Positions 1-47,357 of a DNA stretch of 47,357 nt are shown one piece after another. The DNA lies in IMG/VR virus record IMGVR_UViG_3300009149_000057, positions 1-47,357 of that record. The stretch is one strand, 5' to 3'. The notes under the pieces were generated by a model, which was given only the letters and a program-made list of their open reading frames with translations, was not told where the DNA came from and did no database searches. Numbering within the stretch: position 1 is the first letter of the stretch; each line of letters begins with the position of its first letter. This DNA comes from a virus. The translations under genes and the position numbers were made by a program.

Positions 1-257
1 TAACAACAATTGAGGATGCTGATGGAACTATTCAAACAACGACAAATACTATAACAGATTCAAATCCACCTATAACAGGTTCAATAACAACTACTGGTCC
101 ATCTAACGGTCCATTTGTTCACACTGTGGTAGCAAATGGAGGTTCAGGGACATTAACAGGTGCTCCGTTCCCAATAGGTCAAAATGTATCATTAAACTCG
201 TCAATAACAACAACAATAACGGACAGCTTAGGTTGTTCAATAACAATAACTGGATAA
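1..257 (+). CDS. C-terminal end of a virion structural/adhesin protein (partial)
   Basis: The window opens inside a gene: codons from base 3 stay open to the TAA at 255-257. The visible 84 residues are rich in Thr, Ser, Gly and Asn and contain no charged core, which is typical of beta-rich tail or adhesin proteins. The last residues (ITDSLGCSITITG) resemble the end of a SprB/PKD-type beta repeat, similar to the repeat seen near the C-terminus of the protein at 7384-10638. The next gene starts two bases after the stop. The function is inferred only from composition and from the structural operon that follows. Confidence 0.6.
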   Translation, partial: TTIEDADGTIQTTTNTITDSNPPITGSITTTGPSNGPFVHTVVANGGSGTLTGAPFPIGQNVSLNSSITTTITDSLGCSITITG

Positions 258-258
258 T

Positions 259-2019
259 ATGGATAGAATACAAAAAAGATTAAATTCTGGAACATCTAAA
301 TTATCAGTTAATACTGATACTCACCTAAAAATCAATATTGAAGGTAAAGAAAGACTTTTACCACCAGATGAAATTAATAGTGTTATAAATTCTGGTGATA
401 GGTTTAATTTAGAAAGACAAAGAAGCAATTTTTATAGGGTATTTGGTACGATAAATCCATCAATAACGAACGCATTATTTAATTTAGATGATGCTCTAAA
501 TGCTGATTTATATACATGGAAAGGTTTTAATTATAGAGACCCAATATCAGATATAAGTAGGTTTTTTGAAGATTTTTATTCTGTTGCAATAAATAAAAAC
601 TTAAAAGAACTAGACGGGTGGTTTGGTTACTATGACCCAAACATAAGTAATAGTGGTCTTTGTAATTTTTATGAAATGGAACCAAAGAGTAGTAGGTTTT
701 CTTTCATCAACGATTCAAACCCATTTAATGGTCCTGTTACAGAACCTATTAAAAACTGGGGGTTAACTATTACTTATCCACATTCTGTGGATTCTGGACA
801 TACAATAGTCAATGGAGGTTTGATGATAATCGAAAAGGTAGATGTTGAAGTAGCAACAAGAGCTATGACTGCATTTGGTCTTCCTTGCCTACACAATCTA
901 TCTATTGGAGATACGGTATTAATATCGGGCACCAATGGATATGATGGGGAACATGTAGTAGTTAGAACTGGGTTAGACAATGGAGATTTGAAACCTTATT
1001 ATTTCGTTATAGACTTACCGCCTATCGGTTCGTTATCCAATAATTCAAGAATTAAAAGAGTTTTTGATGGTGTTGAATCACAATATTATTTTAGGTTATT
1101 TAAAAAGGTTAAAACTAGAAGTAGTGAAATAATACAAAAAGATGATTATGAAACATATAAATTATCTTTCAGTGAAAATATTTTTAATGATGATATAACA
1201 CAATTTGTCTTCAATGAAGATGTTGATATCACGGATTTAAAAGATAATTTAGGTCGTCCTTTAAGTGAACTATACCTAACTACTGTTAAAACAGATAGTA
1301 ATGGGTTATTCACAAATGTATCAGCTGGAATAGAGACACCGTTTATGGCTAATCTAAACACAAGTAATGCATTCAATACATATTTATTAGATGTACCAGC
1401 GATTAATAAAATACATAACGGTGGTTCATTACCAACATCATTACCATTCCCAAGTCATTCTCCATTATCAAATAATGTTAGTATAGATGATGAACTATTT
1501 TACGGTGATTTAGTTGAATATAATAATCGTGAAGTTAGAGAAGTAATATTAGCGGATGTATCACATAGATTTAATACTGTAAATAGAGAATCTTCTCCGA
1601 CAGTTAATTATTTATATAGACCAAATACAACAATAACCAAAACAATAAATTTGGGTCCAAGACAAGAAGGTTATTTTTATAAGGCACATAATTTAATAAA
1701 AATTAGACAATTTTCTAGCTATATAGAACAAGGCGATAATTTTACTGTTGGAATTCCTGATTATGCAGTTAAAATTGATGAAGAAAGATATTTATGGAGA
1801 GATTTGTTAGATATAGGTTTTAACCAAAACGATACAAGACCATTAGATTATCCCTTTTTAAATGGGTGTCATTATATGTACGATAATTATTGTTTTTCGG
1901 TTAGAAGACAAGACCCTTTTAATAATTGGGGATTATACTATTCTACTTTTCCAGCCGACCCATTGGGGGTACGAATGACAGATAACTTTACAACTAATTC
2001 AGCTGAAGATGTTTGCTAA
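259..2019 (+). CDS. Putative baseplate/tail structural protein (586 aa)
   Basis: A 586-residue protein with no signal peptide and no membrane segment. I recognise no named domain. It is rich in Asn, Asp and aromatic residues, and its C-terminal quarter has many Tyr/Trp/Asp (for example NNWGLYYSTF), as in beta-rich virion proteins. It starts two bases after the upstream stop and overlaps the next gene by 11 bases, so it belongs to the same late operon. Its place among large structural genes before a P2 gpI-like tail gene suggests a baseplate role. This is inference from position, not homology. Confidence 0.6.
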   Translation: MDRIQKRLNSGTSKLSVNTDTHLKINIEGKERLLPPDEINSVINSGDRFNLERQRSNFYRVFGTINPSITNALFNLDDALNADLYTWKGFNYRDPISDISRFFEDFYSVAINKNLKELDGWFGYYDPNISNSGLCNFYEMEPKSSRFSFINDSNPFNGPVTEPIKNWGLTITYPHSVDSGHTIVNGGLMIIEKVDVEVATRAMTAFGLPCLHNLSIGDTVLISGTNGYDGEHVVVRTGLDNGDLKPYYFVIDLPPIGSLSNNSRIKRVFDGVESQYYFRLFKKVKTRSSEIIQKDDYETYKLSFSENIFNDDITQFVFNEDVDITDLKDNLGRPLSELYLTTVKTDSNGLFTNVSAGIETPFMANLNTSNAFNTYLLDVPAINKIHNGGSLPTSLPFPSHSPLSNNVSIDDELFYGDLVEYNNREVREVILADVSHRFNTVNRESSPTVNYLYRPNTTITKTINLGPRQEGYFYKAHNLIKIRQFSSYIEQGDNFTVGIPDYAVKIDEERYLWRDLLDIGFNQNDTRPLDYPFLNGCHYMYDNYCFSVRRQDPFNNWGLYYSTFPADPLGVRMTDNFTTNSAEDVC

Positions 2020-2857
2020 TAAAATAAAAATAAATCTTGATGTTTTTGATAACGGAGCAACAGCTACTACAATTAACGTCCCAATTAACATGGAATACCA
2101 AATCGTAGACCAAGCTGAACTAGTGGATGATGTTTTTGTTTCTGTAGAAACAGAAAAAGCAGTAAACCCAATTATTGATTATGAAAAAACTAGGTTTTCA
2201 CCAATAGATATGGTTGAAAACGTTGTTGATAGGATAACCTATACAGTTACAATAGATGGAACATCAAATTATGGTGATGCTGGTTTTAATCAAGACGATA
2301 TAAAATTAAGAAAGGAAACGTTTAAACAGACATTTCTAAATTTATCTTTTTATGATACCGACAACCCAATGACTCAAAATTTAATTTCTTTTATTACATT
2401 ATACCCTGAAATTAAAAGTAGTGATTTATTACCAGTTAGTGGAACTTATGGGTTAGCTGGTCAACCTAAACCAGCTAACCAAATTCCATTATCTTTTGTT
2501 TTGGAAAACCCAAATAAAAGTATTTTTTCTAGTGTGGAAGGATATTTTATTTATGATTATCAAGACGAATTAAAAGTGGGTGAAAGTAAATTTCTTTATA
2601 TGAGGGCTTCATTTAAAAACGCAAAAACTGGAAAGAGTACAAATATGATGGTTAAAAACATTGCTTTACCTATTGATAATCTAATACATGAAATATATAC
2701 TAGATATAAACTAACAAGAACAGAAAATGGGTATTTCTATCAAATAGACGATACATATAATGGTGATTCACCTGATAATTTTAATCAAAATAATGTTATT
2801 TATTCATCAGGTGATAATTCAGTATTAATAAACCTTTATAATATAAGAGCGATATAA
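2009..2857 (+). CDS. Putative baseplate/tail structural protein (282 aa)
   Basis: A 282-residue soluble protein that starts inside the end of the previous gene and whose stop codon shares one base with the next start (TAATG), a sign of coupled translation. No catalytic motif, signal peptide or membrane segment is visible. The N-terminal part (about residues 1-75) looks like beta strands of a small jelly-roll or Ig-like domain. I do not recognise a family. The context is the tail/baseplate operon. Confidence 0.55.
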   Translation: MFANKIKINLDVFDNGATATTINVPINMEYQIVDQAELVDDVFVSVETEKAVNPIIDYEKTRFSPIDMVENVVDRITYTVTIDGTSNYGDAGFNQDDIKLRKETFKQTFLNLSFYDTDNPMTQNLISFITLYPEIKSSDLLPVSGTYGLAGQPKPANQIPLSFVLENPNKSIFSSVEGYFIYDYQDELKVGESKFLYMRASFKNAKTGKSTNMMVKNIALPIDNLIHEIYTRYKLTRTENGYFYQIDDTYNGDSPDNFNQNNVIYSSGDNSVLINLYNIRAI

Positions 2858-3585
2858 TGGAAATACTTAAACGAAAAATATTGCTTGAACAAAGCACCGA
2901 TAGAACATACAACAGCCCTAATTGGGGTTCTTTGAGTGCGGATACGTTTTTTATTAATGTATTTATAACTCAGAATATGGACGATATGGGTTTATTTACA
3001 GATATTGATTTTATTTCTGCTAACACATTTAATAATTCTGTTGATTATACAATATTAACAACAAAATTAGAATTAAATGGGTTTATATTTCCTTTTATGA
3101 CTGGAGCTACTGTTACAAACATGACTGGAATAACAGGAACAACACAAATAATTTTACGTGAACCATCAAAAATAGAGAGTGATTATTATAATTTTGGTAA
3201 TTCACAAATAAGCGCATATACTGATTCTAAAATCACTGAACTTAAATCGTATGATAACAATGAAAGATACAAAGTAGGTTTTAATATAGACACAGCTTCC
3301 TATGTGAATTACAATAATACTCAAATAAATGGGGTTAGTAGAGTAGTATCATTAAATAACCCAAACATTTACGTTATTGATGCAGCTAATAACATTAATA
3401 TAGGTACTCAAAATCAAAATACAGGTTTGAGGTATCTAGATTTTTCAGCATCTACTAGAAATGTTATTATAAACGGTAATAAATTTTCAATACCATTAAC
3501 AACAGTTAATTATATTGGAGAAGGTTGGAATGAAACTAACGTTTCGTTATCTGCACTAACAAAAGAAGAATACTTATTTGGATAA
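2857..3585 (+). CDS. Putative baseplate protein, N-terminal part; C-terminus lies in the -1 frame
   Basis: A 242-residue open frame that follows the previous gene with a one-base overlap. It stops at 3583-3585 after LTKEEYLFG. The -1 frame is open from about 3541 to 3731 and continues sensibly as LIWIISKPEIESDVFIDRG and so on, ending GNGFYNINKI. A single gene with one shifted base would be about 290 residues. No start codon explains the downstream part except an internal ATG at about 3649. So the gene is either broken, wrongly called by one base, or read by a -1 frameshift. The product family is not recognised; a baseplate role is inferred from context. Confidence 0.6.
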   Translation: MEILKRKILLEQSTDRTYNSPNWGSLSADTFFINVFITQNMDDMGLFTDIDFISANTFNNSVDYTILTTKLELNGFIFPFMTGATVTNMTGITGTTQIILREPSKIESDYYNFGNSQISAYTDSKITELKSYDNNERYKVGFNIDTASYVNYNNTQINGVSRVVSLNNPNIYVIDAANNINIGTQNQNTGLRYLDFSASTRNVIINGNKFSIPLTTVNYIGEGWNETNVSLSALTKEEYLFG

Positions 3586-3731
3586 TTTCCAAACCAGAAA
3601 TAGAAAGTGATGTATTTATTGATAGAGGGGTTACAAGTGTACTTGAAATGCATTTAAGACTATCTGAAATAAATAACTTAGGTAAATTATCTAGATACGG
3701 TAATGGTTTCTATAATATAAATAAAATATAA
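3541..3731 (+). other. Open -1 reading frame continuing the 2857-3585 gene
   Basis: This stretch is open in the -1 frame between an upstream stop at about 3538-3540 and TAA at 3729-3731. From about 3576 the translation has ordinary phage-protein composition (VFIDRGVTSVLEMHLRLSE, then LSRYGNGFYNINKI). It fills an otherwise empty 164-base gap between two tightly packed genes. It is best read as the true C-terminus of the upstream protein. The shift must occur between 3541 and 3585; I see no classical slippery heptamer followed by a stem-loop there. Confidence 0.6.
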
Positions 3732-3749
3732 TTAAATAATTAAAATAAT

Positions 3750-4673
3750 ATGGCAAGTGGAACATACGGTATAGTAAGACCAGCAGATATTTCTCCAGAT
3801 GATGTAGAAATATTTTATCATTTTACACCATCTAGAGATAAAATTGGTAATACAGAATTAATAAAATTGGATTCAAATGAAGTTTTAATCAGAATTGATA
3901 ACCCTAATAAAACCCAATCTAATGTAACTGGTTTTGAAGTTTTTGGTGGTATGTATACTCTTAAACTACCAGTAGCGACATTTGGTACCAAAGGTTTTTA
4001 TACAATAATAATTAAACCGATTGAAATAAGAACAAAAATAGTTGATGTTGGGGTTTTATCAGCATTTCCAGACACAAATGGAATAGTTTTCGATTTATCT
4101 ACAATTCCTCAAAATTTTGTTAATAGATTTGAAAATAATGGGTTAGTTGGTTATAGAATAGAATATTTAAACACAAATTTATCTGCAACCAATACCAAAT
4201 TGAATAATTTTTTTAGAGTAGTTACGTCAAATAATAGAGCTGAACCAGTTAATCAAAATTTAACGAATAGCAACCAAAAAGCTATTCGTTACAGATTCAA
4301 TGATAATTCAACATTAATTTTTTGTACAGTATCTCCATCTTCCGCATCAAGCGTTAAACCAAATGCAACACCTTTCATAGGTCAACCAAATCAAAACGTA
4401 ATTATAACCAATACTTTTTTTAATCCTTTGATGGTTGAAGTTGAGATGGTTCAACATGATGTTGAAACACTTGCTTATGCGTTATTCGGTAATCAATCTA
4501 AATCACTTGAAGATGGAATTTATACAATTTACAACTTTAATGAGGATATTTATAAACAATATAATTTATTCGAGATTAAAGATAAATTTACTGGTCAACC
4601 GTTATTCGAAATTAAAAAAGAACGAGCTAGTATTGATTTTACTAAGAATTTTACTAATATAACTACAATATAA
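3750..4673 (+). CDS. Putative tail/baseplate protein (307 aa)
   Basis: A 307-residue protein preceded by an A/T-rich leader. It begins MASGTYGIVRPADISPDDVE, a typical assembled-virion N-terminus with no signal peptide. The body is rich in Asn, Thr, Phe and hydrophobic strands, and no enzyme motif is visible. It is followed after seven bases by the P2 gpI-like tail gene, which places it in the baseplate part of the operon. Family not recognised. Confidence 0.55.
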   Translation: MASGTYGIVRPADISPDDVEIFYHFTPSRDKIGNTELIKLDSNEVLIRIDNPNKTQSNVTGFEVFGGMYTLKLPVATFGTKGFYTIIIKPIEIRTKIVDVGVLSAFPDTNGIVFDLSTIPQNFVNRFENNGLVGYRIEYLNTNLSATNTKLNNFFRVVTSNNRAEPVNQNLTNSNQKAIRYRFNDNSTLIFCTVSPSSASSVKPNATPFIGQPNQNVIITNTFFNPLMVEVEMVQHDVETLAYALFGNQSKSLEDGIYTIYNFNEDIYKQYNLFEIKDKFTGQPLFEIKKERASIDFTKNFTNITTI

Positions 4674-4680
4674 TGATAAA

Positions 4681-7347
4681 ATGAGTGATAGAATAAGAGT
4701 TGCTGGTTATGCACAAAAAGTTGTTTATACAGATGGTATAGAATATAGAAATTTTACACCAGATTTAGTTGGTTTACAATTAACTTCAGATGGTGGTACC
4801 CCATTGTTTACAATGGGTAATTTTTCTATAACAACTAATATAGATGCTAAATTAAATAAAACATTCATCACTAATAAGTTTTCTAGTTTTTTAACATTAT
4901 CTGATTTAAAGGTTGATTTAAAAGAATCTAAATCATTGTTATTAAAAAACACCACACCTGAATTAAATTTAGATAAAACTAATTTAAAGTATTACGCACT
5001 TTTTGGTTCTTTATCTGAATTCGTTAGGGTTTCATTGGAGAATATAATAACGACTTGGCCAGCATCATTATATCCTTTTCCATTAGCTCAGGCTGCAAAT
5101 GGTTCGACTATTAATGGTTTTACTTATGAAAACTATACCTATAATACATTAACTGAGATTTCTGAGTTTAAGATAAATAACACATTTATAGTTAATAAAT
5201 TTGATTTAAATATACTTAAAAATGGTACCATTTTAAACACATTTAATGAAAATAATTCATTAAGAAATGTTACGGTTAATTATGCTGCATATAGTGTTTT
5301 AGTAAATAATATAGAATACCCACTAATTGGTTTTACTGGAGCAACATACAACTCAAATGATTATGTTTATTTAAAAGTAAAAGGTAACCCATTTTCTGGT
5401 CTGCCAACAAATAATAATGTCGCTTATCATATAAAACCATCTAAGATTAAAGAAGAAGCTTTCTTTAATAACCTATTAGATTTTGAAGCTTATTTACTAA
5501 ATAGAAAAGTAACACCTATCTATACAGCAGCTTTCAACTATCCAATCAAATCGGATAATGGGGTTATAGTTTACATAACAGACAAGGTTAAGTGGCCAGT
5601 ATCTGATGGATATAACATTGATTTTGATTCTGAAGATTATACCGATTATGCTACAAAGCTATTAGAAATAGCAACAGTTAATGATTTAACATCTAGTAAT
5701 TTAATGAACAGATTTTTAGTGTCTGAATCAATATCTGATTTTGATACCACACCTGTTCATCTATCCGATTTAGACCAAGATACTTCTGGTCAAAAAATGA
5801 ATAAAACATTACAAATTTACGGTGTTTCATTTGATGAATTAAATAATTTTATTTCAGGGATAGCATTTGCAAACACAGTAACCTATAACAAACAAGATAA
5901 TACTCCAGATATATATTTAAAAAATCTAGCTAGAGTATTAGGTTGGGAGCTAGTTTCCTCAATTTTGGAAAATAATTTGTTGTCTAATTATATAACAACG
6001 AAAGCGTCTACATATTCGGGTCAAACTGTTGGGTTAACACCTTACGAAGCCGATATTGAGTTATGGAGAAGACTTATTTTAAACACACCTTGGTTATGGA
6101 AATCTAAAGGTGCCAGAAAATCAATTGAGTTTTTATTACGTTTTATAGGCACACCTCAAGGGTTAATCAAATTTAATGAGTATATTTATAAAGCTGATGC
6201 GCCAATTGATATTGATATATTTATCAAGGTGTTAGAATTAAATAACCTAGATACTGATTTATCAGTTTATCCAATTGATAGTGATGGATTCCCAAGACCA
6301 TTACCTGACTCACCAAACATGTATTTTCAAAATAATGGTTTGTGGTATAGACAAACTGGTGGAAGCGGTTCAACTATAGATATATTGACGGGTAACAACC
6401 CACATCTTGGTCCTTATGATGGGGGTTATAAATATATAAGACAATTTGAAGAATTAATACCTAATTTTTCAGCAGTAACAATTAGTTCTATAACGACTAC
6501 AACCAATACTGAAAACTTATATACTAATTATGATTTGGGTACTTTCGATGAAGGTGTTTCAACAGCAACAACAGTGGATACTATCGATATTACTTCTCAA
6601 GACAATAGCGATATAGGTGACTGTGTAATATTTACTCCAACTATTGAAATAGACCCAATACCATCACCAGTAATAAATAATTGTGGGTGTGAAACGCCAT
6701 CTAGTGATAATATATTAAGTCTTTGTGTTGAAAAAAACAAAAATACACCACCAGAAACAGTTTGTGATGAGAGTTTAGTTGGAGAACCATTCGATGATAT
6801 ATTTGGTACTGGTATGTATGTTTTCAGTTATTATCAATATAATGAAGATGGTTCAATCTATCTAGATGAGAGTTCAAGCCCAATACTAAATGAATCAAAA
6901 TTCACCAATATAGAATGTTGCAAATCAAATAATGGAATTCCATTTCCATATGATGAATATGAAAATGATAAATTAGTTAATTCTGGTTATGTTTGTTGCA
7001 ATACGACTGGAAAACGTTGCGGTTGTATAATTGCGTGTAAATGGGTAAATACAACTTCACCTATATTTTTACCAGAATTAACCCCAACTTATTCAGGTCC
7101 ACAAGAGCAATATTTACAATTTATAAAAGAAGATAATTCGTTGGCTGTAGTTACACCAGATGGTTGCAATTGTTTAAACGGTTATACAATTCCAGTTCCT
7201 AATATATTAGACCCATATACTGGTGAAATAGGGTTTGCTTGTCAATTAACTAGAGATGGTTTATCAATATTGGGTGATGGAGCATCCGACATTATCACCA
7301 ACTACTATAACGATAGAGCATCTGGTATTAGACCGTGCTTCAATTAA
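4681..7347 (+). CDS. Tail protein with P2 gpI-like (baseplate) domain, 888 aa
   Basis: An 888-residue structural protein. About residues 410-505 carry the pattern of the phage tail protein I family (P2 gpI): YLKNLARVLGW, then a Trp-rich segment NTPWLWKSKGARKSIEFLL, then FIGTP. In P2 this family sits at the baseplate edge and joins the fibre to the wedge. The protein is much longer than gpI (under 200 residues), with a 400-residue N-terminal part and a Cys-rich C-terminus that has CC, CGC and CNC clusters (about residues 675-860). These cysteines may bind metal or form disulfides. It lies between baseplate-type genes and the large adhesin-like genes, as expected for a fibre-attachment protein. 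The domain call is from pattern recognition. Confidence 0.6.
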   Translation: MSDRIRVAGYAQKVVYTDGIEYRNFTPDLVGLQLTSDGGTPLFTMGNFSITTNIDAKLNKTFITNKFSSFLTLSDLKVDLKESKSLLLKNTTPELNLDKTNLKYYALFGSLSEFVRVSLENIITTWPASLYPFPLAQAANGSTINGFTYENYTYNTLTEISEFKINNTFIVNKFDLNILKNGTILNTFNENNSLRNVTVNYAAYSVLVNNIEYPLIGFTGATYNSNDYVYLKVKGNPFSGLPTNNNVAYHIKPSKIKEEAFFNNLLDFEAYLLNRKVTPIYTAAFNYPIKSDNGVIVYITDKVKWPVSDGYNIDFDSEDYTDYATKLLEIATVNDLTSSNLMNRFLVSESISDFDTTPVHLSDLDQDTSGQKMNKTLQIYGVSFDELNNFISGIAFANTVTYNKQDNTPDIYLKNLARVLGWELVSSILENNLLSNYITTKASTYSGQTVGLTPYEADIELWRRLILNTPWLWKSKGARKSIEFLLRFIGTPQGLIKFNEYIYKADAPIDIDIFIKVLELNNLDTDLSVYPIDSDGFPRPLPDSPNMYFQNNGLWYRQTGGSGSTIDILTGNNPHLGPYDGGYKYIRQFEELIPNFSAVTISSITTTTNTENLYTNYDLGTFDEGVSTATTVDTIDITSQDNSDIGDCVIFTPTIEIDPIPSPVINNCGCETPSSDNILSLCVEKNKNTPPETVCDESLVGEPFDDIFGTGMYVFSYYQYNEDGSIYLDESSSPILNESKFTNIECCKSNNGIPFPYDEYENDKLVNSGYVCCNTTGKRCGCIIACKWVNTTSPIFLPELTPTYSGPQEQYLQFIKEDNSLAVVTPDGCNCLNGYTIPVPNILDPYTGEIGFACQLTRDGLSILGDGASDIITNYYNDRASGIRPCFN

Positions 7348-7370
7348 TTTAAAATTATAATAATATAATA

Positions 7371-7380
7371 GATATTTATA
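7371..7380 (+). promoter_or_regulatory. Candidate late promoter element GATATTTATA
   Basis: The ten-base motif GATATTTATA lies three bases before the ATG at 7384, closer than at the other sites. The same string recurs upstream of at least four other genes here. At this spacing the transcript would be leaderless or nearly so. Function inferred from recurrence only. Confidence 0.4.
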
Positions 7381-7383
7381 CTA

Positions 7384-10300
7384 ATGGCAACATGTTACAC
7401 AAATAATGATATTGAAAGACTTAATGGTAAAATAATTGAAAACCAAGATGGTTCAGTATCTGTATATATTCCAAATAATTTAGGTAAATTATCACCAGTA
7501 ATTATTAGTAAACCATGTTGTCTAACATTGAACCCAAATTATGTTTTTGACTTAGATAAACAAACGTGTTTATGGTCAACAAATACAACGGCTTGTGGTA
7601 TTGAAGATGTTTTTAAAATAGTGTTAAACCCTAGCGGTAATGATGGTTCTATTTTTTATAAATCAGAAAAACAAAATTGTTCATTAAATGTTTCATTTGA
7701 TTACCTATTTAAAGTTAAATGTGAATCTTTAAATGAATTATTAAACGAAAACTCTTCTTCAATTTCAAATGAAATTCTTACACAAATATCAAATCTAGAA
7801 AACCAGATAAGTGAACAAACGCCTTTATGTGAAGAACTAACAAATCAAATCTCTGTATTAATACAACAAATATCTAATTCAAGTTACTCAATAGTTTGTG
7901 AAACATTAGAATACGGTAAATCTACGGTTGTAACGTTACCTTCATCATCAGAAAAATCTTTATCTAAGACTGGTTTTGGCGATTTCAATTCAGTTTCACC
8001 TACAATAACAAATTCTTCAAGGTCAATAGAATCGTCTTCTGAAGTCCCAAATGTACCAGAATCTGGTGTTCATTATTGTCTGACAGAACCAGCTGGTTTA
8101 TTTGCTTGGGGTGAAATAATAGGTCAAACTAACTACCAAAGCTTTTTAAATGGAGTTAAAGAAACGTATTCATGCACTGATGTGTATGCTTTATTTGCGT
8201 TAAACGAAATTAGGTTACAACAAAATGGTGAACCGCTTATCTTTGAATGTGAAAGACAAGTTGTTGATAAAGGTGAATTAACTGCTCAATTATATGTGTT
8301 GCTTGCACAACAACAAGAATGTCAAGCCATATTAAATGATTTAAATTCACAATTATTAGTATTAATTTCGAGCCCTGAATATCAAGAGTATTTAAGGTGT
8401 AATAGACCAATAAACTTCTTTGAAAGATTAGATGTTTCTATGACTGTTGATGTTATTACATCAGCAAATACTTTAGAAACAATATATGAAGCAACAGATT
8501 TTTTCCCAGCAATAGGTAATGGTTCATTATATAACTATTTAACTACAAATATAGATAGTGGTTTTTATGTTTGTGGTGGAGTAAATTGTACACCATTAAT
8601 ATTAGATAAAAGAAACGTTTATGATTGTATTTTAGTATTAAATAGCTTATTGGATGATTTATTTGTTGAATCAGAATTAACTGGTACAACTAACGGTAAT
8701 ACAGCATTTTTAGATAGTATTTCACCTTCTGCTTTTACATCTAATTGGTTACAATACTCAACTACTATTTCAGATTCTAATATTATAGATTTGATTAGCA
8801 ATCAAAAAATTAAGATTAGTTTGAAACTGAATAATACTTGTTCAGATGTTTGTATTTTATTAGATAATATTGAACTAAATAAAATTTGTGTTTCTGAGGA
8901 TAAAAACGAAATTTTTGTAACTCAAAGTCCTAGTTTTAAATTAGATAGAATTCGTGACAATAAAAAATCTTGGTTAAACAACACTTCTAAGGTAAATAGA
9001 GATTTTAATTTAGGTGATTATTCAGGTTTAAACCAAATACGTCAAACAAATTATGATTTAAACGATGAACGTTTAATAATAAACACCAAGGAAATTGACT
9101 TAGACATAAATTTAGCTTCAGCTATCGAAACAGATATTTGGTGTTATCTACTAGATAACCCTTGTTTATTAACTGGAAATACTTTTTGTGACCCATGTTT
9201 AGAATGTGGTTATAAAAATTTTCAAGATGATTATTGTTTTGAATTCATGAATGATGACCCATATGAGTTTATGGACGGTACATATTCTGATTCTCCGACA
9301 ACTTTAGGGTGTTGTGGTGATAACCAAATTGATTTCAATGCGTTATTAACACAACCATTATCAGCAGTTACGGTAGTAGAAGACTTTGAGTATTTTTTAC
9401 AATCTGAATTAATTGATGTTAAAAATAGACAAACAATTAGTTCTTATCCTACATTAAGAGCATTATATGATAGATATTTGAATAGTAATATTTATTGTGG
9501 AACAAATAGTTCGGCATTTGATTACATGTCTATGGACCAATTTGCTGGTTTATTGGGTAATTATTGGGTAGATATAATTGAACAAGTCGTCCCTTCAACA
9601 ACCATTTGGGGAAGTGTTAAAATATATTCTAATACAATATTCGATAATCAAAAATACAGATATAAGTCGTATTCTTCTTTATTTTGTGAAAACCCATTTA
9701 CATGCACAAATGTTTTGAGCCCTATCAACGGTAATAATGGGCAATACGAAAATGTTGAAGTTTCATTAACTAATATTGAAACCTTTTCTGATGAAAAAAT
9801 TAAAAGAGCATTAACAGACCCTATTATATGCGATTCAATCCATATAGCTCAAATGAACCACGGTTCAGAATTTATAGGAACTGTAAGTATATTAGGTTCA
9901 GTAGAAGAAGATTGTGATTCAAATCAAATATCAATAAATGAGTGTAGTTTACAAGTTACAGTTTCAATTGATGGTGTAACAGTTATTCCTAGAGTTGTTG
10001 GTGCTACGACACCAGTAACTTATTTATGGAGCAATGGTGAAACAACTCCAACAGCTAGTTTTCCTAGTGGTGGAACACATTCGTTGACAGTTACAGATGA
10101 ATATTGTTCAGCTACTGTAGAGTTTTTTGTTAATCACTTAACTGCTTGTTGGTATACTTTACCAGATATGAATTTTTGGATAACAGAAGGGTTCTCAACA
10201 TATGGTGTTACCGCATTTACATATATAATGGAATCTATGGTAGTAAACGAAACAGAATTAGTTTTATTAGGTAGTGAACCAACATATAATTTAATTGAAA

Positions 10301-10638
10301 GTAATTTTGACCCATTAACATTAGAAGATGGTGAGACGTATATTAACTTTGTGACTTTTTTAAATCAAGCATTTGTAACATTAGGTTTAAATGAGTATTC
10401 AGCTCAAATTTCAATAAATAATTTTGAAAGACCAGATGGTTTAAATGAAAAATATAATGGATTCTATATAGTTAGACCGATAGTAGATACATTTAGTATG
10501 TATATCCGTGAAGATGAAAATTTTGATACAATCTATACAAATGATTCGGCTTCCGAAGCTTCTGGTTTTGAATATATAAAATATAGAGCTGCTGCTTGTA
10601 ATAACATAGTTGTTGAAAATGGTGTTGTAATTGAATAA
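7384..10638 (+). CDS. Large Cys-rich tail/adhesin protein with SprB-like repeat (1084 aa)
   Basis: A 1084-residue structural protein. Residues 1-110 are Cys-rich (SKPCCLTLNPNY). About residues 115-165 form a short coiled coil (EILTQISNLENQISEQ). About residues 865-920 match the SprB/PKD-like repeat pattern: TPVTYLWSNGETTPT, a glycine turn, then HSLTVTDEYCSATVEF. That repeat is known from flavobacterial surface adhesins. No signal peptide is present, so it is assembled in the cytoplasm like other tail proteins. The stop overlaps the next start by one base (TAATG). Probable role: tail or baseplate decoration, or a receptor-binding component (inferred). Confidence 0.6.
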   Translation: MATCYTNNDIERLNGKIIENQDGSVSVYIPNNLGKLSPVIISKPCCLTLNPNYVFDLDKQTCLWSTNTTACGIEDVFKIVLNPSGNDGSIFYKSEKQNCSLNVSFDYLFKVKCESLNELLNENSSSISNEILTQISNLENQISEQTPLCEELTNQISVLIQQISNSSYSIVCETLEYGKSTVVTLPSSSEKSLSKTGFGDFNSVSPTITNSSRSIESSSEVPNVPESGVHYCLTEPAGLFAWGEIIGQTNYQSFLNGVKETYSCTDVYALFALNEIRLQQNGEPLIFECERQVVDKGELTAQLYVLLAQQQECQAILNDLNSQLLVLISSPEYQEYLRCNRPINFFERLDVSMTVDVITSANTLETIYEATDFFPAIGNGSLYNYLTTNIDSGFYVCGGVNCTPLILDKRNVYDCILVLNSLLDDLFVESELTGTTNGNTAFLDSISPSAFTSNWLQYSTTISDSNIIDLISNQKIKISLKLNNTCSDVCILLDNIELNKICVSEDKNEIFVTQSPSFKLDRIRDNKKSWLNNTSKVNRDFNLGDYSGLNQIRQTNYDLNDERLIINTKEIDLDINLASAIETDIWCYLLDNPCLLTGNTFCDPCLECGYKNFQDDYCFEFMNDDPYEFMDGTYSDSPTTLGCCGDNQIDFNALLTQPLSAVTVVEDFEYFLQSELIDVKNRQTISSYPTLRALYDRYLNSNIYCGTNSSAFDYMSMDQFAGLLGNYWVDIIEQVVPSTTIWGSVKIYSNTIFDNQKYRYKSYSSLFCENPFTCTNVLSPINGNNGQYENVEVSLTNIETFSDEKIKRALTDPIICDSIHIAQMNHGSEFIGTVSILGSVEEDCDSNQISINECSLQVTVSIDGVTVIPRVVGATTPVTYLWSNGETTPTASFPSGGTHSLTVTDEYCSATVEFFVNHLTACWYTLPDMNFWITEGFSTYGVTAFTYIMESMVVNETELVLLGSEPTYNLIESNFDPLTLEDGETYINFVTFLNQAFVTLGLNEYSAQISINNFERPDGLNEKYNGFYIVRPIVDTFSMYIREDENFDTIYTNDSASEASGFEYIKYRAAACNNIVVENGVVIE

Positions 10639-10979
10639 TGGAGACTATTAATAGAAAAGAACGTGTTAGAATTAATAGAGGTGTTTTAAAATATTTCTCC
10701 GAACTTCCAATGGATAAACAAATTATATTTAAAAACATAAAAAAAACAATTAATCTTTATTTAAATAAAGAAACAAATGTTTATGTTTTTGGTAGTTTTT
10801 ATTGGGGTTTTTGGGATGAAACTTCTGATTTTGATGTGACAATAGAATACGAATTCAATAATTATAAAATGGATAAAAGAGCAAATAAAATATCTGAAAT
10901 AACATCTTTTTTTTCAGAAAAAGGGATTAAAATAGATATAATAATAAAAAGAGGTAAGATGGGAATTTTAATTCCATAA
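10638..10979 (+). CDS. Small MNT-type nucleotidyltransferase
   Basis: A 113-residue protein with the minimal nucleotidyltransferase (pol-beta superfamily) active site: a GS motif and two acidic residues in VFGSFYWGFWDETSDFDVTI, and a third acidic residue in IKIDIII. Enzymes of this fold transfer a nucleotide from an NTP to a protein, antibiotic or RNA. The length equals a stand-alone MNT domain. Its start shares a base with the stop of the upstream tail gene, so it is co-translated with virion proteins. No HEPN partner is adjacent, which argues against a standard MNT/HEPN toxin-antitoxin pair. The target is unknown. Confidence 0.65.
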   Translation: METINRKERVRINRGVLKYFSELPMDKQIIFKNIKKTINLYLNKETNVYVFGSFYWGFWDETSDFDVTIEYEFNNYKMDKRANKISEITSFFSEKGIKIDIIIKRGKMGILIP

Positions 10980-10981
10980 TA

Positions 10982-10991
10982 GATATTTATA
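10982..10991 (+). promoter_or_regulatory. Candidate late promoter element GATATTTATA
   Basis: GATATTTATA starts 22 bases before the ATG at 11004 and is followed by an A-rich leader (AATAAAACAAAC). It is one of the repeated copies of this motif in front of late-type genes. Confidence 0.5.
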
Positions 10992-11003
10992 AATAAAACA
11001 AAC

Positions 11004-12839
11004 ATGTATTTAACAGATAGAGAAATATATTCGGGTGCTGGATTAACTAATTTAATCCACATAGTAGTAACTGGTGACACATCACAAAATCCATTTGGTA
11101 GTTCTTATGCGATTCCATTACAACAAATAGTTGATTTAGTACCAGTTACTACTGGTGGAACTGACGTACATGTTATAAGTGGTACTTATTCAGCTGGGAC
11201 AGCAACTTTTTTAAATAATACTGGTGGAACCTTTAATGTAACAGGTTTTTCTACTTCAGGTGGAACAGGTACTACATATACAGCTGATAATGGTTTAACA
11301 TTAACAGGTACCAATATTCAATTGGGAGGTACTTTAATTAAAAATACAACAATAACCAATAATGGTTTTGATTTTATAGTAGATAGAGCTGATGCTGGGG
11401 TGGCTATTCAAGGTACCAACACAACAGGTACTGGTATTAGAGGTTCATCAACCAGTGCTGCTGGTATTGTTGGTATTAGTTCAACAAACAATGGTGTCTC
11501 AGGTATTAGCACTACTGGTATACCACTAGTTTCTACTTTATTCTCACCATCTGCTAGTACAGTATCACCTTTGTTGAGATTAACAAATGACTGTACGACA
11601 ACATCGTTGTCGGGTCATGGTGGTTCTATTGAAGTATTTTTAAGCCCAGTTGGTGGTGGTGGGCCAATAAAATCAGGTGAATTACAAATGCTTTGGGATG
11701 ATTTTGCTAATTCACGTACAGGATTTAATGTTTTATTAAAAGATAATGTTGGTATAAACAAAAAATTTGGTGTTGGTAATACTGGGCAAGTTAGTATTGA
11801 TGAATATGGTGTTGGTAGTTTTTCTGGGACACCAATCTATGGTTTAGGGGTAAACGCTATTGGTAAAGTTGTCGAATATACTATTTCAGGTGGAAGTGTT
11901 GATGTTTATGTTACAGGTGGTACCTATTCAAGCGGAACAGCTGTATTTACAAACAACGCTGGTGGTACATTTAATGTTACAGGGTTTAATACTGGCACTA
12001 CTGAATATTGGACATCTGGGTCTACATGGAATGGTACTAATTACCCAATAAAAGCAAACAACGATTCAGGTTTAGACGCAACTGGTGATTATTCAGTCGC
12101 TGAAGGTTCTGGTACAACAGCTAGTGGAACGTCAAGTCATGCTGAAGGTAATTTAACAATTGCTGGTGGTAATGGAAGTCATGCTGAAGGTACATCAACA
12201 ATCGCTAGTGGAATGTCAAGTCATGCTGAAGGTAATTTAACAAAAGCTTATGGAACGTCAAGCCATGCTGAAGGTGATACAACGATAGCTAGTGGGTTAT
12301 TCTCACACACTGAAGGTTATCTAACATCAGCTACGGGTTCGTCAACTCATGCCGAAGGTTCTTTAACAAAAGCTTTTGGTTCATCAGGACACGCTGAAGG
12401 TCTTAGAACGATAGCAAGTGGTGCACAAAGTCATGCTGAAGGGTCTGACACGATAGCAAGTGGTGATACTAGTCATGCAGAAGGAAGTAATACTATAGCT
12501 AACGGGGATTACTCTCACGTTCAAGGTTATTTTAATACCACCAATGGTCCATATAGTCATGCTGGTGGAACCAACTGTGAAGCAAATGGTACTGCTAGTT
12601 TCGTACATGGTAGTGCAAGTACTGCTAGTAGTGAAGGTACTATCGTATTGGGTACTAATATAACAGGTGCAACAGCACATACAGTTTATGTTTCTCCTTT
12701 GGTATTAGCTAAATTAACAACAACTCAAAGAAATGATTTAACACCAGAAAATGGTATGTTAATTTATAATACAACAGATAATAAATTCCAAGGTTACGAA
12801 AACGGTGCTTGGAATAATTTTGACACTACTTTAGCATAA
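11004..12839 (+). CDS. Tail fibre/adhesin with YadA-head-like SHAEG repeats (611 aa)
   Basis: A 611-residue fibre protein. About residues 378-515 contain roughly a dozen repeats of about 14 residues with the core SHAEG (GTSSHAEGNLTIAGGNG and so on), the left-handed beta-roll repeat of YadA/Hia trimeric adhesin heads. Two copies of another segment (GTYSAGTATFLNNTGGTFNV and GTYSSGTAVFTNNAGGTFNV) lie near residues 55-80 and 305-330. The C-terminus (LTTTQRNDLTPENGMLIYNT, ending NGAWNNF) is the end seen in many Bacteroidota phage fibres. The protein is probably trimeric and receptor-facing. A candidate late promoter lies 22 bases upstream. Confidence 0.75.
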   Translation: MYLTDREIYSGAGLTNLIHIVVTGDTSQNPFGSSYAIPLQQIVDLVPVTTGGTDVHVISGTYSAGTATFLNNTGGTFNVTGFSTSGGTGTTYTADNGLTLTGTNIQLGGTLIKNTTITNNGFDFIVDRADAGVAIQGTNTTGTGIRGSSTSAAGIVGISSTNNGVSGISTTGIPLVSTLFSPSASTVSPLLRLTNDCTTTSLSGHGGSIEVFLSPVGGGGPIKSGELQMLWDDFANSRTGFNVLLKDNVGINKKFGVGNTGQVSIDEYGVGSFSGTPIYGLGVNAIGKVVEYTISGGSVDVYVTGGTYSSGTAVFTNNAGGTFNVTGFNTGTTEYWTSGSTWNGTNYPIKANNDSGLDATGDYSVAEGSGTTASGTSSHAEGNLTIAGGNGSHAEGTSTIASGMSSHAEGNLTKAYGTSSHAEGDTTIASGLFSHTEGYLTSATGSSTHAEGSLTKAFGSSGHAEGLRTIASGAQSHAEGSDTIASGDTSHAEGSNTIANGDYSHVQGYFNTTNGPYSHAGGTNCEANGTASFVHGSASTASSEGTIVLGTNITGATAHTVYVSPLVLAKLTTTQRNDLTPENGMLIYNTTDNKFQGYENGAWNNFDTTLA

Positions 12840-12840
12840 T

Positions 12841-13083
12841 ATGCCACAATTAATTAAAAATATACAAGGTAATTTACTTGATAGCTTTACTTCCGACTTA
12901 ATTTTAATAAATTCAGTTATTGGTGAAGCACAACAAGAAGATTATATTGAACTCTTCGGATTTAATGGTTATTTACAAAATTTAACTAGGGCCGAAGAAA
13001 CTCAATTATTAACAAAACCGTTGTTATATGGCTTACAAAATAATAAAAATTTACGAATAATAACGCTTAACATAGATTACTAA
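12841..13083 (+). CDS. Small protein in tail-fibre operon (80 aa)
   Basis: An 80-residue protein that starts one base after the fibre gene stop and overlaps the next start by one base. It has no cysteine, no membrane segment and no motif I recognise. A chaperone or small virion component of the neighbouring fibre would fit its position, but nothing in the sequence shows this. Confidence 0.55.
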   Translation: MPQLIKNIQGNLLDSFTSDLILINSVIGEAQQEDYIELFGFNGYLQNLTRAEETQLLTKPLLYGLQNNKNLRIITLNIDY

Positions 13084-15320
13084 TGAGGTACCAACAACCT
13101 ATTTATATACAAAACGAAAATACTGGCGTTAGAAATAAAGATATTTTAAACGTCAATATGAGTTCAGATATATCTATTTTTGACGCTCCCTTATTTTCAT
13201 TAAGTGGAACATCAAAAATAGATTGTAATTGTGGTTGTACACCTGATTTTAATTTATTGGAAAATGGAATTTGTCAATATATAGATTCTGTTAGTGCAAC
13301 CACTTATGGTACTTTTTTAACAGCTTATACTGGTTCGGTTTCTACAGGTTACGACCAATTTGGTGCTAGTTTTTATAAATCAGAACTAACTGGTGATTTA
13401 CCTTATACACTATATACTAGTGGTTTATCAGACACATTTAACATTGCAATTAGTTCAGATACGACAGTAAACTCTGGGACTCTTTGGGATTCTAATGGTA
13501 GTACATCTAATGGTAGATTAAATAATTGTGGTATTTGGGCTGAAGCTGGAGCTCCAAACCCAAATCTACCTACTACAGAATGGATAGGTTTCTCAAAATG
13601 TATTAATCTAGAAACTAGTGGCGTTTATTCAGTTGGTATAGCTGGAGACAATAGGGTTAGATTTAAAATAAATGGTGAATTTTTTTATGTAGCAGATTTA
13701 ACAAGCTCAATAACTTTCAATCTTTGGAGAGTTTTCGAAATAACATTGAGTGCTGGAACCAATGTTATTGAAGTTGAGGGGTATAACGATGGTGGTGAAG
13801 CGGCTTTTGGTGCTGAAATATACCAAGCAGATATTGCGACTTTAACTGCAATGACTACTACTACTGAATTAGAAGACGTTATAGTTTTCTCGACAAAAGA
13901 TTTTAGATACGAAACAAATGGTAATATACCAGTAGAATTCGATTTGGGTGAATCATCAGGATATTCATGTCCTTCAGGATATTTCTTGAATACCTGTACT
14001 AGCGCATATACTTGTGGTGTTTTGGTAGAAAGTGGTTGTACTATACCAATAGGTGAATTTCATATAATTGATTCGGCAACAACTATTCCAATTAATTTTA
14101 ATTTTACTGGTAATGTTGAAACTTTTTCGATAAACAACACATCATTCAATTACGAAATATATAAATTCAATGACAACTCAGATACCTTTGTATTACCAGC
14201 AGTTTATAAGTCAGATTATATATCTTATTCAGCTTTTAGTGGTACTAGTGCTGTAACACAAAACGTTCCAGTAAGTGCTTTGACTTTAGACGGTCAATAT
14301 TTAGTCAAAACATTTTTTCAATTTGACAATCAAACTGAATTTGCAAATAAATTAAATAAAAGAATCGATACAATAATTTATAGAAATGGTGATGCTTATA
14401 GTTTATATGATGATAATTTAGATTTTTATTTTACAGCGATTAAAAAAGCTGAAAAACCATTATTTTTATTTAATGGTAGTAATACGCCACCAGCACAACA
14501 ATTATTTCAACAAGTTATTTTACCTATTTCTGGTGAAACAAATGTAGTGATAACAAATGAATATTCTGGTTTCTTTATTCTAACATTAAATGGTTATGTG
14601 TTGGCTTTGGATTCTGATTATACATATACTGGAAATGTTGTAACAATAAATGGTGGGACAGTTTCTGGTGATGTAATAACTGTTTCCTATACAACAAGTG
14701 GTGGAAAAACACTGGCTGGAGATAATATTGATATTTCATCACCAATTACAAGTGGTGCAACAGATGATTATTTCACGGGCTCAACGTATTTTAACACAAC
14801 AACAAATAAATACGAATTATTTACTACTATATCACCAGCTGATAATGGTTCAATATTAGTGATGATAAATGGTGTTACATTAGCAAACGGAATAGATTAT
14901 TACCAATCAATATCAACCACTAAAAGAATAATACTTGAAGGTGAGTTATTAGTTGGCGATTTAATAACCATTGTTTATTTTCCAGTAACATCTGTAATTA
15001 ACGGAATATTTTTTACAAATAATGTCGTTTCTTGGTCTGTCAACGAACCACCAGAAAAAAATAATGGTTATTTCCTATTTGAAGCCAGTACAGCAGCAAC
15101 ATTTAATGATGTTTATTATAGCGGAATAACAAATTACGTTGCTGGTCAAGGTATTTATTCGACAGATTTTATTGTTAGTGGTGATGTCGGAACAAGAATA
15201 TATTATAGAATAAATAACGAAAAGAATTTTGAAACATTATGTGGTTCTATAGTAGATAGCAACACATATAGTGATACAATTCCAGCAGTAATTCAAACTA
15301 ATTCAATAAATTCCTACTAA
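13083..15320 (+). CDS. Tail adhesin-like protein with lectin-like domain and beta repeats (745 aa)
   Basis: A 745-residue protein. About residues 90-250 look like a PA14/galactose-binding-like carbohydrate-binding sandwich: ETSGVYSVGIAGDNRVRFKI, then ETNVIEVEGYNDGGEAAFG-like features with Trp and Gly turns. About residues 490-660 hold two copies of a phage fibre repeat of the form LNG..L..DYTY....GD.I.V.Y (VLALDSDYTYTGNVVTINGG and VTLANGIDYYQSISTTKRII). Short Cys clusters (CNCGC) occur near residue 50. The start overlaps the previous stop (TAATG). The probable role is host-surface binding. The domain calls are pattern-based and not certain. Confidence 0.6.
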   Translation: MRYQQPIYIQNENTGVRNKDILNVNMSSDISIFDAPLFSLSGTSKIDCNCGCTPDFNLLENGICQYIDSVSATTYGTFLTAYTGSVSTGYDQFGASFYKSELTGDLPYTLYTSGLSDTFNIAISSDTTVNSGTLWDSNGSTSNGRLNNCGIWAEAGAPNPNLPTTEWIGFSKCINLETSGVYSVGIAGDNRVRFKINGEFFYVADLTSSITFNLWRVFEITLSAGTNVIEVEGYNDGGEAAFGAEIYQADIATLTAMTTTTELEDVIVFSTKDFRYETNGNIPVEFDLGESSGYSCPSGYFLNTCTSAYTCGVLVESGCTIPIGEFHIIDSATTIPINFNFTGNVETFSINNTSFNYEIYKFNDNSDTFVLPAVYKSDYISYSAFSGTSAVTQNVPVSALTLDGQYLVKTFFQFDNQTEFANKLNKRIDTIIYRNGDAYSLYDDNLDFYFTAIKKAEKPLFLFNGSNTPPAQQLFQQVILPISGETNVVITNEYSGFFILTLNGYVLALDSDYTYTGNVVTINGGTVSGDVITVSYTTSGGKTLAGDNIDISSPITSGATDDYFTGSTYFNTTTNKYELFTTISPADNGSILVMINGVTLANGIDYYQSISTTKRIILEGELLVGDLITIVYFPVTSVINGIFFTNNVVSWSVNEPPEKNNGYFLFEASTAATFNDVYYSGITNYVAGQGIYSTDFIVSGDVGTRIYYRINNEKNFETLCGSIVDSNTYSDTIPAVIQTNSINSY

Positions 15321-15335
15321 TATTATTTACTATGG

Positions 15336-15345
15336 GATATTTATT
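15336..15345 (+). promoter_or_regulatory. Candidate late promoter element GATATTTATT
   Basis: A one-base variant of the recurring motif, 42 bases before the ATG at 15378 in a 57-base gap between two large structural genes. A second AT-rich element (ACATATATAAAAC) lies nearer the start. Confidence 0.4.
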
Positions 15346-15377
15346 ACTAAAATAAAATAAAGATACATATATAAAAC

Positions 15378-17504
15378 ATGAGTTATATAATTAATAGTAC
15401 AAATCCATTCGTTAGTATTAAATTAACTGAAAAAGGTAGAGAACAATTAGCTTTAGGGCGTTTAAATTTTTCTTTTTGGGGTATAGGTGATTCAGAAATA
15501 AATTATAATAGAGAAGAAATTGTTGACGCTAATCAAACAGACGTTACCTTATCGGCATCTAGTGTGGTTATGAGACCTTTTGATAAACAACCAAACATTA
15601 AATCATTTATCAAACCATCAAACTCAAACACTCCATATCAATCAATTGATGCGTCAAATATGAGTGTAATTAAAGCTAATGTTAACAACGAAGCAACAGA
15701 ACGAGGATTTTTTGCATTATCTGGTAGTGATTATTTAACTTTATTAACTGATACATATACACCATATTACGAACCAATTAGTAATGCTAATTTATCTGGA
15801 GGAACTGAATTAGTTTTAAGTTCAACTACTGGAGTAACTATTGGGGATATAATATTGATTAAAATCAGCAATGATTATACAGGTACTTTACCTTCATCTG
15901 ATTCAACAACCCCTACACCAAATTTATGGTTCAAAGTACAGGACGTAGTTGGTACTACATTGACCGTTGATAGAAATTTACCTAATTTCTCTTCTAGTAC
16001 GGCAAATACAAGCGTTATTGTTTATAGAGGTGATGAAGTATACGAATCAATAGCAACTGGCAACACAACGGCTTATTGGGACTCTGGTACACTTTCTTTT
16101 AACTCTTCGGTTAACGTTACTTGCCATGATGTTCCAGTTTGGAATATGAATAATGTTTGGTGTGAGGATTTAGCTGGTATGAGTGCATCTACTTTATATG
16201 AAGATTACACTAAATTTGGGTCTTATAAATATTTAGGAACAAAAAATCCTTATTTAGAATATCTTTGTGAATCAAGCGGAACGACAATCAATTTTAATTG
16301 TAATGGTCCCGGAATTAGCTACCCAGACGATGTTTCAAAATCGTTATCAATATTACACTACACAAACAATACTATTTCTAACCTTTATGGGGAATTCTTT
16401 TATGTTGATGCGACAAGCGACAAAATAGTGAAGGTTCATGTACCTACTTTGATGTATCATAGACGAGATTTTTCTACTGGTAGTGGTACAACTATGGGTA
16501 TGACATTTATTGCATCTGGAGCAACACAATTATTGGGAAATAGCAATATAGAATATATTGATTTAGTTGAACAACAATCATTAATACCATCTAGTAAAGA
16601 ACCAAAAATAGTTGGTAAAGTTTTACCTCAATTAAAAATGATTGTTTTTGATAATGATGAAATTATTGGTGGAATGTCTTATAAGTCAAATAGAAATTGG
16701 ACTTTACCACCATTGGCTGCAAATATTTCTTCACCTAGTGGTGGAACATCAACTGGTTTATTACAACCAAATGATACTATTTATTTAACTTATAGTTTAG
16801 AGAATTCGTTATCTACTGGTTTAACAACTAGTCTTCCTTGTCAAGATTATATTAAAGTTACTAATAATAGCGCATCAGCTAAAGATATTTCGTTTAGAAT
16901 TAGTGAAACCGATTTATTACCATTTATGCGTAAAATTGAAGATGTAGGGTACGATGGGTTTGGTTTTTATGCTACAAATTTTAAGTTATTATACCAAATA
17001 GTTGATGACCAAAATATTAGACCTGATTCAGGTGCTTGGAAATCATTTGATTTCACGTCAAGTGGTATAACAGTGGTGAATGGTGAAACAATTGACCCAA
17101 TACTATTAGAAAATCAATCACCTAGTGATTTTGTTATTGATTTAATTAAAGATTCTGGGGCTACAACTTTTGACTTATACTCACTTCTTAATATGGCACC
17201 AAATAATCAACCAACTTATTTACAATTTGGTGATGAAAGATTTTTCTATGGTAACTTAGAAACTTTTATTGGTGCTACAATATATAAAACAATATTTGAC
17301 ATAAACGTTAACTCTAGTTATTTTGATTCAACAACAAATCCTACTAGAAGTTTAGATTCAACAACAAACCCACCTAATATAAAAGTTACTGAGGTTGGTA
17401 TTTTTGATTCTAACAAAAACCTTGTTTGTATTGGAAAACTAAGTAAACCAGTTGCTTTATTAGCTGGGAACACAATAATGTTAGAATTATCAATGGACTT
17501 TTAA
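15378..17504 (+). CDS. Tail-collar-fibre-like protein (708 aa)
   Basis: A 708-residue virion protein. Its N-terminus (VSIKLTEKGREQLALGRLNF, then WGIGDSEINY) matches the pattern of phage tail-collar fibre N-terminal domains: LT..G...LA, then a GDs motif. Its C-terminus (VTEVGIFDSNKNLVCIGKLS) matches their EiGlyd..GnLia.gk ending. The next gene has the same two ends. In P2-like phages this domain attaches a fibre to the baseplate. The long middle part is specific to this protein. A candidate late element lies upstream. Function inferred from the end motifs and the operon. Confidence 0.6.
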   Translation: MSYIINSTNPFVSIKLTEKGREQLALGRLNFSFWGIGDSEINYNREEIVDANQTDVTLSASSVVMRPFDKQPNIKSFIKPSNSNTPYQSIDASNMSVIKANVNNEATERGFFALSGSDYLTLLTDTYTPYYEPISNANLSGGTELVLSSTTGVTIGDIILIKISNDYTGTLPSSDSTTPTPNLWFKVQDVVGTTLTVDRNLPNFSSSTANTSVIVYRGDEVYESIATGNTTAYWDSGTLSFNSSVNVTCHDVPVWNMNNVWCEDLAGMSASTLYEDYTKFGSYKYLGTKNPYLEYLCESSGTTINFNCNGPGISYPDDVSKSLSILHYTNNTISNLYGEFFYVDATSDKIVKVHVPTLMYHRRDFSTGSGTTMGMTFIASGATQLLGNSNIEYIDLVEQQSLIPSSKEPKIVGKVLPQLKMIVFDNDEIIGGMSYKSNRNWTLPPLAANISSPSGGTSTGLLQPNDTIYLTYSLENSLSTGLTTSLPCQDYIKVTNNSASAKDISFRISETDLLPFMRKIEDVGYDGFGFYATNFKLLYQIVDDQNIRPDSGAWKSFDFTSSGITVVNGETIDPILLENQSPSDFVIDLIKDSGATTFDLYSLLNMAPNNQPTYLQFGDERFFYGNLETFIGATIYKTIFDINVNSSYFDSTTNPTRSLDSTTNPPNIKVTEVGIFDSNKNLVCIGKLSKPVALLAGNTIMLELSMDF

Positions 17505-17505
17505 T

Positions 17506-18708
17506 ATGGGATTTATATCATCATCACCTTCAATAACAATAACGGCTAAACTAACACCAGTTGGTCGTCAAAGACTTATATCAAATAATAATTCACTAAT
17601 AACTACTTTTTCACTCGGTGATTCTGATGCTAATTATTATTCACCTTTACCTTTAACTACAGGTGAAATACCAGCACAAGGTGGTGATGTAGGTCCTAAC
17701 TCTTCTTTGAGTAATAGTACTATTGCAAATACTGGAATAAAAACTCCGTTGATTGTAAATGGAAGTGGAAGTGTAAGAAAACCAGTGGAACCACAATCAA
17801 TTTCAATAACTAGTGAAGTAGTATCTAATGGGTTAACAACAATTAGTGGTTCTAATTTATCACAAGTAGTAATTGATAGGTTAGACTATAATACAGATAA
17901 TTTAGTTAACCTATTTCATTCATTTGGTTTACCGTTAAACTCATCTAATGTAGCAAGATATACAGGAACTACGTTTGCTAATGGTGGGTTTTCAAACACA
18001 GCACTTAGTGGTTTAGCAGAAACAAAAATAATAGCTATTGGTGTCAAGAATACGCAATATGGTGAATCTTTAGATGGTAAAACAATAAAACTAGAATTAC
18101 CTACCAGTGCTGGTACATACACTATTTATAGCACTTTTCAACAAAAGGGTGTGGATTTAAAAACTGAAGACGCTAACATACGAGAAACTTCAGTTTCTTC
18201 AGGTAACTTAGGTTATAATATAGCGTTGTTGTTTTCGGACAATATCATGACCCCAAATGGTGGTTCTGGTTCACTGAGTTGGGCAACAGGTTTTGGTACA
18301 AATAAACCATTTAGTGTAAATGCAAAACAACTATATAATTTACAAACAAACACAAATACATCGACTAGTGCTGACACAATAGTTGGTGTTGCGTATTTGG
18401 ATAAGGGCTTTATAGTTATTACTCACCCAACAATAGTGTCTAATTACGGAACAGCACCGTCAACTGGTGCTACACTTACGTTTGATAGTGTTTCAACAAA
18501 TGTTTACCAAAACATTACTTGTTTTGCTGGAAGAGGTGAATTTGGTCTTTCAACCAACACAACATTTAGTGGAAGTGATAACCCAAGAATTAGTGAAATT
18601 GGTTTGTATGATAGTATTGGTAATTTAATCGCATTGGGTAAAAGTGACCGACAAATAGTTAAAAATATTAATGAATTCCTAGCTTTAGGGATTAAAATTC
18701 AACTATAA
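17506..18708 (+). CDS. Tail-collar-fibre-like protein, paralogue of the upstream gene (400 aa)
   Basis: A 400-residue virion protein that starts one base after the previous stop. It shares both ends with the 708-residue neighbour: ITAKLTPVGRQRLI and FSLGDSDANY at the start, and ISEIGLYDSIGNLIALGKSD at the end. The middle differs and is shorter, so the two look like diverged paralogues built on one scaffold. Probable role: baseplate-to-fibre attachment (inferred). It is the last gene of the structural operon; a hairpin and a switch to DNA-metabolism genes follow. Confidence 0.6.
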   Translation: MGFISSSPSITITAKLTPVGRQRLISNNNSLITTFSLGDSDANYYSPLPLTTGEIPAQGGDVGPNSSLSNSTIANTGIKTPLIVNGSGSVRKPVEPQSISITSEVVSNGLTTISGSNLSQVVIDRLDYNTDNLVNLFHSFGLPLNSSNVARYTGTTFANGGFSNTALSGLAETKIIAIGVKNTQYGESLDGKTIKLELPTSAGTYTIYSTFQQKGVDLKTEDANIRETSVSSGNLGYNIALLFSDNIMTPNGGSGSLSWATGFGTNKPFSVNAKQLYNLQTNTNTSTSADTIVGVAYLDKGFIVITHPTIVSNYGTAPSTGATLTFDSVSTNVYQNITCFAGRGEFGLSTNTTFSGSDNPRISEIGLYDSIGNLIALGKSDRQIVKNINEFLALGIKIQL

Positions 18709-18725
18709 GCTTTATATTTAAAAAA

Positions 18726-18743
18726 ACATCATTAGATTGATGT
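18726..18743. other. Short hairpin between structural and replication genes
   Basis: ACATCA and TGATGT form a six-base stem around TTAGAT. A run of A lies on its 5' side, so it would work as a weak terminator only for minus-strand transcription, and no minus-strand gene is near. It might mark the operon boundary or affect the leader of the resolvase gene 15 bases downstream. Confidence 0.3.
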
Positions 18744-18757
18744 AAATTATAAATATA

Positions 18758-19414
18758 ATGGAAAAAAACAACATTAAAGAGTCAGAATATATATTAAGCC
18801 TAGACGTATCAACTAGTACAATAGGTATTGCTTTATTTGAAGATTTAGGTAAACGTGGTAAATTAAAACTTTTACACCATGTAAGCCCAAAAGTAAAACC
18901 AAAGCCAGATAATAAAATAGAAGAGTTATTTAGAAAAGTCGATATTTTCGAAAAAGAATTTTTGATTAACTATGCTGATTTTGGAATAACTAAAGTTATT
19001 ATAGAAGAACCCCTTCTTCAATCAAACAATGTTTATACGATAGCTACTCTTTTACGTTTTAATGGAATGATATCTAAATCAGTTTATGATACTATTGGTG
19101 TAGTACCTGATTTTATATCATCATACGATTCTCGTAAATATGCTTTTCCAGAATTAATGGCCGTTAGAAAATTCAAAAAAGATGGTACAGCCCTACCAGA
19201 AAAAACGATAGCTAAAAATTTACCAGTTCTTTTTGGTGATTATAGTTTTGATATCGACAAAAAAATGGTAATATTTGATAAAGTTTGTGATTTAGAACCA
19301 CAAATAAATTGGATTTTTGATAAAAACAACAAACTTAAAAAAGAAAATTTTGATATGAGTGATGCTTATACTTGCGGTATTGCTTATATGAAAAGACTAG
19401 AGTTGTGGAAATAA
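18758..19414 (+). CDS. RuvC-like Holliday-junction resolvase/endonuclease
   Basis: A 218-residue protein with an RNase H-like RuvC layout. It has a first acidic residue in ILSLDVSTSTIGIAL (D16), acidic residues in KVIIEEPLLQ (about 83-84), and a C-terminal aspartate in FDMSDAYTCG (about 202). Such enzymes cut four-way DNA junctions with metal ions, and phages use them to resolve branched DNA before packaging. It is longer than RuvC (about 170 residues), and an insert lies around residues 125-190. It opens the DNA-metabolism block and is followed by the primase gene after 36 bases. Confidence 0.7.
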   Translation: MEKNNIKESEYILSLDVSTSTIGIALFEDLGKRGKLKLLHHVSPKVKPKPDNKIEELFRKVDIFEKEFLINYADFGITKVIIEEPLLQSNNVYTIATLLRFNGMISKSVYDTIGVVPDFISSYDSRKYAFPELMAVRKFKKDGTALPEKTIAKNLPVLFGDYSFDIDKKMVIFDKVCDLEPQINWIFDKNNKLKKENFDMSDAYTCGIAYMKRLELWK

Positions 19415-19450
19415 GTTTGTAGCTAATAAAATTTTTAGTATCTTTGGTGA

Positions 19451-20395
19451 ATGTCAGACTTTGTTGTAAGCATTCTTGAGAGTTTTCTTGGTGAACATAG
19501 AAAACATAATGAAGATACAGGGCAAATAGCTTTTGATTGCCCAGCTTGTTCAGAAGATAAAGGTATGTACGGTGGTGATGGAAAAGGAAACTTAGAAATA
19601 AATTACAATTTAGGTAAATATAGATGTTGGGCCTGTCAAGACACCAATAATATGTATGGAAATGTTGGTAATTTATTAGATAGATATGCAACACCTAAAA
19701 ATAAGCGTGATTATCTGTTGGTTAAACCAGATACTTTAGATTATATTTCTAAAGTTAAGTCAGGTATAATTGTTACCTTACCAGAAGGTTATACAAAATT
19801 TTCTAAATGTACTGGGAAAGAATATAAATATGACCAAGCTATTAGGTATCTTCGTGACCGTGGAATAACAGATGAAATAATAGATTATTATAACATAGGA
19901 TTTACCACGATAGGTAAATACCATGACAGAATAATTATACCTAGTTATGATATTGAAGGTAAATTGAATTATTTTATAGCTAGATGGTTTTTAAAAGAAT
20001 ATACAAAAATAAAATATTTAAACCCAGAAGCTGAAAAAAGTGAAATAATCTTTAATCATAACAAAGTAAATACGGATGCAACCATTTATTTAGTTGAAGG
20101 GGCTACTGACCACATAGTAACTCCAAACTCAATACCTTTATTAGGAAAATACATCACTGATGATTTAATAGTGTTTCTTCACGATAACGCAAAATCTTTT
20201 ATTGTTATTGTCTTAGATGATGATGCATATGACGATGCAGTGAATTTATATAGGAAATTAAACTTTGGTGATTTAACAGGTAGAATAAAGATTGTAAGGT
20301 GTCCAGAAGGGTTCGACCCATCAAAAGTTTATGAAAAATTGGGTGCAAAAGGTATAATTAAATTATTAATGAGCGCAAAACGAATTGTTAATTAA
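19451..20395 (+). CDS. DNA primase (zinc finger plus Toprim)
   Basis: A 314-residue primase. Residues 30-62 form a zinc-binding domain with CPAC and CWAC pairs. A Toprim fold follows, with a glutamate in TIYLVEGATD (about 211-220) and an acidic cluster in IVIVLDDDAYDD (about 250-258). It makes RNA primers at the fork, like T4 gp61 or DnaG, and is shorter than DnaG, as usual for phages. A promoter-like pair (TTG at 19417, TATCTTTG at 19439-19446) ends only four bases before the ATG. The last eight codons and the stop are duplicated in tandem just downstream. The helicase partner is not in this window. Confidence 0.8.
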   Translation: MSDFVVSILESFLGEHRKHNEDTGQIAFDCPACSEDKGMYGGDGKGNLEINYNLGKYRCWACQDTNNMYGNVGNLLDRYATPKNKRDYLLVKPDTLDYISKVKSGIIVTLPEGYTKFSKCTGKEYKYDQAIRYLRDRGITDEIIDYYNIGFTTIGKYHDRIIIPSYDIEGKLNYFIARWFLKEYTKIKYLNPEAEKSEIIFNHNKVNTDATIYLVEGATDHIVTPNSIPLLGKYITDDLIVFLHDNAKSFIVIVLDDDAYDDAVNLYRKLNFGDLTGRIKIVRCPEGFDPSKVYEKLGAKGIIKLLMSAKRIVN

Positions 20396-20430
20396 AAAAT
20401 GAGCGCAAAACGAATTGTTAATTAAAAAAT
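20371..20430 (+). repeat. Exact 30-bp tandem duplication over the primase stop codon
   Basis: Bases 20371-20400 and 20401-20430 are identical 30-base units beginning GAGCGCAAAACG. The first unit contains the last seven codons and stop of the primase gene; with the A and T before it, the second would again read MSAKRIVN and stop. The duplication adds nothing to the protein and looks recent because it is perfect. It sits where the primase gene meets a minus-strand gene. Confidence 0.9.
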
Positions 20431-20435
20431 GGGTG

Positions 20436-20821
20436 CTAAATTGATGAATATTGATTACCATTTTTAATTGCCAACCCTTTAGAAACTAAACTGTCCCATA
20501 CATGTTTAGCATCTTCTGTTTGGTTATCATCTGAATATAATTTATAACCCTCATTTTTTAATGCGTTAATTATCTCTAAATACACATGAGACCCAACGTG
20601 TTTGTTTTTAAACCTATCATATATAAGGGTGCTTTCTATTTTAAACCCATCTTTCACTTGTTTTAACCTAAAAGACCCATTCTTTCATCACCATAAAAAG
20701 GTAAAAAGACTAATAGATTATTAATAATATCCATTGATATCTCTATTTTTGTCAGGTCTATTGAATCATCATTATAATTTTTTAACGATTCATTGAATTT
20801 AATTTTAATAAAAGTTCGCAT
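20436..20821 (-). pseudogene. GNAT-like protein broken by one frameshift
   Basis: Read on the minus strand, a gene starts at 20821 (MRTFIKIKFNESL), runs to about 20680 (FYGDERMG), then goes out of frame. It continues in a second frame as SFRLKQVKDGF to the stop at 20436. One extra G in the run ATGGGT would restore one protein of about 129 residues. The second half (HVGSHVYLEIINALKNEGYK, LYSDDNQTEDAKHVWDSL) resembles the C-terminal half of GNAT acetyltransferases. It lacks room for a full acetyl-CoA fold, so activity is doubtful. It is a minus-strand island in a + strand region beside a tandem duplication. It may be a real lesion or a one-base consensus error. Confidence 0.55.
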
Positions 20822-20842
20822 TATAGTTTTTATAATAAATAC

Positions 20843-20873
20843 TTGTATGTGAAGGTAAAATACGGTATATTTG
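20843..20873 (+). promoter_or_regulatory. Bacteroidota-type promoter
   Basis: TTG at 20843-20845, a 20-base spacer and TATATTTG at 20866-20873 match the Bacteroidota primary sigma consensus. The ATG at 20885 follows by 11 bases, so the leader is very short. This placement also rules out an upstream in-frame start at 20843. Confidence 0.75.
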
Positions 20874-20884
20874 TAAAAAAAACT

Positions 20885-21667
20885 ATGGCAAAAATAGCAA
20901 GATGGGTTGGTCCAGTTTATCTGGAACCAATAGAACATAAGTATCATCATAGAGAAACTGGTAAAATTTATAAATCAGTTACTACTACCTTGTCTTCAAT
21001 TGAACCTCATTTTGACGCAGAAGGTGTGTCGTTATCTATAGTTAACCAACAAGATAATGTTAAGCAAGAAAGATACATTGGGTTGTCACAACAACAAATA
21101 TTAGATTTTTGGCAAATGTTAAATGATGAAGCAAATATCTACGGTACCAAAGTACACGATATTGTTGAACGTTATTTATTAGCTAATAAATGGTATTTCC
21201 CAGCAGATAACGAAGAGGGTTTTTTTGAACAAAAAGTAATTGATGGTTACAACGCATTAAACGTGGATGAAGGTCAAGCAATGTGGCCAGAACGTATTCT
21301 TTTCTCTGAGGAATATGAGTTGGCTGGTACCTCAGATTTGATAGTTGATATCGATGAAATTTTCTTCGATGTGGGTGATTATAAAACTAATAGGGTGTTT
21401 AATTTCTTTAATCCTTATGGGTTTGAAACACTTTATAAACCGTTCGACCATCTTCAGGCTTGTCAGTGGTCAATATATACACTACAATTAAGCGTTTATG
21501 CGTACATGTATGAATTAGAATTTCCGCAAAGAAAATGTCGTCAAATATATGTTCTTTATTGGGATAAAGAAAAAGAAACATTTGAAAAAATACAGATAAT
21601 GTACTTAAAGAAAGAAGCCAAACAACTTATTGAAATGCACCATTATAATATTATGAAAAATAGCTAA
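20885..21667 (+). CDS. PD-(D/E)XK nuclease
   Basis: A 260-residue protein. I place the start at 20885 (MAKIARWVGPVYLE) because the promoter -7 element lies just upstream and would cut any longer reading. It has the core of RecB-type PD-(D/E)XK nucleases: an early GTKVHDIVERY helix (about 88-98), GTSDLIVD, and DVGDYKTN, in which Asp and Lys are the metal-binding and catalytic pair. Such phage enzymes act as exonucleases in recombination or host DNA breakdown. It is followed two bases later by the Dda-like helicase, with which it may work in end processing. Confidence 0.7.
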   Translation: MAKIARWVGPVYLEPIEHKYHHRETGKIYKSVTTTLSSIEPHFDAEGVSLSIVNQQDNVKQERYIGLSQQQILDFWQMLNDEANIYGTKVHDIVERYLLANKWYFPADNEEGFFEQKVIDGYNALNVDEGQAMWPERILFSEEYELAGTSDLIVDIDEIFFDVGDYKTNRVFNFFNPYGFETLYKPFDHLQACQWSIYTLQLSVYAYMYELEFPQRKCRQIYVLYWDKEKETFEKIQIMYLKKEAKQLIEMHHYNIMKNS

Positions 21668-21668
21668 G

Positions 21669-23048
21669 ATGATAGAAGATAAATTATTAGAATTACCAGA
21701 AATAATTAGTGAAAGTAAAGTTCCGAAAATAACTGAAATTACTGAACCTAATGTTAACATGTTAACTGAAGAACAAACGAATATTTTCAGGCAAATAACA
21801 AATTTGAATTTAAACTCCTTCTCTCAATCGTTAATAACTGGATACTCAGGAACAGGAAAGTCTTTTCTAGTTTCAAAAATTATTCAAGAGTTATTATATA
21901 AGAATAAAAGTTTAAATATAGCTATTACAGCACCAACAAACAAAGCTGTAATGGTGCTTAAAAACTTATCGATAATAAGTGAAACACATAAAAGGGTTGA
22001 ATTCGTTACATTACATTCTTTATTAGGTCTTAAGCGTAAAATTACCAACGATGGTAAAGAAATTTTTGCTGCAATTGATAATAATTGTGAAATTTACAAA
22101 TACAAACTTGTTTTGGTTGATGAAGTTTCAATGCTCGATAATGAACTTTATGAGACTTTAAGATTTCAAGCTGAAATGAATAGAATTACTTTATTATTTA
22201 TTGGTGATAGAGGACAAATACCGCCAGTAAATGGTGGTGAATCTATTTTATTTAAATCCAAATTAGATAACAATTATAATCTAACCAAAATAATAAGACA
22301 AAGTGAAGGTAACCCAATAATAGAATTGGCCCAAACAATAAGGTTAAATAAACCTTTCAAAAAACAAAACATCATTGATGAAAATAATAACGGCATTAGT
22401 TTTTATAAAATTAATACTGAACAGGTTTTATTGGAAAAATTTTTTAATTCTGAACATTTTAAAAATAATGCTAATTTTGTTAAAGTACTAGCTTGGACTA
22501 ATAGTGCTGTAAATTATTACAACACAAAAGTTAGGGCGATAATTTACGGTGAAAATTGTGATAGATTATGTAAAGGTGAAAAAATGGTTTGTAATAAACC
22601 AATTACCAATAGTAAAAAACAAATAATAATGAACAATAATGACGAGTTTGAGGTTCTTGAATTTGTTGTTAAACAAGAGAATAGGGGTTATAGTTATTAT
22701 TATTACGAAATAAAAGTAATTTCAAATGGTAATATTTTTAAAATAAAGATGTTACATGAACAATCTGAAGACGAATTCAACAAAGATGTTGCTAAACTAA
22801 AATCTATTGCTGAAAAATCAAAAGGTTTCGATAAAAGAAAGAACTGGGTGAAATATTATAATTTATTAGAAAGATATGCTGATGTTAAATATAACTACGC
22901 CTTAACTGTACATAAGTCACAAGGTAGTACATTCGATAACGCAATAGTAATCAATTGTGATATTGATAGAATATATAATTCTGTTGAAAGAAATAAACTT
23001 TTATATACAGCAATAACAAGAGCAAAAAATAAATTATTCATGATATGA
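21669..23048 (+). CDS. SF1B DNA helicase, Dda/RecD2-like
   Basis: A 459-residue helicase. Walker A is GYSGTGKS at about 58-65, Walker B is LVLVDEVSML at about 147-156, and motif III is FIGDRGQIPPV. The C-terminal motifs are LTVHKSQGSTFDNA (about 410-423) and YTAITRAKN (about 445-453). This order is that of T4 Dda and RecD2/Pif1-type 5'-to-3' helicases, which help start replication, clear proteins and assist recombination. The length is close to Dda (439 residues). It overlaps the SbcD-like gene by four bases (ATGA), so the two are translationally coupled. Confidence 0.85.
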   Translation: MIEDKLLELPEIISESKVPKITEITEPNVNMLTEEQTNIFRQITNLNLNSFSQSLITGYSGTGKSFLVSKIIQELLYKNKSLNIAITAPTNKAVMVLKNLSIISETHKRVEFVTLHSLLGLKRKITNDGKEIFAAIDNNCEIYKYKLVLVDEVSMLDNELYETLRFQAEMNRITLLFIGDRGQIPPVNGGESILFKSKLDNNYNLTKIIRQSEGNPIIELAQTIRLNKPFKKQNIIDENNNGISFYKINTEQVLLEKFFNSEHFKNNANFVKVLAWTNSAVNYYNTKVRAIIYGENCDRLCKGEKMVCNKPITNSKKQIIMNNNDEFEVLEFVVKQENRGYSYYYYEIKVISNGNIFKIKMLHEQSEDEFNKDVAKLKSIAEKSKGFDKRKNWVKYYNLLERYADVKYNYALTVHKSQGSTFDNAIVINCDIDRIYNSVERNKLLYTAITRAKNKLFMI

Positions 23049-23875
23049 GTGAAACAAAAAAAATAAAATATGTTGTACATGCTGCTGATATACACATAAG
23101 AACTTTTAGATTACATGATGAGTATAGAGAAATTTTTAATAATTTTTTTAACGATATAAAGAAACTGATTGAGGGATATGACCGTGAAGAAGTTAGAATA
23201 GTTGTGGCTGGTGATATTGTTCACCAAAAAATTGTTATATCTAACGAACAATTAATGTTAGGGACTTGGTTTTTATCCAAATTAGAAGAAATAGCACCTT
23301 TGATTATAATTGCTGGTAATCATGACTTGCTAGAGAATAATAAAGATAGAATGGATAGTATCTCTCCAATGGTTCAATTTTTGGGAAATAAAAACATCAA
23401 TTATCTGAAAGAAAGCAAATGTTATCTAGATAATAATATAGTTTGGTGTTGTTATTCTATTTTTGAAGGTAATGTACGACCAGATATAGAATCAGCTAAG
23501 CTGGAGTTCGGTGAAGATAAAACTTATATCGGACTTTACCATGCACCTGTATTAAATGCTAAAACAGATATTGGTTACGAAGTAGACCATGGTGGTGATT
23601 TAGATTTATTTATAGGTTGTGACTTAGTTATGCTAGGTGATATACATAAAAGACAAATTTTTAATCACAAAGGAATTATTATTTCATATCCATCATCCCT
23701 AATACAACAAAATTTCGGGGAAAATATAACAAAACATGGTTTTTTGTTTTGGGATATAGAAAATAAAACATATACGGAACACGATGTTGAAAACAATTAT
23801 CCGTATTATCAATTTAAAATAAAATCACTAGATGATTTAGATAATGGTACTGAAAAATTAACAAATTATGAATAA
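23045..23875 (+). CDS. SbcD/Mre11-like recombination nuclease (T4 gp47-like)
   Basis: A 276-residue metallophosphoesterase. The metal-binding motifs are in order: HAADIH (about 13-18), VVAGDIVH (about 55-62), GNHD (about 89-92), LYHAP (about 163) and LGDIHKR (about 197). It is shorter than bacterial SbcD (about 400 residues) and near the phage gp47 size. With the gp46-like ATPase at 24450 it should form the Mre11/Rad50-type complex that resects DNA ends in recombination-dependent replication. Two small genes separate the pair here. Confidence 0.85.
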   Translation: MSETKKIKYVVHAADIHIRTFRLHDEYREIFNNFFNDIKKLIEGYDREEVRIVVAGDIVHQKIVISNEQLMLGTWFLSKLEEIAPLIIIAGNHDLLENNKDRMDSISPMVQFLGNKNINYLKESKCYLDNNIVWCCYSIFEGNVRPDIESAKLEFGEDKTYIGLYHAPVLNAKTDIGYEVDHGGDLDLFIGCDLVMLGDIHKRQIFNHKGIIISYPSSLIQQNFGENITKHGFLFWDIENKTYTEHDVENNYPYYQFKIKSLDDLDNGTEKLTNYE

Positions 23876-24140
23876 AGAAAACGAAGAACCACGTGGTGGT
23901 GTAACAATTAAAGAATTAAAAACATTTTTGAATAAATTACCAGATGATTTTGATAATTTTTCAATGGTAAATGGTGAAGTAGCTGGTCTTGATGGTGAGT
24001 TTTATGTTAGAGTAGATAAGCCAGTAATTCATTTAGAAATAGATGAAACAAATAATGAGTTTCTTATTTTAAATCAAAGTGAAGAAGAAATAACAAAAAT
24101 AATGGAAGATATAAATGGTAATCCCGAATCAACTGAATAA
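23868..24140 (+). CDS. Small conserved phage-type protein (90 aa)
   Basis: A 90-residue acidic protein that overlaps the end of the gp47-like gene by eight bases and the next gene by 26 bases. The core (VTIKELKTFLNKLPDDFDNF, then a strand-rich middle) looks like a small alpha/beta protein often found near replication genes in this phage group. I recognise no catalytic motif. Its embedding between gp47 and gp46 hints at a role with that complex, which is not shown. Confidence 0.55.
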   Translation: MNKENEEPRGGVTIKELKTFLNKLPDDFDNFSMVNGEVAGLDGEFYVRVDKPVIHLEIDETNNEFLILNQSEEEITKIMEDINGNPESTE

Positions 24141-24450
24141 CGAAATATGGGAATATTGCCGTTCAAACAATATAACCAATATAGACGAATTTACTTTAGA
24201 TTTATTAAAACGAGGTTTTACTGTTGAAAAGTTTGGTGCAACACCAGTAACTAAGATAGTTGAAAAGATAGTTGAAAAGATAGTTGAAGTCCCAATCAAC
24301 ATGGTTGATACTGAATTATCTGAAAACTATAGAAATGTTTTGGTTGATAATGAAAAATTAAAAGAAGAGATATTACGTCTTAATTCCATAAATCAAAAAT
24401 TAATGGAAGAAAAAAATAAAAACAAAAAAGATATATACGGTGAAAGCTAA
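24115..24450 (+). CDS. Small coiled-coil protein (111 aa)
   Basis: A 111-residue protein starting 26 bases inside the previous gene. About residues 45-60 contain a tandem repeat KIVEKIVEKIVEVP, encoded by perfectly repeated DNA. The C-terminal half is a Lys/Glu-rich coiled coil. Residues 1-40 look like a small helical DNA-binding or dimerisation domain (TNIDEFTLDLLKRGFTVEKF). The stop overlaps the next start by one base. It may be an accessory subunit of the gp46/gp47 complex (inferred from position only). Confidence 0.5.
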   Translation: MVIPNQLNNEIWEYCRSNNITNIDEFTLDLLKRGFTVEKFGATPVTKIVEKIVEKIVEVPINMVDTELSENYRNVLVDNEKLKEEILRLNSINQKLMEEKNKNKKDIYGES

Positions 24451-26810
24451 TGGAAATAAAAGATAAAATGAATATAATACCACCTAACGCAAAAATTAAG
24501 GTTTATTGGAATGATAGACCTGAAAATTATTCTAAGGCGGCTAAAATTAAAGTCAGGAACTATTTCGCAACAAAATATGGTGTTTCAAAAAACAACATTA
24601 ACGTTGTCTATCAACCTGTAAAATATAATGATAAGGGTGAGATAATTGAAATCACTGGTGCTGGTATTGAAAATATAATGGATATTAACTACCAAAGAGC
24701 TCTTATGAGAGAGCTTATTACTAGAAATGGTACCAAGGTAGACTTTGATAGAATTATTGCGTTAGATGATAAGGTAAACGCTGAATTAAATATAGACTTA
24801 AATGAGTCACAACATAAAAGTTGGTCATTAAGATGGTTAATGATTAATAACTTCTTATCTTTTGGTGAAGACAATTATGTCCCTTTTAGTAAATTAAAAG
24901 GTTTCACAGTTGTAAATTCTCTCCCACAAAATCAAGGGGGTAAAACAACGTTAACTATTGATGCTATTAAGTTTTTACTTCATGGTAATACAACAAAAAC
25001 AGATAAAAATGAAGAGATTTTCAATACCTATAGCGACAAAAATGAAGTTGTAGTTAGAGGACTTATCGATATCGAAGGTGATGAGGTAATAATTGAAAGG
25101 AAAATGAGGCGTTCAGCTAAAAAAAGTGGTGGGTGGACAGTAGTTAATAAGGTTCAATATTACGAGATACTACCAGATGGTGAAGAGAAGGAACAAAATG
25201 AAGAGGATGCTCAAAAAACAACTCTTAAAATAAAAGAAACTATTGGTAGTGAAAAAGATTTTGAGATGTTGGTTTTGGCCACTGAAAGCAATCTAGATGA
25301 CCTCATAGGTCTGAAACCAACAGAATCTGGGAAACTATTAACTAGGCTTATTGGTTTAGAACCGATTGAAATGAAAGAGGCAATCGTGAGAAACATGTTT
25401 AATGAATTTTCCAGAAAGAAAAAATCAAATGATTATGATGTTATAACATTGGAAAACGATATTGTAGAACATAATGAAAAAATAAATGAAAATGAAGAGT
25501 TAAAATCATTATTGACAACTAAATTAGATGAGACGAAAAAAGAAATCACTAAATTAAATTCTGAAAATGATAGTTTATTAAACAGCAAAGAAAAGATAGA
25601 TGTTGAAATAACATCATTAAACCCTTCAGCACTACAAAGCGATATTGAATCTTTAACACAAAAAGGTTTATCTATTAAAAAAAATATTTCTGAAATAGAT
25701 GTAATGATTTTAGAAATAGGTGTAGTTAAATTTGATGAAGATAGACATTATGAATTAACTAATAAAGTTAGGGAAATTATTAGCGAAAAGGCTGTAAAGG
25801 ATGCTGAAATTGTTCGTTTAACAAAAGTAGTGGCAGAATTAATAGAGGGAGGTATTTGTCAATCATGCAATAGAAAATTAGATGATGTTGATAACACAGA
25901 ACACATTTCTAAACATAACGAAGAGATAAATAAAATAACTAACCTAGTCACCAAATTAAAGGATAGTTTAATTGTTTATGAAAAAGAACTTAGTGTACTA
26001 AACGAAGTAAAATTAAAAATAGATAAGAAAAACCGTTTAGAGTTAGATAGAGATAGATTAGATGTTGAAATTGGTGGTTTGAGAAATAAAGTAGTTTCTA
26101 AGAACAATGATTTGAAAAAATATAATTTAAATCTAGAGGCGATTGAATTTAATAGAAAAATTGACATAACGGTTTCTAAAGTAAAGACTGATTTAGCTGT
26201 TCTAGAACATTCAAAAGACAATACGATAACTAATATCGAAAGAGTATCTTCAGATATCCTTGCACACAAAGAGAAAATAAATACTAAAAATGGTTTGATA
26301 ACCACCATCAAAAAAGAAGAAGAAATAGATAGAGTATTTAAAATCTATATAGACTTGGTTGGTAAAAAAGGTATTAGTAAATTAGTATTACGCTCTGTTT
26401 TACCAATTATTAATTCTGAATTAGAAAGGTTGTTGGAAGATGTTTGCGATTTCGAAATCGAGATATTTATAGATGATAAGAATGAAGTTCAATTTATTTT
26501 GAATAAAGATAATGTAGCAAAACAACTTAAGTCTGGTAGTGGGTTTGAAAAAACAGCAGCTAGTTTGGCTTTAAGGGGTGTTTTAGGTAAGCTATCAACA
26601 TTACCGATGCCTAACTTTATAACTTTTGATGAAGTTTTAGGTAAAGTAGCATCAGAAAATTTTGCTAATATAAAAATGTTATTTGATAAAATAAAAGATA
26701 TGTATGAAATTGTTTTCTTGATAACACATAATGATTTATGTAAAGACTGGGGTGATAACCTAATAACTGTGGTTAAACCTTCAAACATAGCTTCAGTTTC
26801 AATTAATTAA
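24450..26810 (+). CDS. SbcC/Rad50-like ATPase (T4 gp46-like) with N-terminal extension
   Basis: A 786-residue ABC-type DNA repair ATPase. The nucleotide-binding head starts only at about residue 125 (SLRWLMINNFLSFGEDNY), after an unusual N-terminal extension. The P-loop at about 155-166 is LPQNQGGKTTL; it keeps GKT but lacks the usual first Gly. A long coiled coil follows with a zinc hook CQSC at about 470, then the signature KSGSGFEK (about 692-699), Walker B FITFDEVL (about 722) and LITHND (about 757). With gp47 it processes DNA ends. T4 gp46 is about 560 residues, so this one is longer in both the extension and the coil. Confidence 0.85.
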   Translation: MEIKDKMNIIPPNAKIKVYWNDRPENYSKAAKIKVRNYFATKYGVSKNNINVVYQPVKYNDKGEIIEITGAGIENIMDINYQRALMRELITRNGTKVDFDRIIALDDKVNAELNIDLNESQHKSWSLRWLMINNFLSFGEDNYVPFSKLKGFTVVNSLPQNQGGKTTLTIDAIKFLLHGNTTKTDKNEEIFNTYSDKNEVVVRGLIDIEGDEVIIERKMRRSAKKSGGWTVVNKVQYYEILPDGEEKEQNEEDAQKTTLKIKETIGSEKDFEMLVLATESNLDDLIGLKPTESGKLLTRLIGLEPIEMKEAIVRNMFNEFSRKKKSNDYDVITLENDIVEHNEKINENEELKSLLTTKLDETKKEITKLNSENDSLLNSKEKIDVEITSLNPSALQSDIESLTQKGLSIKKNISEIDVMILEIGVVKFDEDRHYELTNKVREIISEKAVKDAEIVRLTKVVAELIEGGICQSCNRKLDDVDNTEHISKHNEEINKITNLVTKLKDSLIVYEKELSVLNEVKLKIDKKNRLELDRDRLDVEIGGLRNKVVSKNNDLKKYNLNLEAIEFNRKIDITVSKVKTDLAVLEHSKDNTITNIERVSSDILAHKEKINTKNGLITTIKKEEEIDRVFKIYIDLVGKKGISKLVLRSVLPIINSELERLLEDVCDFEIEIFIDDKNEVQFILNKDNVAKQLKSGSGFEKTAASLALRGVLGKLSTLPMPNFITFDEVLGKVASENFANIKMLFDKIKDMYEIVFLITHNDLCKDWGDNLITVVKPSNIASVSIN

Positions 26811-26841
26811 TTGCTTGTATTAAATATTTAATGTATATTTG
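26811..26841 (+). promoter_or_regulatory. Bacteroidota-type promoter
   Basis: TTG at 26811-26813, a 20-base spacer and TATATTTG at 26834-26841. It begins right after the stop of the gp46-like gene and ends 23 bases before the ATG at 26865. Confidence 0.7.
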
Positions 26842-26864
26842 TATTTATTAACAAATAAAATAAA

Positions 26865-27368
26865 ATGGTATTTAAAGATTATTGTATAATATTAATGGCT
26901 AATACTCTTGGTGGTTTAGATGAAATAAATAGGGTTAGCAAAACAATTCATGGGTTTATTGACGCTAAAGGAGTTTTAATGGTTACATTTACTACGAATA
27001 TTAGTCTTGATAATTTAAAAACTTTTTTTCAAGATAATAATAGAAATTTTTTCATATTTGATTTAAATGAAAAATCTTCAGCGGTTAGCTTAGTTAGTGA
27101 TACGAAACACGATAACTTATTTGGTTTTCTTTCATCTACTAATAAATTTGAAAAAAGTTTAGATATAGATTTATTTCCCATCAATTCAGATAAAAATATT
27201 AACATAAAAGAATCTGAAGTAATAACTAGTAAATTAAATAAATTAAATAAAAATGAAATAGAAGAAATGAGTCCTTCTGATAAACAAAAAAAATTAGATG
27301 AACTCATTGAATTTGGATTAGAAAAGTTATCAGAACATGATAAGAATTTATTACGTTTATTATGCTGA
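26865..27368 (+). CDS. Unknown protein with own host-type promoter (167 aa)
   Basis: A 167-residue soluble protein with no recognised domain. The first 100 residues look like an alpha/beta fold (CIILMANTLGGLDEINRVSK, then VLMVTFTTNISLDNLKTFF), and the last 60 are Lys/Glu-rich helices. It has its own Bacteroidota-type promoter and is followed by a second one, for the sigma factor, so it is transcribed as a single early gene. A regulatory role is possible but nothing in the sequence proves it. Confidence 0.55.
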   Translation: MVFKDYCIILMANTLGGLDEINRVSKTIHGFIDAKGVLMVTFTTNISLDNLKTFFQDNNRNFFIFDLNEKSSAVSLVSDTKHDNLFGFLSSTNKFEKSLDIDLFPINSDKNINIKESEVITSKLNKLNKNEIEEMSPSDKQKKLDELIEFGLEKLSEHDKNLLRLLC

Positions 27369-27373
27369 AACAC

Positions 27374-27403
27374 TTGACTTTTAAGGATTATTACTTATAT
27401 TTG
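27374..27403 (+). promoter_or_regulatory. Bacteroidota-type promoter for the sigma factor gene
   Basis: TTGAC at 27374-27378, a 19-base spacer after TTG and TATATTTG at 27396-27403. It drives the sigma factor gene that starts at 27448, leaving a leader of about 38 bases. Confidence 0.75.
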
Positions 27404-27447
27404 TTTAACTAAAATAACGAAAAAAAGAAAGAAATGTAGAAAAATTA

Positions 27448-28281
27448 ATGAGTAAAAAATATATAAATTTTGATGTTGATGATAACATATCAAAATACTT
27501 TAAAGAAGTTAGGAAATCAACTATTTTAACTTCTGAAGAAGAATTAAAGTTAGCAAAGAGAATAAAAAGAGGGGATGAGAAAGCTATTGATATTTTGGTC
27601 AAATCAAATTTAAAATTTGTCATTTCAATAGCCAAAGAATACCAAGGACAAGGGTTATTATTATCTGACTTAATAAGTGAAGGTAATTATGGGCTTATAA
27701 AAGCTGCTACTAGATTTGACCACACAAAGGGGTTTAGGTTTATTTCCTATGCTGTTTGGTGGATTAGACAATCAATTATGCAAGCATTAAATGAGCATTC
27801 GAGATTAATCAGACTACCTTCTAATGTTATTAATAAACTTTCATACATTAGAAAGCAAATTGCTAAGTTTGAAAATGAGAATGAAAGAGAAGCTTTTACT
27901 GGTGAAATCTTTGATAAAGATGATAAGCCAATGATTATGTTAGAAATTCCAAAATGTTCATCTTTACACGATATTATAAATGATGATGGTGATGAGCTAA
28001 TAAACCTTATCCCATTTAAAGATGATAATGATGACAACGATTTTATCGTTGATGATAGAATTAAATCAGAGTTAAATAATGTTCTAGCTATTTTAGATGA
28101 TAGAGAAAGAACCATTGTTGAATCGTATTTCGCTGTAAATTCAAATTTTGAACCAATGACATTAGAAGCTATTGGTGAAAAATATGGGTTAACTAAGGAA
28201 AGAATTCGTCAAATAAAAGAAAAGGCTATTAGGAAACTAAGACATAATGCTCAAGAATTATTTAGTTTATTAAACGAATGA
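27448..28281 (+). CDS. RpoD-like sigma-70 family factor
   Basis: A 277-residue sigma factor with the full primary-type layout and no region 1.1, as in Bacteroidota RpoD. Region 1.2/2.1 is seen in EEELKLAKRIKRGDEKAIDI. Regions 2.2-2.4 follow in LISEGNYGLIKAATRFDHTK and FISYAVWWIRQSIMQAL. Region 4.2 ends LEAIGEKYGLTKERIRQIKE. Region 3 is shorter and the linker is acidic (FKDDNDDNDF). T4 gp55 is much smaller and more divergent. The phage factor may redirect host polymerase to phage promoters; the conserved 2.4 and 4.2 residues suggest it reads TTG/TAnnTTTG sites like the host factor. It overlaps the next gene by four bases. Confidence 0.85.
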   Translation: MSKKYINFDVDDNISKYFKEVRKSTILTSEEELKLAKRIKRGDEKAIDILVKSNLKFVISIAKEYQGQGLLLSDLISEGNYGLIKAATRFDHTKGFRFISYAVWWIRQSIMQALNEHSRLIRLPSNVINKLSYIRKQIAKFENENEREAFTGEIFDKDDKPMIMLEIPKCSSLHDIINDDGDELINLIPFKDDNDDNDFIVDDRIKSELNNVLAILDDRERTIVESYFAVNSNFEPMTLEAIGEKYGLTKERIRQIKEKAIRKLRHNAQELFSLLNE

Positions 28282-29429
28282 AAATAAAATTTAGTTATAT
28301 AATTTTATTATTAGCATTATCTGTTGCTGGATGTGCTGGTTATTTTTCAGTTTGGGGTTTGAGTCAGTTATTTGCTGGCGCAAGTACCGCTGTTATTATT
28401 ATGGCTAGTTTTTTAGAAGTAGGGAAAGTAGTAGCAACAACTGCTTTACATAGATATTGGGATAGACTAGCTAAAGGGTTAAAGTTTTATTTAACAACTA
28501 GTGTTTTTATTTTAATGATGATTACCTCTGCTGGTATCTATGGTTTTTTATCTAATGCATATCAGAAAACAGCAAACAAACTTGAGCTTCAAGAAGGTGA
28601 GGTGTCTCTTTTAGAAACTAAAAAGTCTTTATTTCAAAAAAATATTGATGATAACCAAAAAATTATTGATAGTAAAAATGAACGTTTTGAACAATTAAAT
28701 AATTTGAGATTAACTCAAGAGGCTAGATTTGATTCAGCTACAAGTTATTGGAGAGAAAATAAAATTAGAGCCGATATTAAAATAGCCACTGATGAAATAC
28801 AAAAAATATCTTCAGATATAGATGTTTTAAACGTAAAAAATCAAGAATTATCTGATTCTATTGCTAAGTATTCACTAAAAGTTTTGGATGTTAACACCAA
28901 AAGCGAAATTTCTGGTGAAATAGGACCTTTAAAATATATTTCTGAATTAACAGGTAAACCAATGAGTAAGGTTGTTAATTTTTTAATTTTGTTATTAATT
29001 TTTGTGTTTGACCCATTAGCAATAGCGTTAATATTGATGACTAATAGAGTTTTCGAGCTAGAAAAAATGGAAACCAACAATGTTGTTTCTAAAGAACCTA
29101 CCTTGGAACTAGAACCTGTTGTAGAACCAGAATTTGAGTTACCTATACCAGAACCTACCATAGAGTTAGAACATAAAAGTAGCCTACCTATCCCAGAGCC
29201 AGAACCTGTTTTAGAACCAGAACTTGAGTTACCTATACCAGAATCTATTGTGGAAGTTGAACCAGAATCAGAACTTGAGTTACCTATACCAGAAAAGCAA
29301 GCTAGGAAACCTGTCATACCAACTGGTAAAATAGAAATTGAGGATATTGAAGGAATTAAAGAAGCCAAAAGAGGGTTTTCAGTTAATGTCCCAAGACCAA
29401 AAAATAATAACAACATTGAACGAATTTAA
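28278..29429 (+). CDS. Membrane protein with coiled coil and Pro/Glu repeats (383 aa)
   Basis: A 383-residue membrane protein overlapping the sigma gene by four bases (ATGA). Hydrophobic segments lie at about 5-25, 32-50 and 72-92, then a coiled coil at about 98-200 and a further segment at about 232-255 (FLILLLIFVFDPLAIALILM). The C-terminal tail has about four repeats of the type ELPIPEP, negatively charged and Pro-rich, then a basic end. The tail probably lies in the cytoplasm. I do not recognise a function; a role in membrane remodelling, attachment or exclusion is possible. Confidence 0.55.
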   Translation: MKIKFSYIILLLALSVAGCAGYFSVWGLSQLFAGASTAVIIMASFLEVGKVVATTALHRYWDRLAKGLKFYLTTSVFILMMITSAGIYGFLSNAYQKTANKLELQEGEVSLLETKKSLFQKNIDDNQKIIDSKNERFEQLNNLRLTQEARFDSATSYWRENKIRADIKIATDEIQKISSDIDVLNVKNQELSDSIAKYSLKVLDVNTKSEISGEIGPLKYISELTGKPMSKVVNFLILLLIFVFDPLAIALILMTNRVFELEKMETNNVVSKEPTLELEPVVEPEFELPIPEPTIELEHKSSLPIPEPEPVLEPELELPIPESIVEVEPESELELPIPEKQARKPVIPTGKIEIEDIEGIKEAKRGFSVNVPRPKNNNNIERI

Positions 29430-29433
29430 TTAA

Positions 29434-30045
29434 ATGATACTTGATGATAAAAAATTTAAATTATTAGCGAAGAATTATGTTCAAGAGAAAACATTAAAAA
29501 CAAAAATAATATTGGGTAATACTAACAATCATGATATGAACCATTTCACTGGTTGGTTATTAAGATACAATGGAAATTATAAAAAAACAGCTGCATTTAC
29601 GATAGATGCGGCTGGTTTTATTTATAACCATTTTGACCCCAACTATTATGGTGAATACTTTAAAAATAAAAAATTAAACAAGGAATCAATTATAATTTTA
29701 TTAGATAATGATGGTTGGTTAATAAATGATAAGGAAAAAAAAGAATTTATTACTTGTATTGGTGATATTTATAAAGATAAAACTATGATTGTTGAAAAAA
29801 AATGGCGTGGTTATAATTATTGGAGTTCTTATACAGAAAAACAATTAAACTCAGCTATAGAATTGGTAAAATTACTTTGTAACGATTTTAATATACCTCT
29901 TTCAGTTGTCGCCCATAATACAAAAATAGATAATGAACTTAATTATAAAAATATAATGTATAAAAGTAATTTGAATAAATACTACACGGATGTAAATCCT
30001 AGTTGGGATTTTGAAGAATTTAAAAACAAAATAGAAACAATATGA
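29434..30045 (+). CDS. N-acetylmuramoyl-L-alanine amidase-like lysis enzyme
   Basis: A 203-residue protein resembling phage amidases of the Amidase_2/peptidoglycan-recognition type: NHFTGWLLRYNG, then AAFTIDAAGFIYNHFDP, IIILLDNDGWL, the Trp/Tyr-rich KKWRGYNYWSSYTEKQL, and VVAHNTKID. These give candidate zinc ligands (His in HDMNHF and in VVAHN). It has no signal peptide, so release would need a holin. It would cut the amide between muramic acid and the peptide stem. It overlaps the next gene by four bases and lies before spanin-like genes, which fits a lysis cassette. A divergent member; moderate certainty. Confidence 0.55.
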   Translation: MILDDKKFKLLAKNYVQEKTLKTKIILGNTNNHDMNHFTGWLLRYNGNYKKTAAFTIDAAGFIYNHFDPNYYGEYFKNKKLNKESIIILLDNDGWLINDKEKKEFITCIGDIYKDKTMIVEKKWRGYNYWSSYTEKQLNSAIELVKLLCNDFNIPLSVVAHNTKIDNELNYKNIMYKSNLNKYYTDVNPSWDFEEFKNKIETI

Positions 30046-30470
30046 AAAACAACATTAATGAGCATGATATGACAAAAAAAATGATGGATGTCATGAGAGG
30101 CGGTTATTCGAAAAAATTAATAACTGAAGAAGAAGGTTCAGATGAAAAAGATACTATTTCTTTAGAAAAAGGAGATGACCGTTATACTAGTGTTTATAAT
30201 GAAATGACAAAAATCGTAGACCCAAGCATTGAAATAACAAACTTCAAAATATACCCTGTTGATAAAAATGTAATAGTTGAAGGGAACTTTTTAAATAACC
30301 ACGCAACATTTAGAATGGAGTTAAGGGAAAATGAGATTGAGATAGACACTACTAATATTGGGTTAAATGATGACAACTACGAAATTTTGAGAAAATTCCA
30401 AGGCTATTTTAAAAATTGGAAAGATGATTGGTCAATAAAAATAAACAGTAGTGATATAACAGTAAGGTAA
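30042..30470 (+). CDS. Unknown protein with capsid-targeting-like N-terminus (142 aa)
   Basis: A 142-residue acidic protein. The first 30 residues form a Lys/Met-rich amphipathic segment ending KKLITEEEG. That resembles T4-type capsid-targeting leaders, which are cut after (L/I)xE. The remainder (about 55-142) is a small alpha/beta domain, unrecognised. Similar leaders occur on the products at 31564, 33223 and 37834. It may be packaged in the head; this is inference. Confidence 0.5.
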   Translation: MKNNINEHDMTKKMMDVMRGGYSKKLITEEEGSDEKDTISLEKGDDRYTSVYNEMTKIVDPSIEITNFKIYPVDKNVIVEGNFLNNHATFRMELRENEIEIDTTNIGLNDDNYEILRKFQGYFKNWKDDWSIKINSSDITVR

Positions 30471-30471
30471 T

Positions 30472-30858
30472 ATGAAACTAAAAAACATTGATGTTAAAAC
30501 TTTAAGTATTGTCCTATTATCTTGTTTACTAATATTTAGTTTTTTATTTGGTCCAAAAAATATTTTTGATTATAAGAAAAAAGAAATCCAAGACCTTCAA
30601 TTATCAAATAAAAAGTTACTAATTAACAATGATAGTTTATATTTGGCAAATAAAAAGTTATCGCTTTTGTTGGTAGAAATAGAAAATGAAATTGATAATA
30701 ACAAAAATGATTTAGAAAATACTAAATTAGAATTAGAAAAACTAAAGAAAAATAAAAATGAAATACCTAAATACGTTAATTCTCTGTCTGCTAATGACAT
30801 TTCAAATTCATTCTCAGACTACATCAGCATCCGAAAAAAGAGTAAAGACAGTAATTAA
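30472..30858 (+). CDS. Rz-like inner-membrane spanin candidate
   Basis: A 128-residue protein with one N-terminal hydrophobic segment (about 10-28, LSIVLLSCLLIFSFLF) and then a long Lys/Glu/Asn-rich coiled coil (about 38-105). That is the layout of i-spanins such as lambda Rz, which tether the inner membrane during lysis. Another gene starts inside its 3' end in a different frame (overlap 101 bases), as Rz1 does in Rz. The start follows the previous stop by one base. No sequence similarity to Rz can be claimed by eye; the call rests on layout. Confidence 0.45.
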   Translation: MKLKNIDVKTLSIVLLSCLLIFSFLFGPKNIFDYKKKEIQDLQLSNKKLLINNDSLYLANKKLSLLLVEIENEIDNNKNDLENTKLELEKLKKNKNEIPKYVNSLSANDISNSFSDYISIRKKSKDSN

Positions 30859-31222
30859 TAACACTGGCGATACACTCATTCAAATGAGTTTATCCGATGC
30901 TAAATTCATTTTAGAAGAGTTATTAGAAAAAGAAATAAATGATAGTATCATTAATGTTTATGTGGTTAGAGACTCTTTAAATAACAATATTGTTACTCTT
31001 AAAGACAAGAAAATAGAAGTGTTAAACGAAAAATTTAATAACCAGAATTCAATAATAAATAATTTAAATTCAATTGTAAAAAATAAAAATTCTGAATTAG
31101 ATATAATGAAACAAACTATCAAAGAACAAGAAAAAGAAATTAAAAAACAAAAAACCTTAAAAAAAATAGGTTTCATCACATCAATAGCTTTACCAATAAT
31201 AATTGTTTTACTTTTAATTTAA
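30758..31222 (+). CDS. Exported coiled-coil protein overlapping the Rz-like gene
   Basis: A 154-residue protein that begins 101 bases before the Rz-like gene ends, in another frame. Residues 1-20 form a signal peptide (MKYLNTLILCLLMTFQIHSQ). A coiled coil covers about 85-135, and a hydrophobic segment closes the protein (GFITSIALPIIIVLLLI). It has no lipobox, so it is not a classical o-spanin. The product could span the periplasm with its C-terminus in a membrane. The overlap supports a spanin-like pair. A strong terminator follows. Confidence 0.5.
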   Translation: MKYLNTLILCLLMTFQIHSQTTSASEKRVKTVINNTGDTLIQMSLSDAKFILEELLEKEINDSIINVYVVRDSLNNNIVTLKDKKIEVLNEKFNNQNSIINNLNSIVKNKNSELDIMKQTIKEQEKEIKKQKTLKKIGFITSIALPIIIVLLLI

Positions 31223-31254
31223 TTGAAACACACTGTTTTTATTAAATTAATTAC

Positions 31255-31278
31255 AAAGCCCTTTTTAGGGCTTTTTTT
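31255..31278 (+). terminator. Rho-independent terminator
   Basis: AAAGCCCT and AGGGCTTT form an eight-base stem with a TTTT loop, followed by T residues. It closes the membrane/lysis gene group. Confidence 0.85.
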
Positions 31279-31318
31279 GATAAATTAATTATATTTATAT
31301 AAAACAAATAACTTGTCT

Positions 31319-31561
31319 ATGAAAAAACAAATAAAAGAAGAACTAATCAAAACTGATGTTTCGAAAGAAATAAAGATTTATATTAGTTCTAACGAATTTA
31401 AAACGAAAATCGAAAAAATTGTAAAAGATAGATTAAAAAACGAAAAAGAATTAGAAGACAAAGTTGTTGATATAACTAGAAATGTTTTAACTCAATTACT
31501 TAAAACTCTTTGGGTTAAAAGAGCTACTTGGGTAAATAATTTAAGTAATAAATCAAATTAA
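31319..31561 (+). CDS. Small Lys-rich helical protein (80 aa)
   Basis: An 80-residue basic, helical protein. I take ATG at 31319 (MKKQIKEELIKTDV) rather than the in-frame TTG six bases earlier. An AT-rich element (ATATTTATATAAAAC, near 31291) resembles the recurring late motif and lies about 28 bases upstream. The first residues (QIKEELIKT) recall capsid-targeting leaders. No domain is recognised. It stands two bases before the next gene and is probably co-expressed with that large protein. Confidence 0.5.
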   Translation: MKKQIKEELIKTDVSKEIKIYISSNEFKTKIEKIVKDRLKNEKELEDKVVDITRNVLTQLLKTLWVKRATWVNNLSNKSN

Positions 31562-31563
31562 AC

Positions 31564-33174
31564 ATGAAAAAAATTAAAATAACTCAAAAACAAGCTAATT
31601 TAATTGGTATTAAAAATAACTTAACTGAAACTAAGAAAAGCATAGTTAAAATAACCAAAGAACAATATAATAGAATTTTTGCTTCTGGACTTATTAAGGA
31701 AACAATTAACCCTATAGATAAGTCATTTAGACAAGGGTTTTCTGGTAAAGATATTGATAGTTTAGGTGAAAACAATGATTTTAATATCACAAAACCTAAT
31801 ACTGATTTACCTATTAGTGCCAATGGCAAATTTGGGAAGCCAATGATGGAAGGTGAGAATGACTTGAGAAATGAAACAATTGAACTAATAAAATATTTGT
31901 ACAGGAAATCAACAGACCTATCCCCATTTTGGGAAGAACATGACCTTTCTTTTGATGATATTTGTGATGCATTGTCATCAAAAGGATTGATAATAGCAAA
32001 AAACGGAAAACATGAATTATCAAAATCACTAGGTAGCCCAGAAAAGGCAATACAAACACTTGAAGATGAATTAAGAGTACTTATTGGTGAACCACAAACA
32101 TCATCAGAACCAGAACCAGAGTTACAACCAGAAAACTATCCATTGGGTGCTGAAGATGATCCTAATGCACCTTATAACCAAACAGATAACATCAAGGAAC
32201 CAACATCACCATCTGAAGTTCGTTTTGAACCAGTATATTTCAATAACGAAATTATTGTTTTAAAAAGTATTAACGGTGAATTATATGTCTTCTTTTATGA
32301 TAGTGTAAACAAAGAAGACTTTATGGAATATGCTTCGGTTCAAAGAAAATTCATTGGAAAAGATGAAGATGGTCAACCAGAATATGAATATGGTAATGAT
32401 TTTGAAATAGATGCAGATGTCGTTTCCAATTATGTTAATAATAATTTAGATACATTATCATTTGGTGAAGGTGCTAACGCATATGAACGTGGGGCAGATT
32501 TGGTTAAAATAGATAATGAATTGAAAGATGAGTTGGTTGCGTTATATAGTAACGATAAAAATTTAATTAAGTTATTCGGTCCAGTCCAAGAAGAAAAATC
32601 TTTAGGCGATATTAAAACAGATTTTAAAACACAGTTAACAGATAAACCAAAAGTGGCCCCCAATCAATCTCAAATAATAACAAAGTTACAAGCTTTAAAA
32701 CAACAAGAGAAAGATAGAAGAGATAGAGAATCTACAGATATTGAAGAAACAACATCAGCGGCTTCTTCTGGTGCCTTTACTGGTCCATTAAATGCTCCAC
32801 CAATACATAAAGAAATCCCAACAGTAACTGAAATGACTTCTGGGAGTGATAGTGTTGGTGCTTACGATACAAATGCATTTCCGAATATTAAACGTGATGG
32901 AACATTTAAAGAAAATAAAAAATCTAATGCTGAAAAGAAAACACAATGGGCCGATGGTTCTTTTGTCGATTTCAATGATTGTACCAAATTAAATAACAAA
33001 CCAGCTGGTGCTGGTTGCAGTCAAGGTGCTGTCGATGGTGTTGTTAAACTTAAAAAAACGAAAGGTAATATAAACGCACCATCATTAGGTGAAAATACTA
33101 TTTATGAAACAATTGCGAAAAAAACTGGAAAAACAATTGATGAGGTTAAACGAATTATTAAATCAAAGAAATAA
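31564..33174 (+). CDS. Large acidic protein, probably virion-associated (536 aa)
   Basis: A 536-residue protein without membrane segments. The N-terminus holds two similar motifs, KITQKQANLIGIKNNLTE and KITKEQYNRIFASGLIKE, the second ending in a (L/I)xE site as in T4-type capsid-targeting leaders. A Pro/Glu-rich linker (EPEPELQPEN) lies at about 180. The C-terminal region contains DCTKLNNKPAGAGCSQGAVD and ends in a basic helix. I recognise no enzyme. Together with the following gene it may form internal head or scaffold material (inferred from leader, charge and position). Confidence 0.5.
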   Translation: MKKIKITQKQANLIGIKNNLTETKKSIVKITKEQYNRIFASGLIKETINPIDKSFRQGFSGKDIDSLGENNDFNITKPNTDLPISANGKFGKPMMEGENDLRNETIELIKYLYRKSTDLSPFWEEHDLSFDDICDALSSKGLIIAKNGKHELSKSLGSPEKAIQTLEDELRVLIGEPQTSSEPEPELQPENYPLGAEDDPNAPYNQTDNIKEPTSPSEVRFEPVYFNNEIIVLKSINGELYVFFYDSVNKEDFMEYASVQRKFIGKDEDGQPEYEYGNDFEIDADVVSNYVNNNLDTLSFGEGANAYERGADLVKIDNELKDELVALYSNDKNLIKLFGPVQEEKSLGDIKTDFKTQLTDKPKVAPNQSQIITKLQALKQQEKDRRDRESTDIEETTSAASSGAFTGPLNAPPIHKEIPTVTEMTSGSDSVGAYDTNAFPNIKRDGTFKENKKSNAEKKTQWADGSFVDFNDCTKLNNKPAGAGCSQGAVDGVVKLKKTKGNINAPSLGENTIYETIAKKTGKTIDEVKRIIKSKK

Positions 33175-33198
33175 AGACTAAACTTTACAAAAAAATAA

Positions 33199-33208
33199 GA
33201 TATTTATA
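33199..33208 (+). promoter_or_regulatory. Candidate late promoter element GATATTTATA
   Basis: GATATTTATA begins 24 bases before the ATG at 33223 and is followed by ATAAAACC, very like the copies at 10982 and 34855. Confidence 0.5.
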
Positions 33209-33222
33209 ATAAAACCAATAAA

Positions 33223-34800
33223 ATGGATAAAAACATAATTAAAAATCATTTATCGAAAAGATTCTTATCTGAAGAAGTTAGTCCAGCTGTTAAAGCTACT
33301 AATAAAGCAAAAAAAGAATCTGGTAAGATAAATAAAGATGGTGTAAAAGCGATAGAAAAAGATGTTGTTGCCTACGACAAAACCCTTAAACAAAAAGATA
33401 AGGATATGGGTAAAATGGCAACAAACAAATTCAATTATGCTGATGATTTCCAAAAAACGTATCATGATGAAATGGAAATCATGAACGGCCAAGAAATGCT
33501 ACAATATGATAGCAAACCAGATAGTAACTTTACTGAAAGAGCTAAAGAAGCCATTGAAGGTACATCTAAAATGGGTAATAAAGGTGGTAAAGAAGTCGGT
33601 AATGCTGAAGAAACTTGGGGTGCATCTTCAGATGATTTTGGTAAAAATCTAGTAAAAAGAATCAAAGCATCTACCAAGAAAAGAAGTGAACAAACACCAA
33701 CTCTTAACCTAAGAGGTCAAAATATTCAAGCAGATTTAAAAGATACTGGTCATAGACCATATGCTATCGAAGAATCTTCTAACGAAAAAAATAATGATAA
33801 CAAACCAAAAATAAAAGAATCAATGAAAAGACTTAAATTTAAAACTGAGTTTAACGGTTTAGGTAATGCCTTAAAATTAATACCAGAAACTTATAAAGTA
33901 GATAAAAAAGAATTCGAAATGACTGACGGAAATGAATCTTACAGAATTCGTTGGGAAGGGAATCTTTCAGAAGGTAAAGCAATCGTATTAACTGCTGCTG
34001 ATAAAAATTTAGTTAACGAAGATATTTCAAGAATGAAAGCTTTGTTCGGTTACAAATCACAAGATACTCTTGGGTTGGTTAAAGGTAATTCCAGAATTAA
34101 TGAAAACAAAGTATTCGGTGATATATGGAACAAATCTCGTGTTCTTCTAGGTGAATCTGAAGAAATTGAAGGACAAAAAGCCAAAGAAGGTGAATGGGAA
34201 GAAGAAACCAAATCACAGGCTCCAGAAGCTAAGAAACACGTCCAAGGCTCCGCTTCAACAGATAAAGGAACCAAAGCACCAGCACCTAAAGAAGGTAACT
34301 GGGAAAGTTCAACGAAAAAGGCTCCAGAAGCAACCAAACATGTTTCTAATGAAACAGCAAGTTTTGGTGGTGGAAAACCTAAAGAAGGTAACTGGGAAGA
34401 TGTTACTGGTGGTGAGAAAATGATGGAAATTGATGTACCAGCACCTAAAGAAGGTCACTGGGAAGATACAAAAGTACCACAAGCTGCTGATGCTAAGAAA
34501 TACGTTCAAGGTTCTGTATCAACAGATAAAGGGACACAAGCACCAGCACCTAAAGAAGGTCACTGGGAAGATACAAAAGTACCACAAGCTGCTGACGCTA
34601 AGAAACACGTACATTTAAAAGAATCTGAATTAGATGAAGAAATCGATATTGAAAATGAAGAGATGATGGATGAAAATTGGATGGGTGATGAAGTTAACGA
34701 AGGTGAAGAATTACCAACACCTCCGACTAAAGATGAAGAAGAAGCTGGTCAAGTTTATGAATCTGAAGAAGAAGAAGAAGAAGAAGAAGAAGAAGAATAA
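33223..34800 (+). CDS. Repetitive acidic protein with KEG-W repeats (525 aa)
   Basis: A 525-residue hydrophilic protein. The N-terminus MDKNIIKNHLSKRFLSEEV is an amphipathic helix with an LSE site, like capsid-targeting leaders. About residues 318-470 contain five repeats centred on KEG(E/N/H)WE, joined by AADAKKHV-type and Lys/Ser/Thr spacers. The tail is very acidic and ends in a run of about 13 glutamates encoded by GAA repeats. A folded region lies at about 205-275 (LKFKTEFNGLGNALKLIPET). The combination suggests a virion-interior or scaffold-like protein. A candidate late promoter precedes it and a terminator follows. Family not recognised. Confidence 0.55.
   Translation: MDKNIIKNHLSKRFLSEEVSPAVKATNKAKKESGKINKDGVKAIEKDVVAYDKTLKQKDKDMGKMATNKFNYADDFQKTYHDEMEIMNGQEMLQYDSKPDSNFTERAKEAIEGTSKMGNKGGKEVGNAEETWGASSDDFGKNLVKRIKASTKKRSEQTPTLNLRGQNIQADLKDTGHRPYAIEESSNEKNNDNKPKIKESMKRLKFKTEFNGLGNALKLIPETYKVDKKEFEMTDGNESYRIRWEGNLSEGKAIVLTAADKNLVNEDISRMKALFGYKSQDTLGLVKGNSRINENKVFGDIWNKSRVLLGESEEIEGQKAKEGEWEEETKSQAPEAKKHVQGSASTDKGTKAPAPKEGNWESSTKKAPEATKHVSNETASFGGGKPKEGNWEDVTGGEKMMEIDVPAPKEGHWEDTKVPQAADAKKYVQGSVSTDKGTQAPAPKEGHWEDTKVPQAADAKKHVHLKESELDEEIDIENEEMMDENWMGDEVNEGEELPTPPTKDEEEAGQVYESEEEEEEEEEEE
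34441..34608 (+). repeat. Near-perfect 60-bp direct repeat within the acidic protein gene
   Basis: Bases 34441-34500 and 34549-34608 are nearly identical (GCACCTAAAGAAGGTCACTG at the start of each), differing at about one base. They encode APKEGHWEDTKVPQAADAKK. More diverged copies lie upstream at about 34180, 34290 and 34380. The repeat is prone to expansion or contraction. Confidence 0.85.
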
Positions 34801-34816
34801 TCATTAAATAAAACAT

Positions 34817-34848
34817 AAAAACCTCATATAAGTATGAGGTTTTTTTTA
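34817..34848 (+). terminator. Rho-independent terminator
   Basis: AAAAACCTCATA and TATGAGGTTTTT form a long stem with a TAAG loop and a T run. It ends the acidic protein gene and precedes the endolysin transcription unit. Confidence 0.85.
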
Positions 34849-34854
34849 TGTCTA

Positions 34855-34864
34855 GATATTTATA
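34855..34864 (+). promoter_or_regulatory. Candidate late promoter element GATATTTATA
   Basis: GATATTTATA begins 22 bases before the ATG at 34877 and directly follows a terminator, so this endolysin gene must have its own promoter in the 28-base gap. This is the best single case for the motif being a promoter. Confidence 0.6.
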
Positions 34865-34876
34865 GTAAAACATAAT

Positions 34877-35491
34877 ATGAGTCTAATTAAACTACAAGAA
34901 AAAATAGGTGTTAAAGCAGATGGTTCATTTGGACCTAAAACATTAAAAGCGGCTGCTAAATATTTTAATATGACACCAGAAAGAGCAGCTCATTTTTTTG
35001 GGCAAACATCTCATGAAACAGGTGGTTTCACAGTTTTTATTGAGAATTTAAACTATAGTGCTACTGGTTTGCTTAAAACTTTTAGTAAATATTTCAACAC
35101 TAAAACAGCTTCTTTATATGCTAGACAGCCAGTTAAAATTGCTTCTAAAGTATATGCTAATAGAATGGGTAATGGTGATGAAGCATCATTGGATGGTTGG
35201 AAATTTAGGGGTCGTGGTGCTTTACAAACAACTGGAAAGAATAATTATCTGGAATTTTCCCAATATATTAAAAACCCAGAAATATTAACAAATCCAGATT
35301 TAGTTTTTAGTGATTATGCTTTCGAAGCAGCGATTTTCTTTTTTGAAAGAAATAAACTATGGGTAATTGCGGATAAAGGCGTTTCAAATCAAACAATACT
35401 AGCATTAACCAAAAAGATAAATGGGGGTACAAATGGTTTAAAGGATAGAATTTCTTTAACTAATAGATATTATAGCTGGTTTGGTAAATAA
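34877..35491 (+). CDS. GH19 endolysin (chitinase-like lysozyme)
   Basis: A 204-residue glycoside hydrolase of family 19. Residues 1-28 resemble a shortened peptidoglycan-binding motif (GVKADGSFGPKTLKAAAKYF). The catalytic domain has HFFGQTSHETGGF with the general-acid Glu at about 46, ENLNYSATGL, VYANRMGNGDEASLDGWKF, and RGRGALQTTGKNNYLEF. These enzymes cut the glycan strands of peptidoglycan. No signal peptide is present, so a holin or similar route is needed. It is transcribed alone after a terminator, from a candidate late promoter. With the amidase at 29434 the phage has two cell-wall enzymes in separate units. Confidence 0.85.
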   Translation: MSLIKLQEKIGVKADGSFGPKTLKAAAKYFNMTPERAAHFFGQTSHETGGFTVFIENLNYSATGLLKTFSKYFNTKTASLYARQPVKIASKVYANRMGNGDEASLDGWKFRGRGALQTTGKNNYLEFSQYIKNPEILTNPDLVFSDYAFEAAIFFFERNKLWVIADKGVSNQTILALTKKINGGTNGLKDRISLTNRYYSWFGK

Positions 35492-35529
35492 ACCTTTATT
35501 TATTAGTTTTAATTATTATATTGATATCT

Positions 35530-35991
35530 ATGAACAATAAAAAATATCTAGATTTCATAGCGTATATTAACAATCCGATGAGTATAGAAAGTACAAATAT
35601 TATTTATGCTTCTAACAACATTAGTTTTGAAAGGTGTGAACTATATAGTGATTTCATTCAATCGTTTTTAATGCTTGTGTTTTCAACATACATGGGTGAT
35701 AATTTAACAAATATAGAACAAAGAAAAAACCATTTTAATTGGTGTTGGGATAAGAATATTAATAATTTTGTTCGTGAAGGTGTTTTATTTGAAGGTAAAA
35801 AATTATACGATTATTTTTATGCGTTTACATTAGAAGTATTTTATTTAATGCCAGATAAAAATATGGATACAAAATCATTAATTGATTTATGGTCAAACAC
35901 TTTTGATATGCAAAAAACCAAAACAAATTCTGAAATAGATATGTTAGTAGAGCTTTATCAAATCTTTGAAAAAACATTAAAAATAAAATAA
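35530..35991 (+). CDS. Unknown protein (153 aa)
   Basis: A 153-residue soluble helical protein. I choose ATG at 35530 (MNNKKYLDFIAYINNPMSIE) over the in-frame TTG nine bases before. It is rich in aromatic residues (HFNWCWDKNINNFVREG, YDYFYAFTLEVFYLMP). No domain is recognised. It follows the endolysin gene by 38 bases with no obvious terminator between, so the two may be co-transcribed. Confidence 0.5.
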   Translation: MNNKKYLDFIAYINNPMSIESTNIIYASNNISFERCELYSDFIQSFLMLVFSTYMGDNLTNIEQRKNHFNWCWDKNINNFVREGVLFEGKKLYDYFYAFTLEVFYLMPDKNMDTKSLIDLWSNTFDMQKTKTNSEIDMLVELYQIFEKTLKIK

Positions 35992-36039
35992 TTTTAAATA
36001 ACTATTGATTTTACCAATAAAAGCCGTAATATTGAAGAA

Positions 36040-36261
36040 ATGAGAGGTGAAAGAATTTTTAATATTATTTTGAGTGAATTAACAAGTGAAAAGTTAACCT
36101 ATGAGGAAGAACTAGAAAGAGTTATCAATTCAAATAATGATACTGAATATAAAGTATCAAATATAAAAAAGTTAATAGAGTTATTAACTTTTAAAGAAGC
36201 AACCATCGCTAAATTTTTAGGAATGGTTGAAAATAATAATGAAGAAAAAAAAACAAATTAA
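36040..36261 (+). CDS. Small acidic helical protein (73 aa)
   Basis: A 73-residue helical protein rich in Glu, Lys and Asn, with a repetitive helix pattern (LTSEKLTYEEELERVI, VSNIKKLIELLTFKEATI). No motif is recognised. Its stop lies just before the start of the histone-like gene. It may act as a small partner or regulator, but nothing is visible to support a role. Confidence 0.5.
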   Translation: MRGERIFNIILSELTSEKLTYEEELERVINSNNDTEYKVSNIKKLIELLTFKEATIAKFLGMVENNNEEKKTN

Positions 36262-36262
36262 A

Positions 36263-36439
36263 ATGGAACAATTTAATGAATTAAAAACGCTTATCGTATC
36301 TTTAGAAGAAGATGCAACTAAATTCTACGAAAAAGAAAACAAAGCAGCTGGTGTTAGACTTAGAAAAGGTCTCCAAGAAATCAAATCAATAGCACAAGGT
36401 TTAAGATTAGACGTATCAGAAAAAAACAAAAACAAATAA
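36263..36439 (+). CDS. Histone H1-like protein (Hc1 family)
   Basis: A 58-residue protein from ATG at 36263 (MEQFNELKTLIVSLEEDATK), ending RLRKGLQEIKSIAQGLRLDV and a Lys/Asn tail. The pattern matches the short Hc1-type histone H1-like proteins common in Bacteroidota: F.ELK.LI.SLE.D..KFYEK.N.AAG.R.RKGLQ.IK..AQ. These bind DNA and can compact it. I choose this start over an in-frame one 12 codons upstream because it matches the family N-terminus. Likely of host origin. It could compact phage DNA or disturb host chromosome structure. Confidence 0.75.
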   Translation: MEQFNELKTLIVSLEEDATKFYEKENKAAGVRLRKGLQEIKSIAQGLRLDVSEKNKNK

Positions 36440-36440
36440 T

Positions 36441-36653
36441 ATGTTAATTGAAATAATAAATAAAATATTATTTGTTTTTTTCTTTATGTCGATATTAACA
36501 ATGTTTAGACATCTTTATTATTTTATCCAAGCAATAGTGACATCAACAGATGAACAACCTAATAAATATAGGTTATCACCTAAATCACTATTAATTTTAG
36601 GGATTTCAATAGCCTATTTAATAACATCCATATTTACTGGGATAAGAATTTAA
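36441..36653 (+). CDS. Small two-helix membrane protein (70 aa)
   Basis: A 70-residue protein with hydrophobic segments at about 8-32 (ILFVFFFMSILTMFRHLYYF) and about 50-68 (LLILGISIAYLITSIFTG). The short loop between them is polar. It starts one base after the histone-like gene. Two-helix small phage membrane proteins include holins and exclusion proteins; no motif decides which. Confidence 0.5.
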   Translation: MLIEIINKILFVFFFMSILTMFRHLYYFIQAIVTSTDEQPNKYRLSPKSLLILGISIAYLITSIFTGIRI

Positions 36654-36663
36654 AACAGATAGT

Positions 36664-37413
36664 ATGAAGAACATGGAAGAAACGTTAAATTCACTACAAC
36701 CACATGTAATTGGAATCAGATACATTGATGGAAGTGCGGTAGTTGATTCGGTATTTAAAGATGGTTGGTCGCTAATAGATGACCCAAATATCAAAAGAAT
36801 TAAGGGTGATGGTGACATGAATTACTATATGATTTATAGTGAAGTAAATGGTGTTGGTTTAGATGAGCTTTTAGGTTATGTAGAAAGAGTAATTGCTTTA
36901 AATAAGGAACGAGAAAAGAAACATGATTTACTTCGCCAAAAAGTTAATGAATTAAAAGTTATTTTTAAGAAAAACTCTTTGAAACAACTAATGAAATTAA
37001 AATTCACCTTTCCTAATGATGAGTTATTACCTGATTTAACTGACTTCGATGTAGATGATGAAATAACTGAAGAAATAGATTCGCCAGTTCAAGAACCCAT
37101 TTATGAAGAAGAAATAATTGAAACTAATCAAATAAGTGAATTACCAAACCCACAAGTGCTAGAATATCTAGATGAAAACGGTAAAAAGATTGAATTAAGT
37201 GAAGAAGAAAGAGAAATGATTGCTGAAGAAGAAAGAGCTAAACGAAATCTTCAATTACAAGCTAATAAAAAACCAATTAGTAATACAGCAAAAAAAGTAG
37301 AGCTTCCTCCAAGAAGAAAATTGCAAACAGCAAATGATATGGATTATGATTCTGAATGCGATTGCTCAGAATCAGAAGCTTGTGAAAAATGTATCGATAG
37401 AAAAGACCTATAA
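36664..37413 (+). CDS. Unknown acidic protein with Cys-rich C-terminus (249 aa)
   Basis: A 249-residue protein. The N-terminal domain (about 1-75) is alpha/beta (GIRYIDGSAVVDSVFKDGWS), then a coiled coil (about 78-115) and a long acidic disordered part (about 120-200). The C-terminus has CDCSESEACEKC, four cysteines that could bind a metal. A second possible start lies three codons in. No function is recognised. A bidirectional terminator follows and closes the group of genes starting near 35530. Confidence 0.5.
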   Translation: MKNMEETLNSLQPHVIGIRYIDGSAVVDSVFKDGWSLIDDPNIKRIKGDGDMNYYMIYSEVNGVGLDELLGYVERVIALNKEREKKHDLLRQKVNELKVIFKKNSLKQLMKLKFTFPNDELLPDLTDFDVDDEITEEIDSPVQEPIYEEEIIETNQISELPNPQVLEYLDENGKKIELSEEEREMIAEEERAKRNLQLQANKKPISNTAKKVELPPRRKLQTANDMDYDSECDCSESEACEKCIDRKDL

Positions 37414-37415
37414 AT

Positions 37416-37439
37416 AAAAACCCCAAATGGGGTTTTTTT
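37416..37439. terminator. Bidirectional terminator between convergent genes
   Basis: AAAAACCCC and GGGGTTTTT pair around AAAT, with A and T runs on opposite sides. It can stop the + gene ending at 37413 and the minus gene ending at 37442. Confidence 0.85.
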
Positions 37440-37441
37440 AT

Positions 37442-37780
37442 TTATTTTTCGAAAGCTCTTTCAAGTGCTTCTTGTAATGTATGAATTAACCACACACCAC
37501 CAGAAGATAATAATCCACTAAAGAAAATTATTAAATCGTTTTGTTTTATCCCAATAGAACCGATGGGTGTTAAATCTTTATATCCAAAATATACCATCAA
37601 AGAAGACATAAAAAATCCCATCCAAGTTCCTAGACACATAAAACAAGTAAATAATTTATGTAGGCTATATCCACCAGTACCAAGTTTAGCTAATAAGTTT
37701 CTCCATCCTTCGAATAAAGAACCATAAATCAAATTGTTACATGCTCCGTAACAAACCAATATAAAAATAAGTGTAACCAT
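37442..37780 (-). CDS. DUF1360-like membrane protein
   Basis: A 112-residue minus-strand membrane protein. Hydrophobic segments occur at about 2-20 (TLIFILVCYGACNNLIYG), 44-66 (LFTCFMCLGTWMGFFMSSLM) and 82-103. The CxxC in FTCFMCLGTWMG, followed by a Gly/Trp helix, is the pattern of small DUF1360-type proteins common in phages. The role of that family is unknown. It is one of few minus-strand genes here and shares a terminator with the + strand gene to its left. Confidence 0.6.
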   Translation of the reverse strand: MVTLIFILVCYGACNNLIYGSLFEGWRNLLAKLGTGGYSLHKLFTCFMCLGTWMGFFMSSLMVYFGYKDLTPIGSIGIKQNDLIIFFSGLLSSGGVWLIHTLQEALERAFEK

Positions 37781-37833
37781 AATTTTTTATTACAAATATA
37801 GCATTTAACACACATAAGTAAATATTTATTAAT

Positions 37834-38364
37834 ATGTTAATTAAAAAACTTTTAAGAGAAGCTTTAAATAAAACCATCACTTGTGATAATTGTGGTTGGT
37901 CTTGGAAGAAGTCAGATAGTGGTCCAGATATGTATTTTTGCCATAAATGTGGTAAAGATAATACACCAAATAACATTCAAGAATCATCAAAAAAGATTTC
38001 AGTTGGTGGTGTCTTGGTCAAATGCTCAAAAACAGATAAAATTTTGTTACTATTAAGAAATGATAAAAAACCAACGTGGTCTTTGGTTTCTGGCCATATA
38101 GAAAAGGGTGAAACAATTATTGAAGGATTGAAAAGAGAAGTAAATGAAGAAATGTCAATAGACCCAGATATCATAGATTATAAATTTATACGAACTGAAC
38201 ACATCAAAGAAAAAAATTTAGATTTTCATTATTATGAAGGGTTGACTTCTAGTGAATTTACCCCTACATTAGACAATGAGAATCTTGAATGGAATTGGTA
38301 TGATAAAGAATCTTTACCAACTCCTTTATTTAAAGGGATGGAAGATAAAATAAAAGATATATGA
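37834..38364 (+). CDS. Zinc-ribbon plus Nudix hydrolase
   Basis: A 176-residue two-domain protein. Residues 17-39 have two Cys pairs (CDNC and CHKC), a zinc ribbon. About residues 52-170 form a Nudix domain with the box GHIEKGETIIEGLKREVNEE at about 87-106, which fits GX5EX7REUXEE. Nudix enzymes cut nucleoside diphosphates linked to another group, such as oxidised dNTPs, NAD, or capped RNA ends. The first ten residues (MLIKKLLREA) form a short amphipathic leader with an LRE site, like capsid-targeting peptides. The ribbon may bring nucleic-acid binding. A variant of the late motif (AATATTTATT) lies 13 bases upstream. Overlaps the next gene by four bases. Confidence 0.75.
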   Translation: MLIKKLLREALNKTITCDNCGWSWKKSDSGPDMYFCHKCGKDNTPNNIQESSKKISVGGVLVKCSKTDKILLLLRNDKKPTWSLVSGHIEKGETIIEGLKREVNEEMSIDPDIIDYKFIRTEHIKEKNLDFHYYEGLTSSEFTPTLDNENLEWNWYDKESLPTPLFKGMEDKIKDI

Positions 38365-38582
38365 TTACTAAAAGAGAATTTATTAAAGAATTGGACCAAA
38401 CTGAGCAAGACATAGTATCAACAAGATATGCAACTGCGCTTAAAAAAACACAATTTATTAATGAACTTAAGAATGGTTTAGGTCAAGAAATGAAAAAAAA
38501 CCCTAATGCTGTAAAAATAATAAAAAAGAGTAGATATAAAAAATTTATTTCTTGGGTTAAAAAACTTTTTATAAAATTATAA
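38361..38582 (+). CDS. Small basic protein (73 aa)
   Basis: A 73-residue Lys-rich helical protein that overlaps the Nudix gene by four bases and the next gene by one base. The C-terminal 25 residues (KKSRYKKFISWVKKLFIKL) form a basic amphipathic helix that could lie on a membrane or on nucleic acid. No domain is recognised. Confidence 0.5.
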   Translation: MITKREFIKELDQTEQDIVSTRYATALKKTQFINELKNGLGQEMKKNPNAVKIIKKSRYKKFISWVKKLFIKL

Positions 38583-38815
38583 TGACTTACGAAAAATTAA
38601 TCGAAACTATTTCATTAATCGTTGAAAATGAAAAAATATATAAAATTGGTTTGACTTTAACTTACCAATTAAATGATTTTGAACACAACAAAATGAATGA
38701 AATATTTTTCTATAAAAACAACCCATATGCAACTAATTTCACCACAAGTGATGAATTCGAAGTTTCCATTGGAGGAATATTAATCAAATTTATTAAAAAT
38801 AGTTTGGTGGAATAA
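38582..38815 (+). CDS. Small unknown protein (77 aa)
   Basis: A 77-residue alpha/beta protein starting at the last base of the previous stop. The segment IYKIGLTLTYQLNDFEHNKM looks like paired beta strands. No cysteine, membrane segment or known motif. It ends just before a host-type promoter. Function unknown. Confidence 0.5.
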   Translation: MTYEKLIETISLIVENEKIYKIGLTLTYQLNDFEHNKMNEIFFYKNNPYATNFTTSDEFEVSIGGILIKFIKNSLVE

Positions 38816-38834
38816 AAAAATTTTATTACCTTTG
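38804..38834 (+). promoter_or_regulatory. Bacteroidota-type promoter for the lipoprotein gene
   Basis: TTG at 38804-38806, a 20-base spacer and TACCTTTG at 38827-38834. The lipoprotein start at 38871 follows by 36 bases. The -33 element lies inside the end of the previous gene. Confidence 0.7.
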
Positions 38835-38870
38835 TTCTTATAAAGAATAAAATACTTGAAAATTTATAGG

Positions 38871-39392
38871 ATGAAAAAATTAGCTTCGTTATCGCTTTCA
38901 CTATTCTTATCAACAATATTTATTTGGTACTTAACATCGTGTGGTAAAAATGAAATCACTCCAGGTAATTATACCATTACCCCAGAAGCCATAGATACAT
39001 CTAATTGGCAATATCAATACACCTACGCTGGTGTTTTACCAAATTGGGGGAATAACCAATTATCAAACGAATTAGTCGGTACACGATGGGTATTGACCTT
39101 TTTACAAATAGGTTTTTCGTTTCCACCGTTACCAATAGATACTGTTGACTTTATAAGTAACCAATATTACACCATTAACGGTGGTGCGGTTAAAACGTAT
39201 CAATTAACCTCTAATGTTGGTATAAGTAGCAAAACACTCATTCTAAATTATCATTATCCTTTTGGTAGTGGTAATTATGCCGCCCAAGTAGCATCAACGT
39301 TTGTTGAAGATGGAGTTATCTCGTTAGCTCAGTTTGTCAATACCAACACACCCACATATACAATTATTGCAACATTTACTAGAATACAATAA
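38871..39392 (+). CDS. Lipoprotein
   Basis: A 173-residue lipoprotein from ATG at 38871 (MKKLASLSLSLFLSTIFIWY). The signal peptide ends in the lipobox LTSC, with the lipid-bearing Cys at about 24, followed by GKNE. The charged residues after Cys could act as a Bacteroidota surface-export signal, which would put it on the outer face; this is uncertain. The mature part is beta-rich (GTRWVLTFLQIGFSF, TLILNYHYPFGSG), lipocalin-like in feel. It has its own host-type promoter, so it is likely expressed early. Phage lipoproteins often block superinfection, a possible role here. Confidence 0.65.
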   Translation: MKKLASLSLSLFLSTIFIWYLTSCGKNEITPGNYTITPEAIDTSNWQYQYTYAGVLPNWGNNQLSNELVGTRWVLTFLQIGFSFPPLPIDTVDFISNQYYTINGGAVKTYQLTSNVGISSKTLILNYHYPFGSGNYAAQVASTFVEDGVISLAQFVNTNTPTYTIIATFTRIQ

Positions 39393-39413
39393 TCTAGATA
39401 TCAGGTATTTATA

Positions 39414-39423
39414 TTGTTATTAT
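39414..39423 (+). promoter_or_regulatory. Weak match to the late motif (GGTATTTATA)
   Basis: GGTATTTATA differs by one base from the recurring motif and lies upstream of a host-type promoter for the DUF2828 gene. Two promoters for early and late expression are possible. Single mismatch and distance (about 90 bases) make this weak. Confidence 0.3.
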
Positions 39424-39443
39424 TAAAATAAATTAACTTTTAC

Positions 39444-39474
39444 TTGACACGAGATATTAATTTTAGTACCTTTG
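39444..39474 (+). promoter_or_regulatory. Bacteroidota-type promoter for the DUF2828 gene
   Basis: TTGACA at 39444-39449, a 20-base spacer after TTG and TACCTTTG at 39467-39474. The ATG at 39507 follows by 32 bases. The -33 box is the best in the window. Confidence 0.8.
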
Positions 39475-39506
39475 CCTAACTTAACATAAAACTAAAACCA
39501 AACACT

Positions 39507-40934
39507 ATGAATACATTATTATCTGCGATGCAAACTAAAGATTCACGTACTGAAAACGGTATGGTGACTAATTCAACTTCTCTTAACAACTGTGTGGATT
39601 TATTTTTTCAAATAGGTGCGATGAGAGGTCAAGATAAAACTAGGTTGATTAATGCCTTTACAAAAGCATTTGGTGAAAACCCATTGACAGCTATGAAACT
39701 TTTATTTTGGGCACGTGATGTTCGTGGTGATGCTGGTGAGCGTCAAATATTCAAAGATATTATTGAATATCTTGCAAATAACAGAACTGAAGTGATGCGT
39801 AAAAACATTCATTTGATTTCTGAATTTGGAAGATGGGATGATATTTTAACTCTTATTGGTACTCCATTAGAAAAAGCTGCTCTTGAAGTTATCTCTAAAG
39901 GGTTGTCTGATAAGAATGGTCTTTGTGCTAAATGGATGCCACGTCCAAACGTGAAAAATCGTTTGACTAAAAGACAAGCCAATGTTATTAGACAATACCT
40001 TGATTTAACACCAAAACAATATCGTAAGTTATTGGTTGAAAATTCTAATACTGTAGAACAATTGATGTGTGCTAAAAAATGGGATGAAATTGATTATTCT
40101 AAACTCCCATCAAAAGCTATGAGTGATTTGATGAAAGCTTTCTCAAGAAATGACTTGGCTCGTTTTCAAGATTATCTAGGTAGTGTTGAAAAAGGTGAAG
40201 TAAAAATTAATGCTGGTGCTGTATATCCTTATGATATAATCAAGAATTTAAGGGCTGGTAACACCCGTGGTGCCAACGTGCAATGGGATGCCTTACCAAA
40301 CTTCTTAGAAGATTCTAATGAGTCATTTATTCCTGTTGTTGATACTTCAGGGTCAATGTATTGGCCAGAATCTAAAATAACTGGTGATTTATACGCTGGA
40401 GATGTTGCTCAATCATTAGGTCTATATCTTTCAGAAAGAAATTTAGGACCATTTAAAGATGCTATTATGACTTTTAACACAAACCCTAAGTTATGTGTTG
40501 TTTCTGGTTCTTTATCAGAAAGGTATAATCAACTTCAGTCTATACCAGTAGGTGGTTCTACCAATTTATTTGGTGTTTATAAAGTTATTTTAGAAAAAGC
40601 TATAGAATTTTCTGTACCAGAATCTGAAATGCCAACAATGATAATGATATTATCAGATATGGAATTCAATAGTGCTGGTTCACTTACAGCACAAGAAATG
40701 GTTGAAAAAATGTATTCTGACGCTGGTTATAAAGTTCCAAAAATTGTTTATTGGAATTTAGCTTCTAGAAACGATAAAAACAAACCAGTATCTTTTAATA
40801 AACAAGGAACTGCTTTAGTGAGTGGATTTTCAACTTCTATATTAGGTTCTTTATTATCAGGTAAAGATATGACTCCATTATCAATGATGATGACAGTAAT
40901 TGATTCAGAACGTTATAGTAATATAACAGTTTAA
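39507..40934 (+). CDS. DUF2828/Ro60-like protein with helical repeats and vWA domain
   Basis: A 475-residue protein. About residues 1-265 are helical repeats with DUF2828/TROVE-like features: ENGMVTNSTSLNNCVDLFFQ, LLFWARDVRGDAGERQIFKD and HLISEFGRWDDILTL. About residues 272-470 are a vWA domain with the metal-site motif VVDTSGSM (about 277-284) and a later ILSDMEF. This is the architecture of Ro60, a ring-shaped protein that binds Y RNAs and misfolded RNAs. Codon use is less AT-rich than in neighbours, which suggests strong expression or transfer. It has its own host-type promoter, and a structured RNA follows directly. The domain names come from pattern recognition; RNA binding is inferred. 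Confidence 0.75.
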   Translation: MNTLLSAMQTKDSRTENGMVTNSTSLNNCVDLFFQIGAMRGQDKTRLINAFTKAFGENPLTAMKLLFWARDVRGDAGERQIFKDIIEYLANNRTEVMRKNIHLISEFGRWDDILTLIGTPLEKAALEVISKGLSDKNGLCAKWMPRPNVKNRLTKRQANVIRQYLDLTPKQYRKLLVENSNTVEQLMCAKKWDEIDYSKLPSKAMSDLMKAFSRNDLARFQDYLGSVEKGEVKINAGAVYPYDIIKNLRAGNTRGANVQWDALPNFLEDSNESFIPVVDTSGSMYWPESKITGDLYAGDVAQSLGLYLSERNLGPFKDAIMTFNTNPKLCVVSGSLSERYNQLQSIPVGGSTNLFGVYKVILEKAIEFSVPESEMPTMIMILSDMEFNSAGSLTAQEMVEKMYSDAGYKVPKIVYWNLASRNDKNKPVSFNKQGTALVSGFSTSILGSLLSGKDMTPLSMMMTVIDSERYSNITV

Positions 40935-40939
40935 ATAAG

Positions 40940-41118
40940 AAAGAAAGATGCATTCTGCAAAGTTAAAACTATATACTAGATAAATCTAAACTTTGGCTCC
41001 GATTCCATTTAAACATTAAAAATTAATTTTTAACCTAATCGGAAAACTTCTCCACAGAGTTAGAAGTAAAAACTCCAGCATCTTGAAATAAAAAGCCCCA
41101 TAAAGGGGCTTTTTTTAT
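40940..41118 (+). ncRNA. Structured non-coding RNA downstream of the Ro60-like gene
   Basis: This 236-base gap (40935-41171) has no ORF but folds by eye into a four-way junction. The closing stem is AAGATGC (40945-40951) with GCATCTT (41078-41084). Hairpin 1 is CAAAGTT (40958) with AACTTTG (40989) and an inner TAGA-TAAA-TCTA tetraloop stem. Hairpin 2 is TCCGATT (40998) with AATCGGA (41037) and an inner TTAAAAA/TTTTTAA stem. Hairpin 3 is ACTTCT (41046) with AGAAGT (41062). A terminator follows at once. Stems of 6-7 perfect pairs at each arm are unlikely by chance. It is not a tRNA: there is no T-loop. It is probably co-transcribed with, or processed from, the DUF2828 mRNA. A Y-RNA-like partner is one hypothesis; a 3' UTR regulator is another. 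Confidence 0.65.
41091..41118 (+). terminator. Rho-independent terminator
   Basis: AAAAGCCCC and GGGGCTTTT form a nine-base stem with an ATAAA loop and a T run. It ends the DUF2828/ncRNA unit. Confidence 0.9.
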
Positions 41119-41171
41119 TTTGTCTATTTACACTTTCATAAAAAAGCTCTATTTTTAATTAAAATTAATGT

Positions 41172-41399
41172 ATGGAGAAAATAGTAGTTAAAGAAGTAGA
41201 CAAATTAAAAAGTCTAATACATAATGGAAAGGTTATTTCAGAATACCTAATCTATTTAGATGTAGACACAAACGGTCATCACGCAAACGCCTTTATTGAA
41301 ATAGGTGAAGCGGCTAAGAAATTAAGAGTCAACGAGCTTTTACTAAACCATTTTAATGGAGATAATAGCGTTATTGAAGAAATAATGTTAAGCAAATAA
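41172..41399 (+). CDS. Small unknown protein (75 aa)
   Basis: A 75-residue alpha/beta protein after the ncRNA terminator. It contains EYLIYLDVDTNGHHANAFIE, a strand pair with two His and several acids, then a helix. No named domain is visible. No clear TAnnTTTG promoter lies in the 53 bases after the terminator, so its transcription start is not explained. The next gene follows after 21 bases. Confidence 0.5.
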   Translation: MEKIVVKEVDKLKSLIHNGKVISEYLIYLDVDTNGHHANAFIEIGEAAKKLRVNELLLNHFNGDNSVIEEIMLSK

Positions 41400-41420
41400 C
41401 AAACAATTAAAAATAAAAAC

Positions 41421-41753
41421 ATGGATAAACAAACCCCATTGATATTAGTTTTTTACTTAGATTCAGAACTAATGAGAACACCAGATATAATCAAACCTTT
41501 TACTGAATCAGTTAATGATGTTTTAGCAATAAAAGAAGCAAATGCTATAGCATTCTTTGTTCCAACAGAAGGTGAAGAAAGAATTGAGTGTATCAATCCA
41601 GTTATGCTTAAAGAAGCTGACATGGAAAGAATTAACAAACTAATCGAAGATATCAAAACTAATTTTTCAATAGGTGATGATTTAGAAATAACATTAGATT
41701 CTAAACCATGTGAGTGTGGTTTAAATCCAGATGGCAGTTGTAAATGTGATTAA
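41421..41753 (+). CDS. Unknown conserved-type phage protein with Cys tail (110 aa)
   Basis: A 110-residue protein. The first 90 residues form an alpha/beta unit (LILVFYLDSELMRTPDIIKP, then AIAFFVPTEGEERIECINP). The end is Cys-rich: CECGLNPDGSCKCD, four cysteines that could bind a metal. It looks like a family met often in Bacteroidota T4-like phages, but I know no function for it. It is followed after two bases by another small Cys-containing gene. Confidence 0.55.
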   Translation: MDKQTPLILVFYLDSELMRTPDIIKPFTESVNDVLAIKEANAIAFFVPTEGEERIECINPVMLKEADMERINKLIEDIKTNFSIGDDLEITLDSKPCECGLNPDGSCKCD

Positions 41754-41755
41754 TT

Positions 41756-41932
41756 ATGGGTTGTAGTTGTAAAAAAAACAAAGTAAATGAAAAAATTAGG
41801 GTTGTAGACATCCCTAAAGAAACACCATCGAATGATGAGGAAATTTATCTTAATAAAGGTGATAAATTAGAACTTGAGGTTTTATTAAAAGAAACTAACG
41901 TAATTACTAAAACTTTAACTAATAAAATATGA
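41756..41932 (+). CDS. Small protein with GCSC motif (58 aa)
   Basis: A 58-residue protein starting MGCSCKKNKVNEKIRVVDIP, two bases after the previous stop and ending in a four-base overlap (ATGA) with the next gene. The coupled spacing on both sides argues that it is real. The N-terminal GCxCKK recurs in the tiny minus-strand gene at 47112-47198. The C-terminal half is a Lys/Glu helix. Possible metal or membrane attachment at the Cys pair; function unknown. Confidence 0.6.
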   Translation: MGCSCKKNKVNEKIRVVDIPKETPSNDEEIYLNKGDKLELEVLLKETNVITKTLTNKI

Positions 41933-42117
41933 CTAATCAAGACAAAGCCAATATATACGACCAATTATTAAGGGAAAGTGATATATTACAAAGAGAAAAT
42001 TCTAAACTAAAAGCACAATTTGTTGGAAATATCCCACCAAATATTCAAGAAATAATAAATAGAAATAATGATAAGATAACTGTCGTTGTTAAAAAATTGG
42101 AAAATCTGTTTAATTAA
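41929..42117 (+). CDS. Small coiled-coil protein (62 aa)
   Basis: A 62-residue, mostly helical protein (IYDQLLRESDILQRENSKLK) with a Pro break in the middle. It overlaps the previous gene by four bases and abuts the next. It probably forms a small dimer. No function is recognised. Confidence 0.5.
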   Translation: MTNQDKANIYDQLLRESDILQRENSKLKAQFVGNIPPNIQEIINRNNDKITVVVKKLENLFN

Positions 42118-42765
42118 ATGAAAAAACAAGTATTAGATTTTATAAATAAAAGTTATTTAGTTGACGATGATTTCTTTATTAAGGATAGAGATACTGATAG
42201 TATTATTTACGCAAATGAAATATGTAATAGTCTTTCGATAATTTTTTTTTTGGATGAAAAAATTATCGAAAGACTATTAAGAGAATGGTATATATCAAAA
42301 CTAACCAATGATTTTGATATAAATTGGAAAAAAGTAATAATGGCTCCAAACAAATTTGTAACGTATGAACCAAAAAAGAAAAATAGGTTTTTACTTAATT
42401 TTCCTGTTGAATTTGAACTTCAACAGTGGATTATCTTTGAAGCAACAAGACTTTCTATGAGAGTAGAAAACGATATGATTCTTTGGGATGATTTAACTAT
42501 TAAATTAAGAGACCCAATAGGTCCTTCAACATCTCAAAAATTAATGGAGTTAATTCACCCAGATATAAACAATAACCATAAGGTAAAAGAAGTATTTAAT
42601 TTAGAAATTGAGATGCTTGACCCAACGGGTGTTGTTGTTGAAAGATGGTGTGTTAATAATTGTAATTTTAAATCAATTGACTTTGGTTCATTATCAACTG
42701 ATTCAGATGACTTAGTAGTATGTACATTAGTTATTAGCGTTGGTGAAGTTATTTTATTATTTTAA
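42118..42765 (+). CDS. Possible gp19-like tail tube-related protein (215 aa)
   Basis: A 215-residue protein starting directly after the previous stop. The C-terminal half has the look of phage tube proteins of the T4 gp19 type: LNLEIEMLDPTGVVVERWCV-like strands, then IDFGSLSTDSDDLVVCTLVI and a hydrophobic end. The N-terminal half is helical (about 1-80) and does not fit gp19 alone. It lies far from the main tail operon. I rate the tube link as a guess from strand pattern. The last four bases overlap the end of a convergent minus-strand gene. Confidence 0.45.
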   Translation: MKKQVLDFINKSYLVDDDFFIKDRDTDSIIYANEICNSLSIIFFLDEKIIERLLREWYISKLTNDFDINWKKVIMAPNKFVTYEPKKKNRFLLNFPVEFELQQWIIFEATRLSMRVENDMILWDDLTIKLRDPIGPSTSQKLMELIHPDINNNHKVKEVFNLEIEMLDPTGVVVERWCVNNCNFKSIDFGSLSTDSDDLVVCTLVISVGEVILLF

Positions 42766-43424
42766 GGTCTTGTTGTCATTCTTCTAACCTTGGTATAAGG
42801 CCAACCTGTTTTATCTACTATTAAATCGTAAAGATTACTAATCATTGCTTTGCTAGTTGCAGTACCCATAAATATTAGACTTTTTATTCTCTGTTTCCTA
42901 GTTAATTTACCCAATGTATGGTGAAGTCTTTGTGCATCTAATAGATTCTTACAGATAACCATATCAAATTGGTCTTCATTATATATGATAAGTTTGTTGT
43001 AACAAACAATCACTTGCTTAACCATATTTTTAGAGTAAGCACCAATCATAAGTCTTTTAACTATTTCAGAAATATTAGGTCTTTCGGCTTTTGAATCCAT
43101 TCCATAAATCCAAAAAGTTTCTTCAACATCATATTCTTCCGTATGTATGATGGTCCAATCTCCCAAAGGTTTTTCGATGTAAAGTTTACCATACTTATCT
43201 CTAAGAGTTCTAAATGTATCACCATCTTCGGTGATTTTTGTAATACATAACTCATATTTAACTGGTATTATAGCGTTTGTATTTATGAAACGTCTAGGAT
43301 ATAAGACTTTTTTATTCTCATCCTTTAGTTTATGGAAGTGTTTAAATGCCGTTTCTCTAGTTTTTGATTTGGTCAGAGTTTTTTTATACTCCCCATTCAT
43401 CAATAAAATTACCCTATAAGTCAT
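42762..43424 (-). CDS. Unknown minus-strand protein (220 aa)
   Basis: A 220-residue basic protein read on the minus strand; its end overlaps the + strand gene by four bases. The N-terminus (MTYRVILLMNGEYKKTLTKS) is a strand-rich small domain, followed by a possible beta domain with TFRTLRDKYGKLYIEKPLGD. The C-terminal third is helical and basic (LGKLTRKQRIKSLIFMG), which may bind nucleic acid. It starts next to the divergent DnaJ promoter. I do not recognise a family. Confidence 0.55.
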   Translation of the reverse strand: MTYRVILLMNGEYKKTLTKSKTRETAFKHFHKLKDENKKVLYPRRFINTNAIIPVKYELCITKITEDGDTFRTLRDKYGKLYIEKPLGDWTIIHTEEYDVEETFWIYGMDSKAERPNISEIVKRLMIGAYSKNMVKQVIVCYNKLIIYNEDQFDMVICKNLLDAQRLHHTLGKLTRKQRIKSLIFMGTATSKAMISNLYDLIVDKTGWPYTKVRRMTTRP

Positions 43425-43455
43425 TTGTTTTTTAATTTAAAAATAAGTACCTTTG
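43425..43455 (+). promoter_or_regulatory. Bacteroidota-type promoter for the dnaJ gene
   Basis: TTG at 43425-43427, a 20-base spacer and TACCTTTG at 43448-43455. It fixes the dnaJ start at the ATG at 43477 and excludes an in-frame TTG start at 43453, which lies inside the promoter. Confidence 0.75.
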
Positions 43456-43476
43456 TTGGAAAGTAAAATTTTAAAC

Positions 43477-44460
43477 ATGGCAAAAAAAGATTATTATGAG
43501 GTATTAGGTGTTGGAAAAAATGCTAGCCCTGAAGAGATTAAGAAAGCTTATCGTTTATTAGCTAAAGAATATCACCCTGATAAAAACCAAGGGTCTGAAG
43601 AAGCTACTGATAAATTTAAAGAAATTTCAGAAGCATATGAAGTTCTATCTAATTCAGATAAGAAATCTAACTATGATAGATTTGGTCATGGTAATAACAG
43701 AGAAAATCAAAACCCTTTTTATGAATATTTTAGGCGAAGACATAAACCAGAAATAGTTGGTGAAACAATATCTATTTTAATTAAACTAACACTAGAAGAA
43801 ATATATAGTGGTGTTAAAAAGACCTATACGTACAATAGAAACGATTCTTGTAACACTTGTCTAGGTAAAGGTGGTCTAGACTCAACTGAGTGTCCTACAT
43901 GTCAAGGAAATGGTTCTATAATATCTACAATAAAAACATCTGTAGGTACCTTTCAAAATCAAACTACTTGTCACGATTGTAATGGTTCTGGAGAGACTTA
44001 TAAAACTGCGTGTGAATCATGTTCAGGTAGTGGTTTACAATCAATTGAAGAAACTGTGGATGTGGATATACCATCTGGTGTTGAAAACAATAATATGTTC
44101 GTGGTCCAAGGAAAAGGTAATTCAGTTAAAAATGGTAGGGCTGGTGATTTAATTTTAAAAGTTGTTGAAAAACAACATAAAGTTTTCACACGAATTAAGA
44201 ATGATTTAAAAATGAATTTAAGTCTTTCTTATTCACAACTTGTGTTGGGTGATAAAGTTGAAATAGAAACAATTGATGGTGGTAAAATACGTGTTAATAT
44301 CCCAGAATACAGTGATGTAGGGACTAATCTTAGGGTACCCACAAAAGGGTTAAAACAATTTAAAGAAAACAATAGAGGTGATTTAATTATAACCTTATCC
44401 ATTAATATCCCTAAAGAATTGGATGAAAAAACAAAAGAATTAATTCTGGCACTCAAATAA
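43477..44460 (+). CDS. dnaJ: DnaJ (Hsp40) co-chaperone
   Basis: A 327-residue type A Hsp40. The J domain (about 3-68) has the HPD motif in [10 protein letters not shown], which stimulates DnaK. A short linker replaces most of the Gly/Phe-rich region. The zinc domain (about 125-190) has all four motifs: [24 protein letters not shown] and CESCSGSG. The C-terminal substrate-binding domains follow. It is a little shorter than bacterial DnaJ (about 375 residues). Start chosen at 43477 from the promoter position. It should recruit host DnaK to phage or host proteins. It is upstream of ClpP and tmRNA genes, which suggests a protein-quality-control block. Confidence 0.9.
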
Positions 44461-44474
44461 AATAAATATTTTAC

Positions 44475-44505
44475 TTGCAAGGTTTATGTGTTAATAGTAT
44501 ATTTG
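44475..44505 (+). promoter_or_regulatory. Bacteroidota-type promoter
   Basis: TTG at 44475-44477, a 20-base spacer and TATATTTG at 44498-44505. It precedes the four-gene run at 44535-46223 that includes clpP. Confidence 0.75.
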
Positions 44506-44534
44506 CTTAAATAACAAAATAATAAAAATTAAAC

Positions 44535-44969
44535 ATGGCAAATTACCTAGAACCATTCGAAGACACCAACGACCTATTCAATCAAATAATTGAAGTGGCT
44601 GATTTAAAAAGATTTGTTAACATAACAATTTTAGTTAACAATAGAGCTAAAGACTTATACAAAATCACCAAAGCTAACGACCTTTTAAAATTTAGAGCTG
44701 GTGATGATATCATTATTGTTTTAAATGAAGGAATATTTGAAGAGTTACCAAATGATTTGAAATTGATTGTAGTTGAAGAAGCAATTTCATCAATTAGTTA
44801 TGATTCTGAACACGATAAGGTTTCTATAACCAAAGAAGATTTTACGGCTCATAGTGGAATATTAAGAAAATATAGTTTTGAGACTATTGAGCGTCTTAGA
44901 GAAACCGTAAAGTCTCTTTACCAGAAAGAAAAAGAAGAAGAAGACGAAACTGAAGCTATTACAGGGTAA
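44535..44969 (+). CDS. Conserved-type phage protein (144 aa)
   Basis: A 144-residue protein, first gene of the clpP unit. About 20-80 is alpha/beta. The second half, with LKLIVVEEAISSISYDSEHD and then GILRKYSFETIERLRETVKS, is a pattern seen in phage proteins related to small metallopeptidase-like families. The HExxH site that would make it a peptidase is absent (VVEEA instead). The tail is a Glu-rich coil. Function unknown; it may bind the protease system next to it. Confidence 0.5.
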   Translation: MANYLEPFEDTNDLFNQIIEVADLKRFVNITILVNNRAKDLYKITKANDLLKFRAGDDIIIVLNEGIFEELPNDLKLIVVEEAISSISYDSEHDKVSITKEDFTAHSGILRKYSFETIERLRETVKSLYQKEKEEEDETEAITG

Positions 44970-44973
44970 AATA

Positions 44974-45225
44974 ATGACCAGAGAAGAAATAGCTGAAATA
45001 AATCCAGATGCGTTGGTAATTGACGGGTTTGATGGTGCAATAATGGGGGTTGGTGAAAGGATAAATCTAGGACCAGTCGTTGTTTATGACACTGAAAAAA
45101 TAATAAATATAATGATAGAACGTGATGGTATGACCTACGAAGAAGCTACTGAATTTTTCGATTTCAATATTATTGGAGCTTGGATGGGAGAATTCACACC
45201 TATTTTTATGACAACTAATATTTAA
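44974..45225 (+). CDS. Small widespread phage-type protein (83 aa)
   Basis: An 83-residue protein that resembles a small family found in many phages: ALVIDGFDGAIMGVGERI, then VVYDTEKIINIMIERDGMTYEEATEFFDFNIIGAWMGE. The acidic and aromatic residues around FNIIGAWMGE are the hallmark. No function is established that I know of. It starts four bases after the previous stop and three bases before clpP, so it is co-expressed with it. Confidence 0.65.
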   Translation: MTREEIAEINPDALVIDGFDGAIMGVGERINLGPVVVYDTEKIINIMIERDGMTYEEATEFFDFNIIGAWMGEFTPIFMTTNI

Positions 45226-45228
45226 GAT

Positions 45229-45924
45229 ATGAATTTACATAATGAATTTAGAGATTATGCTATTAAACATATGGGTATTTCTCCATTAGATTTTATACAT
45301 TGGGAAGCTTTACAAAATAGAATATACGGTGTTGGAGCATCTTTAACTCCGTATATCTTAGAAGAAAGGGAATTAAGAGTAACTCAAATGGATATTTTTT
45401 CCAGATTAATGATGGAAAGAATAATTTGGTTAGCTGGTCCAGTTAATGATAGAATGAGCACAGTTGTTCAAGCACAGCTTATGTTTTTGGATAACTTGGA
45501 AAAGAAAGATATTACGTTACATGTTGACTCTCCGGGAGGTTCCGTCAAATCAGGTCTCTCAATCGTTGATGTTATGGATTATGTGTCTTCAGATATCGTT
45601 ACCATAAATACTGGAATGGCTGCAAGTATGGGTAGTATCCTTTTAGGTGCTGGTACCAAAGGAAAAAGAAGTAGCCTTAGATTTAGCAAGGTAATGCTCC
45701 ATCAAGTTTCTTCTGGAGCACAAGGAACGTTAGCTGATATTGAAATTTCATTAAATGAAGCTAAAAAATATAACACAACTTTGTTTGGTTTACTAGGTGA
45801 ATATACTGGTAAAGACCCAGAACAAGTAAAAAAAGATGCTGATAGAGATTTGTGGTTAACTGCTGAACAAGCATTAGAATATGGGTTAATTGATGATATA
45901 ATAATAAATAAAAATAAGAAATAA
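45229..45924 (+). CDS. clpP: ClpP protease subunit
   Basis: A 231-residue ClpP. Residues 1-55 form an N-terminal part longer than usual. The serine protease core has all catalytic residues: Ser133 in GMAASMGS, His158 in VMLHQVSSGAQG, and Asp207 in DADRDLWLTAEQALEYGLID. Oxyanion-loop glycines are in DSPGGSVKSG. ClpP forms a double-ring chamber that needs ClpX or ClpA to unfold substrates; no ATPase gene is in the window, so host ClpX may serve it. The gene is about 400 bases upstream of a tmRNA, whose tags are normally ClpXP substrates. Phage ClpP may also act as a prohead protease, but here no capsid genes are adjacent. Confidence 0.9.
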   Translation: MNLHNEFRDYAIKHMGISPLDFIHWEALQNRIYGVGASLTPYILEERELRVTQMDIFSRLMMERIIWLAGPVNDRMSTVVQAQLMFLDNLEKKDITLHVDSPGGSVKSGLSIVDVMDYVSSDIVTINTGMAASMGSILLGAGTKGKRSSLRFSKVMLHQVSSGAQGTLADIEISLNEAKKYNTTLFGLLGEYTGKDPEQVKKDADRDLWLTAEQALEYGLIDDIIINKNKK

Positions 45925-45926
45925 TT

Positions 45927-46223
45927 ATGAGTAGAGTAAACACTGAAAATCAATATATGCCTACTAGTATGTTAGCTGCTTCGTTATCAAGCACTAACAA
46001 TCATGAACTTCAAGACGAATCTAGTCCAAATGATAACAGAATTAAACAAATAAACATAGAACAACTAGATTATGGTTTTATTCTTAGAGTTGGCTGTCAA
46101 ACAGTCGCTATAGAAGAAAAAGAAACTTTATTGAGGGTTTTGGGTAAATACATTGAAAACCCATCAAGGGTTGAATCTAATTGGTATAAATTTAATGGTG
46201 AAAATAAATTAAATAATATTTAA
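45927..46223 (+). CDS. Small unknown protein between clpP and tmRNA (98 aa)
   Basis: A 98-residue protein starting two bases after clpP. The first 40 residues are polar and unstructured. About 45-85 form a compact unit (LDYGFILRVGCQTVAIEEKE, then TLLRVLGKYIENP) of a type common in phages next to ClpP. It is not SmpB: it lacks the basic beta-barrel and the length (about 150 residues). It may be an adaptor or partner of the phage ClpP (inferred from position). Confidence 0.55.
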   Translation: MSRVNTENQYMPTSMLAASLSSTNNHELQDESSPNDNRIKQINIEQLDYGFILRVGCQTVAIEEKETLLRVLGKYIENPSRVESNWYKFNGENKLNNI

Positions 46224-46231
46224 TAATACAC

Positions 46232-46261
46232 TTGCATTTAGAAATAAATGTAGTATATTTG
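46232..46261 (+). promoter_or_regulatory. Bacteroidota-type promoter for the tmRNA
   Basis: TTG at 46232-46234, a 19-base spacer and TATATTTG at 46254-46261. Transcription would start near 46268, about 54 bases before the mature tmRNA 5' end. A TATATTTATA at 46291-46300 may add a late promoter. Confidence 0.75.
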
Positions 46262-46321
46262 TATAAATATTGTTTTTTTATAGATATCGATATATTTATA
46301 ATTCACAGTTCTTTAAAATAT

Positions 46322-46674
46322 GGGGTGATTCAGGTATCGACTGGGTATAGTCGTAAACTGTAAGCATGTAGTGCTAAATTGGAAGCACTTAAATCTGTCT
46401 ATTGAACTTTTAATTGACAACGATTTTATCGTTTCTGAAAATTTCCTTGACGAGGCTACATGTAGCTCAGTCGGAGAGCTTGAGTTGGTCTAACGACTCT
46501 GATGGTGATAAATTCACCAAATTGTGGTAGTCCACTACATAATGGTACACCATTCGCTCTTGGTTAGTGAGCGTTAGAATTAACTTAGTTCGAAGTATTG
46601 TATAATACTGTTCTAAACATGTAGAAAACTTTTGAAGAATACTCAACACAGGGGTTCGATTCCCCTTCACTCCA
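46322..46674 (+). ncRNA. ssrA: tmRNA (ssrA-like)
   Basis: A 353-base transfer-messenger RNA. The acceptor stem pairs GGGGTGA (46322-46328) with TCACTCC (46667-46673), with the G3-U wobble that marks it for alanine. The T arm is AGGGG-TTCGATT-CCCCT (46650-46666). Helix 2 pairs GGGTAT (46343) with ATACTC (46639). The conserved AAGCATGTAG and AAACATGTAG stretches and the discriminator A are present; CCA is not encoded. Bacterial tmRNA frees stalled ribosomes and adds a degradation tag. The tag region is odd: no reading frame ends in ALAA before a stop. The best candidate runs 46416-46493 (25 codons, DNDFIVSENF to GELELV, then TAA). Confidence 0.85.
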
Positions 46675-46720
46675 CTCATCAATGATTCTTACATAACTCT
46701 GCCTTATTGTAAGAAATAAA

Positions 46721-46758
46721 AAACCCCCGATAATTCGCTTTATCGGGGGTTACTTTTT
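46721..46758 (+). terminator. Rho-independent terminator of the tmRNA gene
   Basis: AACCCCCGATA and TATCGGGGGTT form an 11-base stem with an eight-base loop, then TACTTTTTT. It lies about 47 bases after the tmRNA 3' end and just before the next late-type unit. Confidence 0.9.
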
Positions 46759-46768
46759 TATAGGATTG

Positions 46769-46778
46769 GATATTTATA
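46769..46778 (+). promoter_or_regulatory. Candidate late promoter element GATATTTATA
   Basis: GATATTTATA begins 23 bases before the ATG at 46792, just after the tmRNA terminator. As at 34855, the gene must be transcribed from this short gap. The flanks GGATATTT and AAATATCC form an inverted repeat (46768-46775 and 46781-46788). Confidence 0.6.
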
Positions 46779-46791
46779 TTAAATATCCAAC

Positions 46792-47106
46792 ATGAAAAAC
46801 TTCCTTTATAATTGTCTTTCTTCTAATGGTAAAGTTTCCAGTAAAAGATTTATAACTCTTCTAGCTTTCTTATTTATGGCGGTAGGGTTTATAGCAAATT
46901 TATTTTGGGATTTAGATATAGATAACAACATATATGAATCCATGGAATGGATTGTAATAGGTGGGTTAGGATTTACAGCATCAGAAGGGTTTACAAATAG
47001 AAAACATACAGATAAAGATGAATTATCCGATAACGAACCATCTGATGATTTAACAGATGATGAATTAGCGGCCCAGATAGAATCTGAAACCAAGAAAAAA
47101 TGTTAA
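46792..47106 (+). CDS. Small membrane protein, possible holin (104 aa)
   Basis: A 104-residue protein with two hydrophobic segments at about 20-40 (FITLLAFLFMAVGFIANLFW) and about 52-66 (WIVIGGLGFTASEGF), and a charged, acidic C-terminal tail. Size and layout fit a class II holin, which would release the endolysins, but the sequence does not prove it. It stands alone behind a terminator and a candidate late promoter. A non-lysis membrane role is equally possible. Confidence 0.55.
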   Translation: MKNFLYNCLSSNGKVSSKRFITLLAFLFMAVGFIANLFWDLDIDNNIYESMEWIVIGGLGFTASEGFTNRKHTDKDELSDNEPSDDLTDDELAAQIESETKKKC

Positions 47107-47111
47107 TCTAA

Positions 47112-47198
47112 TTATTTACTAGGTGTTGGTGGTGTTGTAGTTGTTGTAGTCGTTGACTTTGGTTTTTTACAACCACAACCATTTGTGATAGTTTCCAT
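47112..47198 (-). CDS. Tiny CGC- and Thr-rich protein (28 aa)
   Basis: A minus-strand gene from ATG at 47198 to TAA at 47112. It codes for 28 residues: METITNGCGCKKPKS, then seven Thr and a Pro-rich end. A GGAG-containing leader lies nine to sixteen bases upstream, one of the few good ribosome sites here. The CGCKK motif echoes MGCSCKK of the gene at 41756. An AGTATTTATT element lies further upstream on the same strand. Its small size leaves doubt, but leader and motif support it. Confidence 0.45.
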   Translation of the reverse strand: METITNGCGCKKPKSTTTTTTTPPTPSK

Positions 47199-47235
47199 TT
47201 TTATTTTGTTACTCCTTTGTTATGTAAATAAATAC

Positions 47236-47266
47236 TTGACAAAACAAAAATAATTTAGTATTTTTA
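47236..47266 (+). promoter_or_regulatory. Bacteroidota-type promoter (weaker -7)
   Basis: TTGAC at 47236-47240, 20-base spacer after TTG, then TATTTTTA at 47259-47266, a one-base departure from TAnnTTTG. The ATG at 47270 follows so closely that either the message is leaderless or the start is at the in-frame ATG at 47288. Confidence 0.55.
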
Positions 47267-47269
47267 AAT

Positions 47270-47357
47270 ATGTTTAAAAGAAATTTTATGGTAACTTTGT
47301 TGGATGATAAATGGAAAGTGGTCAAAGATAAATTAACCATCCTATCAAGTTTGCCAA
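47270..47357 (+). CDS. N-terminal start of a gene running off the window (partial)
   Basis: An open frame from ATG at 47270 (MFKRNFMVTLLDDKWKVVKD) runs to the window end, 29 codons in view. Another in-frame ATG at 47288 gives MVTLLDDKWKV and would leave a 20-base leader after the promoter. Too little is visible to name the product. Confidence 0.5.
   Translation, partial: MFKRNFMVTLLDDKWKVVKDKLTILSSLP

Follow-up and report, generated by a model that had tools for sequence, protein, structure and literature searches.

A conserved DnaJ-ClpP-tmRNA block and a long tag family in large phages, and a possible phage-encoded pathway for trans-translation

Introduction

Does a phage that carries a DnaJ co-chaperone, a ClpP peptidase and a transfer-messenger RNA (tmRNA) side by side rescue stalled ribosomes and dispose of the tagged products with machinery of its own? 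The question is raised by a stretch of viral DNA of 47,357 bases (hereafter, the window) in which the three genes lie within 3.2 kb (43477-46677). The contig has no end repeats, a G+C content of 29.6% and nearly all of its genes on the + strand. It covers part of a large phage genome, and the longest relatives that we found through ClpP and that carry the same gene block span 306 to 380 kb. The promoter type, the Bacteroidota-like ClpP and the 52-60% identity of the relatives' ClpC to Bacteroidota ClpC point to the Bacteroidota as the probable host group. To our knowledge, phage tmRNAs are known and their tags and readers have hardly been studied. The reading that we favor, with a probability of about 0.45, is that the window comes from a large Bacteroidota phage with its own trans-translation set, whose tag would most likely be read by a phage ClpCP rather than by host ClpXP.

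Results

DnaJ and ClpP lie in separate predicted transcription units

Pfam and Rfam matches confirmed the arrangement of the three genes recognized in the initial annotation, as well as the features that it had read in each of them. The DnaJ co-chaperone (43477..44460; + strand, as are all the features given below) matches the J domain (PF00226, 98 bits), the zinc domain (PF00684, 48 bits) and DnaJ_C (PF01556, 128 bits), all above the cut-offs, and its HPD and four CxxCxGxG motifs are visible in the translation. Its score against the NCBIfam model DnaJ_bact (322 bits) is below the equivalog cut-off of 377. HPD is present in 60/60 DnaJ proteins of relatives, and the complete set of four zinc motifs in only 34 of the 60. 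A search of 13 related records returned no phage HSP70, so DnaJ would need the host's DnaK. Most likely, it assists host DnaK in folding and has only a loose link to rescue; a role for DnaJ in feeding the same pathway gained no direct support.

Transcription was predicted with a Bacteroidota-type promoter pattern (TTG-N18..21-TAnnTTTG), of which the window's + strand contains 11 instances versus 3.3 expected. One match precedes dnaJ (43425..43455, TTG-N20-TACCTTTG), another a four-gene operon at 44535-46223 (44475..44505, TTG-N20-TATATTTG) and another the tmRNA (46232..46261, TTG-N19-TATATTTG); in 40/52 relatives, the tmRNA also has such a promoter directly upstream, versus a background of 5%. 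A host-type promoter for each unit, as initially annotated, therefore holds for the three units and not for ClpP as a unit of its own, because clpP is the third gene of the operon and has no separate promoter. The operon opens with a PhageMetallopep-like reading frame (44535..44969; PF18894, 28.3 bits, cut-off 23.7) that lacks HExxH in the window copy. It continues with o83 (44974..45225; phrog_13182), a small conserved protein that we considered as a ClpS-like adaptor and rejected, since its confident AlphaFold model (pLDDT 90.9) resembles no solved structure. The small reading frame o98 (45927..46223) fills the interval between clpP and the tmRNA and is present in some relatives; searches of Pfam and PHROG profiles gave no family match for it.

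The ClpP peptidase (45229..45924) is of the bacterial type, with relatives among the ClpP structures of the PDB and a score of 201 bits against CLP_protease (PF00574, cut-off 20). Its Ser-His-Asp triad is intact, and the three residues are retained in essentially all of the 84 phage ClpPs compared. The protein is approximately 45-50% identical to host ClpPs, and its best NCBIfam scores (PRK14514, 252 versus 361 bits; clpP, 199 versus 308.6) are under the equivalog cut-offs; judged by these scores, it is a divergent member of the family and not an equivalog. The best-matching PHROG family is named for head maturation, a function that the initial annotation had listed, if it were the only one of this ClpP, as counting against its reading. 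That it serves as a head-maturation protease is, however, very improbable: the scores against the head-maturation models NF045542 and NF045540 (73 versus 120 and 77 versus 475 bits) miss the NCBIfam cut-offs, bacterial ClpP models score far higher, and 11/23 related records encode a separate prohead protease (T4-type, S77).

We also compared the residues that might contact an unfoldase. Position 98, which we take to lie in or near the unfoldase-docking cleft, is His in 72/84 phage ClpPs and Tyr in 9/10 host ClpPs. It is the single clear phage-specific change near the presumed cleft and is no more than suggestive. A loss of the docking cleft in the phage protein was considered and rejected, because, of the three differences from E. 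coli first noted, two also occur in host ClpPs. The Tyr to His change is itself largely phage-specific, and we draw no conclusion about a different partner from it.

The tmRNA looks able to accept alanine and to encode a tag

The tmRNA gene (ssrA, 46322..46677) scores 65.2 bits against RF00023 (cut-off 47, E 2.8e-23), within the range of its relatives (55-73 bits), and its predicted fold is better than those of all 100 shuffled sequences (z-score -4.8). ARAGORN did not call a tmRNA in the window, which we regard as a false negative in view of the Rfam match and of the relatives, in many of which ARAGORN calls the gene and whose copies are recovered by ARAGORN, Rfam or both. BLASTN of the window tmRNA against phage records returned only short T-arm matches. 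The acceptor stem (GGGGUGA/UCACUCC) carries the G3:U70 pair of alanine identity and is followed by a discriminator A at 46674, consistent with the alanine-type tRNA domain described at the outset. Stems vary among relatives by paired substitution, and CUCCA is retained in most. The gene does not encode CCA; hence, a CCA-adding enzyme is required. These features suggest a tmRNA capable of being charged with alanine and of encoding a tag. An intrinsic-terminator-like hairpin with a 12-bp stem and a T-run (46722..46751) probably ends the unit.

The phage tags form a long, conserved family

Alignment of the tmRNAs placed the resume codon at 46416, opening a tag reading frame (46416..46493) that encodes (A)DNDFIVSENFLDEATCSSVGELELV in 25 codons and stops at a TAA at 46491. 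The frame is open in 53/53 distinct tmRNAs from the window and its relatives, and stop codons close the other two in 49 and 52 of the 53. Codons with a single difference are silent in 57% of the cases, versus a mean of 27% and a maximum of 45% in 200 column shuffles of the 36 tags of equal length, and alignment gaps in the frame occur in threes. The tag frame is clearly under coding constraint. The consensus phage tag of 25-26 residues is [DG]NDFIVSENFLDEA....GE[LV]AVA, and a second subfamily reads [DG]NEFDIDENFLDTASVEV..GEVAFA. Conservation peaks internally (VSENFL and GE), and the last three positions are also limited to small hydrophobic residues. The window tag ends in ELV and those of relatives mostly in AVA, in contrast to the LAA or MAA of host tags.

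An LAA or MAA ending is typical of tmRNA tags without defining them, and Mollicutes differ as well. The tags sampled from 30 Bacteroidota genomes (e.g., GENNYALAA, DNNYSYRLAA and ANDYSYAMAA) nearly all have 9-10 residues and an LAA or MAA C-terminus, and seven additional host-type tmRNAs encode tags of 8-9 residues with the same endings. Other phage tags are diverse. Those read by eye are DDEIDFRMAA in a Lak phage, DNVNSFEQSILNELFAPVEMAVAA in LR756504 and GNILENATVGHFVAEDAAVVA in the second tmRNA of a 380-kb record. By ARAGORN, the tag of Bacillus phage G is AKLNITNNELQVA and that of Enterococcus phage 113 is AKNEELLAVA; in two relatives with the tmRNA 6 kb away from ClpP, the predicted tag is GNAEYAMAA. 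Endings other than AA are frequent among phage tags, though not universal.

The gene order is conserved and partner genes are present in relatives

Synteny was examined in a set of 46 distinct ClpP loci, each flanked by 3.5 kb or more on either side. DnaJ upstream and the tmRNA downstream are both found in 34 loci, DnaJ only in 6, the tmRNA only in 1 and neither in 5, and when the ClpPs are clustered at 80% identity both neighbors are kept in 17/23; the loci were collected by similarity to the window ClpP, and near kin are over-represented among them. The recurrence of the same order in 34/46 loci excludes chance, and its spread over a broad range of related phages supports part of the reading given in the initial annotation. 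The module inferred there stood as to co-occurrence and not as to cooperation. In 55 loci, the metallopeptidase-like ORF was retained in 48, DnaJ in 47, the tmRNA in 42, a DUF2828 gene in 40 and o83 in 38. Neighbors with no known role in proteostasis are thus kept at similar frequencies, so synteny alone is no proof of cooperation and the case for the trio as a special unit is weakened. Wide separation in related phages, named at the outset as an observation that would count against a module, was found in two Lak phages, where all three genes are dispersed (DnaJ and the tmRNA approximately 12 kb apart, ClpP 55 to 75 kb away), and most loci keep the order. The distances of ClpP, DnaJ and the tmRNA are correlated across relatives (Spearman 0.52-0.76). 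We rejected this sign of shared ancestry as evidence of cooperation, because linked genes would correlate anyway.

The partners of trans-translation were sought in 23 related records, which are mostly fragments, so that absences mean little. SmpB was found above the Pfam cut-off and at full length in 6/23, all six of which carry a block-type tmRNA, and both proteins tested passed the NCBIfam equivalog cut-off (184 versus 130 bits). Among records of at least 300 kb, SmpB is present in 3/4 with a tmRNA and in 0/2 without one; it was not found in the 380-kb record with two tmRNAs. A ClpC-type unfoldase with two AAA+ rings, a UVR linker motif and a ClpP-docking loop (VGF, IGF or MGF), a loop that ClpB lacks, is encoded in 10/23 records. 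The one phage ClpC compared is 52-60% identical to host ClpC versus 42-50% to host ClpB. ClpC is also present in records that lack a block-type tmRNA (G007, G019 and G023) and is therefore not tied to the tmRNA. Neither SmpB nor ClpC is visible within the 47-kb fragment. The initial annotation had taken SmpB to be absent and host-supplied, a view that reflects the length of the fragment, given that related phages encode it. Nor is host ClpX the clear partner that was then expected, since ClpC proteins with the ClpP loop are encoded in relatives and the end of the tag is neither LAA nor MAA.

Discussion

A proposed phage-side reader of the tag

The pathway that we propose would begin with the charging of the phage tmRNA with alanine by a host enzyme. 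Ribosomes would stall during infection, and more commonly once host mRNA is damaged, and would be rescued by the tmRNA together with SmpB, made by the phage in many relatives and otherwise supplied by the host. The rescued product would gain a tag of 26 residues (Ala plus 25), which phage ClpP, driven by a phage ClpC-type unfoldase, would read in place of host ClpXP. A reader on the phage side is likely because the length, body and end of the tag differ from those of the host tags and are constant across the phage clade. The scheme presumes active components, a pairing of ClpC with ClpP for which the tag serves as a degron, and genes for SmpB and ClpC in this phage outside the window. A more demanding version, in which the phage pathway stands apart from that of the host and the long clade tag is read poorly by host ClpXP and well by phage ClpC-ClpP, is somewhat doubtful; if true, the virus would decide the fate of the proteins from stalled ribosomes.

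The retention of the other neighbors makes it a real possibility that the trio is adjacent through a general conservation of gene order and works in separate pathways, with DnaJ in virion folding, ClpP acting on host proteins and the tmRNA in rescue. The individual promoters and the dispersal in Lak phages fit this account as well, yet ClpP, DnaJ and the tmRNA co-occur in both of the Lak genomes searched despite the distance between them. The endings of the tags bear on a different alternative, in which the tmRNA merely adds rescue capacity, with host ClpXP as the reader of the tag and phage ClpP as an addition to the host peptidase. In many tags the last residues are a small hydrophobic one and Ala, near the degradation-tag variants of E. 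coli (PMC9382460), and the resemblance of AVA and ALA ends to LVA-type variants implies that host ClpXP could read the phage tag; the bacterial type of the phage ClpP also agrees with a supplementary role. ClpX, however, does not require a long tag body of the kind that the clade conserves, ELV is the end of the window tag, and the presumed docking cleft has, in most phage ClpPs, the His described above in place of the usual host Tyr. We consider added capacity unlikely on these grounds. It is more improbable still that degradation is not the main role of the tag, which would instead free ribosomes and label or shield the products, or bind a phage factor as yet unknown. The internal position of the strongest conservation, rather than at the C-terminus alone, would suit such a role, but the constraint of the last three positions to small hydrophobic residues is what a C-terminal degron predicts.

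Comparison with known systems

Huge phages from metagenomes are known to encode tmRNA and SmpB, for which a rescue of stalled ribosomes was proposed, in a main text silent on ClpP, Clp, DnaJ, a conserved block or a long tag family (Al-Shayeb et al., 2020, PMC7162821). In jumbo phages, ClpP, DnaJ co-chaperones and ClpA/ClpX have been reported singly, and a comparative overview treats ClpP, DnaJ and ClpA as separate takeover or assembly functions without mention of SmpB or transfer-messenger RNA (2021, PMC7824862). The tmRNA of phage Melnitz, proposed to tag proteins, possibly those of the host, for degradation, is a permuted two-piece molecule of the alphaproteobacterial type and is not known to lie in a ClpP/DnaJ block (2022, PMC9004378). 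The moraphages, which are large, aquatic and infect Bacteroidota, encode DnaJ, a ClpA-type ATPase and a prohead protease, and some of them carry DnaK; tmRNA, SmpB and ClpP go unmentioned in their description (2025, PMC12619734). Our literature search, which covered neither most subscription journals nor any bioRxiv preprints, turned up no publication that deals with the conserved block or the tag family. These two are the new parts of the present work, huge-phage tmRNA and SmpB having already been reported.

The significance of the locus lies in approximately 50 distinct phage tmRNAs that share a long tag and stand beside ClpP, several of their genomes also encoding SmpB and ClpC. With such a family, the purpose of a virus-owned rescue tag can be tested directly, and a new degron-protease pair could emerge for the Bacteroidota. 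One parallel is cellular: the SsrA tag of the Mollicute Mesoplasma florum is also longer, ends in NYAFA and is read by Lon (PMC9382460). The phage tags are like it in their length, their changed end (xFA in the Mollicute) and the proposed use of a protease other than ClpXP, and unlike it in sequence, which is unrelated, and in the reader, which in the Mollicute is Lon. The Mollicute case provides a precedent, as it indicates that a switch of tag together with protease does occur.

Gene neighborhood of the DnaJ-ClpP-tmRNA block

Most relatives retain, a few kb 5' of DnaJ, a gene for a DUF2828/DUF7788 protein (window positions 39507-40934), assigned to phrog_850 and annotated as RNA-binding. Within the block, between the metallopeptidase-like open reading frame and ClpP, the small protein gene o83 (44974-45225) encodes a product with 10 residues invariant across 28 relatives. 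Structure prediction yielded a confident model of o83, and its comparison with the PDB found no structural relative. The window also carries a phage-encoded sigma-70 family factor (27448-28281). Around the block in relatives, tRNAs with a CUA anticodon (amber suppressor type) were common, mostly 2-8 kb 3' of the tmRNA (loci L002, L005, L009, L011, L012, L017, L019, L024, L032, L034, L060 and L071).

tmRNAs and ClpP loci in other records

The 380-kb phage record that contains ClpP locus L065 (G014) has two distinct tmRNAs (82619-82990 and 327939-328335), each encoding its own tag, and SmpB was not found in that record. Long tags of 21-24 residues, differing in sequence, are also encoded in the phage or phage-like contigs L122 (a contig belonging to the MAG G030), LR756504, G018 and G112. 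Phage-type ClpP loci were also present on contigs within public genome records of a Prochlorococcus single cell (L102) and a Magasanikbacteria MAG (L108). The L102 contig and the viral contig of L041 are both 83,794 bases in size. The L102 and L108 contigs are likely phage sequence inside genome assemblies.

Stop codon usage in the window

The 49 window genes end in TAA (44) or TGA (5) and never in TAG, a pattern that would fit putative TAG recoding in the window's phage group.
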